Shown here in pieces: positions 1 to 64,000 of a DNA stretch of 64,000 nt. A program made the translations under genes and the position numbers. Origin of the DNA: Synechococcus sp. PROS-7-1. GTDB taxonomy: Bacteria > Cyanobacteriota > Cyanobacteriia > PCC-6307 > Cyanobiaceae. The notes below the pieces were generated by a model. That model saw only the letters and a program-made list of their open reading frames with translations, was not told the DNA's origin and made no database searches. Each line of letters starts with the position of its first letter. Positions within the stretch are counted from its first letter, which is position 1. Where the stretch lies: assembly GCF_014279795.1 (NCBI RefSeq), contig NZ_CP047945.1:1322572-1386571 (forward strand), in the 5' to 3' direction.

Positions 1-13
1 TTTGTTGAATCGT

Positions 14-2545
14 TCAGTTCAACTGAGCAGCTGAGGTCACTCGATTGCGTTGATCATCGAGCAAGCAGCGAAGCACCGGGTGATTGTTCAGATCAGGATC
101 ATTGCGGAGAATATCGGCCGCTTCGTCTCGGGCCTCCTCCAAAACGGAGCCGTCATCCGCCAGGCTTGCCAGTGCCAGGTCTGGCAAACCAGATTGGCGG
201 GTTCCCAACACTTGCCCGGGGCCACGGAGCCTTAGGTCCATCTCGGCGATCTCGAAACCGTCCGTGGAACGCACCAACACCTCAAGTCTCTGCCGGGCCA
301 ACGGATTGCGACTGTCGTTAATCAACAAACAGCGAGATGCCGCAGCACCCCGGCCAACGCGCCCTCGCAGTTGGTGAAGCTGGGCCAGTCCGAAACGATC
401 AGCGTGATCAATCATCATCACGCTTGCCTCAGGAACATCCACACCAACTTCCACAACAGTGGTTGACACCAAAACCTGCGTTTCCCCGCGCGCGAAAGCC
501 TGAATCACGGCCTGCTTCTCCGCACTCGGAAGGCGTCCATGCAGGAGCCCGACCTTGAGATCCGGAAACTCCTCCTCCTCAAGCTGACGATGCACGTCAA
601 CGGCAGACCTCAAGTCCATTTTTTCTGACTCCTCCACAAGCGGAAGCACCACATAAGCCCTCTGGCCCTTCTCCACCTCCTCACGGATCACGTTGTAAGC
701 CTGATCACGCTGCGAGCCTGCCAACATCGTGGTCAAGATCGGCGTGCGTCCCGGCGGAAGTTCATCGATCTGACTGACATCCAGATCCCCATGGAGTGAC
801 AGAGCCAGCGTTCGTGGGATCGGTGTCGCCGTCATCGTGAGGAGATGGGGCTGAAGACCTTTTCCAAGCAGTCGATTGCGTTGACGAACTCCGAAACGGT
901 GTTGCTCATCCACCACCACCAGTCCCAGCCGGTCGAAGGCAACTGGATCTTCCAGCAGGGCATGGGTCCCCACGAGAACCTTGCAGGAGCCTGAAGCCAC
1001 ATCAGCGAGAAGCTGCCTCCGTTTCTTGAGAGGCGTGGAGCCGGTCAGAAGCTCAACCGTGACATGCAACGGTGGGAGCCACTGGCAGAGACTGCGGTAG
1101 TGCTGTTCCGCAAGCACCTCAGTGGGAGCCATCATTACCCCTTGCCAACCGGCCTGGATGGCCTTGAGCAAGGCAGCAACAGCGACGACCGTTTTCCCAC
1201 TGCCCACATCACCCTGCACCAGCCTGGCCATGGGCTCCGAACGTTCGAGATCTTCATCGATCTCCGCCAGCACTCTGTTCTGTGCATTGGTGAATTGGAA
1301 CGGGAGATGATCCAGGAAGCGACCCAGGAGACCGTCGCGATCCGAGGCGACCCTCAGGGATGGTGCTGACCGCTGACGCAGTGCCGCCCTGCGCTGCATC
1401 AATCCGAGCTGAAGCAGCAGAAACTCATCGAAGACAAGACGGTGACGGGCCTGCTGAAGCTGATCGGACGTCTCCGGTCGATGGATCGCCGTCAGCGCCT
1501 GATGTCTGCCCAGCAACTGCCTAGCTTGGCGTCTCTGAGGTGGCAGTGGTTCAGGCCAGAGACGGACCGATGGCAGCGCCGCTTCCACCAAGGTTCTGAA
1601 ACGATCGGCCGTCAGACCTTCCGTCAGGGAATACACCGGTAACAACCTGCCGATTCGTTTTGATTGCAAAGGAGCTTGAGCGCTCTCCATCACTTCAATC
1701 AGCGGATCTTGAAAGCTCAGGCCGTAGGGACCTTCCTTGACCAGACCACTCACAGCGACGGTGGCTCCATTTGGATAGAGCCTGGTCTGTCCATGGAGAT
1801 AGGAGGGATTGCTGAAGCGGCGACCTGCCAGAAAACGACTGACCTTGATCCGTCCGGTGGGGTCCTGAAGCTGCAGCTCGATGATCGAGAGATTGGGATT
1901 TCTCGGACTGGTGAAGCCGTGACAGCGACGGACGGTGGCAACAATGGTGGCTGTTTCCCCGGGCACCAAGGCCTCAATCCGGCGCAAGGCGGAGTAATCC
2001 ACATAGTCCCTTGGGTAATGAAGCAATAGGTCTCTGACCACCAGAAGCCCGAGGCTGGCCAGGCGTTCCGCCTGCTTGGGGCCGATGCCACGGACCCGTG
2101 ACAGTGGTGCGTCAAGAGGCATGACACCCTGGTGGTTCGCTGGAGCTGCCGTGGTGCTCGTGGCAACCTTCAATTTCGGTGGTGCCATCGGTCGTGTGGG
2201 TTCCAGGCGCTGACGCAGGGCATGGAGCCACTGCCTCACCGTGGTGACCAGGCGCCGGCGCGCTGCATCACTGAGGGAGGGGTAAGACTGAAAATCATTG
2301 GAAAACGCCTGAAGGCGTTCCGTGCAATCTGGCGGGAAAGAAATTCCTGGTGGTGCACCCAATTCACGGCTCAGGAAACTGTGAAATGTCTCCTGCCGGC
2401 CCTGAACATTGACGAATCCACGCTCAGCCTCAAGCGACAGCGCCTGCTGAAGCGGACGAATCCAAATCTGAAATCGCTCCAGGGCCTGTTGATCAAGGCC
2501 AGAGCTCAATGGCGCGGAGGGATCTCCACTCGGTTGGGCCACCAA
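14..2545 (-). CDS. recG: ATP-dependent DNA helicase RecG
   Basis: RecG unwinds branched DNA such as stalled forks and Holliday junctions. From the TTG start at 2545 the protein is about 843 residues. The wedge/OB region lies at roughly 160-290. Walker A GDVGSGKT is near residues 445-452, DEQH (motif II) near 546 and QLRGRVGRG (motif VI) near the C-terminus. The frame stays open to 2647, but that longer form would overlap the upstream gene by 142 nt. TTG at 2545 or GTG at 2542 lies 10-13 nt after a GGGAGG Shine-Dalgarno sequence and cuts the overlap to 40 nt. The N-terminal extension of about 100 residues before the wedge domain is usual in cyanobacterial RecG. It is the last gene of the rpsB-tsf-hypothetical-recG run. 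Function is certain; the start is inferred. Confidence 0.95.
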   Translation of the reverse strand: MVAQPSGDPSAPLSSGLDQQALERFQIWIRPLQQALSLEAERGFVNVQGRQETFHSFLSRELGAPPGISFPPDCTERLQAFSNDFQSYPSLSDAARRRLVTTVRQWLHALRQRLEPTRPMAPPKLKVATSTTAAPANHQGVMPLDAPLSRVRGIGPKQAERLASLGLLVVRDLLLHYPRDYVDYSALRRIEALVPGETATIVATVRRCHGFTSPRNPNLSIIELQLQDPTGRIKVSRFLAGRRFSNPSYLHGQTRLYPNGATVAVSGLVKEGPYGLSFQDPLIEVMESAQAPLQSKRIGRLLPVYSLTEGLTADRFRTLVEAALPSVRLWPEPLPPQRRQARQLLGRHQALTAIHRPETSDQLQQARHRLVFDEFLLLQLGLMQRRAALRQRSAPSLRVASDRDGLLGRFLDHLPFQFTNAQNRVLAEIDEDLERSEPMARLVQGDVGSGKTVVAVAALLKAIQAGWQGVMMAPTEVLAEQHYRSLCQWLPPLHVTVELLTGSTPLKKRRQLLADVASGSCKVLVGTHALLEDPVAFDRLGLVVVDEQHRFGVRQRNRLLGKGLQPHLLTMTATPIPRTLALSLHGDLDVSQIDELPPGRTPILTTMLAGSQRDQAYNVIREEVEKGQRAYVVLPLVEESEKMDLRSAVDVHRQLEEEEFPDLKVGLLHGRLPSAEKQAVIQAFARGETQVLVSTTVVEVGVDVPEASVMMIDHADRFGLAQLHQLRGRVGRGAAASRCLLINDSRNPLARQRLEVLVRSTDGFEIAEMDLRLRGPGQVLGTRQSGLPDLALASLADDGSVLEEARDEAADILRNDPDLNNHPVLRCLLDDQRNRVTSAAQLN

Positions 2546-3636
2546 TGGGTTTGAACCTCCCTGGCGCTGCTGCGTCGTTGCCAGTGTCGCTCCTTCACCA
2601 CAAGAGTGGAGAGAGCACGCCGTTGATTCTGGATGCGTCCGCGGCAACGGCGCAAGGATCGATCATCGAATTCCAATTCGGAACTGCGCAAAAGTAGGCA
2701 AAGCGTTTCGTAGGTGTGCTGATCACCAGCGGTGGGCAGCGGCAGCGGCAGTTTCAGGAGATTGGAATGGGTGGCTTCCGATGGAAGCTGGCCGGTCATG
2801 GCTGCATCCAGCAGTTGGATTGGCAGCAGACTTCTGATAATTCCCGCACGTAACAGCTCCACATTGAGGGCATGGGACAGGTTGCGCAGACGTCGGCTGA
2901 GGCCAGCATCAATCCCTTCCATCCAGGCAAGAAGAGCGCTCGGTGACGTTGGCATCAACTGATTCGACCCACTGACATTCGCCATCAAAGGGGGCCCTGC
3001 AGATCCCGTGGCATCGTCGGAAGACTCTTGCGCATCCCTCGGGTCCATGGCCTCACCAGCGAGAGCGAACAAGGACCGGATCAGGTCCAGCTCCGTCGTC
3101 TCCTGTGAAGAAGGTTGTTCATCTTTCGAGGGCTGATCCATGTCGCCATCAGTCCTCTCGTCAACGGCCACTTTCCTTGGGAAGAGACCATCAATCAAAT
3201 CTGAACGTTCCAGGGGAAGAGAGAGGCCGAGATGAACTTCCTCACAGTCAACAGACGGAGTCTGCGTCTCAGATGAATTGGCCAGTGCCTGCACCTGGAG
3301 GAGATGGTTGCGTTGGGCTTCGTGGCGCAGACGATTTGCCGTAATGATGAGCTGCTCAACAGTGAGCAGAGAAGACGTTCTCTTCACAAGCGCATCGACA
3401 CGACGATGCAGTTCCTCAACTCCATCAGCTCTGCGGATGCTTGCGTCCACCCCGCGAGCGCAAAGCAGATGTTTGATGGATGTACGAACGGCTCCGGAAA
3501 GCTGATCACGGACGATCTGAAGATAGAGCGCCTGTTCGCGATAAAGAGCTGGTGCCAGGGACCTGCATCGGCAACCCAGACGCTCCAACTGGAGGTCTGG
3601 GTCGTGGCAGTGGCGGCTCTCCGAATCAGCCTCCAA
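2506..3636 (-). CDS. conserved hypothetical protein between tsf and recG
   Basis: The predicted protein has about 376 residues and no family I can name. The N-terminal ~110 residues look helical (RAVRTS-type helices, QLIITANRL), followed by an acidic, Ser/Gln-rich linker (about 120-200). A second helical part near 225-330 contains the Leu/Pro-rich segment LLKLPLPLP. There are no membrane segments or obvious catalytic motifs. The frame opens with TTG at 3636, just after the tsf stop. A GGAGG lies inside the first codons, so the true start may be a little downstream. Same strand and tight spacing suggest cotranscription with tsf and recG. Its place in a translation/repair cluster is not enough to assign a role. 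Confidence 0.75.
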   Translation of the reverse strand: MEADSESRHCHDPDLQLERLGCRCRSLAPALYREQALYLQIVRDQLSGAVRTSIKHLLCARGVDASIRRADGVEELHRRVDALVKRTSSLLTVEQLIITANRLRHEAQRNHLLQVQALANSSETQTPSVDCEEVHLGLSLPLERSDLIDGLFPRKVAVDERTDGDMDQPSKDEQPSSQETTELDLIRSLFALAGEAMDPRDAQESSDDATGSAGPPLMANVSGSNQLMPTSPSALLAWMEGIDAGLSRRLRNLSHALNVELLRAGIIRSLLPIQLLDAAMTGQLPSEATHSNLLKLPLPLPTAGDQHTYETLCLLLRSSELEFDDRSLRRCRGRIQNQRRALSTLVVKERHWQRRSSAREVQTHWWPNRVEIPPRH

Positions 3637-3638
3637 GA

Positions 3639-4298
3639 TCAGCCCTTGGTCATCGAAGCCACTTCAGCGGCGAAGTCATTTTCCTCAACTTCGATGCCCT
3701 CTCCAAGGGTGTAGCGCGTGAAACGACGAACCCTCACGTTTTCTCCGATCTTGCCGGCTGTCTGCTTCACCAGTTCAGCAACAGTGAGGGAGCTGTCTTT
3801 GATGAAGGGTTGCTCCATCAAAGCAAGTTCCTTGAGGCGCTTGTTGATCCGACCTTCGACAATCTTCTCCTTCATCTGCTCGGGCTTGCCATCGAGGTCA
3901 TCACGCCCCATTTCAATGGCCTTTTCTCGTTCGCGGATCTCGGAAGGGATTTCGTCGGTGTTGACGTATTCCACTCCTGGGCAGGCAGCCACCTGCATGG
4001 CCACGTCTCTGAGGAGCTCCTGGAACATGTCACCTCGGGCGACGAAGTCGGTTTCGCAGTTGACTTCGATCAACACGCCGACGCGTGCTCCGGTGTGGAT
4101 GTAGCTGCCGATAGCGCCTTCAGCAGCTGTACGACCGGACTTTTTCTCTGCGCTAGCGATCCCTTTCTGGCGCAGCCATTCGATGGCTTTGTCAGCATCG
4201 CCGTCTGTGGCTGCAAGTGCTTTCTTGCAATCCATCATTCCAGCGCCGGTCTTGTCGCGCAGGTCCTTAACGAGCTTGGCGGATACGGCAGCGGCCAT
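3639..4298 (-). CDS. tsf: translation elongation factor Ts
   Basis: EF-Ts is the guanine nucleotide exchange factor that recycles EF-Tu-GDP to EF-Tu-GTP. The N-terminal UBA-like segment ([20 protein letters not shown]) and the EF-Tu-contacting motif TDFVAR (near residue 80) are clear. The frame opens at 4328, but the family start is the ATG at 4298 (MAAAVSAKL), giving 219 residues, the short form usual in cyanobacteria and plastids. It follows rpsB on the same strand, the classical bacterial order. A GC-rich hairpin with a short T-run lies in the 86-nt spacer, so part of the rpsB transcription may stop before tsf. Confidence 0.97.
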
Positions 4299-4325
4299 CA
4301 GAGAAGAAGGAGGAGAGTATTTGGG

Positions 4326-4360
4326 CAAAAAGCCGCCTTTCCAAACATTCGGAAGGGCGG
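4326..4360 (-). terminator. intercistronic hairpin with T-run between rpsB and tsf
   Basis: On the minus strand a 10-bp stem (arms 4351-4360 and 4333-4342, one G-U pair) with an 8-nt loop is followed by CTTTTTG. It has the form of an intrinsic terminator, but the T-run is short. Lying between rpsB and tsf, it more likely acts as a partial terminator or processing site that lowers tsf expression relative to rpsB. The structure is read directly; the function is inferred. Confidence 0.65.
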
Positions 4361-4384
4361 CGTGAACATAGCGGCTCGTGGGAC

Positions 4385-5104
4385 TCAGCCTTCGCTGTCG
4401 TCACCACCACGCTGCTCATTGGAGCCATGACGGCCTTCATTGATCGCATCGGCCAAACGGCTCAGCACGAGTTGGACGGAACGCACAGCGTCGTCGTTGC
4501 AAGGGATGGGAACCTCGCAAAGATCAGGATCACAGTTGGTGTCAAGCATCGACACCAAGGGAATATCCAATTTGCGGGCTTCGAGCACTGCGTTCGTTTC
4601 ACGACGCTGATCGACCAGCACCACCACATCAGGGAGACGACGCATGTTCTTGAGGCCACCCAGATACTTCTGGAGACGGTCCAGTTCACGGCGAAGAACG
4701 GCGCCCTCCTTTTTGGGACGCATGGCGATCGCTCCACTGGCCTCCATCCGCTCAAGATCCTTGAGGCGATCGATTCGGGCTTTCATCGTGGTCCAGTTGG
4801 TCAGCATGCCGCCCAACCAACGTTGGTTGACGTAGGACCCACCGCAGCGCAGGGCTTCTTGAGCCACCACTTCAGAGGCTTGTTTTTTGGTTCCTACGAA
4901 CAGGAAACGTTTGCCACTTCTTGCAGCGGAACGAACCCATTTGTAGGCGTTGTTCATGCAGACAGCCGTCTGCACAAGGTCAATAATGTGAACCCCGTTG
5001 CGCGCGCAGTAGATGTAGCGCGACATTTTGGGATTCCAACGACGGGTCTGGTGTCCAAAGTGGGCACCAGCTTCCATCATCTCAGCGAGAGTGACAACAG
5101 CCAT
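4385..5104 (-). CDS. rpsB: 30S ribosomal protein S2
   Basis: S2 is a structural protein of the small subunit that helps assemble S1 onto the 30S. The start used is ATG at 5104 ([20 protein letters not shown]), giving 239 residues; the open frame extends ten codons further but family members begin here. The signatures [23 protein letters not shown] and [14 protein letters not shown] are typical. The acidic C-terminal tail is short, as in other cyanobacteria. It heads the rpsB-tsf cluster, with 134 nt of non-coding DNA upstream that should hold the promoter. Confidence 0.98.
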
Positions 5105-5238
5105 GATTGATTGAGGTTTCGGGTTGGCCTCCACCTGTCAGGGATCACATGGATGGCTTGGAGCCACACCACGATCAGCACCCGAAACAGACAGGTGTGT
5201 GGTTTGAGAGAACACCTTGAATTTATCAAACGGACTGC

Positions 5239-6171
5239 TCAACGCAGACCGGTGGCCTTGGCTTCTCTGTACAACGCCTCAACACCAAGACGGTTCAAGG
5301 GAAGCCGCAACAGTTCAAGGGCCAGAGAGGGCTGTCCCCGATGAATGAGCCAGGAAAGAAGCGGCTTGAGTGTTCGCTCATTGACCAGGCCTCCGAGGGT
5401 TAGAACCGACCACAGAACCCTGTGCATCCAAGTGAACTGGATGATCATTCGCACTCTGCGGCTGGGGTGCTTTCTGTAGAAGACGAGTCCCATCCGTGCC
5501 CGCTCTCTCTCCACGCGAATCAGATCAGGAATTTGTTCAAGCCGGAAAGCGGGATGCCAGTGATAGCCCACAGCTTCAGGGCAGCGAACGAGCACAACCC
5601 CCATTTGTCTCAGACGCTCACCCAGCTCGAGGTCCTCCCAGCCATAGAGCCGGAAACCCGTATCAAAAAGGCCGGACTGTTCGAGAACGGAGCGGTCGAT
5701 GGCAACGTTACCGGTTGCGAAATAGGCCCAGGAAAGATCTCTGAGCTTGTGTCGCTCGTGGGTTGGATGCTCAAAATTCGCAGTATTGATCACTGCGCCG
5801 TAGGTGAAGCACAAACGGTTTCCGTTACGACGCCACGCTGCTGTGAGCGCCTTGGCATGACTGGCGAGAAAAGTTGGTGTGACGACGAGATCACTGTCAA
5901 TAAAGACAATGACGTCACCTCGGGCGTGGCTGACGCCACGGTTTCGACCTTCAGCGGGTCCACCGTGGCGCTGTTCGATCAGACGCACGCTGGGAAAACG
6001 ACTGCTTGAGGCTCTCAACCAGTCCGGCGTTCCATCGGTGGAGCCGTCATCGACAACGACCACCTCATAATGATCGATCTCCCCACTGGGACGTTGCCCT
6101 TCCAGTGCTAGCAAGCACTTCTCCAGGATCGGGCGTCGGTTGTAGGTGGGAATGACGACGCTGATGAACAT
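5239..6171 (-). CDS. family 2 glycosyltransferase
   Basis: This is a GT-A fold sugar transferase, 310 residues from ATG 6171 (MFISVVIPTYNRR). The nucleotide-sugar binding start SVVIPTYN, the VVVDDGSTDGT loop, a DSD metal site (FIDSDLVV, near residue 95) and the acidic WEDLELGERLR segment (near 190) are all visible. The last ~100 residues are basic and helical without clear membrane spans. Such enzymes build surface polysaccharide or glycosylate lipids or proteins; the acceptor and sugar cannot be read here. It has its own promoter region, because the upstream small gene ends in a strong terminator. It is not part of a polysaccharide cluster in this window. Confidence 0.9.
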   Translation of the reverse strand: MFISVVIPTYNRRPILEKCLLALEGQRPSGEIDHYEVVVVDDGSTDGTPDWLRASSSRFPSVRLIEQRHGGPAEGRNRGVSHARGDVIVFIDSDLVVTPTFLASHAKALTAAWRRNGNRLCFTYGAVINTANFEHPTHERHKLRDLSWAYFATGNVAIDRSVLEQSGLFDTGFRLYGWEDLELGERLRQMGVVLVRCPEAVGYHWHPAFRLEQIPDLIRVERERARMGLVFYRKHPSRRVRMIIQFTWMHRVLWSVLTLGGLVNERTLKPLLSWLIHRGQPSLALELLRLPLNRLGVEALYREAKATGLR

Positions 6172-6212
6172 CCGCGCTTCACGGTGATCCAATTGAAGTC
6201 AGCCTAAGGGCA

Positions 6213-6241
6213 CAAAAAAAGAGGGGGATGCTCCCCCCTCT
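6213..6241 (-). terminator. Rho-independent terminator after the 51-residue basic protein
   Basis: On the minus strand an AGAGGGGGG/CCCCCTCT stem with a very short loop is followed directly by seven T. It lies 18 nt beyond the stop codon of the gene at 6259-6414 and before the glycosyltransferase start. This is a clear intrinsic terminator reading leftward. Confidence 0.85.
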
Positions 6242-6258
6242 TGCACAAGAGCCCGAAC

Positions 6259-6414
6259 TCAATCGGCAGCGCCACCGTTGTTGGCAGTTCCTGTGACACC
6301 GTTGCCGGCACCTTCGCCACGACCGTCATTGCGCATCTTGCGCTTCTTGAATTTGCGCGCGTAGGCGCGGTTGCGCTCTTGCTTTTCTTTCTTGAGATTT
6401 CTGCGCTTGGCCAT
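6259..6414 (-). CDS. small basic conserved protein (51 aa)
   Basis: Translation of the minus strand from ATG 6414 gives a 51-residue protein. It starts MAKRRNLKKEKQERNRAY and continues through another Lys/Arg-rich stretch (KFKKRKMR). It ends in a flexible tail of Gly, Asn, Thr and Ala. The stop TGA is at 6259-6261 and a strong terminator follows within 20 nt, which supports a real gene. The charge pattern (first 30 residues strongly basic) suggests nucleic-acid or ribosome binding, but no family can be named. It lies 36 nt downstream of devA on the same strand, so it may be read from the pcyA-dev operon. Confidence 0.75.
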   Translation of the reverse strand: MAKRRNLKKEKQERNRAYARKFKKRKMRNDGRGEGAGNGVTGTANNGGAAD

Positions 6415-6450
6415 GCGTTGGTTGAAACTTTGGCGGGTTATGACCCCAAC

Positions 6451-7182
6451 CTACTCAATGGCCTGAAAAAGACGGCCATCCTCCATCCGAACGAGCCGAT
6501 CAGCCACATCAAGAATCCTGGGGTCATGGGTGACCATAAGGACGGAACAGGATTGTTCCCTTGCTAGGCGTTTCAACAATTCCACCACCTCTCGCCCCGT
6601 GGTGCTGTCGAGAGCTGCCGTGGGTTCATCAGCCAGTAAGAGTTTGGGCCTAGCGGCGAGCGCCCGGGCGATGGCCACGCGCTGTTTTTGTCCCCCCGAA
6701 AGATTGTGGGGAAGTTTGCTGAGCTCTTCATCCAGACCAACAGCTCGCAACCACTCCCTGGCTTGATCTCTCCGGGCCCGGTAGCTGAATCCAGGGAGGA
6801 GGTCGGCACCCATCTGCACGTTCTGTTCCGCGGTGAGGCAACGAAGAAGATTGTGGCCTTGAAAAATCATTCCGATCCTGCGCCGCAGCCTCTGCCGCTG
6901 GCCACGTCCAGCTCCCTGTAATTGCTGACCGAAGACGCGAACGTCGCCTTGTTGCACCTGACGCAAAGCACCGATCAACGTCAGCAACGTGGTCTTTCCA
7001 CATCCGGAGGGTCCTGTTAGGAGCACCACTTCACCGGCGGCAATCTCCAGATCCACACCCTGCAACACCTGCCGTCGGGTTGATCCCTTCCCATACCAGT
7101 GGCTCAAGCCATTGATGCTCACACTGAGCTCCTGGCGGGAACCATGCCTTTGAGTTGACTCTGAAAGCGTTGTGCTGGACAT
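6451..7182 (-). CDS. devA: DevA-type ABC transporter ATP-binding protein
   Basis: This is the ATPase of a three-part exporter of the DevBCA class (MacB/LolD-like). Taking ATG at 7182 it has 243 residues. Walker A is GPSGCGKTT (near residue 53), the signature LSGGQKQR (near 158), Walker B LLLADEPTAALD (near 182) and the H-loop VTHDPR. The ATG overlaps the stop of devC by one base (TGATG), so the two are translationally coupled. In heterocystous cyanobacteria DevBCA exports envelope glycolipids; in unicellular strains paralogues have other or unknown cargo. The substrate here is not known. Confidence 0.92.
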   Translation of the reverse strand: MSSTTLSESTQRHGSRQELSVSINGLSHWYGKGSTRRQVLQGVDLEIAAGEVVLLTGPSGCGKTTLLTLIGALRQVQQGDVRVFGQQLQGAGRGQRQRLRRRIGMIFQGHNLLRCLTAEQNVQMGADLLPGFSYRARRDQAREWLRAVGLDEELSKLPHNLSGGQKQRVAIARALAARPKLLLADEPTAALDSTTGREVVELLKRLAREQSCSVLMVTHDPRILDVADRLVRMEDGRLFQAIE

Positions 7183-8354
7183 CAAAAGATCTCCGCCGGG
7201 TCCGCATCCACGAGCCGCCTCATCGCCAATCCAGCTGAGGCCATGCACATGATGAGAATCATCGTGAACACGGTGAAAGCACGGCTGAAATCCATGGCGA
7301 CGGGAAGCTGGGTTGCATTTCTGACGAGCAGATACAAACCTTGGCCAGCGGCATAGGCCGGAAGGTATCCGAAAAGGGCAAGAAGCAATCCTTCACGAAC
7401 CACAACACCGAGAAGTGTGATGAGCCGATACCCCATCGCCATCAACGTGGCGTATTCAGGCAGGTGATCACTGACATCGGAATAGAGCACCTGATAAACG
7501 ATGACGCAGCCGACCACGAATCCCATGGCGGCTCCAAGGGTAAAGATGAAGCCAATCGAGGTACCGGTTTTCCAATAATTCTGCTCAAAGTCAATAAATC
7601 CTTGTTTCGTCAACACAGTGACGTCATCAGGAAGCAAGGTTTTGAGACGGTCCACAACCAGCTCAGGGTCTGCATCAGCGTTGAGACGAATCAACCCAAC
7701 CTCAATGCTTCCAGGGGGAGTATTGGGGAGCAATTCACGGAACGTTTCGCTGCTGGTAAGCAGATTGCCATCAGCTCCAAAGGATGTACCAAGCTCAATC
7801 AAGCCCGCAACACGAACACGTTTGCCTGCAATTTCACTCTCCACAATCCGGCCATCACGAAACCAGTCAGCCACTGGTCCGAACTCCGGCCGCGATCGTT
7901 CATCAAAGAGAACTCTGCCTTTTTGGGTGAGCGTCTTGGCTTTGGGCGCCAGCGTTGGATCGGTGAACAGAGGATCACCGGGTTCAAAACCAAGGGCAAG
8001 GATGGACCGTGTTCCGCGGGTTTCTGGATTTCTCCAGAGGAGCAGATTCCAATTCACGGGGGTTATACCTTCCACTTCCGGAAGCGCCATGGCTTGCACC
8101 AAACGCCGTTTAGGGAAACCAGCCATACTCACCGAACTGGTAGAACGCGGGCTGATTAATACGATGTCGGCATCAAACAAACGATGGACGGTGACACTGG
8201 CATCAAACAATCCATCTCGGAACCCGAGCTGCATGAACATCAGAATTCCAGCGAAGCTGATGCCAGCCAGAGCAACAGCCAAGCGCACAGGCTGACGGAT
8301 CAACATCAGCGAAGCCAGGGGAATGCCGCGGCTGGACCAGAACGCACCACTCAT
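7182..8354 (-). CDS. devC: DevC-type ABC transporter permease
   Basis: This permease has 390 residues with the MacB/FtsX-like layout. One membrane helix lies near residues 22-42 (LAVALAGISFAGILMFMQLG), followed by a large extracytoplasmic domain of about 200 residues. Three helices lie near 268-380 (FIFTLGAAMGFVVGCVIV, the LLGVVVREGLLLALFGYL region, and the FTMILIMCMASAGLAM tail). The DevC family motif LGFRDGLFDAS follows the first helix. Its start at 8354 overlaps the stop of devB by 4 nt. It works with the fusion protein and ATPase encoded on either side. Confidence 0.93.
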   Translation of the reverse strand: MSGAFWSSRGIPLASLMLIRQPVRLAVALAGISFAGILMFMQLGFRDGLFDASVTVHRLFDADIVLISPRSTSSVSMAGFPKRRLVQAMALPEVEGITPVNWNLLLWRNPETRGTRSILALGFEPGDPLFTDPTLAPKAKTLTQKGRVLFDERSRPEFGPVADWFRDGRIVESEIAGKRVRVAGLIELGTSFGADGNLLTSSETFRELLPNTPPGSIEVGLIRLNADADPELVVDRLKTLLPDDVTVLTKQGFIDFEQNYWKTGTSIGFIFTLGAAMGFVVGCVIVYQVLYSDVSDHLPEYATLMAMGYRLITLLGVVVREGLLLALFGYLPAYAAGQGLYLLVRNATQLPVAMDFSRAFTVFTMILIMCMASAGLAMRRLVDADPAEIF

Positions 8355-9259
8355 GAGGTTTTGAAACGCGCGATCACTTTCAAACCGGCTAACGATGAAA
8401 CCCGCCGAGCCGAATCGCGATCAAGGCTGACCTGAACCTCCACCACCCTGGCGTCGGCGTCACCGGTTGGATTGGTGGATAAAACCTCGCGCTGCCTCAC
8501 CTGAGGACTAACTCGCTCGACACGGCCTGTAAGACGACCTTCAAATCCACCGTTCTCACTAACAAGCGTCACGGGATCACCGACAGCAATCCTGTTGATG
8601 TCGGATTCGTACACCTCAATCAGAGCTTCCATCGATTGGCTGGCGCCAACTTCAAGCACGCCATCGTTACTGGGGCGCTCACCGACCCGGGTGTGCAGCC
8701 TGAGCACAGTGCCGTCAATCGGTGATCGCAGCTCGCTGTCGACCAAATCAGCCTCAAGCGATCGACGTTCAGCGATTAGCTCGATGCGCTTGCGCTCCGC
8801 CAATGTCAATTCGTTTTGCTTCTCTTCGAGAATCACCATCGAAGCGGCACCAACTTTGGCTGCTTCTGCGTAGCGAGCCACCTCTCGACGTCGCAGGGGG
8901 ATCTCCGTCTCAATCGTGCGAATCTGAGCATCGAGAGCCTCAAGATCAGCTTCGATTTGGGGACGGCTATCGAAAACAGCCAGCACCTGGCCACGGGTGA
9001 CCGTATCTCCTTCATTCACAAGAAGCTTGGAGACTCGGGGGGTGCCTCCGAACCCGCTGACCGGTGCAGCGAGACGGCGAATCTCTCCGAGAGGACGAAG
9101 CCGCCCCAAGGCAGCCACGGCCTCCGGTGGGCGCGGTGATTCCGCCTGAGGAGCCTGCGCAACAACAGTGGTTGGCCGCTGGAGAAATGCAATAGTTCCT
9201 GCGATCACGAGGATGGAGAGCGTCCCGGCCCCGATCCACACAGAGCGCTTCGACATCAT
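8351..9259 (-). CDS. devB: DevB-type HlyD-family membrane fusion protein
   Basis: This periplasmic adaptor links the DevC/DevA pump to an outer-membrane channel. From ATG 9259 (or the next ATG, 9256) it has about 302 residues. An N-terminal membrane anchor ([20 protein letters not shown]) is followed by a lipoyl/barrel half ([22 protein letters not shown]), a coiled-coil hairpin (about 100-170) and the second half ([11 protein letters not shown]). The frame stays open to 9373 but that would run into pcyA. The paired ATGs overlap the pcyA stop (ATGATG over TGA), so translation is likely coupled to pcyA. Confidence 0.92.
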
Positions 9260-9993
9260 GGACAAACCGGTTCGTCGAAAAGAAGCTCTTCGATGTATCG
9301 GTCGGCCCAGATCGTCCCGAAGGCCTTTTCCAGAACCCGACGAGTTTTGTCGTTGCGTTTCTGTTGCTGGCAATACGACACCTGCCCGTGATAACGGGCA
9401 AGCGTAAGCGGATCGCTGGAAGCCGTTGGTTGTGCACGCTCCACAGCACGGCTCAAGATGCCCAGATAGGTCTCAACAAGCTCAACAAACCAATCCTGTT
9501 CCTCGTGATTCGCAGGACGGATAAAGCGCACAAATGGTGAAAAAATCGTTGCCCAAGCAGGGAGGTCGCGGACCTGTTCAAACGCGGGGATGTTGATGTT
9601 GCTGAGGGCTTCCTCGATGGCTACGGGCAAGTGGCCACCCACTGGTGAAAGATCAACGATCGCCGCGGAAATACCAGCTGGACTGGCAACGATGTCGGCT
9701 CCGAACACGGGGAGATCGAAACGGGGGTCGGGAAAGAACACGCAGTGAAGGATTTGCAGCCCGACTCCGAGTCGGGCCGTTTCGAGATGCAGCTTGCGCA
9801 GTCCGCGACAGCGGTGCACCTCATTGCTGATGAACAAAGCCTCACCATCAAGACTGCCGATGATCTGCTCAAGATCGGCTGGAACCGCAAGGTCCTGGAG
9901 ATCGGGAAGCCCCTCGCGACACTGACGGATGCACTCGGATAAGGACACCACCAACGGATGAAGCTCCGGGCCGCTCGAGGACTCAGGCATCAA
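9256..9993 (-). CDS. pcyA: phycocyanobilin:ferredoxin oxidoreductase
   Basis: PcyA reduces biliverdin IXa to phycocyanobilin in a four-electron ferredoxin-dependent reaction, making the chromophore of phycobiliproteins. The protein has 245 residues. The substrate-contacting residues line up with those of Synechocystis at a constant offset of five: Glu71 (KLHLE), His83 (ILHC) and Asp100 (FGADIV) match Glu76, His88 and Asp105. The motifs [20 protein letters not shown] and SAAIVDLSP are diagnostic. It is the first gene of a run with devB, devC and devA, and its stop overlaps the devB start. Confidence 0.97.
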
Positions 9994-10014
9994 TCCGATC
10001 CGTCATTGCACAGA

Positions 10015-11322
10015 ATGGGACTTTGCCACGGGACCCTGACAGCGATCTCATCCGGTCCTGCACTGGAACACCTCACTCTCTCGAACAAAAGCACCCTGGT
10101 GTCAGCGGAACTTCCGGGTGCTGAACTCACCTGCCTGGATTTCTGGTGTCGGGGAGGAAGCTTCTGGGAACGCAACGGTGAAGAGGGCATCGCTCACTTT
10201 CTCGAACACATGGTGTTCAAGGGGAGTGAGCGGTTGCAACCCGGAGACTTCGATCGCCAAATAGAGGCGCTCGGCGGCACCAGTAATGCCGCCACCGGGT
10301 TCGATGACGTGCACTTCCACGTTCTTGTTCCACCCAAGGAGACACCAGCAGCGTTGGACCTGCTTCTGGATCTGGTTTTGCACCCCTCACTCGACCTGGA
10401 TGCTTTCGCGATGGAGCGCGAAGTCGTGCTCGAGGAAATTTCCCAGTACCGCGACCAACCCGATGATCTGGTTTTTCAGCGGGTGCTGGAACTCTGCTTT
10501 CCCGAACATCCCTATGGCCGTCCCGTTCTCGGACTCGACTCCAGCTTGAAAGCGATGGATCCCTCGGGAATGCGTCGCTTTCACCAACGGCGCTATCAGG
10601 GTCCGAACTGTTGCCTTGCCGTAGCTGGAGCCATTCCCACGGACCTCATCAACCAAGTCAGGGGGAGCGCGCTCACAGCATTGAGCGATGGTGCTGATAC
10701 CGCAGCCCCGAACGCTCCTGATGAAAGAGGGGGTACAGCGGAACAGCTGCCTTTTCAAAGCGGAAGGGAGTGCCAGAGCTTTCCCAGGCTGGAATCAGCA
10801 CGCCTATTGATGGTCTGGCCAACCGCTGCGGCCTCGGATCCCATCGGGGTCGCGGGGGCGGACCTGGCGACCACGATTCTGTCCGAAGGTCGCCGGAGCC
10901 GGCTGGTGCAACTTCTTCGCGAAGATTTGCAGATCGTCGAGTCCATCGACATGGACGTGACGACCCTCGAGCAGGGAAGCCTTGTGATGCTTGAGGCATG
11001 CTGCCCTGAAGAGCAACTGCCGCGGGTTGAACAGGAAATCAGAGAGGAACTGCAGCGCAGCGCCGAGGAACCTGTGCTCGAGGAGGAACGGAAGCGAGCT
11101 TTCCAACTGGTGGGCAATGGATACCGATTCAGCCTTGAGGCCCCTGGCTCGGTAGCGGGCTGCGCGGGCTCCCAAGCCGTATGGGGACGGCAGCGTCAGC
11201 TGCTCGAACCTCTCAAAGATCTCGAAGAGTGGAGCGCGACGGCCCTCCAAGAGCGTGTGATGCAGCGGCTCCAGGCAGACCAGGCATGCACCTTGATCGC
11301 CCGACCATCGGAATCATCATGA
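10015..11322 (+). CDS. M16 family zinc metallopeptidase, catalytic-type subunit
   Basis: This is a processing-protease-like (insulinase family) enzyme, 435 residues from ATG 10015. The inverted zinc motif HxxEH is present as HFLEH (His61, Glu64, His65), and the downstream acidic ligand region EREVVLEEISQ lies about 75 residues later. The frame is open from 9958, but that form would overlap pcyA on the other strand; family members begin near ISSGPALEHL. The gene runs into a second M16 gene with an ATGA overlap. By analogy with other bacterial pairs the two products probably form a heterodimer. Peptide substrates are unknown. Confidence 0.9.
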   Translation: MGLCHGTLTAISSGPALEHLTLSNKSTLVSAELPGAELTCLDFWCRGGSFWERNGEEGIAHFLEHMVFKGSERLQPGDFDRQIEALGGTSNAATGFDDVHFHVLVPPKETPAALDLLLDLVLHPSLDLDAFAMEREVVLEEISQYRDQPDDLVFQRVLELCFPEHPYGRPVLGLDSSLKAMDPSGMRRFHQRRYQGPNCCLAVAGAIPTDLINQVRGSALTALSDGADTAAPNAPDERGGTAEQLPFQSGRECQSFPRLESARLLMVWPTAAASDPIGVAGADLATTILSEGRRSRLVQLLREDLQIVESIDMDVTTLEQGSLVMLEACCPEEQLPRVEQEIREELQRSAEEPVLEEERKRAFQLVGNGYRFSLEAPGSVAGCAGSQAVWGRQRQLLEPLKDLEEWSATALQERVMQRLQADQACTLIARPSESS

Positions 11323-12581
11323 GCGGCTTCACTGAGGTGGTCATCGACCCGATCGCAACCACCGGAGTCCTTTCCGCAAAGCTTTGGATCCGTCGCGGTA
11401 GCGGTGACGATCCCTTGGGCCAGCGCGGTGGCCATCAACTTCTTGGTTCCGTTCTCAGTCGTGGTTGTGGACCGCTGGACCATGTTCAACTGGCGGATCT
11501 AGTGGAAGGCTGCGGGGCAGGGCTTCGTTGCGATACCCACGAAGATGGAATCCTGGTCAGCCTCAAATGCACGCAAAACGATGCCGACAGGCTGCTGCCG
11601 ATCCTTGGGTGGATGCTGCAGCGGCCCCATCTGAATCCGGCTCAGATTGCGTTGGAAAAGGAACTCAGCCTGCAGGCCCTTCAACGACAGCAGGAGGATC
11701 CGTTCCAGCGTGCCTTTGATGGCTGGCGACAGCTCGCCTACGGCAAAGGCCCATACGGACACGACCCTCTCGGCGTCACTGCCGATGTGGAGGCCCTGGA
11801 TCAAAACCAGCTGATAGCCCTTGCAGCCGCAATCAACGATGGGGGGTCTGTCCTGGCCCTCTCAGGGACCATCCCTGAGGGACTTCAGGACATCCTGCAA
11901 GGTTTGGGGGATGGAGAACCCCAAGCAAGCTCACAGGGGGAATCAGCCGTGGACAACGGATCACAGAAACTGGGTCAAACATCGACCCTGAACAGTGTTG
12001 AGACCGAACAAGTTGTACTGATGCTCGGGCAGGCAACCTTGCCCCATGGCCATCCGGATGATCTGGCCTTGAGGGTGCTTCAGGCCCATTTGGGATCAGG
12101 GATGTCCAGCCTGCTGTTCAGACGTTTACGCGAAGACCATGGTGTCGCTTATGACGTAGGACTTCACCATCCAGCGAGGCAGCGTTCAGCTCCCTTTGTG
12201 ATGCACGCATCCACCGGGGTGGAGCGGGCGCAGCTGACCCTCGAACTGTTGATGCGGAGTTGGGAGGAACTTTTGGACTCCGTGATCGAACAAACTGATC
12301 TCGATTTGGCAATGGCGAAGTTCCGGGGGCAGCTGGCCCACGCGTCCCAGACGACAGGCCAGAGGGCGGAGCGACGCGCCCAGCTCCGAGCCCTTGGGCT
12401 TCCGGACGATCACGATCGCCGTTGCGTCGATCAACTCAACAGTCTCAGTGGTGTGGCACTCAAAACTGTGGCTCTACAGCATTTGAAGCAGCCGATCCTC
12501 AGTCTGTGTGGACCTGCTTCCTCTCTCAGCATGCTCGAATCCGTTTGGGGGGACGGACCGTTTCATTCAGCTGAAGCTTGA
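11319..12581 (+). CDS. M16 peptidase-like protein lacking the zinc motif
   Basis: This 420-residue second member of the M16 pair starts at the ATG overlapping the previous stop (ATGA). At the position of HxxEH it reads HQLLG (His39 to Gly43), so the catalytic Glu and second His are missing and it should not bind zinc. The substrate-binding C-terminal half is retained (SSLLFRRLREDHGVAYDVG near residue 265). Such inactive partners shape the cavity and are needed for activity of the zinc-bearing subunit. Its 3' end overlaps the convergent sipA by 19 nt. Confidence 0.88.
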   Translation: MSGFTEVVIDPIATTGVLSAKLWIRRGSGDDPLGQRGGHQLLGSVLSRGCGPLDHVQLADLVEGCGAGLRCDTHEDGILVSLKCTQNDADRLLPILGWMLQRPHLNPAQIALEKELSLQALQRQQEDPFQRAFDGWRQLAYGKGPYGHDPLGVTADVEALDQNQLIALAAAINDGGSVLALSGTIPEGLQDILQGLGDGEPQASSQGESAVDNGSQKLGQTSTLNSVETEQVVLMLGQATLPHGHPDDLALRVLQAHLGSGMSSLLFRRLREDHGVAYDVGLHHPARQRSAPFVMHASTGVERAQLTLELLMRSWEELLDSVIEQTDLDLAMAKFRGQLAHASQTTGQRAERRAQLRALGLPDDHDRRCVDQLNSLSGVALKTVALQHLKQPILSLCGPASSLSMLESVWGDGPFHSAEA

Positions 12582-12793
12582 TCTGAGATGGGAGCCAGCA
12601 CGTCCGTCGCCAGGAGAAACGTTCCTCGGGAAAAACGCACCGCGACAGACTCTCCGGGATGGAGCGCAATCACCGTTCCCACTTCATCAAGATCCACCAG
12701 ATCGGGTGGGCGGAGCATTGGCATTGGATCCGCTGACTTCAGAAAGGGCTGGGCACGTAGCAGTCGTACTTGGTCACCAATGGAAACGGCCAT
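12563..12793 (-). CDS. sipA: regulatory protein SipA (NblS-interacting)
   Basis: SipA is a small cyanobacterial protein that binds the histidine kinase NblS/Hik33 and modulates its signalling under high light and nutrient stress. The 76-residue product from ATG 12793 (MAVSIGDQVRLL) shows the family pattern PFLKSADPMPMLRPPDLV followed by VGTVIAL and VAVRFSRGTFLL, an SH3-like barrel. The frame extends upstream to 12958 but without conservation. It converges on the M16 gene with a 19-nt overlap. Confidence 0.9.
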   Translation of the reverse strand: MAVSIGDQVRLLRAQPFLKSADPMPMLRPPDLVDLDEVGTVIALHPGESVAVRFSRGTFLLATDVLAPISDQASAE

Positions 12794-12849
12794 AGGAGCT
12801 GGGCAATGTGTTCCTCTTACAGCAGGATGGTGCAAGCTGACGACTGCCC

Positions 12850-13422
12850 GTGCGGGCTCTGGCCACATGGAGCGGCGCTGTCGCCGGTCTGTTCTTGATT
12901 CTTGTGGGCAGCCTGATCCAGGCGGCTCTGGTGGTTCCCCTGCCTGAGCTGCCTCCACCTGTGCTGCCTTTGCCCAGCACCTGGCAGGTGCCAGCCCTTC
13001 TTTTGTGTTCTCTGGTTGCAGGGCCTCGCGCCGGTGTAATCGCCTCAGTTGCGTATCTGACCATCGGCCTTGTGGATCTGCCTGTGTTTTACGGAGGCGG
13101 CGGTTTTGCTTACGTGCTCACGCCTGGATTCGGATACCTAGCTGGATTCATCCCGGCCGCGTGGCTGACCGGTCGTTTAGCCATGCAGAGCGGCATGAAT
13201 GACATCCCCCGGCTCACGCTGGCTGCCATGGCCGGTTTGCTCATCATTCAGCTCTGCGGCCTGCTCAATCTCCTTTTGGGGGCGGGACTCGGTCGCTGGC
13301 AGCAACCCTTGGCTGAGCTGTTGTTCAGCTACAGCCTCGGCCCTTTGGTCGCGCAGCTGGCCCTTTGCTGCGCAGCAGGTTTATTGGCCCGATGCATGCG
13401 TGGTCTGTTGTGGGTGGAATGA
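12850..13422 (+). CDS. bioY: biotin transporter S-component BioY
   Basis: BioY is the membrane substrate-binding subunit of an ECF-type biotin uptake system. The 190-residue product begins with GTG 12850 and has about six hydrophobic segments. The family motif around GLVDLPVFYGGGGFAYVLTP (near residues 75-95) and GFGYLAGFIPAAWLTGRL is well conserved. No ECF ATPase or T-component is nearby, so it may work alone or use shared components. Its stop overlaps the start of lspA (ATGA), a likely coupled pair. Confidence 0.92.
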   Translation: MRALATWSGAVAGLFLILVGSLIQAALVVPLPELPPPVLPLPSTWQVPALLLCSLVAGPRAGVIASVAYLTIGLVDLPVFYGGGGFAYVLTPGFGYLAGFIPAAWLTGRLAMQSGMNDIPRLTLAAMAGLLIIQLCGLLNLLLGAGLGRWQQPLAELLFSYSLGPLVAQLALCCAAGLLARCMRGLLWVE

Positions 13423-13925
13423 ACGCAAGCGAAAGCGCCGTCAGACGGAATCGTCGTTCGCTGCGGCGCGAATCACTCCTTCTGATCAGCGTTGGGATGG
13501 TGATCCTTGATCAGTGGAGCAAGCACTGGGCACGTTCCGCATTGATCCTCGGCAGGCCAGTGCCGTTCATCCCCGGATTTCTGCAATTTCGTCTTGTGCA
13601 CAACACTGGTGCAGCCTTCAGTTTGTTCACAGACTCCACGCTGTTTCTCGGCGCTCTCAGCCTGTTAGTGACGCTTGGAGTCACCGCATGGATCTGGAGT
13701 CAGCCAAAGCGTTGTTACTGGATGGGTCTTGCTTTGGCATTTCTGCTTGGAGGAACCCTCGGTAATGGCATCGATCGTTGGCGTCTCGGCCACGTCACCG
13801 ATTTTCTTGAACTGGTGCCGATCCAGTTCCCGATCTTCAACTGGGCTGATGTCGTCATCAATTTCGCCGTCGTCTGCTTCGCCGTCGACGCCTTCCGTGA
13901 ACGCCATGGCCAAGCTGACTCCTAA
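13419..13925 (+). CDS. lspA: lipoprotein signal peptidase (signal peptidase II)
   Basis: LspA cleaves signal peptides from diacylglyceryl-prolipoproteins in the plasma membrane. From ATG 13419 the protein has 168 residues and four hydrophobic helices. Both catalytic aspartate motifs are visible: GGTLGNGIDRW and FNWADVVIN. The DQWSKHWA and VHNTGAAFS motifs are typical. The start overlaps bioY by 4 nt and the 3' end overlaps the PBP1A start by 20 nt. Confidence 0.95.
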   Translation: MNASESAVRRNRRSLRRESLLLISVGMVILDQWSKHWARSALILGRPVPFIPGFLQFRLVHNTGAAFSLFTDSTLFLGALSLLVTLGVTAWIWSQPKRCYWMGLALAFLLGGTLGNGIDRWRLGHVTDFLELVPIQFPIFNWADVVINFAVVCFAVDAFRERHGQADS

Positions 13926-16065
13926 CCAACCGGCCGCAGCACGGCTGACGATCCATCAGCACGATCGCCCCGATCAAACCCTTCACCTTCACGGGGAGGG
14001 GTACCGAATTGGTCGCGATCATGGCCTGGAGATCTGCATCGAGCATCCCGCAGTCAGCCGCCAGCACGCCTTGCTTCAGAAGCGTAAACAGCAGTGGTGC
14101 CTTGTTGATCAAGGCTCAACCAATGGCCTCTGGTGGAAGGGCCGCAGGGTCAGGGAAATCGAATTAAAAGACGGTGACCAAATCAGCCTGGCTCCCGCCA
14201 CGGAAGCCGGAGCCCCATCCCTGCAGTTTGAAAACCCAGCTGATCGTGGTGGACAACGCATCCGGCGCTGGCTTGGCATCGCACTTCTGCTGGCACTTGG
14301 GGGATCGGGTGCTCTGCTTCTTCTTGCTGGTCTGGATGTGCCCGTCCGTGGCCGACTGGCCACGGTGCGTGGACCGGTGGCCATCTATGACGGCAACAAC
14401 AAACCTCTCGATTCCGTTGATTCCAGCCGTCACCGGGAATTGGCAACTCTCTCCGACTTTTCACCCTCGCTGATCAACGCCTTGCTCAGCAGTGAGGACA
14501 ATCGTTTCTGGTGGCACCCAGGGGTTGATCCCATTGGGACCGTGCGTGCGTTCGCCACCAACCTCACCGGTGGACGGGTTCTGGAAGGGGGAAGCAGCCT
14601 CACCCAGCAATTGGCCAGAAGCCTTTACCCGGATCTGGTGGGCGAGGGAGACACCCTGGGCCGGAAGTGGAGAGAACTGCTGGTCGCCCTGCAACTGGAG
14701 AGTCGCTTCAGCAAGGGTGAACTGCTCTTGAGCTATCTCAACAGGGTGTACCTCGGGGTGGGGTGGGGGTTCGACGATGCCTCCCGAACCTTTTTCAACA
14801 AATCTGCTGGGTCGCTTTCGGTGGAGGAAGCAGCGCTGTTGGTGGGCCTTTTGCCCTCGCCTAATGGCCACGACCCTTGTCAGTTTCCACAGAGAGCTCT
14901 CGAAGCGCGCAACAGGGTTCTCAACAAGATGGCGGATGCCGGGCGGCTCTCCCTGGATCAAGCCCGCGCGGCCCGTCGTCAGCCCATTCAGCTTGCCAAA
15001 AATGCTTGCAGCAAACAGGCCACGCGTCGCTCAGCTCCCTTCTACACCGATCAGGTCAGGAGGGACTTAACGGCTTTGGTAGGCCCCGAAGTGGCAGCTG
15101 AGGGCAACTTCCTGATCGAAACACACCTCGATCCGGTACTTCAGAGCGTGATTGAACGACGCTTGCGCAACCTGGTCAGGAATGCCGGCGGGCTGGGTGT
15201 CAGTGAGGGTGCTGCCGTCGTGATCGACAGTCGCAGTGGTGGTGTGCTCGCGATTGCCGGTGGACGCGACTACCGCTTCAGCCAGTTCAACCGTGCCTCC
15301 ATGGCCCTGCGACAGCCAGGGAGCACCTTCAAGCTCATGACCTACCTGGCTGCTCTGGACAAGGGGATGAAGCCCACCGAGAGCATCGACTGCAGCGCCA
15401 TGGAATGGGGCGGACAGCGGTTTGAAAGTCCCTGCAATGGTCGTCTGACGCTCACCAGCGCTTTCGCATCAAGCAGCAACACCGCAGCCCTGCGCCTTGC
15501 CAAGCGTGTGGGACTGGAGCAAGTGGTGCGTCAAGCACGGGCCCTGGGCATCACCACCCCTCTCGATCCCGTCCCTGGATTGGCGCTGGGGCAGAGCGAA
15601 GTGCGCTTGATCGAGCTCACCAGTGCCTACGCCGCCGTGGTCAACAAAGGCCAATGGAAACCACCCACCACGATCCGCCGTTTGATGGATGCTGAAACCT
15701 GCCGGCAGGACAATCTGCGTGGATGCGGAAGTCTCACTGGGGCGCAAGACAACAGCCTGAATGCTGGGCGTCAGGCCATCCGTCCTGACGTTGCCAAACA
15801 AATGCAGGCCATGCTGCGAGCGGTGGTGAGAAATGGAACAGGCACCGGAGCGTCCCTGGGAGGGGAAGAAGGAGGAAAGACCGGAACCACCAATGATGGT
15901 CGCGATCTTCTGTTCATCGGCTACGAACCAAGTCGTCACTGGGTACTGGGAATCTGGCTCGGCAACGACGACAACAGTCCCTCAGCCAGCTCGAGTGCGC
16001 TGGCAGCGTCTCTGTGGGGGGAAATCATGCGTTCTGCAGGACGCGGCGGGCTGAATACGCGATAA
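13906..16065 (+). CDS. FHA-domain class A penicillin-binding protein (PBP1A-type)
   Basis: This bifunctional peptidoglycan synthase has about 719 residues from ATG 13906. An N-terminal cytoplasmic FHA domain (about 10-105; GYRIGRDHG, SRQHALL, GSTNGLWW) precedes a membrane helix (about 118-142). The GT51 glycosyltransferase follows, with EDNRFWWHPG, GGSSLTQQLAR, RKWRELLVALQLE and SYLNRVYLG. The transpeptidase has STFK (within GSTFKLMTYL), SSN (ASSSNTAAL) and KTGT (GGKTGTTNDG). FHA domains bind phosphothreonine peptides, so wall synthesis here may be tied to Ser/Thr phosphorylation. FHA-PBP fusions occur in other cyanobacteria. The open frame starts upstream at 13675 but that part is inside lspA. 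Confidence 0.93.
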   Translation: MAKLTPNQPAAARLTIHQHDRPDQTLHLHGEGYRIGRDHGLEICIEHPAVSRQHALLQKRKQQWCLVDQGSTNGLWWKGRRVREIELKDGDQISLAPATEAGAPSLQFENPADRGGQRIRRWLGIALLLALGGSGALLLLAGLDVPVRGRLATVRGPVAIYDGNNKPLDSVDSSRHRELATLSDFSPSLINALLSSEDNRFWWHPGVDPIGTVRAFATNLTGGRVLEGGSSLTQQLARSLYPDLVGEGDTLGRKWRELLVALQLESRFSKGELLLSYLNRVYLGVGWGFDDASRTFFNKSAGSLSVEEAALLVGLLPSPNGHDPCQFPQRALEARNRVLNKMADAGRLSLDQARAARRQPIQLAKNACSKQATRRSAPFYTDQVRRDLTALVGPEVAAEGNFLIETHLDPVLQSVIERRLRNLVRNAGGLGVSEGAAVVIDSRSGGVLAIAGGRDYRFSQFNRASMALRQPGSTFKLMTYLAALDKGMKPTESIDCSAMEWGGQRFESPCNGRLTLTSAFASSSNTAALRLAKRVGLEQVVRQARALGITTPLDPVPGLALGQSEVRLIELTSAYAAVVNKGQWKPPTTIRRLMDAETCRQDNLRGCGSLTGAQDNSLNAGRQAIRPDVAKQMQAMLRAVVRNGTGTGASLGGEEGGKTGTTNDGRDLLFIGYEPSRHWVLGIWLGNDDNSPSASSSALAASLWGEIMRSAGRGGLNTR

Positions 16066-16072
16066 CAGGCGA

Positions 16073-17668
16073 ATGAAACAGCAGACCCGCTGGCTATTGG
16101 CAGGAGCTGCGGCTCTGATCGCACTGATGGTGATTGGCCTGGTGCTTCAGGCCATCCGCAACCTGCTTTGGGATCTCAGCTATTGGTTACCACCATGGCT
16201 CGTTGGGCCCGTGCTTCTCATCGGCACCATCCTTCTGGTGGCCGCATTGATCCAAGTGGGTGTTCCGTTGGTCAAACGCTGGAAGCAGGGACGCCACGCC
16301 CAGGGTGCGGGGGCATCCCGTCCAGTCCCGCCAAGCAATCGACGGGAAGCAGCCCGTCAAAGCCTCGACAGTGTGGACCGACTTCTCGCTCGACTGCAGG
16401 ACGATGTGGCACGCCGGTCGTTGCTCGAGGAGCGGGAACGCGTGGCCCGACAACTCGACCGTGGCGATCTGGAAGTGGTGGTGTTCGGGACAGGATCAAG
16501 TGGAAAAACATCCCTGATCCGTGCCCTGTTGAAGGACATCGTGGGCGACGTGGGGGCATCCATGGGATCCACCAGTGAAAGCCGCTCCTATCGCCTGAGG
16601 CTGAAAGGATTGGAGCGAGGCGTGCTTCTTGTTGATACGCCTGGAATCCTTGAAGGAGGACAGGACGGACGCACCCGCGAACAACAGGCCAGACAACGGG
16701 CATCGCGCGCTGATCTGATGCTGGTCGTTGTGGATGGTGATCTGCGCAGCCAGGAACTGGCCATCGTTCAGAGTCTCTCCGGACTTGGCAAAAGGCTCTT
16801 GCTCGTGCTCAACAAGTGCGACCTCCGCGGTGAGGAAGAGGAGCGACGGCTGATGCTGCTCTTGCGTGAACGCTGCCTGGGTTGGCTTCCCCCCGACGAT
16901 GTTGTCGGGACCAGCGCAGCACCCCAGTCGTTGCCAAGACCAGGACAAAAACCATGGCAGCCCCCCGCAGAGGTCGGGCAACTGCTTCGACGTCTCGCTG
17001 TCGTCCTGCATCAGGACGGCGAAGAGCTTCTTGCTGACAACATTCTTCTCCAGTGCCGATCGCTCGGTGAAACCGGCCGAACCCTTCTTGATCAACAGAG
17101 AGAAGAGGAAGCCCGTCGCATTGTTGATCGCTACACCTGGATCAGCGCTGGGGTGGTGGCAGCGACTCCTCTACCAGGAGTGGACCTGCTCGGCACTGCC
17201 GCAGTCAATGCCCAGATGGTGATGGAAGTGGCAGGTGTTTTTGGCATTCAGCTCACCCGCACCAGGGCCCAAGACCTAGCCCTCTCCGTGGGAAGAACGT
17301 TGGCAGGCCTTGGTGTCGTCAAAGGTGGGGTGGCCATCATTGGAACGGCACTGAGTGTGAACCTCCCCACGCTCCTGCTTGGACGAGCCGTTCAGGGCGT
17401 CGCAGCTGGATGGCTCACCAGAATTGCCGGTGCCAGCTTCATCACGTTCTTTCAGCAGGATCAAGACTGGGGAGATGGTGGCGTCCAAGACGTTGTTCAG
17501 AGGCATTACGACCTCAACCGTCGTGATCGCTCACTGCGGGAGTTTCTTGAGACAGCGCTACGACGGGTGGTCGACCCACTTCAGCAAGAGGCGAAGAAAC
17601 GACTGCCGCCCCGACCAGGGCTTCGGGCGGAGGCGGACGCATCGGACCGCGGCTATCAAGAACCGTGA
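16073..17668 (+). CDS. membrane-associated Era-like GTPase with DUF697 domain
   Basis: The protein has 531 residues. Two N-terminal membrane helices (about 8-28 and 44-65) are followed by a coiled stretch (90-135). The G domain has G1 GTGSSGKTS (near 145), G3 DTPG (near 194) and G4 NKCD (near 244). A C-terminal DUF697 region (about 340-465; AGVVAATPLPGVDLLGTAAV) has further hydrophobic segments. This layout is shared by cyanobacterial and plastid-related YcjF/DUF697 GTPases of unknown job. It starts 7 nt after the PBP stop, so the two are probably cotranscribed. The last 155 nt overlap an antisense gene. Confidence 0.88.
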   Translation: MKQQTRWLLAGAAALIALMVIGLVLQAIRNLLWDLSYWLPPWLVGPVLLIGTILLVAALIQVGVPLVKRWKQGRHAQGAGASRPVPPSNRREAARQSLDSVDRLLARLQDDVARRSLLEERERVARQLDRGDLEVVVFGTGSSGKTSLIRALLKDIVGDVGASMGSTSESRSYRLRLKGLERGVLLVDTPGILEGGQDGRTREQQARQRASRADLMLVVVDGDLRSQELAIVQSLSGLGKRLLLVLNKCDLRGEEEERRLMLLLRERCLGWLPPDDVVGTSAAPQSLPRPGQKPWQPPAEVGQLLRRLAVVLHQDGEELLADNILLQCRSLGETGRTLLDQQREEEARRIVDRYTWISAGVVAATPLPGVDLLGTAAVNAQMVMEVAGVFGIQLTRTRAQDLALSVGRTLAGLGVVKGGVAIIGTALSVNLPTLLLGRAVQGVAAGWLTRIAGASFITFFQQDQDWGDGGVQDVVQRHYDLNRRDRSLREFLETALRRVVDPLQQEAKKRLPPRPGLRAEADASDRGYQEP

Positions 17669-17765
17669 TCAGCCCGAGGTAAAGCAGCCCGATCAGGATT
17701 GATACAGCCCCCGTGAAAACCGCAATCCACTTCCCTCGTTGTCGTTGCGATTCTGTCTCTGACAT
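17514..17765 (-). CDS. small single-pass membrane protein coupled to the PLP decarboxylase
   Basis: The 83-residue protein has one clear membrane helix (AVFTGAVSILIGLLYLGLITVL, about 16-37) followed by a Pro-rich motif (RGPMRPPPPEAL) and a variable tail. Its ATG overlaps the stop of the upstream decarboxylase by one base (TGATG), good evidence for a real coupled gene. The helix-plus-PPPPEA pattern recalls a conserved small cyanobacterial protein; function unknown. The tail overlaps the GTPase gene on the other strand by 155 nt, so the last ~50 residues are poorly constrained. Confidence 0.7.
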   Translation of the reverse strand: MSETESQRQRGKWIAVFTGAVSILIGLLYLGLITVLDSRGPMRPPPPEALVGAAVVSSPLAEVGRPPVVALSQETPAVSDHDG

Positions 17766-19210
17766 CAGTGCGAACTCCGCCCGGACGATTGGTTGATGCG
17801 CATCCCCAGATGGTCGATCAGGGCGTCAGATGTATGGGGATTTCCAAGCACCACTTTGATGTGATGGCGGCCTCTGTACTGGGGTCTTGACACCATGATT
17901 TGCTCATCGAGAAGCCCCTGACGGAGGCGTGCTGACCAACGTTCACTGGCGTTGGAGTCTGCGTTTTTCGGTACACAGGTCAACAGATGGAGCGGGCCAG
18001 AGAGAAGATCCAGCGCCTGAACGTCGAGGCATTGCTGCAACCGCTCCCTGCGTGCCACAGCCTTCACCAGAAGTGAGTTGATTCCAACCATCCCGAGTTG
18101 ACGCAAACCCAGCCAAAGCTTGAGGATTTCTGCCGGTCGACTGCCTTGCAACCCCATCTCACCCCCGTGAGCACCAACGGAAGCTGGCTCCATGTAAGGA
18201 AGTCCGGTTCTGAATGCAGCGTGCAGGGTGGACGCATCGCGAACCAGCAACAACGAGGAGGTTTTGGCGATCCCGAGCAGTTTCTGGGGATTGACGGTGA
18301 TTGAATCGGCTTCACCCAATCCGGCCACCAGTTCGCGGGTCTGTCCCGAGAGAGCAAAAACAGCGCCAATGGCACCATCCACATGCAGCCAGGTGCCATG
18401 GGTCTTGGCAAGCGTTGCGATTGCCCGCAAGGGGTCAATCGCACCACGCACTGTCGTTCCAGCGGTGGCGACGATGGCCAAACATGGACGCTGCTCAGAT
18501 GCGAGTCCGTTGAGTTCCTCTTGTAGGGCATCCAGCCGCAGACATCCATTGGCATCCACGGGGATTCGCCGCAGAGCATCAGCATGAAGTCCCATCACCC
18601 TGCAGGCCTTGGCCAAGGACACATGGGCGTCCTCACTTGTCAGGACGACAGCGTCAGAAACAGCATTCAGCCCCTGGGAATGACGGGCTGTGACCAGCGC
18701 GGTGAGGTTGCTCAGCGTGCCCCCGCTGGCAGCGACGCCCCCTGACCCCATCGGGAGGTCGAGACAGGACGCAAACCATCCACAGAGTTGACGCTCCAGC
18801 TGCGAAAGACTCGGCGACAGTTCCTCGGCCAGAAGGTTGTTGTTCAGTCCTGCACAAATCAGCTCTGCTGCAATCGAGGCTGTATTCGGTGGCGGATCCA
18901 AATGGGCCAAGGCACCAGGATGTGATGGCTGGTAAGCCCCATCCATGACCTGCTGGAGATCATCCAGAAGATGTTGTGCTCCAAGTCCTTCCGTCTCAGG
19001 GAAAGCATCAGGGAGCAAACGCAGCGAAGGCAGGGGAGACCGTTGGTTGGCAGTGCCAAACCAGGCGCAAAGTTGGGAGCAGGCCTCCTGCAGAAACATC
19101 TGCAACTGAGGGTCTAGGCCATCGGGTGAAGCAAAGGGTGCCAATGGCTCCGATGCTTCTAAAGATGACCGAGCGGGGCCGTGCAAGAAAGAGTCGCGAT
19201 CAGAAACCAT
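17765..19210 (-). CDS. group II PLP-dependent amino acid decarboxylase
   Basis: This is a fold-type I decarboxylase (DDC/glutamate/diaminobutyrate family), 481 residues from ATG 19210; the frame extends 14 codons further. Visible are the PLP-phosphate region ASGGTLSNLTAL (near 170), the PLP ring Asp/Ala motif HVDGAIGA (near 285) and the Schiff-base lysine in ITVNPQKLLGI (near 315). Most family members have His-Lys at that lysine; here it is Gln-Lys. The amino acid substrate is not readable; diaminobutyrate, cysteine sulfinate and aromatic amino acids are all possible. It is divergent from tadA and coupled to a small membrane protein downstream. Confidence 0.88.
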   Translation of the reverse strand: MVSDRDSFLHGPARSSLEASEPLAPFASPDGLDPQLQMFLQEACSQLCAWFGTANQRSPLPSLRLLPDAFPETEGLGAQHLLDDLQQVMDGAYQPSHPGALAHLDPPPNTASIAAELICAGLNNNLLAEELSPSLSQLERQLCGWFASCLDLPMGSGGVAASGGTLSNLTALVTARHSQGLNAVSDAVVLTSEDAHVSLAKACRVMGLHADALRRIPVDANGCLRLDALQEELNGLASEQRPCLAIVATAGTTVRGAIDPLRAIATLAKTHGTWLHVDGAIGAVFALSGQTRELVAGLGEADSITVNPQKLLGIAKTSSLLLVRDASTLHAAFRTGLPYMEPASVGAHGGEMGLQGSRPAEILKLWLGLRQLGMVGINSLLVKAVARRERLQQCLDVQALDLLSGPLHLLTCVPKNADSNASERWSARLRQGLLDEQIMVSRPQYRGRHHIKVVLGNPHTSDALIDHLGMRINQSSGRSSH

Positions 19211-19256
19211 TGTCACCTTTGGTGGCACATTGGATGGCAAGCGGAGAGTCACGGCC

Positions 19257-19778
19257 GTGCGGGCGGAGCCGATTCAGCTCACACAACAGGCGATGCGCGC
19301 GTGGATGCAGCGGCTGCTCAATCGCGCTGAGCGCGTGGGTGTCACTGGAGAGATTCCTGTGGCGGCTGTTCTTCTCGATCAAGCAGGGCGGTGCATTGGC
19401 CACGGATCCAATCGCAGGGAAACCCACAGAGACCCACTCGGACATGCGGAGTTAATGGCGCTGCGTCAGGGCGCCTGGCTGCTTGGCGATTGGCGCATGA
19501 ACCACTGCACCCTGCTGGTGACCCTGGAGCCATGCCCGATGTGTGCGGGAGCACTCGTTCAGGCCAGAGTTGGACAAGTGATTTTTGCTGCCAGAGACCG
19601 CAAGCGCGGTGGACTGGGCAGCACGATCAATCTTGCTGACCATGAATCAGCTCACCACCACATGCGAGTGGTGGGTGGAGTCATGGAAGAGGAAGCATCG
19701 ATACTGCTGGGGGGCTGGTTCAGGCAGCGACGCAGGAGCCTTGGCGGAAACGGGGAAGCTCTGACTCAAACAAATTGA
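19257..19778 (+). CDS. tadA: tRNA-specific adenosine deaminase
   Basis: TadA deaminates A34 of tRNA-Arg(ACG) to inosine. Zinc ligands and the catalytic Glu are seen in GHAELMAL and PCPMCAGAL. Loops typical of TadA follow (ARDRKRGGLGSTINL). The open frame begins with TTG 19230, but GTG 19257 is preceded at 9 nt by GGAGA and gives 173 residues, so I prefer it. The C-terminus overlaps the convergent aminotransferase by 59 nt. Confidence 0.93.
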   Translation: MRAEPIQLTQQAMRAWMQRLLNRAERVGVTGEIPVAAVLLDQAGRCIGHGSNRRETHRDPLGHAELMALRQGAWLLGDWRMNHCTLLVTLEPCPMCAGALVQARVGQVIFAARDRKRGGLGSTINLADHESAHHHMRVVGGVMEEEASILLGGWFRQRRRSLGGNGEALTQTN

Positions 19779-20919
19779 GCAGACGATTCACATTCTCTGG
19801 AGTGGAGTTGTAACCCATCAGGCCAATTCTCCAGATCTTCCCTGCCAGAACGCCAAGACCACCGCCAACTTCAATGCCATGGGAGTTGAGAAGGTGGGAG
19901 GAAAAGGCTTTTCCATCCACATCATCGGGAATCCGAACAGTCGTGAGGGTGGGCAGTCGTAGATCCTCGGGAACGTGCATTTCAAGGCCGAGAGATTCAA
20001 GTCCGTTCCAAAGCGCTTCAGCATTGCGGCGATGGCGTGACCATGCATTGTCCAGACCTTCCTCTGCAAGCAGACGCAGGGCTTCACGCATGCCGAAGTT
20101 CATGTTCACCGGCGCCGTGTGGTGATAGACCCTGTCACTCCCCCAGTACTGATTCAACAGGGAAACATCCAGATACCAATTGGGAACCTTGTCTTTTCTG
20201 GCAGCGAGCTTGGCTTCCGCACGAGGACCCATGGTGAACGGTCCCAAGCCTGGAGGGCAGCTCAGCCCCTTCTGGCTGCAGCTGTAGGCCATATCCACCT
20301 TCCATTCATCGAGGTAAAGGGGAACACCTCCGAGTGATGTGACTGTGTCAAGGAGAAGAAGACAGTCGTGCTCACGGCAGAGATCACCAACGCCCTCCAT
20401 GGGTTGGCGCACCCCTGTGGAGGTTTCGGCATGCACCATGGCCAGGACTGCAGGCTTGTGATGCTGCAGCGCAGAAGCCAACTCATCGAGCGTGAACGCC
20501 TCACCCCAGGGTTTTTCGATGACACGAACATCAGCTCTGTATCGGCCTGCCATGTCGGCAAGGCGATTTCCGAAATAGCCCTTGACTGCGACCAACACGC
20601 GATCGCCGGGCTCCACCGTGTTCGCCAATGTGGCTTCCATCGCAGCACTACCGGTGCCGCTCATGGGCAAGGTGAGGCGGTTGTCCGTCTGCCAGGCGTA
20701 ACGGAGCAACTCCTGGACTTCACCCATCAAATCCACATAGAGAGGATCGAGATGGCCGATCGGCGTTCTTGCCAGAGCAGACAGAACAGTCGGATGGGCG
20801 TTGGAGGGACCTGGGCCTAACAGAAGGCGGTCAGGCGTACTGATAGGGCCAACGGATCTGCGATGGCGCGATTCAACCTGGGGAAGAGAGTGCGTCATCG
20901 GCTGGCCGGAAACCATCAT
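19720..20919 (-). CDS. alanine/serine-glyoxylate aminotransferase (class V)
   Basis: This PLP enzyme transfers an amino group to glyoxylate and acts in photorespiratory glycolate metabolism. It has 399 residues from ATG 20919; ATG 20916 and M8 are alternative starts. Key motifs are LLLGPGPSNAHP, SGTGSAAMEATL (PLP phosphate), HAETSTGVRQP, LLLLDTVTSLGG (PLP ring Asp) and SCSQKGLSCPPG with the Schiff-base Lys. The conserved KIWRIGLMGYN is near the C-terminus. Whether alanine or serine is the preferred donor cannot be told from sequence. It stands alone and converges on tadA. Confidence 0.92.
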   Translation of the reverse strand: MMVSGQPMTHSLPQVESRHRRSVGPISTPDRLLLGPGPSNAHPTVLSALARTPIGHLDPLYVDLMGEVQELLRYAWQTDNRLTLPMSGTGSAAMEATLANTVEPGDRVLVAVKGYFGNRLADMAGRYRADVRVIEKPWGEAFTLDELASALQHHKPAVLAMVHAETSTGVRQPMEGVGDLCREHDCLLLLDTVTSLGGVPLYLDEWKVDMAYSCSQKGLSCPPGLGPFTMGPRAEAKLAARKDKVPNWYLDVSLLNQYWGSDRVYHHTAPVNMNFGMREALRLLAEEGLDNAWSRHRRNAEALWNGLESLGLEMHVPEDLRLPTLTTVRIPDDVDGKAFSSHLLNSHGIEVGGGLGVLAGKIWRIGLMGYNSTPENVNRLLNLFESELPRFRQGSCVAA

Positions 20920-21013
20920 TTAATGGCCGAAGCCTACGCATCGATCGGGGCGATTCGAGCCAGAAAGCTCTGTTCCGATGCCGCTTGAAACGAACGGAAA
21001 TTCCTTCATGCAA

Positions 21014-21538
21014 TCAACGTTGGCGAACGTCGCTGGCAGCAAGCCCTGCAGCCATGTGCTCAAACGGAGCGCGCACCAAGCCAAGGCTATTGGTAGGAAC
21101 GCCCTCTGAAACGAGACGCTCGCAGAGAACATCAGCGAGAAGAACCATGCTTCTCACCGTCGGACCGGTCGGCACACCCAAGCTTTTGTACGTATCGTCC
21201 AAGCCGTTGAGAACTCTTTCGTTCAGGATTGTGCTGTCTCCGGCGATCAAGGCATAACTGGCGTAACGCAAGAAATAATCCATATCGCGAAGACAGGCCG
21301 CAAGTCGCCTCGTGGTGTAGGCGTTGCCACCGGGAAGAAGCAATTCCGGATCCCCTTGAAACAGGCGCTGACTGGCTTCACGAACGAGATCGGCCGCTTC
21401 ACGGTTGATCAACTCAACAGCCTTCAGCCTGATGGTGGATTCAGCCAGATAGTCCTCGATCCGGTCGATAGCAGAACGATCGAGGTAGCGGCCGAGCTGG
21501 TCGTACCGACCGATCAATCCGGTGATGGCATCGCGCAT
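21014..21538 (-). CDS. apcF: allophycocyanin beta-18 subunit, phycobilisome core
   Basis: ApcF replaces one beta subunit in the core trimers that hold the terminal emitters of the phycobilisome. The product has about 174 residues from ATG 21538 (MRDAITGLIGRYDQLGRYLD); the frame runs further upstream without conservation. The chromophore Cys82 sits in RRLAACLRDMDYFLRYASY and Asn72 in GGNAYTTRR. The MRDA start and the position of the Cys favour ApcF over ApcB. It is divergent from glnA across about 210 nt carrying an NtcA promoter for glnA. Confidence 0.88.
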   Translation of the reverse strand: MRDAITGLIGRYDQLGRYLDRSAIDRIEDYLAESTIRLKAVELINREAADLVREASQRLFQGDPELLLPGGNAYTTRRLAACLRDMDYFLRYASYALIAGDSTILNERVLNGLDDTYKSLGVPTGPTVRSMVLLADVLCERLVSEGVPTNSLGLVRAPFEHMAAGLAASDVRQR

Positions 21539-21678
21539 GCAGAACCCTGGCCACGTTGGCCGGAAGCTAACACCAGCCTCGTGCGTAAACGCTTCCAGCG
21601 CGTGGGATCCCGGGAACTTGACAGAAACGGTTACCAAGCTGGGAATCCGACCGGCCGAATTCCCATGACAGAAAAACT

Positions 21679-21720
21679 GTACTGATTGATACAAAACCTG
21701 GGCACAGCGATCCCTACGTT
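21679..21720 (+). promoter_or_regulatory. NtcA-activated promoter of glnA
   Basis: A perfect NtcA box, GTA-N8-TAC, spans 21679-21692. Exactly 22 nt later is TACGTT (21715-21720), matching the -10 pattern TAN3T. This is the canonical class II NtcA promoter of cyanobacterial nitrogen-regulated genes. A start site near 21727 would leave a leader of about 25 nt before the glnA ATG. Box and spacing are read directly; regulation by NtcA is inferred from the known consensus. Confidence 0.88.
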
Positions 21721-21751
21721 CGATGCGCTATTCCATAAATCACTGACGCCA

Positions 21752-23173
21752 ATGGCTACCACTGCCCAGGACGTGCTCCGTCAGATCAAGGACGAAGGCA
21801 TTGAGCTGATTGATCTCAAGTTCACCGACCTCCACGGCAAGTGGCAGCACCTCACCATCTGTTCTGATCTGCTGGAAGCAGAGTCATTCAATGAAGGACT
21901 TGCCTTTGATGGATCCTCCATCCGCGGATGGAAGAGCATCGATGCGTCGGATATGGCCATGGTTCCTGATCCGTCAACGGCCTGGATTGATCCGTTTTAC
22001 AGCCACAAAACATTGAGCATGATCTGCTCGATTCAGGACCCGAGGACGGGCGATCCGTACGACCGCTGTCCCCGAGCACTGGCCCAAAGAGCATTGGCTT
22101 ACTTGTCCAGCAGCGGCCTTGCTGATACGGCCTTTTTCGGGCCGGAACCGGAATTCTTCCTCTTTGACGACGTTCGCTACAACTCCAGTGAGGGTGGAAG
22201 CTTCTACAGCGTGGACACCATTGAAGCCGCCTGGAACACCGGACGGCTCGAAGAAGGCGGCAATCTTGGTTACAAAATCCAGCTGAAAGAGGGTTATTTC
22301 CCCGTTTCACCCAACGACACGGCACAGGACATCCGCTCCGAGATGCTGCTGTTAATGGCCCAACTGGGGATCCCCATCGAAAAGCACCACCACGAAGTGG
22401 CTGGTGCTGGACAGCACGAACTGGGCATGAAATTCGCCGAGCTGATTCAAGCCGCGGACAACACCATGACCTACAAATACGTTGTTCGAAACGTGGCAAA
22501 GAGATACGGCAAAACAGCCACGTTCATGCCGAAGCCGGTGTTCAACGACAACGGCAGCGGCATGCACGTTCATCAGAGCCTCTGGAAAGCCGGCCAACCT
22601 CTGTTCTTCGGCGAGGGCACTGATGCCAACCTGTCTCAAACGGCACGTTGGTATATCGGCGGAATTCTGAAGCACGCACCTTCGTTCCTGGCATTCACCA
22701 ACCCCACGACCAACAGCTACAAGCGCTTGGTGCCGGGCTTCGAAGCTCCTGTCAATCTCGTTTATTCGGAGGGCAATCGCTCAGCAGCAGTGCGGATTCC
22801 TCTGACAGGACCCAACCCCAAGGCCAAGCGCCTTGAGTTCCGCTCTGGAGACGCACTGGCGAATCCCTACCTGGCCTTCTCAGCCATGATGATGGCGGGC
22901 ATCGATGGCATCAAGAATCAGATCGACCCGGGGGCTCCCACCAATGTGGACCTGTTCGAGCTTTCTGCTGAGCGTTTGAGTGAGATCGCAACGGTGCCAG
23001 CGTCTCTTAATGGTGCCCTCGAGGCGCTAAACGCTGATCACCACTACCTCATGGAAGGTGGCGTGTTCACCAAGGACTTCATCGATAACTGGATCGACTT
23101 GAAGTACGAAGAGGTGCAGCAGCTCCGTCAGCGTCCTCACCCCCACGAATTCACCATGTACTACGACGCCTGA
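21752..23173 (+). CDS. glnA: glutamine synthetase type I
   Basis: GlnA makes glutamine from glutamate, ammonium and ATP and is the entry point for nitrogen assimilation. It has 473 residues from ATG 21752 ([12 protein letters not shown]). Signatures include [43 protein letters not shown] and [17 protein letters not shown]. At the loop that carries the adenylylated Tyr in enterobacteria (LYDLP type), this protein reads DLFEL, so the Tyr is Phe. That fits cyanobacterial control by inactivating factors rather than adenylylation. Transcription is driven by the upstream NtcA promoter. Confidence 0.97.
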
Positions 23174-23182
23174 ATCCAGGCA

Positions 23183-23452
23183 TTAGCGGTGCCGCAGCTG
23201 AACCATGGCGCTGTCGTGGAGATGTTTTTCATGCATTCTTCGACGCGCCCAAATCGTCTGCTGAGCGGCGGCACTGCGCTGATCGATCCCCAGGTGACTT
23301 TCATGTTGCACTTGGGCTGCTTCTGCGCGAGCGACCTCCTGAGCATGGTGATCTGCCCAAGCCAGATACTCAGCAGCAGCTCGCTGTCGACGCTCCAGCA
23401 CGTTGGTTGAGTACTGGATGCTTGGTGCTGTGGATTGCATTTGGTGAATCAT
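23183..23452 (-). CDS. hypothetical protein (89 aa), Gln/His/Ala-rich helical
   Basis: The predicted 89-residue protein converges on glnA. It is rich in Ala, Gln, His and Arg and looks like one or two long helices (ERRQRAAAEYLAWADHHAQE, then AQVQHESH). No signal, membrane span or known domain is visible. The other frames over this stretch give less protein-like sequences, and the codons resemble those of neighbouring genes. It could be a lineage-specific gene or a spurious ORF. Confidence 0.5.
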   Translation of the reverse strand: MIHQMQSTAPSIQYSTNVLERRQRAAAEYLAWADHHAQEVARAEAAQVQHESHLGIDQRSAAAQQTIWARRRMHEKHLHDSAMVQLRHR

Positions 23453-23601
23453 CGCGACACTCTTGGCTCGATGATCTAATTCTGTAGCAACAGCTACATT
23501 TTTCCCTTCTTCTTCACAGATCTTTCTCTGGAAGTTCCAGTCACAGCCACGGCAAGCGCCTGGATCGACTGGAATGATTCAGCTTGATCAGGCTCTCCGC
23601 T

Positions 23602-24672
23602 ATGGCGCCCAGCTTCACCGAGATTGCATATCGGACCCTTCAGCAGGGACGGAGCCTCGCGGGGTTGGTCCATAAGGAGCTGAGCACCAAAGTGATGGAG
23701 GTGGTGGCGCCGGACGTCGTCCCGCAGACGCAGCCCGTACCGGGCGAGATGATGGATGCTCTGAGGCAGTCGTTGAACACCCTTCACGACCGTGACTGGC
23801 TGGATGCCGAGCATGGGATCTATCCGCAGTCGCTTCTCTTTGATATTCCATGGCTGGACTGGGCAGAGCGCTACCCACGGGTATGGCTTGACCTTCCGTC
23901 CAACTGGGCACGTCGCAGAGCGAGAGACGTTCAAGATCTTCCGGATCTCTCGGATCGGGACCTCTATCCCGACTACTACCTCCAGAACTTTCACCATCAA
24001 ACCGATGGTTATCTCTCGGACCATTCCGCTGAGCTCTACGACCTCCAGGTCGACATCCTGTTCAACGGAGCCGCTGATGCAATGCGCCGCAGGATCCTTC
24101 CATTCCTGCTGAATGGTCTGAAGCACTTCTCCAACCGCTCACAGGCGAACCTTCGCGTCCTCGATGTCGCCACAGGAACTGGACGAACGCTCCATCAGAT
24201 CCGAGCTGCACTCCCCCAAGCGACGCTCGTCGGAGTCGATTTGTCTGAGGCCTACCTTCGTCAAGCCAATCGGTGGTTGAACCAAGGCCGCAGCAGCCTC
24301 GTTCAGCTTGTGCAAGGAAACGCCGAACGCATGCCTTTCGATCAGGGTGGATTTCAGGCGTTGACCTGCGTCTTTTTGATGCACGAGATGCCCGCTGATG
24401 CCAGGCAAGCCGTCCTACAGGACTGTTATCGACTTCTTGAACCTGGTGGGGTTTTGGTACTGGCCGACTCCGTTCAGTTGAAGGATTCCCCCCAGTTCGA
24501 TGTGGCCATGGACAATTTTCGTCGGGTGTTTCACGAGCCTTATTACCGCAATTACATCAGTGATGACATCGATCAGCGGCTGGTGGACGCTGGTTTCTGC
24601 AATGTGCAGGCTGAATCTCACTTCATGGCACGCGTGTGGTGTGCCACCAAGCCGGACACCGCCACAAAGTGA
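23602..24672 (+). CDS. SAM-dependent methyltransferase (class I)
   Basis: The protein has 356 residues from ATG 23602 (MAPSFTEIAYRTLQQGRSLA). An N-terminal domain of about 185 residues is followed by a Rossmann methyltransferase. Motif I is LRVLDVATGTGRTL (near 188), the acidic loop VGVDLSEAYL comes next, then AERMPFDQGGFQALTCVFLMHEM and LEPGGVLVLADS. The FLMHEMP motif and N-terminal extension resemble UbiE/COQ5-like cyanobacterial methyltransferases of unknown substrate. No pathway neighbours help, so the target is open. Confidence 0.85.
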   Translation: MAPSFTEIAYRTLQQGRSLAGLVHKELSTKVMEVVAPDVVPQTQPVPGEMMDALRQSLNTLHDRDWLDAEHGIYPQSLLFDIPWLDWAERYPRVWLDLPSNWARRRARDVQDLPDLSDRDLYPDYYLQNFHHQTDGYLSDHSAELYDLQVDILFNGAADAMRRRILPFLLNGLKHFSNRSQANLRVLDVATGTGRTLHQIRAALPQATLVGVDLSEAYLRQANRWLNQGRSSLVQLVQGNAERMPFDQGGFQALTCVFLMHEMPADARQAVLQDCYRLLEPGGVLVLADSVQLKDSPQFDVAMDNFRRVFHEPYYRNYISDDIDQRLVDAGFCNVQAESHFMARVWCATKPDTATK

Positions 24673-24739
24673 TTCCCTGACAGACAGCCTTGCTTCGGTG
24701 GTGGAACCCCATAAGGTGCAATCACTTGAAGGTCAGCCG

Positions 24740-25057
24740 ATGACGAATCCTTTCAGGATCCGCTGGTTGCAAGGCTGGACTTTTCAGCTGGTGTTGATGG
24801 AAGGCAAGGTTCAAGTTGAAGCACATGGCTTCGGCATTTGTTTGCGAACAGCGGTTCACCCAGGCGAAAGTCCCCGGTCCGCCGCAGACCGCCTTGTCCT
24901 TGCGGAAGACCGTCGCCGCAGAGCCCTTCACCAGGCATGGATCAAAGGCCAGACGCTGGCTGACTGCAATGCATCTGATCTTCCTCCTCTCGATGGAGCT
25001 CTTCCAGAACCTCCCGATTCCCTGGTTGTCGTCCAGCAATCTCTCGTTGCTGCCTGA
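24740..25057 (+). CDS. conserved hypothetical protein (105 aa)
   Basis: The start is ATG 24740, preceded by AAGGT at 7 nt, giving 105 residues. The open frame extends far upstream inside the methyltransferase and is not meaningful there. The product is soluble: a likely beta-rich N-terminal part (FRIRWLQGWTFQLVLMEG, then VQVEAHGFGI) and a helical Arg-rich middle (AADRLVLAEDRRRRALHQAW). I do not recognise a family. It lies 67 nt after the methyltransferase on the same strand. Confidence 0.65.
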   Translation: MTNPFRIRWLQGWTFQLVLMEGKVQVEAHGFGICLRTAVHPGESPRSAADRLVLAEDRRRRALHQAWIKGQTLADCNASDLPPLDGALPEPPDSLVVVQQSLVAA

Positions 25058-25058
25058 A

Positions 25059-25319
25059 TCAACTTTGGCCTAACCACCAACCGATCAGGAGTCCCGGCCC
25101 GCCCCATCGCAGAGCCGTCCAGAAGCGTTGACCTCGTTCTCGAGTGAACAGCCAACGAAATCCCTCTGGGTCGGCGCCAACACACTGCTGGAGCAAGCGG
25201 CGCTGTTGCTTCCGTCGCCGGGATGCGCGATCAGATCGTTCCCAGTTTCGGGGCTGCAGTCCTGCTAACCGGCTCAAATGGTGAAGTGGCCGTTGATGAA
25301 ATCGGTGAGGCTTGGCCAC
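25059..25319 (-). CDS. small conserved hypothetical with C-terminal hydrophobic tail (86 aa)
   Basis: An 86-residue very basic protein beginning with GTG 25319. The N-terminal 60 residues hold many Arg/His/Gln (RRRKQQRRLLQQCV) and the C-terminus ends in a hydrophobic Gly/Trp segment (WGGPGLLIGWWLGQS) that could be a tail anchor. It converges on the 105-residue gene with one base between stops. Function unknown; a similar layout occurs in small cyanobacterial proteins. Confidence 0.6.
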   Translation of the reverse strand: MAKPHRFHQRPLHHLSRLAGLQPRNWERSDRASRRRKQQRRLLQQCVGADPEGFRWLFTRERGQRFWTALRWGGPGLLIGWWLGQS

Positions 25320-25373
25320 CGCCGCTACGCGTCGCCCATTCAGACTAGAAAGAGCTTCTCGCAGGAATCAGCG

Positions 25374-25622
25374 TTGACAGTGAATCTCTGGCCTGAGGGT
25401 GCTGTGGATCAAGCCAAGGCTTTGCATCAGTCACTCAGCATTGGTGACCGCGATTGGCACCGGTTGAAGTCGAATGCGGATCGTCGGGGAGCTGAGCTGC
25501 TTGCGGCAGCCATTACGCAGCTCCTCCAGAATGGAGAAAGGGGGGATGTGGAAGCGCTGACTGAACAGGCGCTGGGATGGATCAGACGAGAACTGAAAGA
25601 TCCCGGCTGCCCGCACCGTTAA
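25374..25622 (+). CDS. DUF6439-like conserved cyanobacterial protein (82 aa)
   Basis: The likely start is TTG 25374, six bases after AGGAA, or GTG 25380. Upstream codons in the open frame overlap the antisense gene and look random. The soluble helical protein shows the pattern DWHRLKSNADRRGAELLAAAI, then ALGWIRRELKDPGCPHR, which I associate with the cyanobacterial DUF6439 family. No function is known. The 3' end overlaps the convergent ATPase by 41 nt. Confidence 0.7.
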   Translation: MTVNLWPEGAVDQAKALHQSLSIGDRDWHRLKSNADRRGAELLAAAITQLLQNGERGDVEALTEQALGWIRRELKDPGCPHR

Positions 25623-26046
25623 CAGCGCTTGGAGATCGCCCAGGTCGGCGACAGGCCAGCTGCACCCTGTTACCGCGTGAGCTCCAGCGAATGTCATCAA
25701 AACATTGGTGCATCAGAAATAAGCCCCGTCCATGATTCGCATCCAACTGCTCAGGGAGGCAGGCGATGCGCGCTGGACCGGGCAGCCCATTGCCCTCATC
25801 TTGAATCTGCCAGATCAACCAGTTGGGAGTGAGGATCCGTCGAATGCGCAGACATTTGCCGGGGTCACCGGCATTGCCATGACGCACGGCATTGACGATG
25901 GCTTCCTGCAATCCAAGCTGCAACCTGCAAGAGGTTTCCTGGCAATCAACTGGCTCGAGAAGCAGCTCCAGGAGAGGGCTCAGCTGCAACGTTGACGGGA
26001 GGATGAAATCAGCCCACCGAAAGACAGGCAGATAGCGACTGAACAT
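25582..26046 (-). CDS. RsbW-like anti-sigma/ATP-binding protein (GHKL fold)
   Basis: The 154-residue protein has the GHKL ATP-binding fold. The N-box is GLQEAIVNAVRHGN (near residues 44-57), the G1 box DEGNGLP (near 84) and the G2 box GRGLFLM (near 106). There is no His-phosphotransfer domain, which points to an RsbW/SpoIIAB-type serine kinase that binds a sigma factor or anti-anti-sigma partner. No STAS protein or sigma factor lies nearby, so the partner must be elsewhere. It starts at ATG 26046. Confidence 0.85.
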   Translation of the reverse strand: MFSRYLPVFRWADFILPSTLQLSPLLELLLEPVDCQETSCRLQLGLQEAIVNAVRHGNAGDPGKCLRIRRILTPNWLIWQIQDEGNGLPGPARIACLPEQLDANHGRGLFLMHQCFDDIRWSSRGNRVQLACRRPGRSPSAVNGAGSRDLSVLV

Positions 26047-26127
26047 TCGGACTGATCCATCCTTCTTCGACCATAACGAGGGGAGAAGGCCCTGCCAAAT
26101 ACAAGGAGATGAAGGCCTTCCCAGGAT

Positions 26128-26844
26128 TCAGATCCTGGGCTGAAGTCCAGGATGGGACAGCAACGCATCCATTAGACGGACGCCGCGAAGCTGATTGATT
26201 AATGGCATGTGCCCTTCCGGTGCATCCATGGACCACTGGAAAGCACCTGGATACCGCGTCCAAGTGCCGTCGAGCTTCCAGCCAATTCTCGGCCAGAGCC
26301 TGTCATATCGACCCTCCAGAGCTTTTAGCAAGCGTGCCTGAACCGTGAAGCCGAAGCGTCCCTGCGAGTAGGCGATCCAGAGACGATCCAGAGTGGTCAG
26401 GTCGAGTCCCTCCATGGGTGGCACCTCGCTGAAATACACGTAACCCCGCTTCACTGCCTGATCTCCCGCAAGCTCACGCAGCACGCAACTGGTCAGACGA
26501 TCGGCTTCTTCGAAGTCTTCATCCAGCAACGCTCGCTGCATTGGGCTGTAATCGATACCTCGAGCCGAGGGAGTCTCGAACCAGCCATTGGATTCAACTA
26601 TGGGAATTCGAGCTAGAGCGTCAGGTTGATGCCGGCGAAGAACTTGCAGAATCCAGCCAGCGGCCCAGTCATCCCCACTTGGCTCATAGGGCTTCAAAGC
26701 CTCAGCTGCAACGTCAGCCAAGGCATCGGCAGCCTTTTCCAAGGCAACAGCCGTCGCGCGACGCTGGCGTGCTGAGCCATTCGCGAAGCGGTCGAGGAGC
26801 TTGTCGATGCTGAGATCTTGAGCTGGAGTTCTTCCGGAGAGCAT
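26128..26844 (-). CDS. gun4: GUN4 domain protein, Mg-chelatase activator
   Basis: GUN4 binds protoporphyrin IX and Mg-protoporphyrin and stimulates the ChlH subunit of Mg-chelatase. The 238-residue protein has an N-terminal helical repeat region (LDKLLDRFANGSARQRRATA, about 13-75). The GUN4 core lies about 90-230, with LDRLWIAYSQGRFGFTVQ, WPRIGWKLDGTWTRYPGAFQW and APEGHMPLINQLRGV. This two-domain form matches the Synechocystis protein. It is divergent from mnmH, with 39 nt between the two starts. Confidence 0.93.
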   Translation of the reverse strand: MLSGRTPAQDLSIDKLLDRFANGSARQRRATAVALEKAADALADVAAEALKPYEPSGDDWAAGWILQVLRRHQPDALARIPIVESNGWFETPSARGIDYSPMQRALLDEDFEEADRLTSCVLRELAGDQAVKRGYVYFSEVPPMEGLDLTTLDRLWIAYSQGRFGFTVQARLLKALEGRYDRLWPRIGWKLDGTWTRYPGAFQWSMDAPEGHMPLINQLRGVRLMDALLSHPGLQPRI

Positions 26845-26883
26845 GACGTCCTGCCGGCTCGGCAGGTTCGACGTTGGCCCACT

Positions 26884-27939
26884 ATGTCAGGCATGGGTAT
26901 CACGACAGTAGTCAGTGTCGAGTCATTCCGTGAAGCGGAAGGTCCGCTGGTCGATGTTCGTACCCCCAGGGAGTTCGATCAGGGTCACTGGCCCGGGGCC
27001 ATCAACATTCCTCTCTTCACGGACGCGCAGCGCCATGACGTCGGGCTCACGTACAAGCAGCAGGGTCGCCATGCGGCCATCCAACTCGGTTTAACCCTTT
27101 GCGGTCCTCGCCTAGGGGATCTATCGGAAGCCCTTTCCCGAAGTGCCGGGGGAGCAGCGCAACCCTTACGCCTCTACTGCTGGCGAGGCGGAATGCGCTC
27201 CAACAGCATGGCCTGGCTCGCTGGCTTAAGTGATCATCCGGTGTGCCTGCTTGAAGGCGGATACAAACGCTACCGGCAGTGGGTGCTGCAGAGCTTTGAG
27301 ACGCCCTGGCCCCTCAAGGTGCTGGGAGGACGAACAGGCACAGGCAAAACAGACCTGCTTCTGGAGCTGGAACGCCGAAAGGTGGCAGTGGTGGATCTTG
27401 AGGGCCTCGCCCATCACCGCGGAAGTAGTTTCGGCAATCTCGGACTGCCGGAGCAACCAAGCACGGAGCATTACGAGAATCGACTGGCAGAAATACTGGA
27501 TGGACATGCTCGCCGGAGAGCCTCGGAAATCTGGCTCGAAGCCGAAAGTGCCCAGGTTGGCCGCTGCAGGATTCCCAGGGCCCTGTTTCAGCAAATGCAA
27601 GTGGCCCCTGTTCTTGAGATCCGCCGCAGTGATCAGGAGCGAATCGATCGTCTCGTGGACGTCTACGCCGTGCACGACGCAAGCGCCTTGCGGGAAGCGA
27701 CCGAGCGAATCCAGCGGCGGTTGGGGCCCCAGCGCACACGGGAAGCCCTTGAAGCCATCGATCAGCAGCGCTGGGCCGATGCCTGCATGGCGATGCTCGC
27801 TTACTACGACGGTTGCTACGACAGAGAGTTGGAACGCAATCCAGCGTCTTCAACGGTTGATCTTCAGGGAGTGGATCCCAAAGGAGCAGCCAAACTTCTG
27901 GTTGAACAAGGCATCGTCACTGCAATGGTCTGCTCTTAA
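26884..27939 (+). CDS. mnmH: tRNA 2-selenouridine synthase
   Basis: MnmH (SelU/YbbB) converts 2-thiouridine in the wobble base of some tRNAs to 2-selenouridine, through a geranylated intermediate, using selenophosphate. The 351-residue protein starts at ATG 26884 or 26893. The N-terminal rhodanese domain has the active Cys in [15 protein letters not shown] (near 100). The C-terminal P-loop domain has [12 protein letters not shown] (near 150). No selenophosphate synthetase gene is in the window. Earlier codons of the frame lie across the gun4 start and are not expected to be used. Confidence 0.92.
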
Positions 27940-27967
27940 GATCGCGTCTTGCGCGATAGATCGATCC

Positions 27968-28357
27968 ATGGCAGACGGCGACAAGGCGGCGATTCAGTTC
28001 TTCCGCGGTACAGATGAGCCCGTTGTGCCTGATATCCGGCTCACCCGCAGCCGGGATGGACGTACAGGGCAGGCCACCTTCATCTTTGAGCAACCTGAGG
28101 CTCTGGCTCCAGAAACTCTCGGCAATATCGCTGGAATGTGGATGGTGGATGAGGAAGGTGAGATGGTGACCCGCGAGGTCAATGGCAAGTTCGTCAACGG
28201 CAAGCCATCGGCCCTGGAGGCCACCTACACCTGGAAAACAGAGCAGGATTTTGAACGCTTCATGCGTTTTGCTGAACGCTACGCCGAGACCAAAGGGCTG
28301 GGTTATTCGAATAACTCGGGTGACAATGAAGGCCCTAACGAAGCATCTGAAGGGTGA
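27968..28357 (+). CDS. psb28: photosystem II assembly protein Psb28
   Basis: Psb28 binds cytoplasmically to PSII assembly intermediates containing CP47 and protects them during biogenesis. The 129-residue product starts at ATG 27968 ([17 protein letters not shown]). The family core [26 protein letters not shown] and [11 protein letters not shown] is clear. The acidic tail of about 20 residues is extra. The stop overlaps the GTG start of the next gene (GTGA). The longer open frame from 27230 lies inside mnmH. Confidence 0.95.
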
Positions 28358-29433
28358 AATTTCAGCATTGGCTCGGTTTGGCGGCTTTGCTGGTTTCCGG
28401 GCTTCTGCTTTGGAGTTTGCGTGACGTTCTGATTCACCTCTTCGCTGGCGTTGTGTTGGCGATGGCTCTTTGCACCTTGGTGGGTGCCCTGCGTGAGCGC
28501 TGGTCTCTGCCGAGACCACTGGCACTTCTGGTGTGTTTGCTCGGGTTGGCGTCCTTGGTGGCGATCGCGGTGGCAGTGATTCTTCCTCCGTTCTTCAGCC
28601 AGTTTCAGCAGCTGCTGCTGCAACTCCCTGCTGCCGGAAGGGAACTGCAGCAGATCATCACCGGTTGGCTGAGTTCCGCATCGACCCTCGTCTACGGCCA
28701 GAACTCTCAACCAGCGATCAGGCCCTCAGATCTCTCCAACGGCCTCTCAGGACTCCCGAGCGGCCCCGCCCTGGCCTCAGGAGTCACCGGGAGTCTGAAG
28801 GGATTGCTTGGATTGGCAGGAAACGTCGGCAGCGGTCTCGTTCAGCTGTTGTTCGTGATTGCCGTGACCTTGATGGTCAGCATCCAGCCGATGGCCTACC
28901 GAGAGGTGGGGATTCAGTTGGTGCCCTCGTTCTATCGACGCAGAGCCAGAACCATCCTGCTCCAATGTGGAGATGCGCTCAGCAGCTGGATGATCGGTGT
29001 GCTGATTAGCTCGTTTTGCGTTGCAGTTCTTGCGGGTATCGGTCTCACGTTGCTGGGCGTGAAGCTTGTTGTCGCCAATGCACTCCTGGCAGGTCTGCTC
29101 AACGTGATCCCGAACGTGGGCCCCACTCTCAGCACGGTGTTTCCCATGTCGGTTGCCCTCGTGGATGCCCCTTGGAAAGCGCTCGCAGTTCTGGTTCTCT
29201 ATGTGGTGATTCAGAACGTTGAAAGTTATGTGATCACCCCTTCAGTGATGCAGCACCAGGTGAACCTGCTTCCTGGTCTCACGCTGACCGCTCAATTCAT
29301 TTTCACAGTGCTGTTCGGCCCATTGGGCCTGTTGATGGCTCTGCCACTTGCCGTTGTGCTGCAGGTGCTGATCCGGGAAATCGTGATTCACGACCTTCTC
29401 GACCCCTGGAAGAAGCGACGGCTCAACGCATGA
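28354..29433 (+). CDS. AI-2E/PerM family permease, copy 1
   Basis: The protein has 359 residues starting with GTG that overlaps the psb28 stop (GTGA). About eight hydrophobic segments follow the PerM layout: two helix pairs at the N-terminus, a middle loop with long amphipathic stretch (about 85-160), then four to five helices. The conserved segment [17 protein letters not shown] is near residue 250 and the [17 protein letters not shown] end motif near 325. The family contains Na+/H+ antiporters and exporters of small molecules; the substrate here is unknown. It is followed by a second copy. Confidence 0.88.
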
Positions 29434-30431
29434 ATCCACGCAATCTTCTAGCTGCTCTGACTCTGGTGGTGTTGACGCTGCTGGTTTGGCAGTTGCGTTG
29501 GGTTTTGTTGGTCTTGTTTGGTGCTGTCGTCTTGGCCGTCGCCCTGGACGTACCGGTGCAGGGCTTGATCGATCGCTTCAAGATCCAGCGGTTCCTGGCA
29601 CTCCTCGTTGTCGTGGTGCTGCTGATCGTTGGTGGCCTGGGAGTGATCCGCTTGCTGCTTCCAGAGCTGATTACGCAGTTCGGTCAGCTCACGTCCCTTT
29701 TGCCGAGCCTTCTAGGGAAAGTTCGAACGATTCTGGCCAGCCAGCCCCAGCTTGCGGAATTAAATCAAACCATTCCTGATCAGTTCAGCTGGGACAAAGT
29801 TCAACCTGTGGGAACTCAGCTGCTGGGATTTGCCGGTGGAGCTGCCAACGGCTTCATTCAGGTTCTGCTGATGAGCCTTCTCGCTGTTCTCCTCGCTCTC
29901 GATCCGCAAGCCCATCGCCGCATGGTGATCGCAGCAACACCGAGACCTGCAAGGGCCGCAATGGCAGAAGTACTCGACTCCTGCAGGGCGGCTCTCGGAG
30001 GCTGGCTTGCCGGCATGACACTATCGGCGATCGCAGTCTTCCTTCTCACCTGGGCCGGTCTCGCGGCTCTGCGAGTTCCGTTGGCTTTGCTGAGTGCCTT
30101 GATCTGTGGTGTGCTTACTTTCGTCCCCACAATCGGTCCAACAGCGGCCACTCTGCTCCCCCTGGGGATCGCCCTGCTGATCTCCCCGGCGTTGATGGTG
30201 CAGGTGCTGGCGCTTCGTTTGGTGATTCAGAACCTGGAGGCTTTCCTGCTAACGCCTCTCCTTTTGCGTCGAACAGTGAATCTGTTGCCCACAGTGGCAC
30301 TGACATCCCAGCTCAGCCTGGGGGCATTGCTGGGTCTTCCTGGCGTGCTGTTAGCGCTCCCTCTCGTTGTGGTGCTTCAAGTTGGAATGGAGCAGGTCGT
30401 GGTTCAGCGCATCATGGACCGTTGGACCTAG
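29430..30431 (+). CDS. AI-2E/PerM family permease, copy 2
   Basis: This 333-residue paralogue of the preceding gene overlaps it by ATGA. The same pattern recurs: N-terminal helices, amphipathic loop (about 75-140), then SALICGVLTFVPTIGPTAAT (near 215) matching the FIPNVGP-type motif of copy 1, and GLPGVLLALPLVVVLQVGMEQ at the end. The two differ widely in sequence outside these motifs, so the duplication is old. Coupled expression suggests a paired or heteromeric transporter. Substrate unknown. Confidence 0.88.
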   Translation: MNPRNLLAALTLVVLTLLVWQLRWVLLVLFGAVVLAVALDVPVQGLIDRFKIQRFLALLVVVVLLIVGGLGVIRLLLPELITQFGQLTSLLPSLLGKVRTILASQPQLAELNQTIPDQFSWDKVQPVGTQLLGFAGGAANGFIQVLLMSLLAVLLALDPQAHRRMVIAATPRPARAAMAEVLDSCRAALGGWLAGMTLSAIAVFLLTWAGLAALRVPLALLSALICGVLTFVPTIGPTAATLLPLGIALLISPALMVQVLALRLVIQNLEAFLLTPLLLRRTVNLLPTVALTSQLSLGALLGLPGVLLALPLVVVLQVGMEQVVVQRIMDRWT

Positions 30432-30473
30432 CTATCCAACGACGAAGCGACCTGCACGGGGGTGCAATCGCAG

Positions 30474-30662
30474 CTATTTCTCGCTGTAGTCCTCCAATTG
30501 CCGTTTTTGATCGTTGAGCTGGCGCAATCTCTCGAGGTGCTGCTCGTGCTCGCCGCTGCTCCAATGCTGCGGAAACGCAACGCGAGCTTGAAGTTCTGAG
30601 ATTTCGTTATTGAGTTCTCTCGCTGGGTCCTCGGACCAAAGTTCATCCCTACTGTGGTCCAT
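30474..30662 (-). CDS. small coiled-coil protein (62 aa)
   Basis: The 62-residue protein is acidic and helical: an N-terminal segment with ELNNEISELQARVAF and a C-terminal helix with EHEQHLERLRQLNDQKRQLE, both with heptad-like Leu/Ile spacing. It starts at ATG 30662, 24 nt after the stop of the flavin-reductase-like gene on the same strand, so cotranscription is likely. No family assigned. The alternative frame (30428-30736) has an untypical Ser/Arg-rich composition. Confidence 0.65.
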   Translation of the reverse strand: MDHSRDELWSEDPARELNNEISELQARVAFPQHWSSGEHEQHLERLRQLNDQKRQLEDYSEK

Positions 30663-30686
30663 CGCCCAGGCGATCGCCCAACGCGA

Positions 30687-31169
30687 TCAGCCGCCGTACT
30701 GCCAACCCGTTGTCCCCAGCTCGAGAGCAGGTGCATCGCGATGCAGCGTGGAGGATTTCACTTCCCCGATGAACACCGTGTGATCACCGTGAGCGAGCTG
30801 GCCAACCAGCTCACACTCCACGCCCCCAAGACCATCCTTAAGAATCGGTAAGCCGAGAGGACCCAGGTCATAGGGTGCTGCTTCAAAACGGCCACCCACA
30901 GCTGCCTGGGGCTTGAAAAACACAGCAGCCAGATCCTTCTGATCGCTGGCCAGCACGTTGAGAGAAAAACGGCCTGTGCGCCGGATCATTCCATTGCTGG
31001 TGCTGTCAGCTTTCACAGCCATCACCACAAGGGGTGGCTCAAAGGAACCCTGGGTGACCCAGCTTGCTGTGAATCCATTGACCACATCACCTTCGGCGAC
31101 TCCGCAGATAAAGAGTCCATGGGGAATTTTGCGCAACAGCGTTTTCTTGGCTTCGAGATCAAGAGTCAT
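30687..31169 (-). CDS. flavin reductase-like FMN-binding protein
   Basis: The 160-residue protein has the split-barrel fold of FMN-binding flavin reductases and of the reductase module of cyanobacterial diflavin flavoproteins. Seen are KIPHGLFICGV, VNGFTASWVTQGSFEPPLV (FMN phosphate region, near 30-50), SNGMIRRTGRFSLNVL and HTVFIGEVKSS. Start ATG 31169; a TTG codon lies just before. It probably reduces FMN or transfers electrons to a partner that is not encoded nearby. It diverges from the hypothetical gene at 31204 with 34 nt between. Confidence 0.85.
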   Translation of the reverse strand: MTLDLEAKKTLLRKIPHGLFICGVAEGDVVNGFTASWVTQGSFEPPLVVMAVKADSTSNGMIRRTGRFSLNVLASDQKDLAAVFFKPQAAVGGRFEAAPYDLGPLGLPILKDGLGGVECELVGQLAHGDHTVFIGEVKSSTLHRDAPALELGTTGWQYGG

Positions 31170-31203
31170 CAATGCCCCTCCGTACTGTCTGTATCCACCC
31201 TAG

Positions 31204-31902
31204 ATGCAGCAAATTCTCTGTTGGACGGCTGAGGGGGTAATAACCGCCATTGAACTGCTAGCTTTCCGCTTCGCTTTGGCTTTCGAGTTGGAGAGGCCCT
31301 CCTCCCTGGTTGTATTCGCGACGGTGGCCGGAAGCGGCGTCATTGGGCTTCTTCTCTACGCAGGTCTTTTTTACGCCAATGCCCGGCGCTCAACATCTGC
31401 ACCGGAGGCTGAAGCAATCCTCCCTACCTATCCCTCAAAAGAAGCAGCCCAGGCCGCATCCGAACGCTGGATCAGAGACGGTGGTGAATTCAGTGTGAGT
31501 ACGACGCGACGCACCCGACGGTCTGTGCCCCTAAGCAAGCAGGAGCGGCTCAAATTGGAAATGCTCGCCGATGAGCGCCGTCGTGCTCAAATCGAGACGG
31601 ACTATGCCGAATGTTTGGATTTAGCGGAGAACGACCTGGCCAAAGAACTCTGCTCGTTCCAGCAGAGCAGCGAACAGCCACAAGGGCAAAAAGCTCGGAA
31701 TGACGAAGCCAAGATCCCAAAAACCAAAGTGATTGACGATGTTGACGTTGTCGTCAGCAAACAACCTCGGAGATCGTGCAACGTTGTTGAGGATTACCGT
31801 CGACTCAATTGTGTCGAACTTGCGATCAATCGCGATGAAGTGATTAACGAGTCCCAGCGAGATTCCCTGGACATCAAAAGTTACAAACAATTCAGGTATT
31901 AG
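31204..31902 (+). CDS. hypothetical membrane-anchored protein (232 aa)
   Basis: The N-terminal half has one hydrophobic stretch (about 15-30, AIELLAFRFALAFELE) and a clear membrane helix (about 36-58, VVFATVAGSGVIGLLLYAGLFYA). A long charged soluble tail follows: acidic/basic helix RLKLEMLADERRRAQIETDY near 120, then a Lys/Asp/Ser-rich end. I recognise no family. The last third is poorer in G+C than its neighbours. Possibly lineage-specific; the long open frame beginning just after a divergent promoter argues that it is real. Confidence 0.6.
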   Translation: MQQILCWTAEGVITAIELLAFRFALAFELERPSSLVVFATVAGSGVIGLLLYAGLFYANARRSTSAPEAEAILPTYPSKEAAQAASERWIRDGGEFSVSTTRRTRRSVPLSKQERLKLEMLADERRRAQIETDYAECLDLAENDLAKELCSFQQSSEQPQGQKARNDEAKIPKTKVIDDVDVVVSKQPRRSCNVVEDYRRLNCVELAINRDEVINESQRDSLDIKSYKQFRY

Positions 31903-31943
31903 TTATCTAGAGCAGAGAAAATCAAGCTGCTTTGATCGAATGA

Positions 31944-32183
31944 TCAAACTTTGACTCGTCTGCGTCGATAATGAGTCCAGAGAGAAGGTTGCAGCATCAG
32001 CACAACTACCGCGAGTGTGTGCTGACGGAAGGTGTACATGAGCGCTGTCAGCGTGATGTGATCCAACAAAAGGCGAAGTTCTGTTCGTAAATCCAAGAAC
32101 GCCAAGATCAAAAGCAACAGCGGCACCCACTGTTGAGAGCTCTTTCTCGGGACTGTTTTCACTTCAGGCACTGGCCTGAGCAC
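31944..32183 (-). CDS. small membrane protein downstream of secF (about 79 aa)
   Basis: The frame opens with GTG 32183 and has an alternative GTG at 32162, two bases after the secF stop. The protein has two hydrophobic segments (WVPLLLLILAFLDL and LTALMYTF...LAVVVLMLQPSL) around a charged motif DLRTELRLLLDH, then a basic end (RRRRVKV). This pattern fits a small conserved picocyanobacterial membrane protein and is more protein-like than the competing frame at 31903-32130. It may be cotranscribed with secD and secF. Function unknown. Confidence 0.65.
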   Translation of the reverse strand: MLRPVPEVKTVPRKSSQQWVPLLLLILAFLDLRTELRLLLDHITLTALMYTFRQHTLAVVVLMLQPSLWTHYRRRRVKV

Positions 32184-33156
32184 CGCTACGACTCGGCCAG
32201 AGGCTGAGCAGCGAGGGGGCCAACGCGATGCTGGACCAGCTCCCTACAACAACGCCAAGAGCCAGAGCGACGGCAAACCAATACAACGTTGATCCGCCAA
32301 AGAGAATGAGCGCAATCAAAGGGAGCAGGGTGGTCCCGCTTGTGTACAACGTGCGCGTCAACGTTGCGGAAACGGCTCGATCAACTTGCACTGTGAGAGG
32401 AAGATCATCGTCCTCCCGTTGACGTTCACGAATGCGGTCGAACACCACCACAGTGTCGTTGACCGAATAGCCCGCAATTGTGAGAAGAGCAACGGCAAAC
32501 AGGCTGTCGACCTCAAGCCCCGTGAGCAAACCGAGCCAAGCAAACACACCGCAAACGATCACAATGTCGTGAGCGAGTGCCACAAGAGCCAGAAACGCAA
32601 AGCGGCGGTCGTAGCGGAGAGTGATATACAGAGCAATTCCTGTGAAAGCAACCAGTAGAGAAATCAAGCTGCTGCGCAGCAACTGAACACCAAGACTCGG
32701 TCCAATCGTGTCGACCGACTGACCTCCAGACTCAAGGGGACCAGCAACCGGTTCCAGGGCCTGAATCACAGACTGTCCCTGCGATGCCGTTAAAGCTGGC
32801 ATGCGCAGAACAACCGACTGCCCACGATCGAGAAGCTGAACCCTGGCAGCATCCAGATTCGGAGCTCTTCGATCGGATTCGACGGGGAGTTGGATGGCGG
32901 CCAGAGTTTTTTCGATGGTGCTGACGCTCAGTTCAGGACAAGACTCAGCACAGCGACGTTCCAACTGGATCTTGGTTCCGCCAGTGAAATCAAGGCCAGG
33001 CCTGAGCGGAGAGCGAATCTGGGGGTTGGTCCAGCTCATGACAATGCCGCTCAGGCTGAACAGGAGCACGACCACAGAGATCAACCAAACCTGACGCCTG
33101 CGGCTCGTGAGTGGCAAACGGAGAGAACGGTCTTGATCGGAATTGGAGATAGCCAT
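32164..33156 (-). CDS. secF: protein translocase subunit SecF
   Basis: SecF works with SecD and uses the ion gradient to help pull proteins across the membrane (plasma or thylakoid). The 330-residue protein has an N-terminal helix, the P1 periplasmic domain beginning GLDFTGGTKIQLE (about 53-130) and five helices in the C-terminal half. The family motifs AGYSVNDTVVVFDRIRE (near 230) and TLTRTLYTSGTTLLPLIAL are present. It begins 3 nt after the stop of secD. Confidence 0.96.
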   Translation of the reverse strand: MAISNSDQDRSLRLPLTSRRRQVWLISVVVLLFSLSGIVMSWTNPQIRSPLRPGLDFTGGTKIQLERRCAESCPELSVSTIEKTLAAIQLPVESDRRAPNLDAARVQLLDRGQSVVLRMPALTASQGQSVIQALEPVAGPLESGGQSVDTIGPSLGVQLLRSSLISLLVAFTGIALYITLRYDRRFAFLALVALAHDIVIVCGVFAWLGLLTGLEVDSLFAVALLTIAGYSVNDTVVVFDRIRERQREDDDLPLTVQVDRAVSATLTRTLYTSGTTLLPLIALILFGGSTLYWFAVALALGVVVGSWSSIALAPSLLSLWPSRSGAQASA

Positions 33157-33159
33157 GGC

Positions 33160-34632
33160 TCAGGCGGCAGACGAGGGAAGTTGCCCGGCGGGCAGAAAAT
33201 TGGTTGGTCTGCGCAGGCCCTGATAACTCATCAGGAAACGCAGCAGAGTGCGCGTGCAAGTGAGGGCAGTGAACAGGCTGAGGACAACGCCAATACCGAG
33301 GGTGGCCGCAAAGCCTTTGACCAGACCTGTACCAAGGAAAAAGAGAGCTCCACAACTGATCAGGGTGGTGAGGTGTCCATCAAGAATTGAGGAAATGGCT
33401 TCTTTGAAACCGTTTTCGATCGAACGGATCAAGGTATTGCCACGACGCAACTCATCCTTAATACGCTCAAAAATCAAAACGTTGGCGTCCACTGCCATTC
33501 CGATGCTGAGGATGAAACCCGCGATCCCCGGCAATGTGAGTGTGACGGGGATCAGGGCGTACGCCGCCAGATTGAACAGGGCGTAAAGGCCTAGAGCCAT
33601 CACCGCCACAATGCCGGCAAGGCGGTACGTCACCACCATGAACACGCCGACCAGCACTAGGCCAGACAAAGCCGCAATCAAGCTACGACGGACGTTTTCT
33701 GCCCCAAGCGTTGGACCGATGGTGCGGACCTCAAGGATCTCAACGGGGAGAGGCAACGATCCACCCCGGAGCTGAACCTCGAGATCTCTGGCTTCTTCAG
33801 CGGTGAAATTACCGGTGATCGTGGCGGCTCCGCCAGCGATACCAGCAGCCTTGAATTCAGGTCCCACACTCGCTTCACTAATCGGTCTGCCATCGAGGAC
33901 GATGCCGAGAAGCCGATCGGTTCCGGCGATGGATTGGGTGAGCTTGGCGAAGCGATCTCCGCCTTCAGCATTGAACCCCAAGGTGACCTCCCAACCGGAA
34001 GAATTCTGGCGTTGCTGGCGACCGGCAGTCACCAGATCTTTGCCGGTGAGAGCAGCTGGTTCGAAACGATCAACGATCTCAGCATTGGTGCGCTCGAGCA
34101 GCTGCTCGAGCTGCTCTTGTTCACTATTGGCGTTTCCGTCGAGGCCAAGGGCCTCTTGAACCTTGGCCAAGTCCTCCGGATTCATAGAGGCGTCATCGTC
34201 GTCGGAGCTCCCTGCTTTGGCAGCCAAAACACTTTTCAACTGAGCACGGAGCTGCAGAAGGCTGCGCATCTCCTCTTCAGTGCCGGGTTTCTGCGCTCTG
34301 AATTCGAGCAACGCCGTGCTGCCGAGAACGCGAGCAGCACGACTTGGATCGGTCACACCCGGAAGCTGAAGAAGCAGTTGGTCATCCCCGACGGTCTGCA
34401 AGGTGGATTCAGCCACACCCAGCCCGTTGACACGACGCTCCAGAACGAGCTTCACAGCATCAAGCTGATCAGGTTTGATCGCGGTGATCGCACCTGCTGG
34501 CTGCACTTCGAGGGTGAGTTGACTGCCGCCGCGCAAATCAAGGCCGAGCTGCAGAGGAAAGCTGGAAAGAACAGACGCTGCAGCGATCGTCAGCGCGAGG
34601 ATGAGGGCAAACCAGCCCTGTTGACGGGCCAT
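33160..34632 (-). CDS. secD: protein translocase subunit SecD
   Basis: The 490-residue SecD has the N-terminal helix (about 8-27), then the D1 motif LGLDLRGGSQLTLEV, a large periplasmic P1 region (about 50-300) and six helices. Conserved segments are IGPTLGAENVRRSLIAA (near 308), SIGMAVDANVLIFERIKDEL (near 380) and GFKEAISSILDGHLTTLI. It starts 3 nt after the stop of pdhB. It pairs with secF downstream. Confidence 0.96.
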   Translation of the reverse strand: MARQQGWFALILALTIAAASVLSSFPLQLGLDLRGGSQLTLEVQPAGAITAIKPDQLDAVKLVLERRVNGLGVAESTLQTVGDDQLLLQLPGVTDPSRAARVLGSTALLEFRAQKPGTEEEMRSLLQLRAQLKSVLAAKAGSSDDDDASMNPEDLAKVQEALGLDGNANSEQEQLEQLLERTNAEIVDRFEPAALTGKDLVTAGRQQRQNSSGWEVTLGFNAEGGDRFAKLTQSIAGTDRLLGIVLDGRPISEASVGPEFKAAGIAGGAATITGNFTAEEARDLEVQLRGGSLPLPVEILEVRTIGPTLGAENVRRSLIAALSGLVLVGVFMVVTYRLAGIVAVMALGLYALFNLAAYALIPVTLTLPGIAGFILSIGMAVDANVLIFERIKDELRRGNTLIRSIENGFKEAISSILDGHLTTLISCGALFFLGTGLVKGFAATLGIGVVLSLFTALTCTRTLLRFLMSYQGLRRPTNFLPAGQLPSSAA

Positions 34633-34635
34633 TGA

Positions 34636-35619
34636 TCAGAGCCCCTGACGAACGATGGTCTGGGCAGCTTCGACAATCTGATGAGGCTGAATGATCGTCA
34701 GGTTCTCAAGATTGCCGTTGTACGGCGTTGGGATGTCTTGGCTGGAGAGGCGGATCGGTCGTGCGTCAAGTTCGTCGAAACAGTGCTCAGTGATCAGCGC
34801 AATCAACTCGGCTCCGATACCGCCAGTCTTCATGCATTCCTCGACCACGATCACGCGATGGGTCTTGCGAATCGACCGGGCAATCGTCTCCATGTCGAAC
34901 GGCTTCAAGCTGATCAGATCAATCAGCTCCGCATTGATCCCGTCGGCCTCAAGCTGTTCCACAGCCTTCAGGCAATGGTGACGCATGCGTGAGTACGTGA
35001 GAATCGTGACGTCGCCACCTTCCTTCACAAGGTCGGCCTGATCAAGGGCGCAGGTGAAATCCCCCTCTGGGAGCTCCTCGCTGAGGTTGTAGAGCAGGAC
35101 GTGCTCAAAAAACAGCACAGGGTTGTTGTCGCGAATCGCAGCTTTCATCAACCCCTTGGCGTTGGTCGGGGTGCTGCAAGCCACAATCTTGATGCCTGGC
35201 ACGGCGTGGAAATAAGCCTCAAGTCGTTGACTGTGCTCGGCTCCAAGCTGGCGACCGACACCTCCCGGCCCCCGAACCACGGTAGGGATCGTGAAATTGC
35301 CACCACTGGTGTAGCGGAGCATCCCCATGTTGTTGGAAATTTGGTTGAAGGCCAGGAGGAGAAACCCCATGTTCATGCCTTCCACAATGGGCCGAAGCCC
35401 CGTCATGGCAGCGCCGACGGCCATTCCTGTGAAACTGTTTTCGGCAATCGGTGTGTCCAACACGCGAAGTTCGCCGTACTTCTCGTACAGATCCTTGGTG
35501 ACTTTGTAGGACCCGCCGTACTGGCCAACGTCCTCACCCATGACGCAGACATGGGGATCTCGAGCCATTTCTTCATCAATGGCTTCACGAAGTGCGTTGA
35601 AGAGAAGCGTCCCTGCCAC
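34636..35619 (-). CDS. pdhB: pyruvate dehydrogenase E1 component, beta subunit
   Basis: E1-beta, with E1-alpha, decarboxylates pyruvate with thiamine diphosphate and hands the acetyl group to E2. The 327-residue protein has [53 protein letters not shown] and [20 protein letters not shown], all typical. The alpha subunit is not adjacent, as usual in cyanobacteria where the E1 genes are separate. It is followed at 3 nt by secD. Confidence 0.95.
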
Positions 35620-35681
35620 GGCGTTGCTGCAATCCCGGCCATGCCGGCGTCAGCGGCCAAGCTATCTCAGCCCAGGCAACT

Positions 35682-35777
35682 TCAGCCCCCAGCCGCAAAA
35701 GTAGCCAGCAGAAGCACAGAGAGAAGCAGCCCGGGGGACAGCAGCAAAATCAGCTGGCCAAGATCATGAAGGGTCAT
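35682..35777 (-). CDS. very small single-pass membrane protein (31 aa)
   Basis: Direct translation from ATG 35777 gives 31 residues with a short polar start (MTLHDLGQ) followed by a Leu-rich helix (LILLLSPGLLLSVLLLATFA) and a GG end; the stop is at 35682. It lies between the DUF3082 gene and pdhB, all on the same strand and closely spaced. Its size and form match the many small membrane subunits of cyanobacterial photosynthetic complexes, but I cannot match it to a named one (not PsbX, PetN, PetL or PsaI by sequence). No strong Shine-Dalgarno sequence is seen. Confidence 0.55.
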   Translation of the reverse strand: MTLHDLGQLILLLSPGLLLSVLLLATFAAGG

Positions 35778-35801
35778 CAAGAGACCATTTCTTCTTTGAC
35801 G

Positions 35802-36152
35802 CTAGGCAGCGTCACCATCGGGTCTTGTGAAAAGACTGCGAAGAAAGACCAGCAGCAGGCCCAGGCCGATGAACGCGAAACTGAATGTGGCCAGAAAGCA
35901 CATCCCGGTGAACAAGGTCTTCAGGGCTGAAGCGATGCTTTGGGCAATGGCATTGCTGAACGAAGGCGGATGGGCAGCGAAATAAGCCACCATCCCTTTG
36001 CTTAGGCCGAAGCTGAGCCACGCCAGGAGGAAGCTGGTGAGTGATCCCGAAAGAAAGCTCAGTGGCCCCTTGCGGGGCCCCGAATCAACAGCCAAGTCGG
36101 AACTGTTGACCGTGGAGGTTTTGGCCTGATCGGCCGGCTGGCGCTCGCTCAT
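35802..36152 (-). CDS. DUF3082 family membrane protein
   Basis: The 116-residue product starts at ATG 36152, overlapping the ispE stop (ATGA). After a polar N-terminus (about 1-35) come two hydrophobic segments ([21 protein letters not shown] and [24 protein letters not shown]) separated by a short loop. The arrangement and the [16 protein letters not shown] region fit DUF3082, a cyanobacterial and plastid membrane family of unknown function. It is translationally coupled to ispE. Confidence 0.75.
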
Positions 36153-37078
36153 CCCATCAGCTTGACCCCGTGAGGGATCAACGAGCAACTCCAACTCCGT
36201 AAACCCATCTGATCCAGTTGATCCTGAACCTCATCCCTGGCACGGTCAGCCCCACCCCGGTCGGAAAAAAGCGCGAAACAGCTCGGGCCCGAACCGCTCA
36301 TTGCAGCTTGAAGACAACCCGACAAGCTTTTGAGACACCTCAGCGCGTTGCCCACAGACGGCGTCAAGGGCTCCACCACCGCTTGGAGATCGTTGCGCAA
36401 CGGCGGCGTCTCCGCACCCAGCGGGTGCAGCCATTGCGCTGCTCTGAGGTCCTGACGACGTGCTTCAAACGCTGCCTCGTCGTGGAGATACTCATGGCCG
36501 CGTTGGCGACGGCACTCGCTGTACGCCCAGGGGGTGGACACACTGTCTTCGGGATCTTTCACCAGAAGAAGCCCAAGCTCGGCCTCCACAGGCGGCAGAG
36601 GCTCCAGTCGTTCGCCACGTCCAAAACAGAGTTGGGTTCCGCCGGCGATACAAAACGGCATATCGGAACCCAGTTCAGCAGCCAGGCGCTCCAGTTGGCT
36701 CGCACCCAAGCCCAAGCCCCAGAGCTCATTGAGTGCGACCAGAGCAGCCGCTCCATCGCTAGAACCACCGGCCAGTCCTGCTCCGATGGGAATGCGTTTG
36801 CTCAGGTGCATCCGTGCACCGAGTTCGCTGAAGCCGGACCGCTCACGGAGCAGCTGGGCGGCACGGACAATCAGGTTGTCATCACCACAGCTGAGTTCTG
36901 CCACGTCACAACGCAGAGAAAGGCTTCCATCTGATGTGTTTTCGCAACGCAGCTCATCCTTGAGGTCGATGCTCTGCATCACCATGGCCAGCTCATGAAA
37001 ACCATCGGCACGTAGGCCAAGCACTTCGAGATGAAGGTTGATCTTGGCGGGCGCAGTGACGCAAACCGGAGCCGTCAT
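36149..37078 (-). CDS. ispE: 4-diphosphocytidyl-2-C-methyl-D-erythritol kinase
   Basis: IspE phosphorylates the 2-hydroxyl of CDP-methylerythritol in the MEP isoprenoid pathway, feeding chlorophyll phytyl and carotenoid synthesis. The 309-residue GHMP kinase shows [13 protein letters not shown] at the start, the ATP loop [17 protein letters not shown] (near 96) and the C-terminal [15 protein letters not shown]. The start overlaps the stop of ksgA by 4 nt (ATGA), so the two are coupled. Confidence 0.96.
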
Positions 37079-37917
37079 AGAGAGGACGCAGCGGAGTCGG
37101 CCTGATTCAAACCCCTGGCGAGTTCCACCCAGGCATGAGGGGCCACCTCTTGAGGACGCTGACTGAGATCAATTCCGGCTTGCCGAGTGATTGTCTCCAG
37201 TTCGCTGAAGGACTGAGACACGTTGAGGGTGTTGCGCAGCATCTTCCTGCGCGCCTGGAATGTCTGCTTGAGCAGACGTTCCACGCGACGGGATGTGACG
37301 GGGTCCGGGCGCTGCCCTTGAGGAAGGGGGTCTAGGCGGATCACCTCCGAGTGCACTTTCGGTGGAGGTTGAAAACAGCGTGGCGGGACTGAACAAACGC
37401 TGCTGCAGTGGGCCAGCAGTTGCATGCGAACACTCAGGGCGCTGAAACTGCTCGCACCAGGCCTGGCTCGGATGCGTTCAGCCACTTCCTTCTGCACAAG
37501 CAGCACCAAGCGTTGGTAGGGGGGATCAATCGGCTGATCCAACCGGCCGATTAGGCGATCCAGCAGGGGACCGGTGATGTTGTACGGGATGTTGGCGACG
37601 ACCTTGGTGGCCCGCTGACCGTCAGGGAGGGTCAAGGGCACCTCGAGGACATCTCCTTCTCGCAGAGAAAACTGCGGAAATCCACCAAAACGATCGTGCA
37701 GTCCTGAGACCAGGTCACGATCCAGTTCAACGGCATGCACCGCAGCAGCGGAGGACGCCAGAAGTCTCTCGGTGAGAGCTCCACGCCCAGGACCGACCTC
37801 CAGGACGCGGTCTTCGCTTCCAAGTTCGGATGCGTCAAGAATTCGATCCAGCACCCGTTCATCGCGCAACCAGTGCTGCCCGAAACGCTTGCGTGGCGAG
37901 TGGCCTCCGAAACTCAT
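37075..37917 (-). CDS. ksgA: 16S rRNA (A1518/A1519) dimethyltransferase
   Basis: KsgA/RsmA dimethylates two adenines in helix 45 of 16S rRNA late in 30S assembly. The 280-residue protein has [18 protein letters not shown], the SAM motif [16 protein letters not shown] (near 40), EGDVLEV and the catalytic [11 protein letters not shown] (near 112). It is the first gene of the ksgA-ispE-DUF3082 run. Confidence 0.96.
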
Positions 37918-38037
37918 TCCATCGATGTCGTCCCATCACTGTGCATCAGCAGGCCTGTTTCTCCTGACTGAGCCAGAACGAGGCTTCACAATGAACATCA
38001 GCTGAAGTGCTGTCATCTGAAGGACTCGCCGACGCCT

Positions 38038-38637
38038 TTGATCTGTATCTGCGGGCCGTCTGCAGCAGGAAAAACCTTGTTTGCCGGTTTGCTGGCGACA
38101 GCACTTGAGAACGCAGGGATCCAAGCCACCGTGATCGGTTGCGATGACTACTACCGCGAGCACTGGACACCCGATCCGTTGTTTGGCTTCGACACGGTGG
38201 AGGCCATCGACGCCGACAACCTGATCGATGACTTGAATGCCCTGCGCTCAGGGCAACTCAAGCAACGACGCCGTTACGACATGGGCACGCGGGCCGTTCA
38301 CTGGACGCCTCTCGACGAAGGGTGTGATGTGATCCTTCTCGAGGGTGCCTACGGACCTCAGTTGCTGCTCAAGAGCTCTCCTCCGGAGCTGCTGATTTAC
38401 CTTGAGGAGTCGCTGGCGGTAAGAGCACTGCGCCGTCTGCGCAGGGACACACGAGAGCGACAGCGAACGGTGGCATCTGTGCTGAGACAAATGCTCAGGC
38501 AGATGATTCCTGGCGAACGGCGCTTCATCAAACCGCTTAAAGAGGCAGCGGATGTTGTGGTGACGCGCACCGATAGAGGCTTGGCTGAAGCCGTTGTGAG
38601 CATCATCGATCTCTGCTCATCCCAAGAGACGCATTGA
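38038..38637 (+). CDS. uridine kinase-like P-loop kinase
   Basis: The 199-residue protein begins (TTG 38038) almost directly with the P-loop: CGPSAAGKTLFAG. It continues with GCDDYYREHW (the Asp-Asp-Tyr-Tyr motif of uridine/phosphoribulokinase-like enzymes, near 36) and a basic lid LRRLRRDTRERQRT. It is related to uridine kinases but short, so the nucleoside or sugar substrate is uncertain. A weak AAGGA lies 13 nt upstream. The start may be slightly different. Confidence 0.8.
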   Translation: MICICGPSAAGKTLFAGLLATALENAGIQATVIGCDDYYREHWTPDPLFGFDTVEAIDADNLIDDLNALRSGQLKQRRRYDMGTRAVHWTPLDEGCDVILLEGAYGPQLLLKSSPPELLIYLEESLAVRALRRLRRDTRERQRTVASVLRQMLRQMIPGERRFIKPLKEAADVVVTRTDRGLAEAVVSIIDLCSSQETH

Positions 38638-38683
38638 GGTCTTGACTGCTCGTTAGCTTGAGGAGGTGGCTCTTGTTGTTGGC

Positions 38684-38962
38684 GTGTCGGTTTGGATCTT
38701 GATCACGGAACTGCCCCTGCTGATGGCGTCCCACCCCGTAGCCCCTCCACCGTTACCCATCGGACCTGAAAGACCCGAAGAGGTACAGGAGCAAAGCATC
38801 AATCTCGAAGAGTTTTCTATGGAGATCGATGGTCGCGATGTGCAGTGCGGTGCAGCTGAATTAGGGACTGGTCCCAGGGCACCCTTCGCGTACAACCCTG
38901 ACAGTTCAGACCGTAGTCAGGAAGTGACATTTCAGGCCACAACCTGTCGCTTGCGCTTCTGA
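38684..38962 (+). CDS. hypothetical exported or anchored protein (about 92 aa)
   Basis: The frame opens with GTG 38666, where AGGAGG is immediately adjacent and too close, so GTG 38684 may be used. The product starts with a hydrophobic segment (SVWILITELPLLMASH) followed by a Pro-rich linker (VAPPPLPIGPERPEE) and a short domain with two Cys (DVQCGAAEL and ATTCRLRF) that could form a disulfide outside the cytoplasm. No family recognised. The antisense frame looks random. Confidence 0.5.
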   Translation: MSVWILITELPLLMASHPVAPPPLPIGPERPEEVQEQSINLEEFSMEIDGRDVQCGAAELGTGPRAPFAYNPDSSDRSQEVTFQATTCRLRF

Positions 38963-38976
38963 GGCGAGGCATTGCC

Positions 38977-39360
38977 TCACCAATCGGGTGATCCGAGATC
39001 AGGCACTCTGAGCCAGCGAACAGCACGACGACTTGGAGGAAGTGGAACCAGGGCCAAAACCACTTCGAGCTGACTGAGAGCGTGTTGAGGGTTGAAGGCC
39101 ATCCAGCTGTTCAGGGCCAGGGCCAACCGCTGGCGCTTGCGGCCGTCAAAAGCGGCAAGCCCCCAACCATCCGGTCCGCAGCGCCGGCGCCCTTTCACTT
39201 CAACGGCCAGCAATCGAGGAGTCATGGCATTCGGTTTGATCACTAGCAGGTCGATCTCCCCATAGCGGCAAGACCAGCGCTGTTCCAGCAGGGTCCAACC
39301 ACGGCGCTGCAAGAGACGCAGAGCCCTCGCTTCAGCCCAGAGTCCGGATGGTGCGGTCAT
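38977..39360 (-). CDS. YraN family (UPF0102) endonuclease-like protein
   Basis: The product has 127 residues from ATG 39360; GTG 39375 is an alternative. The restriction-endonuclease-like core is seen in GLWAEARALRLLQRRGW, YGEIDLLVIK (acidic Glu-Ile-Asp motif, near 38) and LLAVEVKGRRR (near 54), then RKRQRLALALNSWM. The biochemical role of YraN is not settled; Holliday junction processing has been proposed. It ends an apparent pdxJ-ycf54-small gene-yraN run. Confidence 0.88.
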   Translation of the reverse strand: MTAPSGLWAEARALRLLQRRGWTLLEQRWSCRYGEIDLLVIKPNAMTPRLLAVEVKGRRRCGPDGWGLAAFDGRKRQRLALALNSWMAFNPQHALSQLEVVLALVPLPPSRRAVRWLRVPDLGSPDW

Positions 39361-39420
39361 CAACTTTGCGTTCACTCAGGCAAGACGTGGTTGCCCACAA
39401 AGCATTCCCCCTCGAGCAGA

Positions 39421-39645
39421 TCACCAGGGATAGTCCTTGTAGAGAGCATCTTCAGGACAGGGATCCTGGCCACGTCCACCTGGAAGATCCTCATCGGTGA
39501 CGATGTCGTCAAGGTATGCAGCGCAGAGTTGTTCCGGCGTGAGGCTGTAGACCCAAGACTCCCAGCCACCACCTGAATCCGATCGAACTGGCAAACAAAG
39601 CAATCCCGACATCACCATCAGTGCGATGCATGCATGGGAACGCAT
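39421..39645 (-). CDS. small secreted Cys-containing protein (74 aa)
   Basis: The N-terminal 22 residues form a signal peptide (ACIALMVMSGLLCLPVRS). The mature part is acidic with two Cys after the signal (EQLCAAYLDDIV and GQDPCPEDALYKDYPW), which could form a disulfide. No family named. It lies between ycf54 and yraN on the same strand. The alternative frame (39372-39572) is less protein-like. Confidence 0.6.
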   Translation of the reverse strand: MRSHACIALMVMSGLLCLPVRSDSGGGWESWVYSLTPEQLCAAYLDDIVTDEDLPGGRGQDPCPEDALYKDYPW

Positions 39646-39683
39646 CTGATTTCGATCGATGAGGACTCCAGTGTGGATGCCCC

Positions 39684-40004
39684 TCAGGACAAAGAGGCAA
39701 GTGGATCGGGAATGCTGTGGCTTGGAGCATCAAAACGTCCTTCCAGGACGTACTCAAGACGCAGCTTCATAAAGGTGATGAAGGTGGCGTCAGTGGACAC
39801 CACAGCCGCAGACGGCGCAGGTAGTTCAGTCTTGATCGCCGACAGCTCGGGGCTATTTAAAAAAGCAGGTCTGCGAATCAACCAGAAATCGATGTCCTTT
39901 CCTTCCTCGGCGTAATGACGTCTGCGCTCTTTCAGGACCTCCTCGAGCGGCTCCTCCTCGGTGAGAAACCGCTCGCTGGCCGCAACGAAGTGATAAGTCG
40001 TCAT
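39684..40004 (-). CDS. ycf54: Ycf54 family Mg-protoporphyrin monomethyl ester cyclase accessory protein
   Basis: Ycf54 (DUF2488) supports assembly or stability of the aerobic cyclase that forms ring E of chlorophyll. The 106-residue protein starts at ATG 40004, three bases after the pdxJ stop. The family core is TYHFVAASERFLTEEEPLEEVL, then GKDIDFWLIRRPAFLNSPEL and VSTDATFITFMKLRLEYVLEG. In this position it is probably cotranscribed with pdxJ. Confidence 0.9.
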   Translation of the reverse strand: MTTYHFVAASERFLTEEEPLEEVLKERRRHYAEEGKDIDFWLIRRPAFLNSPELSAIKTELPAPSAAVVSTDATFITFMKLRLEYVLEGRFDAPSHSIPDPLASLS

Positions 40005-40006
40005 GA

Positions 40007-40750
40007 TCAATAGCTTCCGAACAGAGGGTCCCGACGGGGATTCTGAACCAAGGCCTTCATCTCCCGAACGGCTTGCTGAAGACCCACAGCAACAGCCCTA
40101 GCAACGATCGTGTGGCCGATATTCAACTCCTCCATACCTTTGATGGCCGCAACCGGTTCAACGTTTTGATAGGTCAGGCCATGGCCCGCATTCACTCTTA
40201 GACCCATGGAACGCGCCAAGGCGGTGGCTTCGGTTAGGCGTGCTAGTTCAGACGGTTGATCAATCCACTTGGATTCGGCGTAGGTGCCGGTGTGCAACTC
40301 AATCCATCGGGCGCGGCAATCACGGCAGGCCTCGAGTTGCACTCGCTCGGGATCCACAAACAGGCTGACTGGAATTCCAGCGTCCTGCAAACGACTGACT
40401 TTGGAGGTGAGGTCAACGCGTTGACTGCTTACGTCCAATCCTCCTTCAGTCGTGACCTCCTCGCGTCGTTCCGGCACCAAGGTGACCATGTCGGGCTGCA
40501 CCCGCAGGGCAATAGCGATCATTTCATCGGTTGCTGCCATCTCCAGATTCAGGCGGGTTCGCACCGTCTGACGCAACAGATCCACATCCCGATCCTGAAT
40601 ATGACGGCGATCTTCACGAAGGTGAACCGTGATCCCATCGGCGCCACCAAGCTCGGCCAGTAGCGCCATCGGCACTGGATCCGGCTCCACGGTTCGCCGT
40701 GCCTGGCGCACGTTGGCAATGTGGTCGATGTTGACCCCGAGGCTGGCCAC
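40007..40750 (-). CDS. pdxJ: pyridoxine 5'-phosphate synthase
   Basis: PdxJ condenses 3-amino-2-oxopropyl phosphate with deoxyxylulose phosphate to form PNP, the last step before oxidation to PLP. The ~247-residue protein starts at GTG 40750 ([18 protein letters not shown]). Motifs are [50 protein letters not shown] and [17 protein letters not shown] 40765 is an alternative start. Confidence 0.94.
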
Positions 40751-40883
40751 GGCGGGAGATACCAAAACCGAATCCTATGGAGACGGGACGATGGATCGGC
40801 CGCAGCATCAACTGCCCTGCTGAACGCTACGAAGTGCAGGCCAAGGCCTAGCTTTCACCGAAGACGATCTGCGGCTCAAGGCG

Positions 40884-41582
40884 GTGCCCAGCAGCCTGGC
40901 AACACGAGCTTCAGCCCTTCAAACGGGCATCGACCCGTTCTGGGCGTCTTTAGCCATGGTGGTCACCCAAGATCTCGCCTTACCGGGATACTTCAGGGAA
41001 CGCTTGGTGCTCGGACGCCAGCATCTCCCGATCACAGGTCCAGTCCTTCTAGCGCCCACCCACCGAGCCCGATGGGATGCCCTGATGCTGCCCATGGCGG
41101 CAGGACGCCGCATCTCAGGACGCGACTGTCGATTCATGGTGACGCGCACTGAAATGACAGGCATCCAGGGCTGGTTTCTCCATCGCCTTGGGTGTTTTGC
41201 TGTGGATCAAGACAAACCCTCACTGACAACGCTCCGTTACGCGCTGGATCTGCTGGCCAATGATCAGCAGCTTGTTGTCTTTCCTGAGGGACGGATCAAT
41301 CGCGACGACGAACCAATCATGCTGGAGCCGGGATTGGCTCGCCTGGCCCAGATGGCTTTGAGGCAGGGAGTGAAGGTTCCCGTCGTCCCGGTTGGTTTGG
41401 CCTACAACCCATGGCGTCCGGGACCTCGCAGTCGTGCTGCCATCTGTTTTGGCGAGGCCCTGCTTGTCGCCGGAAGGGGCCGAGAACACACTGATCACTT
41501 CAACCAACTCCTAGTGCAGAGGATGCAGGCGGCTGAACAAGCGGCAAGGAGGGCCATTGGTCGACCCATGGAATGCCTTTAA
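40884..41582 (+). CDS. 1-acyl-sn-glycerol-3-phosphate acyltransferase-like protein
   Basis: This is a PlsC-type acyltransferase, 232 residues from GTG 40884. The HX4D motif is HRARWD (near residue 60), followed by FLHRLGCFAVDQ and FPEGRINRD (near 132; the FPEG phosphate-binding motif). No membrane helix is strong. It transfers acyl chains to lysophosphatidate or a related glycerol phosphate; the exact acceptor is not readable. Confidence 0.88.
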   Translation: MPSSLATRASALQTGIDPFWASLAMVVTQDLALPGYFRERLVLGRQHLPITGPVLLAPTHRARWDALMLPMAAGRRISGRDCRFMVTRTEMTGIQGWFLHRLGCFAVDQDKPSLTTLRYALDLLANDQQLVVFPEGRINRDDEPIMLEPGLARLAQMALRQGVKVPVVPVGLAYNPWRPGPRSRAAICFGEALLVAGRGREHTDHFNQLLVQRMQAAEQAARRAIGRPMECL

Positions 41583-41607
41583 AGTCCGCGAACTAAAGAG
41601 TTCGACC

Positions 41608-42150
41608 ATGCGCTCCCGCCTCATCTGCTCGGCGCTCGCTCTGACGGCCGGATTGTTCGTCAGCCCTGCACTGGGTCAGACAGCGACGGATTCCAGTGCA
41701 ACGTCTGTCGATAAGGTTCTCGCCTCAACAGGTGCAGGATTCAACGTGGCAGCAGTTGAATCCCTCATCCAACGTGGTGATTCCGCCATCTCGGCAGGGA
41801 ACCTGGATCAAGCCAAGAAGGACTACGACAATGCGCGTACTGCTGCAAAGCAGCTGCTGGCTTTCTATCGCGACCTGAGTGGAGCCTTTCGTGGTCTCGA
41901 CGCCAGAATCCCCCGCGAAATGGATGCCAAGGGTCGCCAAGCTCTCTCCCTTCTGGCCCAAGCGAACCTGAGGCTGGCTGCTCTGTTCCGCCGCCAGAAT
42001 CAACCCGAGGTGGCTGTGCCTGTTCTCGTTGAAGTGGTTCGGCTGATGACACCAGCGAAGCCCGAAGGCCAGAAGGCTTACCAGAGCCTCGTCGAGCTCG
42101 GTTTCGTTGATACGCCATTCCGGGGTGGCCAGAGCGCACCGGGCAGCTGA
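41608..42150 (+). CDS. exported helical-repeat protein (180 aa)
   Basis: The start is ATG 41608; the longer frame begins in the previous gene. A signal peptide ([20 protein letters not shown]) ends near residue 24. The mature protein is helical and resembles TPR-type pairs: [20 protein letters not shown] and [20 protein letters not shown]. It probably acts in the periplasm or thylakoid lumen. It lacks a name; similar short exported proteins are common in cyanobacteria. Confidence 0.7.
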
Positions 42151-42205
42151 GCAGCCCAACCGTTGCGTTGATCTGCCAGCATCGTGGTTGTTCTTTCCGG
42201 ACCTC

Positions 42206-42439
42206 ATGGTTCAGCCCGACGCCGTTGGCGCTGCCATCCGCCGTGCCCTCCCCGATGCCCAGGTGAGTGTGGAAGATCTCACCGGAGGTGGCGATCACCT
42301 CCAAGTGAGTGTGGTGTCTTCCGCCTTCGACGGTCTTAACCGTATTCGTCAGCACCAGCTGGTGTACAAAGCCCTGAAGGACGAACTGAAGAGCGAAGCG
42401 ATCCACGCTTTGGCTCTCAACACCTCCACTCCAGACTGA
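42206..42439 (+). CDS. BolA family protein
   Basis: The 77-residue protein from ATG 42206 has the BolA/class II KH fold: [47 protein letters not shown]. BolA proteins bind monothiol glutaredoxins and share a [2Fe-2S] cluster, which fits its position 27 nt before a CGFS glutaredoxin gene. The frame extends upstream but without conservation. Confidence 0.9.
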
Positions 42440-42466
42440 TCTCTTCAAGTCCTACGACGTCGACCC

Positions 42467-42790
42467 ATGGATGCTCAGACCAAGTCTCGTATTGAGACTC
42501 TTATCAACTCCAGCCCTGTCTTCGTTTTCATGAAGGGCAACAAGTTGATGCCGCAGTGCGGTTTCTCGAACAACGTGGTTCAGATTCTCAACGCTCTCGG
42601 GATCAGCTTTGAAACCTTTGACGTGCTGACAGATATGGAGGTGCGTCAGGGAATCAAGGAATTTTCAGACTGGCCCACGATCCCCCAGGTTTATGTGAAA
42701 GGGGAATTCATGGGTGGCTCCGACATCCTCATCGAGATGTACAACAACGGAGAGCTGAAAGAGAAGCTCGAAGTCGCTCTCGCTAGTTGA
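42467..42790 (+). CDS. grxD: monothiol CGFS glutaredoxin (Grx4/GrxD type)
   Basis: The 107-residue protein has the CGFS active site (Cys31, in [13 protein letters not shown]), the Lys near 23 in FMKGNK and the cis-Pro region [17 protein letters not shown]. Monothiol glutaredoxins bind a labile [2Fe-2S] cluster with glutathione and deliver it to clients or sense iron. It follows bolA directly, a well-known functional pair. Confidence 0.94.
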
Positions 42791-42791
42791 G

Positions 42792-43061
42792 TTAATACTG
42801 CTGAGGATGCTCGTAGAGCGTTCGGAGGTCCCCATCAGGGCCGATGAAGCTGGAGGGGTCCATGATCCAACGCTCCACAATCATTTCTAGTTTGGCGAGT
42901 TCTCTTGAATCCAAATCACCAGCTCGTCGCAACGCGTGCAGGTATCCGTCTGCGTAGAGACGCAACTCGGAAGGGCTGTGGAAGCGACTCGTCAATTCCT
43001 GACAGGCATCACATAGCGATTGGAAGTGGCGTATGGCTTCCGGATGCTGGAGGGATGTCAT
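42792..43061 (-). CDS. DUF6761-like conserved cyanobacterial protein (89 aa)
   Basis: The 89-residue soluble protein is mostly helical: AIRHFQSLCDACQELTSRF, SELRLYADGYLHALRR, LDSRELAKLEMIVERWIMDP. It ends in a conserved-looking SSFIGPDGDLRTLYEHPQ. I believe it belongs to the cyanobacterial DUF6761 group, but the match is from memory. It converges on grxD with one base between. No function known. Confidence 0.75.
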   Translation of the reverse strand: MTSLQHPEAIRHFQSLCDACQELTSRFHSPSELRLYADGYLHALRRAGDLDSRELAKLEMIVERWIMDPSSFIGPDGDLRTLYEHPQQY

Positions 43062-43138
43062 CTTTATTGAGGTCGGCAGCCTCTGTTACCAGATTGCCAG
43101 AGAATTGGGTTTAGCGTAGTTCGACCTAGCCACTGCGC

Positions 43139-43930
43139 GTGACTCCTCCCTCCCGAGATCTGATCGTCAAAGGATCCGGACTGGTGCCGGTCCAGCAAGC
43201 TCCCGTTCCTGCCGCACCGGCACGGGAACCAGCGCGTGTGCTGGTTGTCGAGCCCCATCCAACCTTGCGGACCGTTCTTGTTCAGAGACTGCGTCAGGAC
43301 GGGCATCTCACCGCGGCTGTCGCCTCTTCATCGGAAGCCATTGAGCTCTGTCAGGAACAGACTCCTGATCTTTTAATCAGCGCTGAGCTACTGGAAAAGA
43401 GCTCGGCATTACGCCTCGGTCAACAGCTGCGATGTCCTGTGATCGTTCTCACAGCACGCAACGGTGCCGAACCTGTCGTCGGCCTGCTCGATGACGGTGC
43501 AGATGACGTGCTTCGCAAACCATTTGGTTTGGAGGAACTCGCCGCTCGGTGTCGGACCCTTCTCAAACGTGAACGCAGCGGCCTTCAAGAGCGCGTGAAA
43601 GTGGGGCCTCTCGAAGTTCATCTCCTGCTCCGCCAGGTCACCCTGCGCGAAAAGCCTGTTGAACTCAGCCCTCGAGAATTCGCCCTCCTCTGCGCGCTGC
43701 TCATGCCCCCAGGCATGGTGCGCAGTCGCCAGGAGTTGCTGAGGATGGCGTGGCCGCCCTTCAGCGGTGGGCCCCGCTCTGTGGACACTCAAGTGCTCAC
43801 CCTCAGGCGCAAACTTGAACAGGCGGGTCTGGGCGATGGAGGTGGTATCACAACCGTCAGGCAGCAGGGCTATCGATTCAGCCTGGATAACTTGCCGGAA
43901 GAGTCATCCAGTTCATCCGAATTGCAGTAG
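43139..43930 (+). CDS. OmpR-family response regulator with degenerate receiver
   Basis: The 263-residue protein starts with GTG 43139 and has a receiver (about 33-145) and a winged-helix DNA-binding domain (about 155-250; LSPREFALLCALL, SVDTQVLTLRRKLE). In the receiver the acidic pair is Glu38-Pro39 (VLVVEPHP) instead of Asp-Asp. Where the phosphoacceptor Asp should be, it has Ala82 (LLISAELL). Thr105 and Lys127 are kept. It should therefore not be phosphorylated in the usual way and may act constitutively or through another input. The first 30 residues are a Pro-rich extension. Confidence 0.87.
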   Translation: MTPPSRDLIVKGSGLVPVQQAPVPAAPAREPARVLVVEPHPTLRTVLVQRLRQDGHLTAAVASSSEAIELCQEQTPDLLISAELLEKSSALRLGQQLRCPVIVLTARNGAEPVVGLLDDGADDVLRKPFGLEELAARCRTLLKRERSGLQERVKVGPLEVHLLLRQVTLREKPVELSPREFALLCALLMPPGMVRSRQELLRMAWPPFSGGPRSVDTQVLTLRRKLEQAGLGDGGGITTVRQQGYRFSLDNLPEESSSSSELQ

Positions 43931-44429
43931 CGATCACCAATTCGCTCGTGAGCATCACCACAGCGATGGCTGCAAGCAGCTGGTAGGTCCACGGAGGCGT
44001 CAGCCTGCCGATTCCACTGGTGTCGATCCCCGTTTGATCTTGAAGAACGTTCAAAAACTGATCGAATCGTTCGAGACGTTGGGGAAGCAAGCGATGCTGA
44101 CCGTCCTTTGAAGTTTTGAGGTAGTAAACAGAACCGCCCTGACTGGTCCCCACAGGCACCACGCGGCGAATCTGATCCCAACGCAGCTGCCAACCCCGAC
44201 GCAACAACCAACGGCACCACTGAGGGTGACCAACCACGAGACCGGTTTCATCAATGCAAACCTCCTCGCTCAACAACGCCAGAACGATGAAAAGACCCAG
44301 CGGAACGGCAATCCAGAGCGCCAATTGCAGGGAGGGGGGAGCCATCAAGGGCAAAGGCACCACGAGTGCCAGATAAACGCAAATCAGGGTTCCACGGATC
44401 AAACTTGAAAGGCGGAAGCAGTCGCGCAT
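43878..44429 (-). CDS. hypothetical membrane protein with PH-like segment (183 aa)
   Basis: Start at ATG 44429 (GTG 44432 directly precedes it). Two N-terminal membrane helices (about 13-50; TLICVYLALVVPLPL, LWIAVPLGLFIVLALLS) are followed by a soluble segment of about 90 residues (EVCIDETGLVVGHPQWCRWL, RWDQIRRVVPVG) resembling bacterial PH/YdbT-like domains. A C-terminal helix follows (LLAAIAVVMLTSELVIA). It converges with the response regulator, overlapping its 3' end by 53 nt. Function unknown. Confidence 0.7.
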   Translation of the reverse strand: MRDCFRLSSLIRGTLICVYLALVVPLPLMAPPSLQLALWIAVPLGLFIVLALLSEEVCIDETGLVVGHPQWCRWLLRRGWQLRWDQIRRVVPVGTSQGGSVYYLKTSKDGQHRLLPQRLERFDQFLNVLQDQTGIDTSGIGRLTPPWTYQLLAAIAVVMLTSELVIATAIRMNWMTLPASYPG

Positions 44430-44432
44430 CAC

Positions 44433-44717
44433 TCAACGGTCCTCAGGGGAACCGGGCAGGGGTTCGATCACATCGGACGGGCTGTAGCCACCGTTGAACA
44501 CTTCGGCTTCACGGCCTTTCCAGAACTCTCCAAGGCGCATCAGATCAGCATGAGCGTCCTGCAGGCTTTCCAGGTACGCCTCAGGCGACATCGACGCCTT
44601 CGCTTCTTTGAGCTTGGCCAACCGCAGCATCTGCAGCATCCATGGCTTGCCAAGCTCCCCGCGTTGCTCGATGTAGCGAGCCAGGTCCGCTGCACTGGGT
44701 TGGGGCGCTGAAGCCAT
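44433..44717 (-). CDS. conserved hypothetical protein (94 aa)
   Basis: A 94-residue soluble helical protein: AADLARYIEQRGELGKPWM, LQMLRLAKLKEAKASMSPE, AHADLMRLGEFWKGREAEVF. The C-terminus is flexible. It ends three bases before the ATG of the membrane protein gene at 44429, so the pair is probably cotranscribed. No family can be named, but the even codon use and operon position support a real gene. Confidence 0.7.
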   Translation of the reverse strand: MASAPQPSAADLARYIEQRGELGKPWMLQMLRLAKLKEAKASMSPEAYLESLQDAHADLMRLGEFWKGREAEVFNGGYSPSDVIEPLPGSPEDR

Positions 44718-44772
44718 GGATCATTCGACCAATTCTGGAACCTTAAGCAGAGCCGCGAAGGCCCGTGACCTT

Positions 44773-46344
44773 TTAAGCCGGTAGTGCCCAGGCATTCAGA
44801 CCTAGATCAGCTCCGATTCGATGGCTACAGGCATAGCCACTGAAGGCCACGGCATTGAGACCCTGGCCAGGGAAACAGGAGTCACCCACGCAGTAGAGAC
44901 CTTTCAATCCGGTTCTGTTGAACGGCATTGGCAGCAATCCCGGTAAGCGCATGGAGGGAATCGGGCCGTAGCTTCCGCCCATGCGCCCAAGGAAGCGTCG
45001 ATGGGTACGTGGCGTTCCCACCTCACGAAGCTCCACGGCCGCAGAGAGTCCAGGCAACAGCGTCTCCAGACGCTGAATCAACCTTGAAGCATCAGCCTCT
45101 TTTTTGGCCTTGTACTGCGTGGGGGACAACCCTGACCAGGCAGAGATTTCACTCATCGTGAAGGTATGCACGATGTGGCGGCCTTCGGGAGCTAATGACG
45201 GATCCAACAAGCTTGGAATCGAAACGAAAATCACCCCCTGCTCAGACTCAAGCTCAGTCCAGTTTTCAAGGAGGAGATGATGGCAATGCAACCCCTCAGG
45301 AATGACATCGGCCCTGACGCCAAGGTGTAACGACAGAAACGAACTGGAGGGTTGATAACGACGGCGCCAAGTTGCTTCGGCCGCAGGCGTATGTCCTGCA
45401 TCCACGAGCGTTGCGACAGGTGACCCATCGCCCGCAAAGGTATCCCAGCGGGTCGCATTGCTCACCACACGACGGGCAAAAAGCTCTTGTCCATCGGCGA
45501 GGCGAACGCCCACGGCTTGACCGCCTTCAATGATCACTTCGGTGACTCGGGACCGGTAGCGAATCTCGCCGCCGTGGCTCTCGAGACCAGCAACAAGTTT
45601 CTCAGCGATCGTGCCGACACCCCCCTTCGGATAGTTGATGCCTCCGGCATGACGGTCTGAAAACACCATGCCTGCATTGATCATCGGCGTGCGATCGGCT
45701 GGCATGACAGACCAGCAAAAGCACTCGATGTCTATCAACCGCAAAAGCTCCTCATCGCGGATGTGCTCACGCGCCACGTCTCCGACGTTGAACGGAAGCC
45801 AGCGAGCAAGACCAAGACAGGCCAGAGGAGCACGGAAAAACACTTTGGCCAGATAGGCCGGATCCTCGAGGGACAGCAGGGGCATCGCATCAAGGCAACG
45901 AAACACCTGCCAACACCTGTCGTAAAACGCACGGATGCCCTTGGCCTCGTGAGGGAACCGCGCAGCCATGCGATCCATGAATCCGTTGTAATCCCGGTCC
46001 ACTTGCATCGAGAGACCGTCCGGCAAGTGGTATTCGAGCTGCACGGGGTCTGGCACTGTTTCGCAGCTCTGACCCACATCAGCCAGGGCCCGGGTCAGAA
46101 GATTCGTATGGCCGTGCTCTCCGAAGCCGAAAATCATCGACGCGCCCACATCAAAGGTGTAACCGTCCCTTCGAAAGCTCCCGCCCGACCCACCAGGAAT
46201 CAGATAGCGCTCAAGCACCAGCGTCTTTGCGCCCTTGACGGCCAGCTGGGACGCTGTGACCAGACCTCCGATCCCAGAACCGATCACGATCACATCCCAA
46301 TGCGGCTTGGAGCTGGAGGCCACGTGCAGGATTCGCATCAGCAT
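44773..46344 (-). CDS. crtH: carotenoid isomerase (prolycopene isomerase, CRTISO)
   Basis: CrtH isomerises tetra-cis-lycopene to all-trans-lycopene. The ~523-residue FAD protein has the Rossmann motif VIVIGSGIGGLVTASQLA (near 18-35), the family marker PGGSGGSFRRDGYTFDVGASMIFG and the C-terminal GLYCVGDSCFPGQGLNAVAFSG. It begins at ATG 46344 or two codons later. The next gene upstream is a CDF transporter. Confidence 0.94.
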   Translation of the reverse strand: MLMRILHVASSSKPHWDVIVIGSGIGGLVTASQLAVKGAKTLVLERYLIPGGSGGSFRRDGYTFDVGASMIFGFGEHGHTNLLTRALADVGQSCETVPDPVQLEYHLPDGLSMQVDRDYNGFMDRMAARFPHEAKGIRAFYDRCWQVFRCLDAMPLLSLEDPAYLAKVFFRAPLACLGLARWLPFNVGDVAREHIRDEELLRLIDIECFCWSVMPADRTPMINAGMVFSDRHAGGINYPKGGVGTIAEKLVAGLESHGGEIRYRSRVTEVIIEGGQAVGVRLADGQELFARRVVSNATRWDTFAGDGSPVATLVDAGHTPAAEATWRRRYQPSSSFLSLHLGVRADVIPEGLHCHHLLLENWTELESEQGVIFVSIPSLLDPSLAPEGRHIVHTFTMSEISAWSGLSPTQYKAKKEADASRLIQRLETLLPGLSAAVELREVGTPRTHRRFLGRMGGSYGPIPSMRLPGLLPMPFNRTGLKGLYCVGDSCFPGQGLNAVAFSGYACSHRIGADLGLNAWALPA

Positions 46345-46350
46345 CCAAAC

Positions 46351-47304
46351 CTAGGAGGCGTTGCCCGATGTGAAGGGCGGAGTGGCCGTCAGAATCACCT
46401 CCGTGCGCACGGGGCGAGCCAACAGGTCCCTACAGCGCTCCTGGATCCGGTCCCGGATCAGATCGATGGCGGCACCATCCATTGGCTGATTGGGATTCAG
46501 ATACACCACCACAAAGGCTGTGCGGCCTACCTCGTACACCGTGAGATCAAGCAACCAGCACGACAGTCCCGCGAGTAAATCCTCCAAAGCCAGTCGAGTG
46601 CTGCGAATCAGATCGGATTCGGCGGAGACCCCGGCAGCCTGACCCAGCGCGGTGAGAAAGCCCTCAAGGGGCTCGCGCAGAACAACAACACTCACCAGCA
46701 ACACAAGCAGTGAGTCCATGATTGGAATCAGCACCGCCAGCATCGTGCCCTTGAGCAGGGGTGTGCCCAGCAGGGCTAATCCCGTTAAGCCACTGATCAA
46801 GCCATCGACGCGGGCGGCTTTGGCCTCAGTGAGAAGGATTTGGGAATGGCGGCCGGTGACGACCCAGTCGTGTTGGTGACGCCAGGCCAGGCCCCAACAG
46901 ATCACCACCATTGCTAAGGAGTACAACGCCACAGGACCGAGACGGACTGGCATCACAGCTCTGCCATTGGCGTATTCAACCACCGTGCTGAAGGCCGAAA
47001 TGGCCGCAAATGACAACACTCCGATCAGGACCAACGAGCGAAAGAGCACATACAACGCTTCCTGACCGTCGTACCCGTAGGGATAGGCCCTGTCCGGCGG
47101 ACGCACCACATTGCGACTAATCCGTGCGGCCACAAGCCCGGATCCCACCATCACCGCTGAGTAGAGACCATCCAGCAGCAAGGCGTAGGACCCGGAAATC
47201 ACGTGAACACCGATCCCGGCGATCGCCATTACGGCACTCGCGATGACGCCGATTTTCAAAGAGCGACGTTCAATCAGTCGGTCTTCAGGCCGGACAGGCG
47301 ACAT
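46351..47304 (-). CDS. cation diffusion facilitator family transporter
   Basis: The 317-residue protein has six predicted helices in the first 220 residues and a soluble C-terminal domain (about 225-310). The CDF pattern in helix II is [22 protein letters not shown]; the second site in helix V is [19 protein letters not shown]. The metal-site residues are AxxxD-type rather than the usual HxxxD, so the cation may not be zinc. Its start overlaps the trmFO 3' end by 20 nt. Confidence 0.85.
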
Positions 47305-48670
47305 CCCTGATAGCGCGTTCCTCTTTTGCTAGCAGTAGATCGGCTAATGCCCTGTCTCGATAGGCCCCGTAGCGAGCCCGTTTGTCACGGATGCGCTCAG
47401 GCAGTTCCGGCAGGAGCCCGAAGTTCGGAGGCATCGGCTGAAACTTGCCTGAGGGTGCTTCGCTGATGAAATGCGTCAGAGCACCCACCATGGTGGTGCG
47501 AGGCAGATCGATGGGGCGTTCACCCCGAACGAGGCGAGCCGCGTTGGTGCCCGCCAGCCAGCCTCCGGCCACTGCAGCCGCGTACCCCTCAGTCCCAGTG
47601 ATCTGACCAGCCGCTAACAGGTTGGGCCGAGAGCGGAATTGCAGGGTGGCATCAAGCAACGCCGGAGCTTCCAGGAATGTGTTGCGATGCATCACTCCGA
47701 AGCGAACAAACTCCGCCTGCTCGAGTCCCGGAATCATCTGCAGAACGCGCTTCTGCTCCCCCCATTTGAGATTGGTCTGGAAGCCCACAAGGTTCCACAG
47801 GCGTCCATCTTTGTCTTCCTGACGGAGCTGCACCACCGCATAGGCGCGTTTGGCCCGGCGGACATCCCGATCATTGACATCGCCCCATCGTGGATCCCAG
47901 AGGCCAATCGGCTTAAGGGGTCCGTAGCGCATGGTGTCTTCACCGCGCCTGGCCAGCTCTTCGATCGGTAAACATCCTTCAAAGAAGGTGGCATTGGATT
48001 GATCGAAGTCCTTGAGCTCTGCCTGTTCAGCCCCCAGCAAGGCATCGCGGAAAGCCAGGTACTGCTCACGATTCATCGGGCAGTTGATGTAGTCCGCGTC
48101 CCCTTTGTCGTAGCGACTCGCTCGAAAGGCCTTGGTCATATCGACGCTCTCACCTTCCACGATCGGGCTCGCTGCATCGAAGAAATGACAGTCAGCCCGT
48201 CCCGTGAAGCGACGCAGATCCTCTGCAAGAGCGTCACTGGTGAGTGGACCGGTGGCCAGCACCGTGACCTGGTTAGCCGCAGGAAGGGCAACCTGCTCCC
48301 TGCGGAGAAACGAAACCCGGGGATGCTGGTCCAGCAATTGGGTCAGCGATGCGCTGTAACGACCCCTGTCAACGGCGAGGGCACCACCGGCGGGAACGGC
48401 ATGACGATCAGCCATTTGAATGACAACAGACCCCAGTCTTCGCAACTCTTCCTGGAGAAGACCCGCTGCCCGGTCACTGCTGAGTGCTCCAAAGCTGTTA
48501 CTGCAAACAAGCTCGGCACATTCAGAACTGTGGTGAGCTGGAGAACGACGGCTCGGCCGCATCTCCACCAACTGAACATCCAGGCCGGCTTCAGCGACTT
48601 GCCAAGCAGCTTCGGTGCCAGCGAGTCCAGCACCGATCACAACAACGGATGGAGCTGCCAAATGGATCAA
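47285..48670 (-). CDS. trmFO: folate-dependent tRNA (uracil-54-C5)-methyltransferase TrmFO
   Basis: TrmFO makes ribothymidine 54 in the T-loop using methylenetetrahydrofolate and FAD. The 461-residue protein has [20 protein letters not shown] (near 9-29), [33 protein letters not shown] and the C-terminal [16 protein letters not shown]. All fit the family. Confidence 0.95.
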
Positions 48671-48713
48671 GGACGATGAATCTCACCCTATCGATCCAGG
48701 CGGTCGATCCCAA

Positions 48714-48836
48714 TCAGACCCGACTGCGCTTGATCATCAATTGCAGCTGACCAACAGCGGCACGACCGATGTTGAAGCCGGCCCAACCCAATGCAAGGAG
48801 GATGGGAGATGCCACGAGGACGAGCCGGAGGTCCAT
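48714..48836 (-). CDS. psbY: photosystem II protein PsbY
   Basis: PsbY is a peripheral single-helix PSII subunit near cytochrome b559. The 40-residue protein from ATG 48836 reads MDLRLVLVASPILLALGWAG followed by FNIGRAAVGQLQLMIKRSR, the family pattern. The longer frame upstream to 48962 is not conserved. It sits upstream of trmFO on the same strand. Confidence 0.93.
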   Translation of the reverse strand: MDLRLVLVASPILLALGWAGFNIGRAAVGQLQLMIKRSRV

Positions 48837-48897
48837 GAATCCAGTCGGGAGATTTGGAGATCCTAAGGATTGCAGAGCCCAACGACGCTGCATTGCA

Positions 48898-49431
48898 TCA
48901 CTCCGTTTGGATTTGCAGCATTCGCTGCCAATTCCGCGCCAGGTCGGCATAGCGGCGAGCATGCTCTCTTTGAGCCTCGAGTGCGTCCGCGTCTAGACGA
49001 CGCTTCACCTGCGCCGGAACACCAGCGACGAGGCTGCAGGCAGGAACATTTCTCGTGACCACGGCGCCTGCAGCCACAAGCGCACCCTGACCGACGGTCA
49101 CACCATTCAGAACAATGGCACCGATCCCGATCAGGCAACCATCCTCGAGGGTGGCGCCATGCACCACGGCTCTGTGCCCAATGGTGACGTCGGATCCAAT
49201 GATGACGGGTGCGTCGGGATCACCATGCAGGACGGCACCATCTTGAACATTGCTGCCCGCACCGATCACAATCGGAGCCATATCCCCGCGAGCGACAGCC
49301 ATCGGCCAAAGGCTTGCAGCAGCGCCAATTTGGACATCACCCATCACCACAGCACTTTCGGCAACCCAAGCACCTGAATCGATCCGGGGTGACGGGAAAA
49401 CAACGGTCTGGCGGCCGATCGGGTCAGTCAT
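48898..49431 (-). CDS. gamma-carbonic anhydrase family protein (left-handed beta-helix)
   Basis: The 177-residue protein from ATG 49431 is a hexapeptide-repeat protein of the gamma-CA/YrdA group. Repeats such as [30 protein letters not shown] and [19 protein letters not shown] form turns of a left-handed helix. Metal ligand His residues are visible in [12 protein letters not shown]. In cyanobacteria a CcmM N-terminal domain also has this fold; this is the separate single-domain type, with uncertain catalytic activity. Confidence 0.85.
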
Positions 49432-49574
49432 CAGACCACCTTCTGCATGCACCCATCATTTCAGCTCTCCTGAACTTGCCCGAGGCGACCCTTGGACGAA
49501 GGTTCCCCCGGGTGATACTTTTCTCAGGTGCTTCACGGCACAACCTGTACCTGTGTCGACAGGCCGGTACAAGA

Positions 49575-49646
49575 GGGTCGCTAGCTCAGCGGTAGAGCAC
49601 TCGGCTTTTAACCGATTGGTCCTGAGTTCGAATCTCAGGCGACCCA
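49575..49646 (+). tRNA. tRNA-Lys (anticodon TTT)
   Basis: A cloverleaf can be drawn: acceptor stem GGGTCGC/GCGACCC, D-arm GCTC-AGCGGTA-GAGC, anticodon arm TCGGC-TTTTAAC-CGATT type with TTT anticodon, and T-arm CTGAG-TTCGAAT-CTCAG. Discriminator A at 49646. The CCA end is not encoded. It lies upstream of a response regulator gene. Confidence 0.95.
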
Positions 49647-49687
49647 TATCTGTTTAACTCATCAACGTGCTTGGGCATCCATGAGCG

Positions 49688-50080
49688 ATGGCTGATCTGT
49701 TCAATGTTGCTGTTGTGGATGACGATCCACGCTTACGCAAATTAATTGTTGAGGAGCTAACCGATGAAGGAGTCAGGCCCCTTGCCTGCGAGACAGGCCA
49801 GAAACTCTTAGACCTACTTCAGTCTGAATCCGTCGACCTGATCCTGCTCGACCTGATGATGCCTGAAATGGATGGTTTTCTTTGTCTTGAAGAACTTGTC
49901 AAGCGCTCAATTCAGGTCCCTGTGATCGTGGTGACCGCCCTTAATGACGAGATCAAACGCCAGAAGGTTCAAGATCTCGGTGCAGCTGATTACATCCTTA
50001 AGCCTGATTTATTTGAGCGTCTTCCTGAGCTTCTGGATCAACATCTTCCGAGACCGCGGAACCTTCACCATCAGGGTTAA
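49688..50080 (+). CDS. single-domain response regulator receiver
   Basis: The 130-residue CheY-like protein starts at ATG 49688. The acidic triad Asp11-Asp13 (VVDDDP), phosphoacceptor Asp55 (LILLDLMMPEMDGF), Thr in IVVTAL and Lys in ILKPD are all intact. There is no output domain, so it passes its signal by protein contact. It converges on the histidine kinase gene and overlaps its 3' end by 83 nt. A pairing of the two is suggested by position only. Confidence 0.9.
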   Translation: MADLFNVAVVDDDPRLRKLIVEELTDEGVRPLACETGQKLLDLLQSESVDLILLDLMMPEMDGFLCLEELVKRSIQVPVIVVTALNDEIKRQKVQDLGAADYILKPDLFERLPELLDQHLPRPRNLHHQG

Positions 50081-51230
50081 CCAGCGGAAAGCGCAGAGTC
50101 ATCTTCGCAGGGCCAGTCGCTGTAGCTTGCTTGCGAATGTTGTTCCACAGCATCAGGCCTCCCATTCCCTCCACAAGGTTTTTCACGACAGACATCCCAA
50201 GGTTGTGCTCGTCCCCATCCCCCACGACGAACTTGAATTCACGAGGTTCTGACTGATCCATCACCTCATTGCAATCCTGCTTGTCGGACGATCCAGCGCC
50301 ATTGAGGAAAACCACCAGATCAACAGATTGAGGCGAAACAGACTCACTGATATGCAGAATCATCCCCTCTGATCCAAACAGCAAGCTATTTTCGAGCAGG
50401 GTATCAAGGATGCGAAAGACAGCGATTTCATCAAGATCGATCCAACAGCTGGACAGGGATTCATCCACCTGCAAAGAAACATTTGAGCGCCTGTTCGGCT
50501 CAAGATTTCGAAGCCACTGATCTAAAAATTGTTGTAGCGGAGCACGCTTTAAATTCCAATGAAAATGATCTGTATCCAACTCGGAAAGGAGCAACAGCTT
50601 GTCAACCAGCGCCGCCATCCGCTTGGTTTCACCGATGGCGTCGTCCAAAACACGATCCAATGGAGCAGCCAGTTGAGACTTACGATCCAGACGGCGCAAA
50701 CTCCCAGTGAGAATGGCGAGTGGCGTTCGTAATTCATGGGCCAGGGTATTGATAAAAGCGCGTTGTTGATGGAGCGACTTTTCGAGGGGCTCAAGATCTC
50801 TGAAAATCAGCAGCGTGAAAACACCACCCATTTCAGAGATTGGGCGCCAAGACACCATGCGTTGAAGAACATCCGGTTGATCTCCAACAGGAGACCAGAT
50901 CGCCTGAACCAGCAAAGAGGCCTGTCCTTCACCCAAACGAGCCTGATTCAAAGGGTGATGGGAATCCGACAAATCAAGCAACCGTTGATCAAGATGCCGT
51001 AAGCGAAGCAGGGCCTCCAGAGGCTTTCCGATCACGCGCAAGGGAAGACCGTCACCCCATAGATCCGCTGCTGTTTGATTCACCCAGCGCACATGACGAT
51101 CAGAATCAACGATCAGCATGGCTTCACCCGTGGCGTCAAAAGCCACCCGCAGCAAACCAAGGGATTGACGCAGCTGGGTGACGAGTGCCGAGGTCTCGGC
51201 ATGCGGCGTCGCGGATCCTTCAGCAGGCAT
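49998..51230 (-). CDS. PAS-containing sensor histidine kinase
   Basis: The 410-residue protein has no membrane helix. A PAS domain (about 20-145; MLIVDSDRHVRWVNQTAADL) is followed by HisKA with His165 (TLAHELRTPLAIL). A HATPase domain follows, with N-box RILDTLLENSLLFG. The G1 box reads FLNGAGSS with Asn in place of Asp, and the G2 region GDGDEHNLGMSVVKNLVEGMGG is only partly typical. ATP binding is therefore uncertain. It begins 10 nt before the stop of the PAS gene ends and overlaps the response regulator tail to tail. Confidence 0.88.
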   Translation of the reverse strand: MPAEGSATPHAETSALVTQLRQSLGLLRVAFDATGEAMLIVDSDRHVRWVNQTAADLWGDGLPLRVIGKPLEALLRLRHLDQRLLDLSDSHHPLNQARLGEGQASLLVQAIWSPVGDQPDVLQRMVSWRPISEMGGVFTLLIFRDLEPLEKSLHQQRAFINTLAHELRTPLAILTGSLRRLDRKSQLAAPLDRVLDDAIGETKRMAALVDKLLLLSELDTDHFHWNLKRAPLQQFLDQWLRNLEPNRRSNVSLQVDESLSSCWIDLDEIAVFRILDTLLENSLLFGSEGMILHISESVSPQSVDLVVFLNGAGSSDKQDCNEVMDQSEPREFKFVVGDGDEHNLGMSVVKNLVEGMGGLMLWNNIRKQATATGPAKMTLRFPLVNPDGEGSAVSEDVDPEAQEDAQINQA

Positions 51231-51597
51231 GGGGGCCTTCCAGGGGCCTCAACGTGGCCGCAAAACTCCAGCCTTCTTTTGAATCTTTTTCGGCAACAAT
51301 GAAGTGCTCACTGCGGATGACCGAGCCGTCCGCACAGATCGTGGCCAACTCAAGTGGGTGATTGACCACCTGTGAAGACTCGGTGATCTGAAAACGGGCG
51401 AAGCCGGCATGGTGGAGTTCACGGAACTCCTCAGGAAGGATCATCCCAAGGGTTTCCCCGAGAAGCGACGAATCCCATCCATAGATCGTGCCGAAACGAT
51501 CATTGAACTCAACCACAAGCCCTTCTCGATCGGCGCGAACAAAGGGAAGGTCGAAACGCTCGCGCAAGGACGCAACCGCTCCCGGAGTCCAATCCAT
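51220..51597 (-). CDS. short PAS-domain protein upstream of the histidine kinase
   Basis: The 125-residue protein from ATG 51597 is essentially one PAS domain: LPFVRADREGLVVEFNDRF, IYGWDSSLLGETLGMILP, ELHHAGFARFQ and HFIVAEKDSKEGWSF. It overlaps the kinase start by 11 nt, so they are translationally coupled. The LHHAGFARF motif recalls PAS domains next to GAF or kinase modules. It may supply a separate sensor subunit for the kinase. Confidence 0.8.
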   Translation of the reverse strand: MDWTPGAVASLRERFDLPFVRADREGLVVEFNDRFGTIYGWDSSLLGETLGMILPEEFRELHHAGFARFQITESSQVVNHPLELATICADGSVIRSEHFIVAEKDSKEGWSFAATLRPLEGPHAC

Positions 51598-51697
51598 CGA
51601 GGATTCATCGTCTTTGTTCAGGTTAGGCCTGAGAGTTGAGGGCAAGCGCAAACAGTCAACCTGTGCTTGCCCAGGCCAGCACTTACAATCTCCGAAA

Positions 51698-51771
51698 CGG
51701 GGCGTGGCGCAGCTTGGTAGCGCGGGTGCTTTGGGAGCACTAGGTCGCAGGTTCGAATCCTGTCGCCCCGA
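51698..51771 (+). tRNA. tRNA-Pro (anticodon TGG)
   Basis: The acceptor stem is CGGGGCG/CGCCCCG with discriminator A at 51771. The D-arm, an anticodon arm with loop TTTGGGA (TGG anticodon) and T-arm GCAGG-TTCGAAT-CCTGT are present. Length 74 nt; CCA not encoded. Confidence 0.95.
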
Positions 51772-51856
51772 TTGTCTTGATGTCGCAGCATCGGTAGCTG
51801 TTGAGACCTTGCTGATCGTTTCAGCCGGTCATTGTCTGGTCAGTTTTCAAGGAACC

Positions 51857-51949
51857 GTGGAAGTTCTCACTGCCTTGGCCATCCTTCCCTTTTTGGCTGC
51901 TCTCGTCGTAGGAGCCCGTGAAGCCGAAGACGCCAGTCGCAACAGCTGA
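51857..51949 (+). CDS. possible 30-residue membrane peptide
   Basis: GTG 51857 opens a 30-residue frame with a hydrophobic N-terminal helix (VLTALAILPFLAALVVGA) and a charged end (REAEDASRNS). AAGGA lies only three bases before the start, which is closer than usual. Codons here could equally be non-coding. It sits in the 289-nt stretch between tRNA-Pro and the exported protein gene, where I see nothing else. Confidence 0.3.
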   Translation: MEVLTALAILPFLAALVVGAREAEDASRNS

Positions 51950-52060
51950 TCCTTATCGGCCTCAAACAGTCGAATGTGAAGGTTCGGATCCGATGAGGGT
52001 TGTCTCGGTGGTCCTCGCCCGAATTCCGTTGCTAAGCCGGAATCAGTGCCAATCGATGCA

Positions 52061-52408
52061 ATGCGCTGGAAGCTTGTCCTTGCAGGTCTCGTTCTGGGGG
52101 GATTTGCAGCGACATCCAAAGCCGACACCTCCCGTGTGACCTTGCAAAGCGGTCAGTCCATCGTGCAAGCCAATGCATCCCTCACGGCATCGGGATGGCA
52201 GCCAGCACCAGAACGCCCAGTTCTCAGCTTTGAAAAAACCCTGTCTGGAACAGATCTGCAGGCTTTAGCGTCTTGTTCAGGAACAGGCCCAGGTTTCTGT
52301 CGGTACGACTATCAACGCGATGGCCAGCGTCTGTTCGTTGTCACGGTTGCTGACGGCGCCCAACCTGAAAAAGGGGGCATCGTGACGCAGTGGTGGACTG
52401 AACCCTGA
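52061..52408 (+). CDS. exported hypothetical protein (115 aa)
   Basis: The start is ATG 52061 (MRWKLVLAGLVLGGFAATSKAD), where the first ~22 residues form a signal peptide. The mature protein has two Cys (LASCSGTGPGFCRYDY) likely in a disulfide, a Pro-rich segment and a Trp-rich end (TQWWTEP). No family recognised. It converges on a small membrane protein gene with 13 nt between. Confidence 0.65.
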   Translation: MRWKLVLAGLVLGGFAATSKADTSRVTLQSGQSIVQANASLTASGWQPAPERPVLSFEKTLSGTDLQALASCSGTGPGFCRYDYQRDGQRLFVVTVADGAQPEKGGIVTQWWTEP

Positions 52409-52421
52409 GGCCAGCTTGGTC

Positions 52422-52634
52422 TTAAGCCAACCCGTTCACAAGGCGAAGCGTCCCCCAGAGATCGAACACGCAGAAGACAATTCCGATCACAATCAGATCC
52501 CAGGCTTTGTGGCGCAGGGCCCATGGAGCGAGAAACACTTCAGCAATTCCATGCAGAGCCGTCCCCAAAGCGATGTGCTCGAGCACGAGCAGTCCGTGGG
52601 CCAGGAGAAAAAGCCCACTGGCGACGAATCGCAT
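52422..52634 (-). CDS. small two-helix membrane protein (70 aa)
   Basis: From ATG 52634 the 70-residue protein has two long hydrophobic segments (FVASGLFLLAHGLLVLEHIAL and AWDLIVIGIVFCVFDLWGTL) with a short loop (TALHGIAEVFLAPWALRHK). Upstream frame codons to 52670 look random. No family assigned; it lies downstream of the metallophosphoesterase gene on the same strand with 57 nt between. Confidence 0.65.
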   Translation of the reverse strand: MRFVASGLFLLAHGLLVLEHIALGTALHGIAEVFLAPWALRHKAWDLIVIGIVFCVFDLWGTLRLVNGLA

Positions 52635-52691
52635 CGACACCGACCAGGAAGCTGACACCCTCGCCCTCAAACAGGCATCACACTATCTGGT

Positions 52692-53489
52692 TCAGCTTGC
52701 GCCGTCCTGTTCTGCAGACCAGCGCAGGAGTCGCTCCTGCACAGAACCATCCCCCATGAGATCGAGAACGCGACCGCCAGGATCTGCAGCCCTTCCGAGT
52801 GGACAGGGCTGCACAGGATCAAACGAGGCCAACGTCGAGGGACAACCGAGCAGGCTTAGATCTGAGCGGAGGGAAGGCACTCCGTGCCAGTGCTGATGAA
52901 TGTGTCCAAACAACACAGCCTTAACCGCGACACACGTCTTCAGCTTCTCCATCAACTGCATTCCATCCAGAAGACCAATGGAGTCCATTGCAGGATCACC
53001 AATCGGAACAGGAGGGTGATGGAGGGCAACCACCACGAACTTTCCGAGCGTTTGCGCCTCTCTTAGCTGACTGGTGAGCCATGACAGTTGAGCGCCACCG
53101 ATCAGCCCAGCGCAACCCCCTGCTCGGTGACTGGACAGAACAAGCAAACGCCAAGCTCCCGCCTCCAGCATGCCGGGAGCAACAACCCAACGACGACCGA
53201 GAACGGCACGCAGCTTTTGGGGATGATCATGGTTCCCGGCCAATAGGCCAAAGCGAACTGCGCTTGCAGAGTTTGTTTGGATCGCATCGTCAAGCGCATC
53301 TCGCAGGCGCACGTAACCGCACCAGGTCTCGTCGTGGCAGCAATCTCCGCTAACCAGCAACAGATCCGGCTCTTGACGAAAGGCCTGATCGAGAGCCTTT
53401 CGGAACAGGGGTAACGCTGATTGTCCGCGAACCCGGCCATTGGCTTGCGCTAACAGATGGGGATCACTGAGTTGGATCAGTCTTGGCAT
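52692..53489 (-). CDS. metallophosphoesterase (CpdA-like)
   Basis: The 265-residue enzyme has all calcineurin-like motifs: DPH (LSDPHLL, Asp9/His11), GDCCHD (VSGDCCHDE), GNHD (LLAGNHDHP), HH (ALHHPPV) and GHIHQ (VLFGHIHQHWHG). The layout matches CpdA-type cyclic nucleotide phosphodiesterases. Whether cAMP is the substrate is not shown. It is followed upstream by the AAA ATPase gene on the same strand with 8 nt between. Confidence 0.88.
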   Translation of the reverse strand: MPRLIQLSDPHLLAQANGRVRGQSALPLFRKALDQAFRQEPDLLLVSGDCCHDETWCGYVRLRDALDDAIQTNSASAVRFGLLAGNHDHPQKLRAVLGRRWVVAPGMLEAGAWRLLVLSSHRAGGCAGLIGGAQLSWLTSQLREAQTLGKFVVVALHHPPVPIGDPAMDSIGLLDGMQLMEKLKTCVAVKAVLFGHIHQHWHGVPSLRSDLSLLGCPSTLASFDPVQPCPLGRAADPGGRVLDLMGDGSVQERLLRWSAEQDGAS

Positions 53490-53497
53490 GAGCAGGG

Positions 53498-54610
53498 TCA
53501 GGAAGGCCAGCGCCAGGTGCCGCGTTCCAGCATGGTCTGTTCTGGGATTTCTGTGGATCCCAACTCGCGCACTAAGTGCACCCGGTGACAGCCGTCACCA
53601 TCCGTTAAGGCGTCGATCAAGCGGGGGGAATGGGCGATCACCCACACCTGCGTGCGTTGAGAGATGGAACGAATCAACCGACCGAGAGGCAGCAGCAAGT
53701 CGGGATGAAGGCTCCCTTCCGGCTCGTTGAGAACCATCAAAGGCGGCAGCCTTGGACTGAAGAGCGCAGCGGTTAGCAAGAGGTAACGCAGGGTGCCATC
53801 GGAAAGCTCCGCAGACTGGAGAGGACGCAGAAGGCCAGGTTGATGGAACTGCAACCGAAACAGACCATCGCCATGGTTCACAGACACATGGGCGCCAGGA
53901 AAAGCATCATCCACCGCTGCCAGAAAAGCCTCACCATCCCCGCTCTCAAGAATGGTTTGCACAGCAGCGGGTAAGTCGTGGCCATCAGCCGCTAGGGCAA
54001 AGCAGCGGGTGCCTACGCCCGGGAGACGGGCGGGAGCCCCAGGGTCCGTTCTGAAACTGTCATAAAAACGCCAGTTCAGAATTTCCTCGCGCAGAAGGAG
54101 GGCTTCAGGTCGCTCCTGCGGATCAACGCCCAGCTGTAACAGTCCACGGTCTGGATCTCGCCCTCCCGCATCGGAGCACAACAAAGCACGGGGATGAAAG
54201 GTTGACCCTGCCCAGATCCATTCCCCCTTGCGTTCAGGATCAAGGGCAAATGCGGTTCGTCGTTCCTGGGGATATCCGAGTTCGACGGCATAGGAAAAGG
54301 GATCTGCCGCGAATCCCAAACGCAGACGGACCGGTTTGGAGCGAGGTCCACCCTGAATGGGGGCTTCCCCCGAACGCATCCCACGGCCGAGGGTCTCGGG
54401 ACCAGCCCACATCACTGCAGGCAATCCACCTTCACGGGCGAGACAAGCCATCAGATCACCGCGGGCAGCCGCCACGATCAGCGTGAGGGCACGGAAAAGA
54501 TTGGATTTACCGCTTCCGTTGGCCCCTGTGATCAGAGTCAGGCGATGCAGAGGAATCACCACATCCCTGAGGGAGCGATAACCAGACACCGCCAGGTGAG
54601 TGAGGGTCAA
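53498..54610 (-). CDS. RecF-like AAA ATPase
   Basis: The 370-residue protein starts MTLTHLAVSGYRSLRDV, the typical opening of RecF/AAA_21-type ATPases. Walker A is TGANGSGKSNLFRAL (near 29-43). The C-terminal half has the signature AELSDGTLRYLLLTAAL, Walker B MVLNEPEGSLHPDLL and the H-loop VIAHSPRLIDAL. No nuclease or toprim domain is attached. Similar stand-alone ATPases are common in bacteria with unknown jobs. It diverges from the Fur-family gene with 31-55 nt between starts. Confidence 0.85.
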   Translation of the reverse strand: MTLTHLAVSGYRSLRDVVIPLHRLTLITGANGSGKSNLFRALTLIVAAARGDLMACLAREGGLPAVMWAGPETLGRGMRSGEAPIQGGPRSKPVRLRLGFAADPFSYAVELGYPQERRTAFALDPERKGEWIWAGSTFHPRALLCSDAGGRDPDRGLLQLGVDPQERPEALLLREEILNWRFYDSFRTDPGAPARLPGVGTRCFALAADGHDLPAAVQTILESGDGEAFLAAVDDAFPGAHVSVNHGDGLFRLQFHQPGLLRPLQSAELSDGTLRYLLLTAALFSPRLPPLMVLNEPEGSLHPDLLLPLGRLIRSISQRTQVWVIAHSPRLIDALTDGDGCHRVHLVRELGSTEIPEQTMLERGTWRWPS

Positions 54611-54665
54611 GCCTGGCCTCGAGTCTCAATAAACATTACTATTGAGAATGAAAAGCAGGTTTCGG

Positions 54666-55115
54666 ATGCCATCTGTCTCCACGCAACCCGAGACTGGCGG
54701 ATCTCTGAAGCAAGGGCTGCATCAAGACGGACGTCGACTGACACCCCAGCGCCGGCGGATCCTTGAGTTGTTCGAATCGCTTGGAGGTGGACGGCATCTC
54801 AGCGCGGAGGACGTGCACCATCAACTACTGAATCGTCAGTTGAAGGTCTCACTGGCCACCATCTATCGCACCCTGAGGCTGTTGGTGGAGATGGGGTTTC
54901 TTCAGGAATTGCAAACAAGCAACGGCAGCCAGTTCGAACTCGCTGACGCCGAACACATCCGTCACCACCACCTGGTTTGCGTGCGCTGCGGGCGCACTGA
55001 GGACTTCGAAAGTGAAGCCGTTTTGAATGCGGGCTTACTAGCCAGCAAGGGATTTGGCTTTGACCTCATCGGCTCCAGCCTCACGGTGCGAGGGATTTGC
55101 CCTCAGTGCCGATAA
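54666..55115 (+). CDS. Fur-family transcriptional regulator (PerR/Zur-like)
   Basis: The 149-residue protein from ATG 54666 (ATG 54648 also possible) has the winged helix (LTPQRRRILELFESLGGGRH, then LATIYRTLRLLVEMG). The dimerisation domain has HIRHHHLVCVRCGRTEDF and a final CPQC, giving two CxxC zinc motifs. The region before the start (54625-54660) is AT-rich and holds imperfect inverted elements that could be an autoregulatory operator. Its sequence resembles the PerR-like cyanobacterial group, but Zur or Fur cannot be excluded. Confidence 0.88.
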   Translation: MPSVSTQPETGGSLKQGLHQDGRRLTPQRRRILELFESLGGGRHLSAEDVHHQLLNRQLKVSLATIYRTLRLLVEMGFLQELQTSNGSQFELADAEHIRHHHLVCVRCGRTEDFESEAVLNAGLLASKGFGFDLIGSSLTVRGICPQCR

Positions 55116-55122
55116 AGAGGAG

Positions 55123-55605
55123 TCAGTGATGCTCCTGCGGATGCTCCAGGCAAGGCATCCAGAAGTCCCCCATTTGGTGGGCCCCCTTGCAACCAAGGCT
55201 CTTGGCCTGTTCTTCGGCAAGCTCTCGGGTTGGGTAAGCAAGCGTGCTGGGATCATCCCCATTCAGGGACCCTGATCCTTCACCGCCGTGATGCGCGTGG
55301 TGATCATGATCACCTGGTTTGTCTCCCAATCGCACCAGGCCCATACTCATTGGCCCTGCGGTCCACACCCCCATGGTGTTCACCCCGACCGCAAGCAACC
55401 CCATCCCCACGATCGAGAGATTGATCACACCCATGGCCACAACGCCAATGGAGACCACACCCATCGGAACGATTCCGATACACACGACCCCCATCGGAAC
55501 GATTCCAATAGACACCGTGCCCAGAGGAGCGACACCGATGGCCAGCCGTTTGGGTTTACTGCCGCAGTGGGCAGGCCCCTGATCAGAAGGTTGTGACGCG
55601 TTCAT
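55123..55605 (-). CDS. pentapeptide-like repeat, His-rich protein with DUF3721-like C-terminus
   Basis: The 160-residue protein starts at ATG 55605. From residue 23 to 94 Gly occurs at every fifth position (24, 29, 34 ... 94, only Ser64 differs). The units are of type [I/M/L/V]-G-[I/V]-x-x, with alternating Ile-Gly-type and Met-Gly-type units, i.e. ten-residue pairs. Then comes GDHDHHAHHGG (about 98-108), a likely metal-binding run. The C-terminus (CKGAHQMGDFWMPC) matches my recollection of DUF3721. It converges on the Fur-family gene with 7 nt between stops. Confidence 0.8.
   Translation of the reverse strand: MNASQPSDQGPAHCGSKPKRLAIGVAPLGTVSIGIVPMGVVCIGIVPMGVVSIGVVAMGVINLSIVGMGLLAVGVNTMGVWTAGPMSMGLVRLGDKPGDHDHHAHHGGEGSGSLNGDDPSTLAYPTRELAEEQAKSLGCKGAHQMGDFWMPCLEHPQEHH
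55324..55539 (-). repeat. tandem 15/30-nt coding repeat
   Basis: The DNA encoding residues 23-94 is a degenerate tandem array with unit 15 nt (5 codons) and superunit 30 nt. The 17-nt string CCCATCGGAACGATTCC occurs exactly at 55460-55476 and 55490-55506, 30 nt apart, which indicates a recent unit duplication or correction. Confidence 0.85.
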
Positions 55606-55660
55606 GCACCCATGATGACGTTTGCCCCCACCACGCCTACGCCGAGCCAAGCTGAATGTG

Positions 55661-55921
55661 ATGAACATTGGTCAGCTCCAAGGATTCCACGAGGTTCTCG
55701 TGATCACCCCCCTGACATTCGAGCAGGGTGCGGAAGCGGTTTTGGCCGTTCGCGACCAATGCACCGTGGTGCTGAATCTCACGGCCATGGAGCCATCCTT
55801 GGCGCAAAGAACTGCCGATTTCGTCTCCGGAGGAGTCAGAGCACTCGATGGCCAGGAACATCGCGTTGGAGATCAGGTTTTGCTTTTTGCGCCAGCCAAC
55901 GTCGACGTGAATCTCAGCTGA
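55661..55921 (+). CDS. short SepF-like (DUF552) cell division protein
   Basis: The 86-residue protein from ATG 55661 contains only the SepF core: GFHEVLVITPLTFEQGAEAV, TVVLNLTAMEPSLAQRTADF, VSGGVRALDGQEHRVGDQVL and LLFAPANVDV. SepF ties FtsZ to the membrane and regulates septum assembly. The N-terminal amphipathic membrane helix of full-length SepF (~150-200 residues) is missing, so it may be an accessory paralogue. Its 3' end overlaps the convergent arsS by 8 nt. Confidence 0.85.
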   Translation: MNIGQLQGFHEVLVITPLTFEQGAEAVLAVRDQCTVVLNLTAMEPSLAQRTADFVSGGVRALDGQEHRVGDQVLLFAPANVDVNLS

Positions 55922-56858
55922 GCGAACCGCCACAACTGGATCCCTGTCCAGCTGTGCAACCAAAGCAATGATCAGCAACGGCAATGGGCTGATCGACCAA
56001 GCCATCCTGAATTGTCAACAGATCAGCGAGCACGGCAGGCTTCGCGCCGACTGAACAACCGAGTTGTTGGTTGAAATCGCAGTCATGAAGTGAGCCGGTC
56101 CAGCTAACGCTGATCAAGGTCCGACACATCACCTCATCAAGATTGGCGGAACGATGCGCCTCTCGCAGAAGGGTTTGGTAACACTCCAGCTCTCCGCTGA
56201 CTTCCAGGTCTCGCTCAAAACGCTTGATCGGCATGTTGGCGAGCGTCAGCAATTGATGAAAAGAAATCCCATGGGATGCCTTCAGCTGCTTTCGGTATTG
56301 CTCTTCCAGTGATTGCTGAGGTGGCGGCAAGGTGGGACCCGATGGGTTGTACACAAGATCGAGCTTCAGTGAAGACCCGGGAATTCCGTATCCCAACCGA
56401 TTGAGCACTTTCAAGGCATCGAGGCTGCGCTCGAACACACCTCGGCCTCGTTGTTGATCAACCCGTTCCTGTTCATAACAAGGCAGCGATGCCACGATGC
56501 GAACACCCGAATCAGCGAGGAATTCAGCGAGTGATTCCTGCCCAGGTTCCGTGAGAATCGTGAGGTTGCATCGGTCAATCACCTCAACGTTCTGGGCGCG
56601 GGCAGCACAGACAAGGTCCCTGAACTGCGGATGAAGTTCAGGGGCACCCCCCGTCAGATCGAGGGTTTTCAACTGGCAGTGCCTCAGGACCTGCGGAATG
56701 AGCTCCACCTGATCAGGCTCCATCATTTCCGTGCGCCAGGGCCCCGCATCCACGTGGCAATGACTGCAGCTCTGGTTGCAGCGGTAGCCGAGGTTGACCT
56801 GAAGTGTTTCGAGGCGACGTCGTCGGAGTGATGGGAATGACGAAGGCAGAGCATCCAT
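55914..56858 (-). CDS. arsS: arsenosugar biosynthesis radical SAM protein ArsS
   Basis: The 314-residue protein from ATG 56858 has the radical-SAM CxxxCxxC motif at Cys27, Cys31 and Cys34 (RCNQSCSHCHVDAGP), and LDLTGGAPELHP (SAM contact). The C-terminal DUF3641-type Cys clusters follow: CDFNQQLGC and HCFGCTAGQGSSCGG. ArsS transfers the 5'-deoxyadenosyl group to dimethylarsenite en route to arsenosugars. No arsM gene is adjacent. The frame opens earlier, but those codons overlap the upstream gene's end. Confidence 0.92.
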   Translation of the reverse strand: MDALPSSFPSLRRRRLETLQVNLGYRCNQSCSHCHVDAGPWRTEMMEPDQVELIPQVLRHCQLKTLDLTGGAPELHPQFRDLVCAARAQNVEVIDRCNLTILTEPGQESLAEFLADSGVRIVASLPCYEQERVDQQRGRGVFERSLDALKVLNRLGYGIPGSSLKLDLVYNPSGPTLPPPQQSLEEQYRKQLKASHGISFHQLLTLANMPIKRFERDLEVSGELECYQTLLREAHRSANLDEVMCRTLISVSWTGSLHDCDFNQQLGCSVGAKPAVLADLLTIQDGLVDQPIAVADHCFGCTAGQGSSCGGSLS

Positions 56859-56890
56859 GGCGTCAGGTTGGATTCTGACGGACCAGGCCA

Positions 56891-57658
56891 TCAAGGTTCT
56901 GCAGCCATTCGGTCGAGGAGCGCCACCGTTATATCGTCCCCTTGGGTTTGAAGGTAGGCATACCCCGTTCCGTCGGAACGAAGAATCGCTGCATACACAT
57001 AATTCACTCCCCGGGCATCCTGCTGACGAATGCGCCCTACGCAATTGTCATCCTGAAGGAAGCGACCTTGATAGGCCGCCACCTCACCGGCACCGTCATA
57101 CGACGACACGGCCAGTCCAGCCATTTGCCACGCCGACCAGGTCTCTCGTTGAATCACGGCATTGGGAGTCCAGGCTCCATTCGCGAACGTCATCCCCATT
57201 TGACGACTGAGCACAGTGCCATCCATTGCGGAGGGTTTGCAGGCACCGGCAGGCTGGGACAACCACTGCTCCGTCACCACATCACCGACCTTCGTGCTGA
57301 TGCCAAAACGGGGGGTTCCCTGATCGGAGAGAAGAACACTGCTCCCACTTCCCTGCTGATCACGGGTCACGGTGAGACCGCAGGCGGAAACTTTTTGCCA
57401 ACGTCCCTGATACCTGGTTTCGCTGTAACGACGACCCACACGCAGAAAGCGTCGACCTCGAACCGATCCATCCTCCAACCAGGTTTCAAGCTGCAAACCA
57501 CCAAGAGGTGAATCGCCACGCTGGCCTTGGCGGATTACCAGATAACTGCCAAGTCGAGGAACGGCACACTCCTTGGGTCCCGATTCCGATTGATTGGCAT
57601 GAACTGATGCCGGCACAAGAACAGCCAACAACACTGACCCACAGAACAACGCACGCAT
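56891..57658 (-). CDS. exported conserved hypothetical protein (255 aa)
   Basis: The product has a signal peptide (ALFCGSVLLAVLVPASVHA) and a mature part with several Cys (KECAVPRLGSY, VSACGLTV, GACKPSAM, DDNCVGRI) that may form disulfides. It looks beta-rich with GRRFLRVGRRYSETRY and the C-terminal VYAAILRSDGTGYAYLQ. Two halves look alike in length but I cannot prove a repeat. Start at ATG 57658 (or two codons earlier). It may share a promoter with the divergent gene at 57736. No family named. Confidence 0.7.
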   Translation of the reverse strand: MRALFCGSVLLAVLVPASVHANQSESGPKECAVPRLGSYLVIRQGQRGDSPLGGLQLETWLEDGSVRGRRFLRVGRRYSETRYQGRWQKVSACGLTVTRDQQGSGSSVLLSDQGTPRFGISTKVGDVVTEQWLSQPAGACKPSAMDGTVLSRQMGMTFANGAWTPNAVIQRETWSAWQMAGLAVSSYDGAGEVAAYQGRFLQDDNCVGRIRQQDARGVNYVYAAILRSDGTGYAYLQTQGDDITVALLDRMAAEP

Positions 57659-57735
57659 GCTCACAACTCCACCGAACTCAGTGTGCAGAAATCAGCGAAT
57701 TGAGCCATCATCGACAGGCGACTTGAGCTTCAGCT

Positions 57736-58647
57736 GTGCGCATCTGGCCGCTGATTGCGCTCGGAGTGATCGCCGGGATCACCGGGGGAATCAGTGCCCG
57801 CATCTTCAGTGGCGGATCCTTGAGCTGGCCTGAGCCTTCCACCGAACTGATCTCGGCCCTTCGAAAGGAGCCACCGCCCCAACCCCCATCACGGGATGAG
57901 ATTGCTCAATTCGTTCCTGATCAACGTGCCGAACTCATTCGAGAGAACGGAGACCCGATCGCTGTTGAATACAGCAGCGTGATTTTGGATCCGCGCTGGA
58001 TCGATCTGGAATTTTTCGGAGGTTGGAACCGGGAATTCGAAGCCAATGAGGATCCAGAGGCCCTGCTCTTTTTCACCGGCCCAACCTTCGAGAAGCAGTT
58101 TGGCCGCGGGGAACTGGATATGGCTCTCCATGGCGATCTGATGCTCAGCAATGGAACCTGGCGGGCTGGAAACCGAGCAGCAGCGAAGGGACGGGCTTAC
58201 ATCGCTGTTTCAAAGGAAGGCGATCTGGTCTTTGGATACGGCGATCTCACTCCATCCCGAGAGGAGAGATACCGTTTGTTTGTTGGTGGCTTGCATGCCT
58301 TTAGTCATCAAGATCGCATCCCTCCAGCCGACTATCGCGGTGTCTACGGAGAGATGAGGCTGGCCGACGTTCGCATCATCTATGCGCTGCGGTCTGATGG
58401 CGCACTTGAAGTGATTGAGACCGCCGATGGTGTGCATTTCAATGACCTCAAGCTGCTGGTGGAACAGCGCAACTTCAAGGCAGCCTTTCTTCCCGACCAT
58501 GCATCGAAATCCAGGCTGATCGTTCCGAGCACCCGACTTTGGAGTGAGGAACAGGCCGTCTGGGTAAGTGGAGGCAAACCCTCCATCACCCAGCTGCCAT
58601 TCATGCTGAGGGTTCTCGCCCGTGATGCGCTTCCGCAAGCGCGATGA
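57736..58647 (+). CDS. membrane-anchored conserved hypothetical protein (303 aa)
   Basis: The protein begins with GTG 57736 and an N-terminal membrane helix (WPLIALGVIAGITGGISARIF). A Pro-rich stretch (KEPPPQPPSRDE) and a soluble domain of about 240 residues follow, with GDLMLSNGTWRAGNRAAAKG, IAVSKEGDLVFGYGDL, VRIIYALRSDGALEVIETAD. The repeated IAVSKEGDLVFG/ALRSDGALEVIE pattern recalls NAGPA-type phosphodiester glycosidases or other beta-propeller-like folds, but I am not certain. Its 3' end overlaps the convergent stpA gene by 47 nt. Confidence 0.65.
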   Translation: MRIWPLIALGVIAGITGGISARIFSGGSLSWPEPSTELISALRKEPPPQPPSRDEIAQFVPDQRAELIRENGDPIAVEYSSVILDPRWIDLEFFGGWNREFEANEDPEALLFFTGPTFEKQFGRGELDMALHGDLMLSNGTWRAGNRAAAKGRAYIAVSKEGDLVFGYGDLTPSREERYRLFVGGLHAFSHQDRIPPADYRGVYGEMRLADVRIIYALRSDGALEVIETADGVHFNDLKLLVEQRNFKAAFLPDHASKSRLIVPSTRLWSEEQAVWVSGGKPSITQLPFMLRVLARDALPQAR

Positions 58648-59812
58648 ACCAGGCCACATAGCGCTCCGGGCCTTCCGGGATACAGACATCGAGCCGCAGG
58701 GAGTCGCTTGGGTCACTGATCCCCTCGAAAGATCCATCGAGCAAAGAAGGTCGATCCACTTCTCCGCCGCTGCTATCGACCAGAACAACCCTGTTGCGAT
58801 GCCCATAGCTTTCGCCAAGCTCCTGGAGGAGGGTGAGAAATCCACGGTCACTGCCACCCCGCAACCAACCATCGCCCGACGGACAAGGGGTTGACGTGAC
58901 GGTGTCGCCAACGCCGACGAGGTGAGGCATCTGGTCCTTGGCAATGCGCTCATGACAGAGCGCAAGCAAAGCCGCATGGTCGTGTGGAGCTGTGCGGACG
59001 TTGAAGTCTTCTCCCAAGGGTGCGATGCCAGTTCGAGCGGCAATGTGGCGATTGATCAACACCAGCAAGCCAACTTCCTTGATCGCTCCCCGCAGCATGA
59101 ACTGAATATCGGTACTGCCCACATCACCGGTTTCAGCAGGTTTTAGGCGCTCATTCCCCTCCTGATCCCGGCCAAGGTTCGGAGCGACATGCAAGAAAAA
59201 GGAATGGCCCAGTCCCTCCGCTGCAGCCATCGCCATCAAGGCATCCATGAGCTCCTGGAGCATCACCTGCAGCTGCCGTTGCCTGGCCACGTCATTGGGA
59301 ATCAGGCTGAACAGGCTGTTGAGATTGATGGTTGGCGAGACCTGGGTATCGAGAATCGCTCGCTGAATCTCCATGGCCATCGCCTCGACTCCGAGCTCAT
59401 GCATGACGGAGGGCAGACGCTCGGCAAGAAGACCTTGCATTCGCCTTGGCACATCGGCGAGAAACGCCATTTCCGCATCACTGACCCCTGGATGGGAAAG
59501 CTGGCCGTAACAGTCCTGCAGCTGCACGCCACCAGCGGCCAGACCAGGAAGGTAGAGGCCCTCCCGTGCGGCCGTCTCGGCATCACCAAGGGCAGCCTCC
59601 ACAAGCCGGTTCACCCCACGGCGGCCTTCATGCTCACCGTTGGTGAGCACCTGAAAGCGCCCCTTCAACAGCGCGGCCGCACGCACATAATCCGCTGGCA
59701 TCCTGCGGGTGAGCGGGTCTTTCACCAGCGGCATGCAGACACCATCTAGGTCCTGAACGATCAATAGATCCGAGCTGGCCATCAGCTCTTGGTGAAGTTG
59801 GTCAAGATCCAT
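58601..59812 (-). CDS. stpA: StpA-type glucosylglycerol-phosphate phosphatase
   Basis: StpA/GgpP removes phosphate from glucosylglycerol-3-phosphate, the last step in making the marine osmolyte glucosylglycerol. The 403-residue protein starts at ATG 59812 (MDLDQLHQELM). HAD-like Asp motif VQDLDGVCMPLVKDP (near 18-32) and late motifs VGVGDTVTST and GGSDRGFLTLLQEL are visible. The closest match I can recall is StpA of Synechocystis (about 420 residues). No glucosylglycerol-phosphate synthase (ggpS) is in the window. It is divergent from the GpsA-like gene at 59973. Confidence 0.8.
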   Translation of the reverse strand: MDLDQLHQELMASSDLLIVQDLDGVCMPLVKDPLTRRMPADYVRAAALLKGRFQVLTNGEHEGRRGVNRLVEAALGDAETAAREGLYLPGLAAGGVQLQDCYGQLSHPGVSDAEMAFLADVPRRMQGLLAERLPSVMHELGVEAMAMEIQRAILDTQVSPTINLNSLFSLIPNDVARQRQLQVMLQELMDALMAMAAAEGLGHSFFLHVAPNLGRDQEGNERLKPAETGDVGSTDIQFMLRGAIKEVGLLVLINRHIAARTGIAPLGEDFNVRTAPHDHAALLALCHERIAKDQMPHLVGVGDTVTSTPCPSGDGWLRGGSDRGFLTLLQELGESYGHRNRVVLVDSSGGEVDRPSLLDGSFEGISDPSDSLRLDVCIPEGPERYVAWFIALAEAHHGREPSA

Positions 59813-59972
59813 CCGAAACACCTCGATCGCTGAACCGATCGTCACGATCCCACGAGCAGGCCATCCAGCCAATCACTCACCAAAGCCAGCACATCAGACC
59901 TTTCGAGATCGATCGTGGCCTCTGCTTAGGCTTAGAAATCAAGGCTTGATCACAGGAGATTGCGCCGAACGC

Positions 59973-61502
59973 ATGGACACGGCCCTGAACAGCAACGGCT
60001 TCTTCACTCGCAGCTTGGATGGCGATCTCGTACGGCAACGCATCCGCGATCTTGAGTCGGGGAAGGTGGGCTTCTACAGCGTGGGCTTGTACCCCGCCTC
60101 ACTGGCCTACAACTGCGCCATGCAGCAAGAGGAACCTGCCTCACTGCTGCTGGCGGCCCGCCCTGGGCGGGAACTCCTTGGGGCCTTCTCCCAGGAAGCC
60201 CTCGAAGGGATGGACCCGGATCACGTTGCCAGCGTGGAGCGAATGGGAAGCCATCTCCAGAACGGTCAGCGCTGTCCCAACACCCTCAAGGATCTGTTGC
60301 AGCGTTGCGAGCTGGTTGTACTGAGTGCGAACAGCAATCACGTAGAGGAAGACCTGCAGGAAGCCTGCCGCTTGCGACAGGAACTCGGCCGTGAACATGT
60401 GGTTCTGGCATGCCTGGCCGGGTCATTCAGTCACGACCACATCGCCAACGAGTCGTATGTGCTCTGTGAGAAAGTCCCGAATCTCGGATTCTTCTCCGGT
60501 TTCCATCGGCACGGGGCACTGCGCAACCCCCACGACAGCTTCACAGCCAACTTCTGCCATCCCAGTGCCCTCACGGCCCTGCTTGCAGCACGGATGCTGG
60601 ATCGACTCTCCCCAAATATCCAGGTCTCACCTGGAGTTCACAACATCGAGGGGCAATACATCAAGGCCGCCAAGAACATGTCTTCTGTGTTCGCAGGCTT
60701 CGGCTACACCTACCACCACGACAACCCCGGGGTGCTCCCCACCCTGCTCACCCTGCTGCTGGATCAATGCCTCGATCAGGCAGCCACCGTGTCGATGGCA
60801 CGCCGGAACAGGCAACGTCTCTACAACCGGCAGCCCTTTCCCCTCACCGAACTCGGCTATGGGGTTCAGAGAATCGAAGCCGCTCTCGTGAGAGGTGGGG
60901 ATATGGAGAAGGTGCGAGATCACACCTTTGCCCAACTCACGGCAATGGTCGCCGATGTGCGCGGCAGCATGATGCGCCCTGTTTCGGGGAAACCAACCCG
61001 GAATTTCCAAGCTGGACAAGTGCTCGCCGAACACATGCGCGCGGAACAGCGCTGTCCACAATCGATGGAGGAGCTGGAAAGCTGGTGTGAAGACGCTGGC
61101 TTGCGCAAGGGAGGGCTCGAAGGACTGAAAGCACTGCGCTACTGGCCTCAGATCGCCCGGAAATATGCGATCCCTGTCCATGACGCCTCCATGGTCAACC
61201 TGCTGTACATGGCCATCTATGGGCAATCCAGCACTAAGGATGTGGCCTTTTCGGTGATGACCGAAAGCCGGGAGCTGTCGAATTACTGCCAGGAATCTGT
61301 CCGGCCCACCCACAGCCGTCGCTACGCGGACGCGCTTCAAAACCTTGATCAGCCCGAAGCAATGGACTTAGTGGTGAATGCCGTCATTGCTGACAATGCC
61401 CGCCGTTTGATCAGAGACGACTCTGGACTCGAGGAGTCGGAGGCGAACGCAGAACCTCCCGCCTATCTCAAGGCCATGAATGTGATTGAAAATGCGCTCT
61501 GA
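59973..61502 (+). CDS. GpsA-like putative NAD(P)-dependent dehydrogenase
   Basis: The 509-residue protein starts at ATG 59973, with AGGAG about 13 nt upstream. The N-terminal part (about 25-180) holds a loosely Rossmann-like region: VVLSANSNHVEEDLQEACRL, HVVLACLAGSFSHD. The central motif EGQYIKAAKNMSSVFAGFGY (near 227-246) matches the KNV-A-G pattern of glycerol-3-phosphate dehydrogenase (GpsA) C-terminal domains. The last 200 residues are extra. It has no clear GxGxxG, so the cofactor site is uncertain. Divergence from stpA suggests a link to glycerol-3-phosphate use. Confidence 0.6.
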   Translation: MDTALNSNGFFTRSLDGDLVRQRIRDLESGKVGFYSVGLYPASLAYNCAMQQEEPASLLLAARPGRELLGAFSQEALEGMDPDHVASVERMGSHLQNGQRCPNTLKDLLQRCELVVLSANSNHVEEDLQEACRLRQELGREHVVLACLAGSFSHDHIANESYVLCEKVPNLGFFSGFHRHGALRNPHDSFTANFCHPSALTALLAARMLDRLSPNIQVSPGVHNIEGQYIKAAKNMSSVFAGFGYTYHHDNPGVLPTLLTLLLDQCLDQAATVSMARRNRQRLYNRQPFPLTELGYGVQRIEAALVRGGDMEKVRDHTFAQLTAMVADVRGSMMRPVSGKPTRNFQAGQVLAEHMRAEQRCPQSMEELESWCEDAGLRKGGLEGLKALRYWPQIARKYAIPVHDASMVNLLYMAIYGQSSTKDVAFSVMTESRELSNYCQESVRPTHSRRYADALQNLDQPEAMDLVVNAVIADNARRLIRDDSGLEESEANAEPPAYLKAMNVIENAL

Positions 61503-61510
61503 TCGATTGG

Positions 61511-64000
61511 CTACAAAGCCGGCAACGTCACACAAGCATCAGCGATCTCGCGGTAGGGATCTGGATCACAGCTCAACACCACCACTTGAAGCCCAAGATC
61601 AACAGCCTGGCGCAACATGGCCAGCACTGACACCAACCGCTTGGGGTCGGTGTTGGTGAAAGCATCGTCGAACACCAGCGGCAGGCAACCGTCATGACTG
61701 CTGCGGAGAGTATCGGCAATCGCCAAGCGCAGAGCGGCATTGAACTGCTCTTTCATGCCTCCGCTCAGCTGGGCAAAATCAAATGAGCGCCCGGATCGTT
61801 GCAGCCGCAACGCATTCAAGCCTTCAGTGGGGTCGACATTGAGCTCACAGTCATCCGAGGCCTCCAGGAGCAAGGGAGCCATGAAGCGATTGATGCTTTG
61901 CCTCAGAGGCATGGAATAGCGCCGGGACAGATCCCGTCGCGCCTCCTGGAAACGCCTCAGCAGCAGCTGGCGCGCCTCTGCCACCAGAGTTTCCTGTTGT
62001 TCAGCCCGGATCGCCAGATCCATAGCGGCTGAGGTTTCCTCGACCAGCGCGTGCAAGTCGCTACGGCCGAGACGATCGCAACGCTCAAGCAGGCCGCCCT
62101 GTTCTCGATTGAGATCCTCCCGCCGACGGGAAAGATTGTGTTCTTGTTGTTCAAGCGAGGCCAGCTGCCTCTCGGCATCGGCCATTCGCTCAAGACCAGC
62201 CTCGGCGGTCAGCGCGAGAAGCTTGGCTTGCTGAACGCGGCTGGTCTCCTTCAGAGCGTCCAGCCGACGCTGAATCTGAGCCGATTCACCGTGAGTCTCC
62301 ACAAACGCTTGGCGTTGTTGGCGTCGCTGCAGTTGTTGGGCTTCCAGGCGTTCCACAGTCACCCGTAGTTCCTGGCGTTCCGACTGAACAGCACTCAGGT
62401 TGCGTTCCAGTGCATCGAGGCCCGCGCGAAGCGCCCGGGTTTGCTCCTGAACGGATTTGTAGGTGGCCCTGCAGTCGAGGAGTTCCTGGTCGAGAGCTGT
62501 GGAGTCAACCGTGATCACGACCTCCGATTCAAGGTCCAGCTGGAGAGCTGACAGCTTCTGCCGCAGGGTTTCAAGGGATTCATTGCCGTCAACTTGGGCA
62601 GGACGTTGCTGATCCAACTGTTGGAGGCGCGCTTTCAGCAGAGCGAGCTCCTGGGTGAGTTGTTGCTGCTGAAGCAGCTGCTCCCTGGCCTCATCGAGGG
62701 ATGACGCGCCCCACTGTCGAAGCCCTTCGTCGAACTCCGCCTGGAGGTGTGAGCGCTCGGTGGTCAGAGAGGCCAGACCGGTGCCCTCTCCAGGAATCAC
62801 CTGCACCATCACCCCCGCACCAACTTGCAGCCGGAAGGCCCCGGAACGCTGCAGGGTTTGTCCCTGCAACAACGCATCACCATCCAGCACCACCTCCTGA
62901 TCAGCCGCTTCCAGATGAATCGACGACGCCATGCTGTTCAGTCGGATCTCCAGTTCTCGAAGACGCTCCTGCAAACGCTGAAGGGCAGACAGAGCCTCTT
63001 TGGTTTTTGCCGGTGCAGCATCAAGCTTGTTTTGCAGTGATGCCTGTTGCGATTGAAGATGGGCTCGCAGATCATCCCGTTGTTGATGGTCACGAATCCT
63101 GGTTTCGAGAGTCCGGAGCTCCTGCTGACGGCGCAATGCATGACCGCGCTCTTCCAGCGCATGACGCTGTTCTTCGAGAGTGTTGAGAGAGGCCTGCCGC
63201 GTTTTGAGCTGTTCGGACTGCTGTGTGGCCTGCACCACCGCTCTCTCCAGATCGTGACGATGGACCTGAATGGAGCGACCTGTCGACTCCGTTTCGGCAT
63301 CAAGAGTCTTCAGGTTGTTGAGCTGCTGTTTGAGCTGCTGTTCTTCCTGAATGAGGGGTACAAGGGAGCGCTGCAGATCGACCAGGCTGGTCAGCCGGCG
63401 GCGTTGCTGGCGTAATTCAGGAACGGTGCCGCTCTCAAGATCTCGCAGAGCCTGCTCATTGCGATCGAGCTCTTCGCAGGCCGATTCATAGATCTCCAGC
63501 TGTTGGCACGCGTCTTGATGGCGCTGCTCGGCCTGCTGCAACTCCTGACGGCGCTTCCAGAGTTCGCTCTGCTGCTTGACGCCTCGACTGGTGAAGCTGG
63601 AGGAGACCAACACCTCAAGCTGATCGTGAATGTGTTGATCCAAGGGTGATTGCAGCGATTCCGAGGCCTGGTTCTCCAATGCGGCAATGAGACCGTTGAG
63701 GTCGTAATGGCTGCCATCCAGCTCAAGAAGATTGCGGCCTGCTAGCCCTTGCATCACCCAGAGATGCGCCCAGCGACTGGGCAGGATCCGGTTGACTTGC
63801 CGACTGCCGATGATCTCCTCGACGCCGAGCAGTGAAGCCAGGCGATCCTCCGCTTCTGCGCCCAGAAGCGCTGGATTGCCCATCCGACTGAGGCGGCAGG
63901 TACCACCGGCACCACTGAAAGATTTCTGCAGAGACCAGTGATGTCCATCCGCTTCGAAGTCGAGTTCTATTTGGGGATGACCGGCATGCATCGCGGAGCG
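61511..64000 (-). CDS. SMC/SbcC-like coiled-coil ATPase (5' end outside window)
   Basis: The frame has no stop up to the end of the window, so the start lies beyond 64000. At least 829 residues are seen: an N-terminal part (about 1-120, without the Walker A), a long coiled coil (about 125-640 with Gln/Leu/Glu heptads such as QRHQDACQQLEIYESACEEL) and a C-terminal ATPase half. That half has the signature QLSGGMKEQFNAALRLA and Walker B LPLVFDDAFTNTDP (near 770-785). It resembles YhaN/SbcC-type proteins. A partner nuclease, if present, would be upstream beyond the window. Confidence 0.85.
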   Translation of the reverse strand, partial: RSAMHAGHPQIELDFEADGHHWSLQKSFSGAGGTCRLSRMGNPALLGAEAEDRLASLLGVEEIIGSRQVNRILPSRWAHLWVMQGLAGRNLLELDGSHYDLNGLIAALENQASESLQSPLDQHIHDQLEVLVSSSFTSRGVKQQSELWKRRQELQQAEQRHQDACQQLEIYESACEELDRNEQALRDLESGTVPELRQQRRRLTSLVDLQRSLVPLIQEEQQLKQQLNNLKTLDAETESTGRSIQVHRHDLERAVVQATQQSEQLKTRQASLNTLEEQRHALEERGHALRRQQELRTLETRIRDHQQRDDLRAHLQSQQASLQNKLDAAPAKTKEALSALQRLQERLRELEIRLNSMASSIHLEAADQEVVLDGDALLQGQTLQRSGAFRLQVGAGVMVQVIPGEGTGLASLTTERSHLQAEFDEGLRQWGASSLDEAREQLLQQQQLTQELALLKARLQQLDQQRPAQVDGNESLETLRQKLSALQLDLESEVVITVDSTALDQELLDCRATYKSVQEQTRALRAGLDALERNLSAVQSERQELRVTVERLEAQQLQRRQQRQAFVETHGESAQIQRRLDALKETSRVQQAKLLALTAEAGLERMADAERQLASLEQQEHNLSRRREDLNREQGGLLERCDRLGRSDLHALVEETSAAMDLAIRAEQQETLVAEARQLLLRRFQEARRDLSRRYSMPLRQSINRFMAPLLLEASDDCELNVDPTEGLNALRLQRSGRSFDFAQLSGGMKEQFNAALRLAIADTLRSSHDGCLPLVFDDAFTNTDPKRLVSVLAMLRQAVDLGLQVVVLSCDPDPYREIADACVTLPAL

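Follow-up and report, generated by a model that had tools for sequence, protein, structure and literature searches.

The locus and its gene product

The window, a stretch of 64,000 nucleotides of the Synechococcus sp. PROS-7-1 genome, contains on its reverse strand (55123-55605) a coding sequence for a protein of 160 aa, in which a Gly repeat precedes a His run and a C-terminal DUF3721 domain. The features of the locus are the following.

54642-55115, forward strand: Fur-family regulator, the convergent neighbour, a branch-specific context (Pfam, 105.6 bits)
55123-55605, reverse strand: repeat-DUF3721 coding sequence (ORF and translation; matched in 30 of 31 genus genomes)
55138-55236, reverse strand: DUF3721 domain, residues 124-156 (Pfam 64.3 bits, alignment, AF2)
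55237-55323, reverse strand: His/Asp-rich linker (DHDHHAHH), residues 95-123 (translation; a His-rich tail also occurs in distant homologues)
55324-55545, reverse strand: hydrophobic Gly repeat, residues 21-94, its pentads pairing into decads (GLTT 48.9 bits, Gly phase, alignment)
55372-55494, reverse strand: Met ladder, residues 38, 48, 58, 68 and 78, every tenth position (pool of 149 unique sequences)
55490-55506, reverse strand: 17-nt exact DNA repeat, copy 1 (exact string)
55460-55476, reverse strand: 17-nt exact DNA repeat, copy 2, 30 nt on (exact string)
55549-55569, reverse strand: HCGSKPK, residues 13-19, with conserved Cys14 and the basic stretch preceding the hydrophobic repeat
55622-55921, forward strand: short SepF-like ORF, the divergent neighbour (Pfam SepF, 73.5 bits)
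55914-57044, reverse strand: ArsS-type radical SAM gene, the co-oriented upstream neighbour (TIGR04167, 442.8 bits, cut-off 300)

In all likelihood the reading frame is translated and subject to selection, since the changes relative to three close relatives fall mostly at third codon positions (10/5/34, 10/4/28 and 14/11/48 for the three positions). In the repeat region, synonymous and non-synonymous codons stand at 21:3, 9:3 and 20:2 in the same comparisons. Ahead of the repeat, C14 and P18 are invariant in the alignment of 67 sequences, and G15 and K19 are conserved in at least 90%. Residues 21-93 have a mean hydropathy of 1.71 and a single charged residue; this hydrophobicity, together with the basic stretch before the repeat, suggests that the protein is associated with a membrane.

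A Gly repeat with a ten-residue unit

Gly occupies one phase of five at 14 positions (24, 29, 34, 39, 44, 49, 54, 59, 69, 74, 79, 84, 89 and 94), Ser64 being the sole skip, compared with a maximum of 8 in-register Gly in 20,000 shuffles of the protein. A preliminary description, made from the DNA letters, had reported 14 five-residue Gly units and a 17-nt exact string recurring 30 nt apart. Both were recovered, the units at residues 24-94 with the one skip and the string at the two positions given above, although a dedicated repeat search listed no family for this DNA repeat. The better unit is the decad, in which alternate Gly are preceded by Ile/Val and then by Met, roughly [V/I]-[S/C/A]-[I/V]-G-[I/V]-V-[P/A/G/T]-M-G-[V/L].

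The Pfam search proposed earlier returned the GLTT repeat (PF01744) at 48.9 bits (cut-off 21) and DUF3721 (PF12518) at 64.3 bits (cut-off 27). With the GLTT repeat the PROS-7-1 protein shares a five-residue unit with one Gly each, and the GLTT profile also matches all 17 distant homologues scanned (E up to 0.01). However, the PROS-7-1 repeat lacks Thr-Thr and alternates Ile-Gly with Met-Gly units; the xGLTT consensus is absent, there being no GLTT in the protein and the units reading xx[I/M]G[V/I]. The PF01744 entry presumably stems from animal proteins of unknown function, and the match may reflect composition. Pentapeptide repeat proteins and Pentapeptide_2 have the period of five in common with this protein, but it shows no A(D/N)LXX consensus, and Pfam Pentapeptide is absent from the four families that the search gave at E up to 1. 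The earlier distinction from the classical A(D/N)Lxx pentapeptide repeat thus stands at the level of sequence. Pentapeptide_2 scores 10.8 bits, below its cut-off of 26.4.

Structure prediction, also proposed at the outset, was informative for the C-terminus and left the repeat without a confident model. Mean AF2 pLDDT was 52 for the full length (67 sequences) and 50 for the repeat (55 sequences). Residues 121-150 were predicted fairly confidently (pLDDT 75-80) as a helix followed by two strands. The repeat-only model, unreliable at pLDDT 50, places strands of about seven residues every ten residues, with P-M-G near the turns, a spacing that agrees with the decad. The best structural match of the first AF2 model reached Z 3.2, a comparison that is not usable, either for assigning a fold or for judging likeness to the four-sided right-handed beta-helix of classical pentapeptide repeats. 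The sole PDB sequence match, an opsin (E 0.43), was taken as chance and rejected as a solved relative.

A ladder of Met, His and Cys

M38, M48, M58, M68 and M78 are invariant in the 67 picocyanobacterial sequences. For a wider comparison, 198 hits were pooled; requiring nine or more in-phase Gly and removing duplicates left 149 repeat regions, of which 107 carry a DUF3721-like end, 14 belong to the same family but have no such end (some of them being cut or shifted frames) and 28 come from distant cyanobacteria. Apart from one gap, no residue other than Met, His or Cys occurs at any of the five ladder positions in this pool. The pool took hits above a 50-bit limit, which left out the weaker L070 and L071, Gly repeats without such a ladder. 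His occupies position 38 in 16 and position 48 in 15 of the 28 distant sequences, a subset of which reads HHMMM, with His in the N-terminal and Met in the C-terminal units. Cys stands at position 68 in five of the 14 family sequences without a DUF3721-like end. The alternate pre-Gly positions 23, 33, 43 and 53 hold Ile, Val, Phe or Leu plus a single Thr, while 63 and 73 are looser, as is 88, and 28 is variable (Leu, Met, His, Thr, Arg, Ile).

Some Prochlorococcus carry a second, repeat-only copy directly downstream (L122 5449-5703, L143 5483-5719 and L146 5481-5720), and in these downstream copies Cys replaces Met at position 68.

A tree built with the ladder columns removed requires at least one change at position 38, two at 48 and two at 68. 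The restriction to Met, His and Cys therefore rests on few events, about five ladder changes, all within the soft-metal ligand set. It is the best sequence evidence for soft-metal binding by the repeat, which it would suggest and does not prove.

DUF3721 in the fusion and on its own

The His run and the Cys-containing, DUF3721-like C-terminus described earlier are both present. The C-terminal 33 residues match DUF3721 from end to end (profile positions 1-33 of 33), with C139, H143, M145, M150 and C152 invariant and H155 nearly so in 67 sequences. Conserved Met, His and Cys, the ligand set expected of a copper-binding chaperone, are accordingly found both in the ladder (149 sequences) and in this domain (67 sequences).

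Whereas the domain is fused to a Gly repeat here, the three other DUF3721 genes of the PROS-7-1 genome encode small proteins with, by eye, a signal-like start. Two of these three adjoin a c-type cytochrome (Pfam Cytochrome_CBB3/Cytochrom_C), in our reading c6-like, and the third has DUF411-like, DUF305, MerR and multicopper oxidase genes around it. With the 14 non-repeat loci among the best-scoring matches, 17 stand-alone loci were available; within 1.5-kb flanks, nine have a c-type cytochrome, two the multicopper oxidase/DUF305/MerR group and six neither.

Two metal islands lie at about 975-1015 kb of the PROS-7-1 genome. One (L208 4674-15583) holds ZnuA, ABC-type genes, an ArsP-type permease, HupE, a c-type cytochrome and DUF3721; the other (L209 7660-16690) holds porin-like genes, a c-type cytochrome, DUF305, MerR, a multicopper oxidase and DUF3721.

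Our literature searches found no paper using the term DUF3721 or 'GLTT repeat', and in the literature searched there was no description of the combination of repeat and DUF3721, of the ladder or of the copper contexts reported here.

Distribution

A match was found in 64 of the 99 genomes searched, PROS-7-1 included. Within the genus, 30 of 31 genomes carry one, the missing genome being 63% complete; the gene is real and core in the genus. The orthologue of Synechococcus WH7803 is 93% identical. A named-genome scan retrieved 423 stretches encoding a relative; the 80 best of them were retained, and these bear cyanobacterial titles, except for two contigs of one bin labelled Gammaproteobacteria. 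The two contigs (L080 and L087, MAG Gammaproteobacteria bacterium CPC316) show a Synechococcus-like arsS-sepF-repeat-fur locus, and the bin is probably mislabelled or contaminated.

Across the phylum, matches occurred in 67 of 291 genomes at E up to 0.001 and in 88 of 386 at E up to 1e-10, the two draws overlapping. The homologues examined outside the picocyanobacterial family carry no DUF3721 and mostly end in a His-rich tail (tail seen in 17 sequences). Two scans of viral contigs gave 16 and 22 pattern matches, none confirmed as a relative, and of two plasmid searches one returned a single weak match (36% over 69 residues) and the other none.

Neighbours in the picocyanobacterial family

As described beforehand, a Fur-family gene is encoded tail to tail with the repeat gene, at a distance of 7 nt. 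It is one of three such genes in the PROS-7-1 genome, one of the other two resembling Zur by eye. Its best matches are Fur and PerR proteins, and it reached no NCBIfam equivalog cut-off that would mark it as PerR or Zur, two subtypes that were considered. Fur and Zur regulons are treated in PMC9337993.

In all 30 genus loci the Fur-family gene is adjacent and convergent, and arsS lies upstream. Among the wider homologues (best 80 of 423), 28 have a Fur neighbour, 59 a small DUF3721 gene upstream, 14 both and seven neither, counts that are lower bounds because contig ends and overlong ORFs can hide neighbours. Twenty-nine further family loci, of which five are second copies from genus genomes and some come from genomes already in the named set, have the Fur gene in three cases and the small DUF3721 gene in 20. 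The constancy of the Fur neighbour, suggested earlier as a check, thus holds within the genus but not beyond it, and this neighbour therefore marks one branch, not function. The widely kept partner is the small upstream DUF3721 gene, whose product looks, by eye, secreted or lipoprotein-like.

Other neighbours vary. A SepF-like protein of about 87-99 aa, perhaps a second SepF paralogue, is encoded divergently from the repeat gene in 24 of the 30 genus loci. At six of the 30 (L022, L025-L028 and L031) arsS lies within 5-28 nt of the repeat ORF. Several Cyanobium-like loci have a metal-type MerR gene nearby; the three MerR proteins tested scored highest with CadR/PbrR, then with CueR and ZntR, none above the cut-off. 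Porin-like genes flank some Prochlorococcus copies, with OprB just under its cut-off.

Neighbours of distant repeat-only homologues

At L066/L067 a cytochrome c gene, the repeat gene, DUF1775 and CopC/CopD form one row. A genome-wide search located CopC in two of 24 genomes, both of one genus, where it lies some 0.8 kb away from the repeat gene. In four genera (L211, L213, L226 and L227) the repeat gene lies directly upstream of a pair formed by a BlaI/CopY-type gene and an M48/M56-type protease gene. The protease matches M48 above the cut-off and M56 below it, and CopY_TcrY lies far below its own cut-off. L226 and L227 stand outside the 24 genomes, the order having been found there by phmmer with L068 genes; other genomes of one of the four genera (L204, L205 and L224) do not have it. 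BlaI/CopY-type genes are present in 20 of the 24 genomes, singly in 19, and adjoin the repeat gene in two of these 20.

In Synechocystis, PetR and PetP sense copper and switch plastocyanin/cytochrome c6 (PMC7896320, PMC9252766). The available text of the genome-context paper gives comB and petJ as further petRP neighbours and does not name the repeat gene; slr0601/slr0602 belong to the PetRP regulon. By analogy, the BlaI-protease pairs beside the repeat genes may be PetRP orthologues. The repeat protein is not itself a regulator or a protease, and the whole PROS-7-1 genome gave no BlaI/CopY-type match, so that a PetR-type copper switch seems to be absent from this strain.

Further metal-linked genes were found at single loci. 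In L191, DUF411 and a multicopper oxidase are the second and third genes from the repeat gene; in L069, a heavy-metal P-ATPase, of Zn/Cd type by score, follows a repeat gene that looks cut short; and in L202 a CusA/CzcA-type pump lies about 1.8 kb away. Over 21 distant loci, at least one metal-linked gene was present within 1 kb in nine and none in 12. Metal-linked matches numbered 17 within 1 kb (about 74 kb of sequence) and eight farther away (306 kb), a comparison that is descriptive and inflated because the query families were chosen after being seen near these genes; 'near' was taken as an ORF edge within 1 kb, bases were counted 1.6 kb to either side, and operon genes were counted singly. 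The genome-wide CopC and BlaI searches are the cleaner test.

Two observations concern L213 and L227. Beside the repeat gene and the PetRP-like pair of L213 lies a cytochrome c-like ORF (10009-10215, forward strand) that is apparently cut short (68 aa). The repeat homologues of L213 (9028-9699, reverse strand) and L227 (3254-3688, reverse strand) end in a hydrophobic segment and a basic end, as if membrane-anchored.

Possible function

From the observed repeat, the conservation of its ladder, the domain and the gene neighbourhoods, we infer, with slightly better than even confidence, an uncharacterised membrane-associated protein that would bind soft metals, mainly copper(I), and serve copper homeostasis in cyanobacteria as a buffer or chaperone. 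Residues 21-94, the hydrophobic Gly repeat, would fold into a compact, beta-rich module embedded in the membrane or lying on it, with one Met per ten-residue unit (His or Cys in some relatives) lined up as a ladder of ligands. At the C-terminus, a capture or hand-over site would be provided by the His-rich linker together with DUF3721 and its invariant Cys, His and Met, and the small DUF3721 protein would be a possible partner outside. These geometric details are much less certain than the copper reading itself.

The copper reading is favoured because the ladder is confined to Met, His and Cys in 149 sequences and because repeat-only homologues occur near CopC/CopD, the PetRP-like pair, multicopper oxidase/DUF411 and a heavy-metal P-ATPase. 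It is further favoured by the 11 of 17 stand-alone DUF3721 loci that lie beside a c-type cytochrome or copper genes, by the small DUF3721 gene that immediately precedes the repeat gene in 59 of 80 wider homologues, and by the metal-type MerR gene close by in several Cyanobium-like loci. Given the copper-linked neighbours of repeat-only and of stand-alone DUF3721 genes, the two halves of the fusion both occur, apart, near copper-linked genes. A functional likeness to CopM and other Met/His-rich copper metallochaperones, without any claim of membership, is that many Met and His would serve as ligands, as in CopM; according to PMC12292863, however, CopM is a periplasmic helical bundle, whereas the PROS-7-1 protein has a hydrophobic Gly repeat with predicted ligands spaced by ten. 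Several findings count against copper: the 12 of 21 distant loci without a metal gene within 1 kb, the 18 of 20 genomes whose BlaI gene lies away from the repeat gene, the lack of a BlaI/PetR match in the PROS-7-1 genome, the poor quality of both AF2 repeat models and the small number of ladder changes, as Met could also serve packing.

Zinc pointers count against copper as well, and the strongest rival, which we nonetheless hold to be unlikely, is the handling of zinc or of divalent metals in general, the protein then serving ZnuABC-type uptake as a Zn-binding accessory or acting in storage. The DUF3721 gene L003 lies in the island with ZnuA and ABC-type genes (L208), the Zn/Cd-type P-ATPase follows the repeat gene in L069, the tested MerR proteins score highest with CadR/PbrR, below its cut-off, and a Fur-family neighbour with a His run fits Zn as well as Fe. 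Yet the ladder is rich in Met, and Met-rich sites are unusual for Zn; moreover, the closest links within one row (CopC/CopD, the PetRP-like pair, the c-type cytochrome) are to copper. The preliminary description had envisaged a metal- or peroxide-linked role. Its metal part gained support from evidence other than that first adduced, while no further support was found for iron or peroxide. It had named homologues without the repeat, or never near a Fur-family gene, combined with expression unresponsive to metal or oxidative stress, as telling against the idea; those surveyed have the repeat, and some lie beside such a gene. The version first put forward, in which the neighbouring regulator would control a response to iron or peroxide, agrees with the convergent neighbour in 30 of 30 genus genomes and with the Fur and PerR proteins as best matches of that regulator. 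It is nevertheless very improbable, as 52 of the 80 wider homologues have no Fur neighbour (some near contig ends), convergent genes share no promoter, and no other iron or peroxide gene is prominent near the homologues examined.

Alternatively, this might be a purely structural membrane protein, with the Gly repeat as a hydrophobic packing module, Met kept for packing and the neighbours incidental. Met does fit a hydrophobic core, more than half of the distant loci (12 of 21) have no metal neighbours, and two homologues (L213 and L227) carry the extra C-terminal hydrophobic segment. This explanation appears quite improbable in view of a ladder Met that is replaced by His or Cys and never by Leu or Ile in the 149 pooled sequences, of the recurrence of His-rich tails and of the DUF3721 Cys/His/Met set, and of copper-linked rows in several genera. 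A bolder extension of the copper reading, which we regard as highly improbable in this form, is a membrane beta-solenoid or beta-ladder whose stacked Met/His/Cys track passes Cu(I) from the His-rich/DUF3721 end to thylakoid or export cuproproteins, the HHMMM order grading affinity, and which supplies the copper signal read by PetP-type proteases.

Synechococcus and Prochlorococcus, which rank among the most numerous phototrophs, are sensitive to copper. If the copper reading is true, the protein would fill a gap in copper handling; it is present in 30 of 31 genus genomes and, in PROS-7-1, would act in a strain seemingly without a PetR-type sensor. Two families that lack a known function would also become accessible to experiment, and a Met/His ladder at ten-residue spacing would be an unusual design for a metal site.
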